Source of the DNA: Candidatus Sumerlaeota bacterium
Lineage (GTDB): Bacteria; CG03; SLGR01
Reading direction: 5' to 3'
DNA: 7,002 nt
NCBI GenBank assembly: GCA_007136585.1
Contig: SLGR01000079.1
Location: forward strand, 1-7,002
This document shows positions 1 through 7,002 of the stretch, one piece after another. Made by a program: the position numbers and the translations under genes. The notes beneath the pieces were generated by a model. That model worked only from the letters and a program-made list of their open reading frames with translations. It did no database searches and had not been told where the DNA came from. How positions within the stretch are numbered: position 1 is the stretch's first letter; each line of letters opens with the position of its first letter.

Positions 1-106
1 CCTTAAGCTGTGCGGGCACCGAGTCGGGTGATGACCCGCTGCCGCCCGGCGCTTCCGCAGGAAATGCCGTTAAGCAGATAAATGTAATTAAAACTGCTTT
101 CAACAT
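1..106 (-). CDS. N-terminus of a putative secreted or periplasmic protein, partial
   Basis: An ATG at 106-104 opens a frame of 35 codons with no stop that leaves the window at base 1. The translated start, MLKAVLITFICLTAFPAEA, has the layout of a Sec signal peptide: a Lys at position 3, a hydrophobic core at about residues 4-15, and small residues suitable for signal peptidase I near Ala17-Ala19. A Gly/Ser/Pro-rich stretch follows, as in the flexible start of many exported proteins. The mature domain is outside the window, so no function can be given. The start is odd: the U-tract of the preceding intrinsic terminator touches the ATG, and the only Shine-Dalgarno-like run (AAAAGGGG) lies 13 bases upstream in the terminator stem. 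The frame is closed upstream by the stop of the 76-residue gene at 175-173. It could be a chance frame, but the signal-peptide pattern argues against that. Confidence 0.5.
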   Translation of the reverse strand, partial: MLKAVLITFICLTAFPAEAPGGSGSSPDSVPAQLK

Positions 107-150
107 AAAAAAAGAAAAGCCCCTTTTACCTGCACTGATAAAAGGGGCTT
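107..150 (-). terminator. Strong intrinsic terminator after the small repeat-protein gene
   Basis: A perfect 12-bp inverted repeat has arms at 150-139 and 128-117 (AAGCCCCTTTTA and its complement) around a 10-base loop. On the minus strand it is followed at once by TTTTCTTTTTTT (118-107). The stem plus T-run is a textbook Rho-independent terminator for transcription coming from the 76-residue gene, whose stop codon is 23 bases before the stem. There is no T-run on the other side, so it acts only in the minus direction. Confidence 0.9.
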
Positions 151-156
151 GATGAA

Positions 157-174
157 AACCGGAAACGGCCGGTT
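157..174 (-). repeat. Short inverted repeat at the stop codon, ahead of the terminator
   Basis: AACCGG (174-169 on the minus strand) and CCGGTT (162-157) form a perfect 6-bp stem around a 6-base loop and overlap the stop codon of the 76-residue gene. Only TTTTC follows on the minus strand, so alone it would be a weak terminator. It may assist the main terminator 7 bases further on, or be coincidental. Confidence 0.35.
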
Positions 175-403
175 ATTTTTTTCTTCCGCGCGCCATTTTG
201 GCCCTGGCCACATCACCGTCTTTATCTACGAAATAAAGATAGCCGGACTCTTTTGATACTCCGACGTTTGCGACTTTTTTGGGTTTGCCTTTTCCTTTGC
301 CGCCGCGCGCCATTTTTACTTCCGCGATGTCACCGTCTTTGTCCACGTAGTAAAGATAACCGGATTTCTTATCAACGCCGGCCTTTGCCACTTTCTTTGC
401 CAT
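173..403 (-). CDS. Small basic two-repeat protein, function unknown (76 aa)
   Basis: The protein is an internal duplication: residues 3-34 and 42-73 share a pattern of about 32 residues (KVA..GV.K.SGYLY.VDKDGD.A..KMARG) at a 39-residue period. A Gly/Lys linker (GGKGKGKPK) joins them and the tail is basic (RGRKK). It has no signal peptide, membrane segment or cysteine, so it is probably cytoplasmic. The repeat looks like a beta-hairpin (GYLYxVDKDGD), and the high Lys/Arg content would suit nucleic-acid binding, but this is inference. I do not recognise a named family with a known role. The start is firm: AAGGAGG (415-409) lies 5 bases before the ATG. It has its own consensus-like promoter and terminator. 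Codon use differs from the upstream operon (ATC, CGC, GCG and AAA rather than ATA, AGG and CCC). With the strong signals, this suggests a well-expressed independent gene. Confidence 0.85.
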   Translation of the reverse strand: MAKKVAKAGVDKKSGYLYYVDKDGDIAEVKMARGGKGKGKPKKVANVGVSKESGYLYFVDKDGDVARAKMARGRKK

Positions 404-408
404 GTTTT

Positions 409-415
409 CCTCCTT
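409..415 (-). promoter_or_regulatory. Strong ribosome binding site of the small repeat-protein gene
   Basis: AAGGAGG on the minus strand, 5 bases before the ATG at 403-401, is a near-complete match to the anti-Shine-Dalgarno sequence. It fixes the start of the 76-residue gene and is the best ribosome binding site in the window. Confidence 0.85.
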
Positions 416-439
416 GGTCCTACAACACTAAAATTCAAA

Positions 440-460
440 ATTTGCTATTTTGTAGCAAAT
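440..460. promoter_or_regulatory. Perfect dyad (possible operator) over the -10 region
   Basis: ATTTGCTA (440-447), five bases, then TAGCAAAT (453-460) is a perfect 8-bp inverted repeat. It covers the -10 box and the expected transcription start of the promoter for the 76-residue gene, the usual position of a repressor operator. Read as RNA from the PAP2 side it would give an AT-rich hairpin followed by TTTTGAATTTT, so it could instead be a weak terminator for the upstream operon. The stem has only two G-C pairs, which makes the operator reading somewhat more attractive. Confidence 0.5.
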
Positions 461-477
461 ATCATCGAAGATGTCAA
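449..477 (-). promoter_or_regulatory. Sigma70-type promoter of the small repeat-protein gene
   Basis: On the minus strand a perfect -35 box TTGACA (477-472) is followed by a 17-base spacer and the -10 box TACAAA (454-449, four of six matches). TG at the right place gives an extended -10 (TGCTACAAA). Transcription would start near base 442, leaving a leader of about 40 bases before the ATG at 403. The -35 box contains the TGA stop codon of the PAP2 gene (476-474), so the promoter starts exactly where the preceding gene ends. Confidence 0.7.
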
Positions 478-1463
478 CGACGAGTCTCCGACGGAGAGTT
501 TCTACCGCTTACGCGGCGCTCCCACCCCCGCTGAAGCCGGGGGGTAAGCCAGAGGGCAAAAAGCCCAACGGCTATCCCGGCGAAAACATCGCTTATGTAA
601 TGATACCTGTTGTAAACTACCGAAACTGAGAGGATACTTACCGTGGGAAGGTACCAGTAAAAGACCTTCCGCCGGTAAAGCCACATCAGCATCAGGCATA
701 CGAAAGCCACCGCCACGTGCGATGACGGCATACACCCCCCGTGAAGGCTGAACCTCCGCATTATCCTGTCCTGAAACCCGGTAAAAAAATAACCCTTAAG
801 AGCCATACTCTCTTTATCCGCCACATCATCAGCCACCCCGGGACCGTAAAACTCCCGGATATTAACCGCATAATCGTTCTCGTACCTGTCGTAGAGCTCG
901 TAACGCGGCCCTCGCACCGGATAGAGTATAAACCCCAGGTAGGATATATAGAAGGCAAGGCAGACAGTTGAAAGAAACCTGATATAATTTCTCCTTTTCC
1001 CCCTGAAGTAAAGAAAAGCCGCCGAAGCGGGGATTATAAGGTAGTAGGTGAAATAGAAAAACTTCATCACCTCTGTCAGAACCGGGGAGACAAAACCGTC
1101 CGCCCACAGGGTAAGGCACTCCACCCCGAATATTGATTTCTCAAAGGCCATAACCTGGTGATCCATCCACCCCGCCACTATCACCTGGGTAAAAGGGTCT
1201 ATGGTCTTGTAGTTGTAAGTAAAGAGAAGCACCGGGTACCACCAGCTGATGAACCTGAGTACGGGGTTGCCGGAGGCGCGGGCGGAGGGGATAAAGAATA
1301 TTATGCTCAGTACGATCGCAAGGTTAGCGGCCGTATAAAGATACCAGTTCTCCACCCCTCTTCCCAGGAGTACCACAAGAAGAATAAACGCCGTCATATA
1401 CCCTATGAACAAAATATCTATAAGCGTGTAATCGGAAGCTTTCAGACCTTTTTTCGGAAGCAT
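474..1463 (-). CDS. PAP2-family membrane phosphatase/phosphotransferase, AUR1-like
   Basis: This is a 329-residue polytopic membrane protein of the type 2 phosphatidic acid phosphatase superfamily. Hydrophobic segments lie at about residues 14-34, 42-60, 73-83, 134-153, 163-182, 248-263, 270-284 and 292-306. The catalytic motifs are visible: YPVRGPR (181-187) as the first phosphate-binding motif, HGGCMPSSH (241-249) with the PSxH histidine His249, and NRYHYISD (285-292) with the likely nucleophile His288 and its partner Asp292. The GPR form of the first motif and the HGG..PSSH form of the second are typical of the branch related to inositol-phosphorylceramide synthase (AUR1) rather than of short undecaprenyl-pyrophosphate phosphatases. 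The substrate is therefore probably a membrane phospholipid or isoprenoid phosphate, not determinable here. GAAGGG (1480-1475) lies 11 bases before the ATG. It follows mnmG by 42 bases and is probably co-transcribed with it. Confidence 0.88.
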   Translation of the reverse strand: MLPKKGLKASDYTLIDILFIGYMTAFILLVVLLGRGVENWYLYTAANLAIVLSIIFFIPSARASGNPVLRFISWWYPVLLFTYNYKTIDPFTQVIVAGWMDHQVMAFEKSIFGVECLTLWADGFVSPVLTEVMKFFYFTYYLIIPASAAFLYFRGKRRNYIRFLSTVCLAFYISYLGFILYPVRGPRYELYDRYENDYAVNIREFYGPGVADDVADKESMALKGYFFTGFQDRIMRRFSLHGGCMPSSHVAVAFVCLMLMWLYRRKVFYWYLPTVSILSVSVVYNRYHYISDVFAGIAVGLFALWLTPRLQRGWERRVSGRNSPSETRR

Positions 1464-1505
1464 TTTTTCAGGTTCCCTTCATAATTAAAACATCCGGAAT
1501 ACCCT

Positions 1506-3335
1506 CTACCGCCCGCCTTTTCTCCCCTTAAGATACACCATTATACTCATAAGAGCAGCCGGGGTAACCCCCGGAATAGTTGAGGCCTCTTTCAGAGTCC
1601 CCGGACGGGCTCCCGTAAGTTTCTCCACAACCTCTCCTGAGAGCCCGCCTATCCCGGCGTAATCCGTTCCGGGAGGGATACTTACGGATTTAAGTTTTCC
1701 CAGCCTCTCAATATCCCTGATCTGCCGCCTTATGTACCCCTCGTATTTTATATCGGCCTCAAGGCGTTCGGAACTCCCCGCATCAATTCCTCCAAGAGAC
1801 GGCAGCTTTTCTTTAAGCTCATCTAAACTCCGCCCGGACCTCACCAGGTCCGCAGCCGGAACGCGACCCCGCCCGTCATCAATCTTCTCATTTTCTAAAA
1901 TCCCCCTGAATTTTTCAAGTTTCTCCCTCTCAGACTCCGCCCTCCGGATAACCTCTTCTGGGACACATCCCAGTTCGGCCCCTTTGGGAGTAAGCCTGAA
2001 GTGAGCGTTATCCTCCCTGAGCATAAGCCTGTACTCGGCCCGCGAGGTAAACATCCTGTAGGGCTCGCGGGTCCCGGCGTTTATAAGGTCGTCTATCATT
2101 ACACCTATATAAGCCTCGTGGCGTTCAAGGATAAAAGGGGGTTCGCCTCTTACGCCCAGTGCGGCGTTTATACCGGCCATAACCCCCTGTCCTGCCGCCT
2201 CCTCGTACCCTGTCGTTCCGTTTATCTGCCCCGCCAGGTAGAGCCCCGCCACAGGGCGGGTCTCCAGCGTAGGTTTAAGCTGACGGGGATCGCATAGGTC
2301 GTACTCTATCCCGTACCCCGGACGGAGCACCCTGACCCGGGCAAGACCTTTTATGGTTCTTATGAAACGCTCCTGAACATCTCCGGGCAGACTCGTAGAT
2401 ATGCCGTTGGGGTAGCAGACAGCCGTATCAAGGGTCTCGGGCTCAAGGAAGACCTGGTGCCGGGAGGCTTGGGGAAACTTAACCAGTTTATCCTCTATTG
2501 AAGGACAGTACCTTACGCCTGTGCCTTCTATCATTCCCGTGTAAAGGGGGGAACGGTCAAGGGCTCCCCTTATTATATCGTGGGTCTCCGGGTTGGTATG
2601 GGTGATGTAACAGGGGAGCTGCGGGTTGGAAAGAGTATCTGTAAGTATAGAAAACCCCCGTGGCTTCTCATCCGGATCCTGTTTTATTAAACCGGAAAAA
2701 TCTATGCTCCCGTACTCCAGACGGGCGCAGGTGCCTGTCTTGAACCTCATCATATCAAAACCAAGCTCCCGTAGGGACCTGGATATTCCGCCGGATGCTC
2801 CCTCGCCCTCCCTTCCCCCCTCCCGGCTCTCCAGCCCCGTAAATATTCTGCCCCCCGGGAAAGTACCCGGGGTGAGAATAACAGCCGACGAGTGGATCAA
2901 CGTTCCGTCTGAAAGCTCAACCCCCTCCACGCTGCCGCCGGAGCTCAGAACCCTCTCTGCAGTACCCTCAAGAAAATCAAGGTTCGGAGCCGAAAAGACC
3001 TCTTTTTTTATGAAGTTCCTGAAAAGTATCCTGTCAACCTGCGCCCTGCCGGCACGGACCGCAGGTCCCCGGGACATATTGAGTTTCCTGAAATGTATCC
3101 CCGCAAAATCCGCCGCGCGACCCAGCACCCCTCCGAGCGCGTCCACTTCCTTTACTATCTGCCCCTTCCCCAGACCGCCTATAGCGGGGTTACAGGAAAG
3201 TTCTCCGGGGTTCTCTCTGCTCATACTGACAAGAAGCGCCGCGCGCCCCATACGGGAGGCGGCCAGGGCCGCTTCCACACCGGCGTGCCCTGCCCCCACG
3301 ACTATGATTTCGTAATCCTTTCTATTCCCGCTCAT
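1506..3335 (-). CDS. mnmG: tRNA uridine-5-carboxymethylaminomethyl modification enzyme MnmG (GidA)
   Basis: MnmG works with the GTPase MnmE to install the cmnm5 group on wobble uridine 34 of certain tRNAs in the cytoplasm, using FAD and a methylenetetrahydrofolate-derived carbon. The 609-residue protein is full length, slightly shorter than the usual 620-650. It shows the N-terminal dinucleotide fold GAGHAG (14-19), the signature [12 protein letters not shown] (47-58), RYCPSIEDK (275-283) with the conserved Cys277, [20 protein letters not shown] (359-378), [15 protein letters not shown] (430-444), and the C-terminal helical domain ending [15 protein letters not shown] that contacts MnmE and tRNA. 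One oddity is KTGTCAR (199-205), where most family members have Pro in place of Cys203. The start overlaps the end of the radical SAM gene by 14 bases; AGGG lies about 10 bases before the ATG. The gidB/parAB genes often found near it are absent. Confidence 0.97.
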
Positions 3336-4266
3336 ATCTCTTACCCTGGTAACTTCCCCTGGATTCCATAACCCGTTCTATCGTTTTAAGAACGCGGTTT
3401 TTATCCCGCATCCAGGCCGGGGCTATCAGAAACTTCTCAGGACAGTCCGCCGTCAGCCTCTGTATAACTGTATCAGGGTGCAGGCGCTCAAGAACCTCCG
3501 AGACCGCGCCGGCGTAACCTTCCAGGTCCAGAAGATTTAACCCGCCTTTAAGGTATGATGAAGCCAAAGCGGTTCCTTTCATTATATGAAGCGGATGGAG
3601 CTTGACCCCCTCAAGGGCAAGCAAGGCGGTCTCCCGGGCAGAATCTATGAAATCATCCATCCCTTCTCCCGGCAGGCCGATTATGAGGTGAGCGCAAATT
3701 TTTATCCCGGGGTGCTTTCTCGTCATCTCCACCGCCCTGAGAAAATCTCCGAAACTGTGCCCACGGTTAATCCTTTTCAGGGTCTCGTCGTTTGAGCTCT
3801 GCATCCCGTACTCGACCCAGACCTCGTATCTTCCGCAGTAACTACCTATAAGACTGAGAATTTCCCCGTTTACGCAGTCGGGCCTTGTCCCTATGGCAAT
3901 CCCGGCGACTTCCGGGAAACCCAGGACCGAATCATATACACGTTTAAGCTTCTCCAGGGGAGCGTACGTATTGGTGCGTCTCTGGAAATAAACAATAAAC
4001 TTTTCAGCGGGGTTTTTACCCTTCCCGGCGTCGGAGAGGCCTGTCTCAATCTGCCCCTTAAGCGGAAGATCCCTCCGCCCCCTGTAAAACCCTTCCGGAA
4101 GGCAGTATACGCACCCTCCGGCTCCGGAGGAGTCGCGACCGGGGCAGCCCATACCGGGGTCAACGGTTATTTTCCTGACCCGGCACCCGAACCTTTCCCT
4201 GAGATATTCTGAAAACCTGTAGTACCACCCGGGGCTCCTGACCGGGCGCGGAGGCGCGCCGGGCAT
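3322..4266 (-). CDS. TIGR01212-family (YhcC-like) radical SAM protein
   Basis: The 314-residue cytoplasmic enzyme matches the YhcC/TIGR01212 family along its length. The [4Fe-4S] cluster cysteines are Cys41, Cys52 and Cys55 in [16 protein letters not shown] (40-55), one residue tighter than the usual spacing. Family blocks follow: [11 protein letters not shown] (93-103), [11 protein letters not shown] (122-132), [20 protein letters not shown] (150-169), [11 protein letters not shown] (192-202), [11 protein letters not shown] (222-232) and the tail [13 protein letters not shown] with QGKRYE. The radical SAM class cleaves S-adenosylmethionine to a radical and needs a low-potential electron donor; the product of this family is not established to my knowledge. 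The ATG lies 2 bases after the rseC stop. GAAGGAA is about 12 bases upstream, so coupling to rseC translation is likely. The family usually begins near Gly13, so the first dozen Pro/Arg-rich residues are an extension, but no other good start is visible. Confidence 0.93.
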
Positions 4267-4268
4267 AG

Positions 4269-4673
4269 TTAAATGGTTTCCTTCAGTTCTATCCTTACGG
4301 GGCGGCGGTGCTTTTTAAGAGCGGTTTTTCTTATAAGTATGTACCCGAAAACAAGGAAAAGAGAGGCCCCTGCAAATCCGCCCCCGTCTCCTCCGATAAG
4401 ATACCCCCCGTAAAACCCCGCCATCGCGAGCATAGCGGGAAAAAAGTACATATAAAAGGCCGCCCTGAGAAGGATACCGCACTCCACGGAGAGAGTTACC
4501 CTGTCTCCTTCGGAAAGCTCCAGTCCTGTTTTTATACTCAAAGGGGATCTCCCGGAAGTGGAACATCCGCCGCAACCGGAACACTTCTCCGGAAGTTCAG
4601 GTTTTACCTCAGCAAAACCGTCCGAGAAGGAAATAACCCTGCCGCTAACGGTTACCCTGGATTTTTTTCTCAT
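4269..4673 (-). CDS. rseC: RseC/SoxR-reducing system family membrane protein
   Basis: The 134-residue protein has the RseC/MucC layout: a short cytoplasmic N-terminal beta domain with a cysteine cluster CSGCGGC (Cys31, Cys34, Cys37), then two membrane segments at about 66-94 and 99-116, and a basic tail. A further cysteine, Cys65, lies just before the first membrane segment. In E. coli RseC takes part, with the Rnf-like Rsx complex, in re-reducing the [2Fe-2S] regulator SoxR, and also affects sigma-E control. Here the gene sits directly after rnfB and overlaps it by 29 bases, which supports a role as an Rnf accessory protein. It is shorter than the usual 150-160 residues. No Shine-Dalgarno sequence is visible before the ATG, so translation probably depends on ribosomes finishing rnfB. 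A SoxR target cannot be assumed. Confidence 0.85.
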   Translation of the reverse strand: MRKKSRVTVSGRVISFSDGFAEVKPELPEKCSGCGGCSTSGRSPLSIKTGLELSEGDRVTLSVECGILLRAAFYMYFFPAMLAMAGFYGGYLIGGDGGGFAGASLFLVFGYILIRKTALKKHRRPVRIELKETI

Positions 4674-5454
4674 ATATACACGAAGTCGGGCATTTTAAGG
4701 AACTTATATCAGCCCCGTTCTCCCGGGGCAGGGCCCGGGCAAGGTTATCCTTAACCTCAAAGACCCCCTCGGGGCCCTTCTTCACGCATAGCATACACGC
4801 AATACATCCGTCCGGGCAGACCTTCCTGGTATTCTTCCCTGACTGGGTATTTGAACAGGCGACATATATAAGCTTTGAATCCTTTGCGACAGGGAGAACC
4901 TTTATTATATCCCTGGGGCAGGCCCCGGCGCAGAGCCCGCACCCGGTGCACGTCTCATCGGCTATCTCGGGAACACCCGCGGGGTTTAGCCTCACCCCTC
5001 CCAGAGGGCAGGCCTTAACGCAGTCCCCGTACCCCAGGCACCCGTACCGGCAGGCCATTCCCCCTCCCCCGGTAATATCCGCAGAGAGGCAGCTTTTGGA
5101 GCCTCTGTACTCCGCGTTCATTTTCCTATCTTTCACCCCGCATAAGACCACGGCTTTAACCGGAGGCCCTTCCGGTGGCCCTTCCACGCCGGTCAAAGAG
5201 GCAAGCTCCGCCGAAAGCTCAGGGCCTCCCGCGCGGCAGAGACTCACATCGGCCGATCCGGCGGCAACCCCGAGAGCGTACTCGTGACAGGAAGCGTACC
5301 CGCAGGCGCCGCAGTTCAGCCCGGGAAGCTTCTCCATTATCTCTTCCACCCCGGGATCTTCCTCAACCTTAAGGCGGCTATAGGATATTGTAAGAACGGC
5401 CCCCGCGAGGAGCCCAGTGCTGCCTAAGACTATAAGGCTTGTAAGGATGCTCAT
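4645..5454 (-). CDS. rnfB: Rnf complex subunit B, iron-sulfur electron-transfer protein
   Basis: RnfB carries electrons between ferredoxin and the membrane part of the Rnf complex. Residues 5-25 form the N-terminal membrane anchor. The Fe-S domain NCGACGYASC (47-56) supplies Cys48, Cys51, Cys56 and probably Cys73. Next is a ferredoxin pair: CRYGCLGYGDCVKACP (135-150) and CTGCGLCAGACP (169-180). A third, C-terminal module, as in long RnfB of the CDGEAB type, is recognisable from Cys200, Cys213 and GCIACMLC (216-223) but is degenerate: the expected Cys at 227 is Gly, and the next motif keeps only CPTSC (255-259). This suggests loss of one cluster. The 269-residue length fits a long RnfB. It starts 2 bases after the rnfA stop (TGAAAATG) with no clear ribosome binding site, implying coupling, and its end overlaps rseC by 29 bases. 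Confidence 0.95.
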   Translation of the reverse strand: MSILTSLIVLGSTGLLAGAVLTISYSRLKVEEDPGVEEIMEKLPGLNCGACGYASCHEYALGVAAGSADVSLCRAGGPELSAELASLTGVEGPPEGPPVKAVVLCGVKDRKMNAEYRGSKSCLSADITGGGGMACRYGCLGYGDCVKACPLGGVRLNPAGVPEIADETCTGCGLCAGACPRDIIKVLPVAKDSKLIYVACSNTQSGKNTRKVCPDGCIACMLCVKKGPEGVFEVKDNLARALPRENGADISSLKCPTSCIYEKKIQGNR

Positions 5455-5456
5455 TT

Positions 5457-6047
5457 TCAGGGTGATATCATCCCGGAAAAACCCATAAACGCAAGCGCAA
5501 GAAACCCCGCTGTAACAAGGACTACCGGGGCCCCCTTAAACGCGCGGGGAACAGGAACCCACTCCAGCTCCTCCCTTATCCCCGCCATTATAACTATAAC
5601 CAGCGTAAAACCCGCCCCGGCCCCGAACCCGAAGACCATGGATTCAAGGTAATTATACTCTCTTATGACCATAAAAAGCGCCATTCCGAGTATAGCGCAG
5701 TTGGTTGTTATTAGAGGAAGGTAAATCCCGAGCGCCCTGTAGAGAGGCTGAAAAAACTTTCTTATGAACATCTCCACGAACTGGACAAGCGACGCTATAA
5801 CCAGGATAAAGATAACGTATTCCAGGAAGGGAAGGTTGAGCCCCGTCTCGGGAGAGATAAGATAGTAGTAAAGCGGCCAGGTAATAAGGGCGGTCATGGT
5901 CATTACAAACGTAGTTGCCATACCCATCCCGACGGAGGATTCAAGCCTTGACGAGACCCCCAGGAAAGGGCATATCCCGAGAAAGTAATATAGGACAAAA
6001 TTATTTACCAGTACAGCCGATATGAATATAGTGAAAAGCGGGCTCAT
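5457..6047 (-). CDS. rnfA: Rnf complex membrane subunit A
   Basis: RnfA (NqrE homologue) is one of the two inverted-topology membrane subunits that form the core of the ion-translocating ferredoxin:NAD oxidoreductase. The 196-residue protein has about six membrane helices and the family signatures NNFVLYYFLGICPFLGVS (15-32) with Cys26 and TTNCAILG (114-121) with Cys117. In Nqr and Rnf structures, these two cysteines together with the matching pair in RnfE hold a membrane-embedded [2Fe-2S] cluster. The length is normal for the family. The start codon overlaps the rnfE stop as ATGA, and GGAGGGG lies just upstream inside rnfE, so the two partner subunits are translationally coupled and probably made in equal amounts. 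Nothing unusual is seen. Confidence 0.96.
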   Translation of the reverse strand: MSPLFTIFISAVLVNNFVLYYFLGICPFLGVSSRLESSVGMGMATTFVMTMTALITWPLYYYLISPETGLNLPFLEYVIFILVIASLVQFVEMFIRKFFQPLYRALGIYLPLITTNCAILGMALFMVIREYNYLESMVFGFGAGAGFTLVIVIMAGIREELEWVPVPRAFKGAPVVLVTAGFLALAFMGFSGMISP

Positions 6048-6637
6048 CTCCCCTCCGATTTAAGGTTCACGCTGTTATACAGGGCCGCAAGTATACCCAG
6101 GGTTATGAACGCCCCGGCAGGAAGAAGCATTATTATCAGGGGCTCGAAACCTCCCGGCATTACCTGCGCTCCCATAAGGGTCCCCGCGCCTAAAATCTCC
6201 CGTACCCCTCCCAGCAGGGTAAGGAGCCAGGTAAACCCCACTCCCATCCCGAGGGTATCCAGCACCGAAAGGTGAAGAGGGTTCCGGGAAGTAAAGGCCT
6301 CCTGGCGCCCTAGAATAAGACAGTTTACCACTATAAGAGGGACATACGGGCCCAGTTCCCGGCTTATATCCGGGAACCCGGCCTTTAATACCATATCAAC
6401 TATGGTTACAAAAGTCGCGATTATTATCGTAAATACAGGTATCCTGACCTGGGGGGGGATAAGCTTCCTGAAAAGAGAGATGACTATCCCCGAACTTACA
6501 ACCACGAAACTCGTGGCAAGTCCCATTGAGACCCCGTTTATAGCCGAGGTGGTCACAGCCAGCGTGGGGCACATCCCCAGAAGCTGCATTAATACGGGGT
6601 TTTCCTTCCAGAGACCTTTAACGAATACTTTCAGCAT
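6044..6637 (-). CDS. rnfE: Rnf complex membrane subunit E
   Basis: RnfE (NqrD homologue) pairs with RnfA in the membrane core of Rnf. From the ATG at 6637-6635 the protein has 197 residues, about six membrane helices, and the motifs NPVLMQLLGMCPTLAVT (with Cys23) and VPLIVVNCLILGRQEAF (with Cys106). These two cysteines are the RnfE half of the shared [2Fe-2S] site. A TTG two codons further upstream (6643) would give 199 residues, but GAGGG (6651-6647) is 9 bases from the ATG and only 3 from the TTG, so the ATG is chosen. The gene overlaps the end of rnfG by 20 bases and the start of rnfA by 4. The length is at the short end of the family range. Confidence 0.95.
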   Translation of the reverse strand: MLKVFVKGLWKENPVLMQLLGMCPTLAVTTSAINGVSMGLATSFVVVSSGIVISLFRKLIPPQVRIPVFTIIIATFVTIVDMVLKAGFPDISRELGPYVPLIVVNCLILGRQEAFTSRNPLHLSVLDTLGMGVGFTWLLTLLGGVREILGAGTLMGAQVMPGGFEPLIIMLLPAGAFITLGILAALYNSVNLKSEGR

Positions 6638-7002
6638 ATTCAACAGCCCTCATAACTATCCTTTCAACGGCCTCGGAAGATAAAGTGGCCCCGGTCAGAG
6701 CATCCACCTCCCCGGGAAGCTCCCCCAGCCCCAGGTTCTGATACTGAGAGAGGTACTCATCCGCGCGGATCCGGTCTCCAAGCCCGGGGGTCTCCACGGT
6801 CTCAAGGACTTTCACCCCCGTGACTTTCTCCACGCGGCTGTCAAACCCGGCCATAAGAACTATCTCCCCCTGAAACCCCATACCCCGGGCAAGGACCGCA
6901 TAGCCCATAAGCTGCCCGTCGGATATTCCCCTGAATACAAGCGGGTCCCTTCCCGCCTCCTCAAACTCCTCTGCGCCCGGAAGAACCTCATAGAGGGAGC
7001 TC
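6618..7002 (-). CDS. rnfG: Rnf complex subunit G, C-terminal part (cut by the right edge)
   Basis: The frame is open from base 7001 to the TAA at 6620-6618 without a start, so only the last 127 residues of RnfG are present; the membrane anchor and N-terminal part lie outside. The fragment reads as the periplasmic FMN-binding domain: SSLYEVLPGAEEF near the cut, GYAVLARGMGFQGEIVLMAG, a VETPGLGDRI block, and the flavinylation motif DALTGATLSSEAV. Its second Thr (codon 6686-6684) is the expected site of covalent FMN attachment through a phosphoester bond. RnfG passes electrons within the complex on the outer side of the cytoplasmic membrane. The C-terminus is intact. An internal ATG at 6908-6906 is not the start, because conserved family sequence continues upstream of it. 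Confidence 0.93.
   Translation of the reverse strand, partial: SSLYEVLPGAEEFEEAGRDPLVFRGISDGQLMGYAVLARGMGFQGEIVLMAGFDSRVEKVTGVKVLETVETPGLGDRIRADEYLSQYQNLGLGELPGEVDALTGATLSSEAVERIVMRAVEYAESIR
6647..6651 (-). promoter_or_regulatory. Ribosome binding site that decides the rnfE start
   Basis: GAGGG on the minus strand, within the end of rnfG, is 9 bases from the ATG at 6637 but only 3 from the alternative TTG at 6643. The spacing favours the ATG. Confidence 0.6.

What the first reader, a model, noticed from the sequence alone, without database searches (positions are those of the whole stretch)
173..403. Two-repeat basic small protein of unknown function in its own transcription unit
Residues 3-34 and 42-73 are near copies at a 39-residue period, each with SGYLY.VDKDGD and KMARG, joined by a Gly/Lys linker. 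Few 76-residue proteins are internal duplications this clean, and this one has an almost consensus promoter, the best ribosome binding site in the window and a strong terminator. Its codon choice (ATC, CGC, AAA) differs from the adjoining operon. Together these suggest an abundant small protein; nucleic-acid binding is a guess from the charge.
Basis: partly seen in the sequence, partly recalled or inferred. Interest (0 to 1): 0.6.

Follow-up and report, generated by a model that had tools for sequence, protein, structure and literature searches.

The report
Unnamed twin-module basic protein family
This small, positively charged protein, built from two copies of one tiny folded unit, belongs to a family in no protein catalogue searched here, yet nearly all sampled bacteria of one phylum and most sampled archaea of another carry it; it probably coats DNA or RNA.

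Summary
On the minus strand (403 to 173) lies a 76-residue protein of two 32-residue near copies (24/32 identical), with conserved promoter, ribosome-binding site and terminator. It is not an oddity of this genome. It belongs to a family absent from Pfam and NCBIfam above cut-off, with no sequence or fold match in the PDB. Sampled genomes carrying it: 115/119 Elusimicrobia, 150/194 of the phylum holding Woesearchaeota, 51/117 Omnitrophota, 47/100 Marinimicrobia; usually one copy each. AlphaFold gives six strands (pLDDT 90), three per module. Single-module proteins of about 40 residues exist, as do fusions to HIT, nitroreductase and zinc-ribbon-like parts. About 30% of the members in the tree carry histone-H1-like lysine-rich tails, which changed state at least six times. 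Best reading: an abundant cytoplasmic nucleic-acid-binding protein of the nucleoid or RNP kind, each module contributing one basic, Tyr-bearing beta surface. Nucleic-acid binding is inferred, not shown. It coexists with archaeal histones and, in most relatives, HU, so it does not simply replace them. Rivals: lineage-specific ribosome-associated protein; adaptor domain.

The parts
173..403 (-). gene of the 76-aa twin-module protein
   Evidence: ORF; homologues throughout several phyla; 32 synonymous vs 8 replacement codon changes against L009
302..397 (-). module 1, residues 3-34: three predicted beta strands (3-6, 16-20, 26-30)
   Evidence: repeat alignment; AlphaFold; single-sequence fold of residues 1-39
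281..301 (-). Gly/Lys linker, residues 35-41
   Evidence: translation; lower-confidence block of the model at residues 31-40
185..280 (-). module 2, residues 42-73: three predicted strands (42-45, 55-59, 65-69)
409..415 (-). ribosome-binding site AAGGAGG, 5 nt before ATG
   Evidence: AGGAG conserved in all six relatives aligned
449..454 (-). -10-like TACAAA with extended TG
   Evidence: region alignable in relatives
472..477 (-). -35 TTGACA, overlapping the stop codon of the upstream PAP2-like gene
   Evidence: TTGACA kept in 5 of 6 relatives
117..150 (-). intrinsic terminator, 14-bp stem followed by T run
   Evidence: equivalents in L009, L012, L020

Best explanation
The protein is a member of an unnamed family built from a 32-residue three-stranded beta module (consensus EKVAKVGVKKESGYLYFVDKxGDVSRAKMARG). 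Shown: the module, its duplication, its use alone or in pairs, its distribution and its fusions. Inferred: it is an abundant cytoplasmic protein that binds nucleic acid (DNA or structured RNA) without strict sequence specificity. Each module would offer the same basic, tyrosine-bearing hairpin surface, so that two modules, or a dimer of single-module proteins, grip the polymer at two points. In some lineages an added lysine-rich tail would strengthen binding and bridging, as the tails of histone H1-like proteins do. It would work alongside HU or archaeal histone, not instead of them.
For: Net positive charge and pI 9.8-12 in every member measured. Invariant Gly, Leu, Tyr and Met plus near-invariant Lys and Arg at the same positions of both modules, so both keep the same contact residues. 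K/R-rich tails of 20-119 residues, of the KKAAKKK/PAKRK kind, in 22 of 74 tree rows, with at least 6 changes of state on the tree. Zinc-ribbon-like N-termini in four archaeal paralogues (weak Pfam matches, but two CxxC pairs visible). No hydrophobic leader, so cytoplasmic. Mostly single copy and near-universal in Elusimicrobia (115/119) and common in the Woesearchaeota phylum (150/194). Strong conserved transcription and translation signals. Absent from phage, plasmid and viral collections at the sensitivities used, so a chromosomal housekeeping role fits better than a mobile one.
Against: No binding data. No fold match to a known nucleic-acid-binding domain. The window's own protein has no long tail. 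Fusions to a HIT hydrolase and a nitroreductase are not typical of nucleoid proteins. Lysine-rich tails can also bind RNA, ribosomes or polyphosphate. Gene neighbours are not conserved between phyla. No inverse relation to archaeal histones (Fisher p 0.16) and no link of open-frame length to histone absence, as a pure chromatin substitute would predict.
Confidence: 0.5

Rival explanations
1. A lineage-specific ribosomal or ribosome-associated protein: small, basic, single copy and near-universal within some phyla, with a beta domain and basic tail contacting rRNA.
For: Size, charge, copy number and near-universality in Elusimicrobia; strong promoter and ribosome-binding site; lysine-rich tails are common on ribosomal proteins (general knowledge).
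Against: Patchy in Omnitrophota (51/117) and Marinimicrobia (47/100); shared across archaea and bacteria whose ribosomes differ; duplicated as HIT and nitroreductase fusions; not linked to ribosomal protein genes in the loci read.
Confidence: 0.2
2. An adaptor module that binds another protein or tethers enzymes to one, the basic charge being secondary.
For: Found fused to HIT hydrolase (L147, L151), nitroreductase (L149) and a coiled-coil-like protein (L150); the repeated small beta unit recalls WW or SH3 adaptors (sub-threshold WW match).
Against: The commonest architectures are stand-alone and tailed; every member measured is basic; tails added repeatedly are basic, not protein domains.
Confidence: 0.15
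3. A binder of polyphosphate or other acidic polymer granules, like the H1-like protein AlgP of Pseudomonas.
For: AlgP, an H1-like protein, spaces polyphosphate granules (PMC9239181, title and abstract start); charge and tails fit.
Against: Many members have no tail; present in reduced archaea whose polyphosphate metabolism was not tested here.
Confidence: 0.07
4. A cytoplasmic offshoot of the YgdI/YgdR (DUF903) small beta-barrel lipoproteins.
For: Sub-threshold matches to DUF903 (E 0.0095, 16.3 bits, cut-off 27) and YgdI_YgdR (E 0.025); YgdR-type structures recur at the top of a non-significant Foldseek list for one module.
Against: All scores are below cut-off; no signal peptide or lipobox; only the hairpin matches.
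Confidence: 0.04

Closest known systems
Histone H1-like proteins of bacteria (Hc1/Hc2, AlgP)
   Same: Relatives of this protein carry the same kind of long Lys/Ala/Pro-rich tail; likely general nucleic-acid or polyanion binding.
   Different: Here the tail hangs on a folded twin beta module, and the window protein lacks the tail.
YgdI/YgdR family, DUF903 (PF06004, NF033216)
   Same: Short sub-threshold match over the hairpin; recurring weak fold matches to one module.
   Different: Those are lipoproteins with a signal peptide; scores here are below cut-off; no duplication or basic tail.
HU (PF00216) and archaeal histones (PF00808)
   Same: Small, basic, near-universal proteins in their groups.
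   Different: Those folds are helical or mixed; this one is predicted all beta, no match to either model was listed, and it coexists with them in relatives.
Small beta-barrel chromatin proteins of archaea (Sso7d, Cren7)
   Same: Small, basic, all-beta, about 60-80 residues (from general knowledge).
   Different: No sequence or fold match was returned; here a tandem 39-residue repeat.

Membership tests
YgdI/YgdR, DUF903 | profile match above curated cut-off | tested here: not met
   16.3 bits against 27; 14.5 against 42
YgdI/YgdR, DUF903 | signal peptide with lipobox | tested here: not met
   N-terminus MAKKVAKAGVDKK, no hydrophobic stretch and no Cys in the protein
YgdI/YgdR, DUF903 | SH3-like barrel fold | tested here: inconclusive
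   YgdR-type chains recur in the list for one module, but best E 0.38; single-sequence model pLDDT 73.5
Histone H1-like bacterial proteins | long lysine-rich disordered tail | tested here: not met
   window protein ends MARGRKK; met in 22 of 74 tree rows
Archaeal histone (PF00808) or HU (PF00216) | profile match and helical or mixed fold | tested here: not met
   neither model among the Pfam matches; model all beta
WW domain | profile match above cut-off and conserved Trp | tested here: not met
   16.7 bits against 26.9 over 15 residues; no Trp in the protein
Ribosomal proteins | presence in ribosomes | not testable with these tools
   needs sedimentation or structure
Nucleic-acid-binding proteins in general | binding to DNA or RNA | not testable with these tools
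   inferred from charge, tails and fusions
Sso7d/Cren7-type chromatin proteins | shared fold | tested here: inconclusive
   not among Foldseek or VIA rows, which does not exclude it

The most novel reading that the evidence does not exclude
A previously undescribed class of chromatin or RNP protein, built from a 32-residue beta module used singly or in pairs, conserved as a core component in both a bacterial phylum (Elusimicrobia) and an archaeal phylum (Nanoarchaeota with Woesearchaeota), and repeatedly fitted with histone-H1-like tails.
Probability: 0.4. Interest if true: 0.8.

Novelty: new variant of a known kind. Interest (0 to 1): 0.58.

Why it matters
A protein carried by about 97% of sampled Elusimicrobia and about 77% of the sampled archaeal phylum, yet absent from Pfam, NCBIfam and the PDB, is a gap in what is known of the basic machinery of two large, mostly uncultured groups. 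If it binds DNA or RNA it adds a chromatin or RNP protein class shared by bacteria and archaea. The module is small enough (about 40 residues in single-module members) to be synthesised and tested directly.

Tried and rejected
Phages, plasmids and IMG/VR: no relative; a weak PHROG match (phrog_9154, E 5e-5) was not pursued. PDB by sequence: nothing below E 1.1. Fold search: no Foldseek match at E <= 0.001, best VIA Z 3.3; no sign of a known fold, though absence from these lists proves nothing. Ca2+ binding at the DKDGD turn was considered and dropped: the third position varies freely (Q, N, K, A, D) and the last Asp becomes Asn in many members. Histone substitute: no exclusion between this family and PF00808 in 194 archaeal genomes (118 both, 32 and 30 alone, 14 neither) and no relation of open-frame length to histone absence. 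Neighbour genes: differ between phyla; helicase (Hef-like, ERCC4) and OB-fold genes lie downstream in some Woesearchaeota, too few to weigh. Literature: no paper on the family found in ten searches; most subscription journals are not held.

Full report
What is there. The 76-residue ORF lies on the minus strand, 403 to 173. Its two 32-residue halves agree at 24 positions, far above shuffles of the same residues (score 133 against a maximum of 58). The gene sits 70 bp downstream of a PAP2-like gene that ends a tightly packed operon (Rnf subunits, RseC-like, radical SAM, MnmG; read from the translations). Its -35 box overlaps that gene's stop codon. A perfect TTGACA, a 17-nt spacer and an extended, imperfect -10 (TG-C-TACAAA) precede AAGGAGG and ATG; a 14-bp terminator follows. 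In six relatives TTGACA is kept in five, an AGGAG site in all, and a similar terminator in three of the four whose downstream DNA was printed. Codon choice differs from the neighbouring genes (4 in 10,000 simulations), mostly by avoiding GGG.

Family. No Pfam or NCBIfam model matches above cut-off and no PDB sequence does. A scan of named species genomes found 129 encoding relatives among the candidate stretches, the best 80 kept, at 56-89% identity: Elusimicrobia, Omnitrophota, Marinimicrobia and, among archaea, Woesearchaeota and Nanoarchaeota. A profile of 50 members (A1) was then run on whole genomes. It is present in 115 of 119 genomes of the phylum of a named Elusimicrobia genome, 150 of 194 in the phylum of a named Woesearchaeota genome, 51 of 117 in that of an Omnitrophica genome, 47 of 100 in that of a Marinimicrobia genome, and 40 of 386 genomes in a spread of mostly distant relatives of the window's own genome. 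Most genomes hold one copy. The genomes are largely drafts, so the frequencies are lower bounds. Phylum names come from the record titles of the loci used as centres.

Anatomy of the family. Nearly all named loci have two modules 39-42 residues apart with the same consensus. Single-module proteins of about 40-60 residues occur in bacteria (L096, L125, L126) and archaea (L160-L162, L166). N and C modules are on average 72% identical within a protein, against 66% (N-N) and 70% (C-C) between proteins: the two halves have not drifted into different jobs. In both modules Gly12, Leu14, Tyr15, Gly21 and Met28 (numbered from 0 along the 32-residue consensus) are invariant in 81 proteins; Lys19 and Arg30 are invariant in module 1 and nearly so in module 2.

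Structure. AlphaFold2 on A1 gives pLDDT 90, pTM 0.77 and six strands, three per module. One module alone, without an alignment, still gives three strands at pLDDT 73.5. Foldseek and VIA find no convincing relative in the PDB. The relative placement of the modules was not assessed, as no aligned-error map was returned.

Tails and fusions. 22 of 74 tree rows carry K/R-rich tails of 20-119 residues that resemble histone-H1-like tails. They occur in Endomicrobia, Omnitrophota, Woesearchaeota and one record labelled Proteobacteria, and need at least six changes on a tree of the core; that tree has only 75 columns and is weakly resolved. In the archaeal phylum the modules are also fused to HIT domains (E 1e-17 and 9e-18), a nitroreductase (2e-28), a coiled-coil-like protein, and N-terminal segments with two CxxC pairs that look like zinc ribbons, though Pfam support is weak.

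Mechanism. Shown: the module, duplication, distribution, basic charge, tails and fusions. Inferred: binding to DNA or RNA by a basic, tyrosine-bearing beta surface repeated in each module, with tails adding non-specific affinity; abundance; cytoplasmic location. The family coexists with archaeal histones without exclusion, and open-frame length does not depend on histone presence. HU was found in most relatives of the window genome, but not in the window genome itself, which is 88% complete. So it is not a simple substitute for either. The main rival is a ribosome-associated protein, which patchiness in two phyla and enzyme fusions make less likely.

Verdict. A real, conserved, single-gene unit and a member of a family that none of the catalogues searched names; an ordinary-looking small protein that turns out to be near-universal in large, mostly uncultured groups. 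Its function is a well-motivated inference, not a demonstration.

Noticed in passing
L147 (G471), L151 (G518), L149 (G509), L150 (G509), L153, L154, L156, L158: Archaeal paralogues in which the module is fused to HIT hydrolase, nitroreductase, a coiled-coil-like protein or a zinc-ribbon-like segment.
   Followed up: partly
G005:C88:5451-5618 (L100); G082:C110:8227-8451 (L099): Second copies interrupted by stop codons, apparently decaying duplicates.
   Followed up: no
L059: Record titled Proteobacteria carries a tailed member grouping with a Woesearchaeota row (95/88 support, long branch); the contig may be mis-binned or the gene transferred.
   Followed up: no
G000 (whole genome): No HU (PF00216) match in the window's genome although 14 of the 15 same-phylum relatives searched have one; the genome is only 88% complete.
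   Followed up: no
window 478-560: Stem-rich GC sequence at the 3' end of the PAP2-like ORF; it has no second copy in this genome, so it is not a dispersed repeat.
   Followed up: yes
window 1506-7001: Tightly packed minus-strand operon: Rnf subunits, RseC-like, radical SAM protein and MnmG, with overlapping or nearly touching genes; assignments from reading the translations.
   Followed up: no
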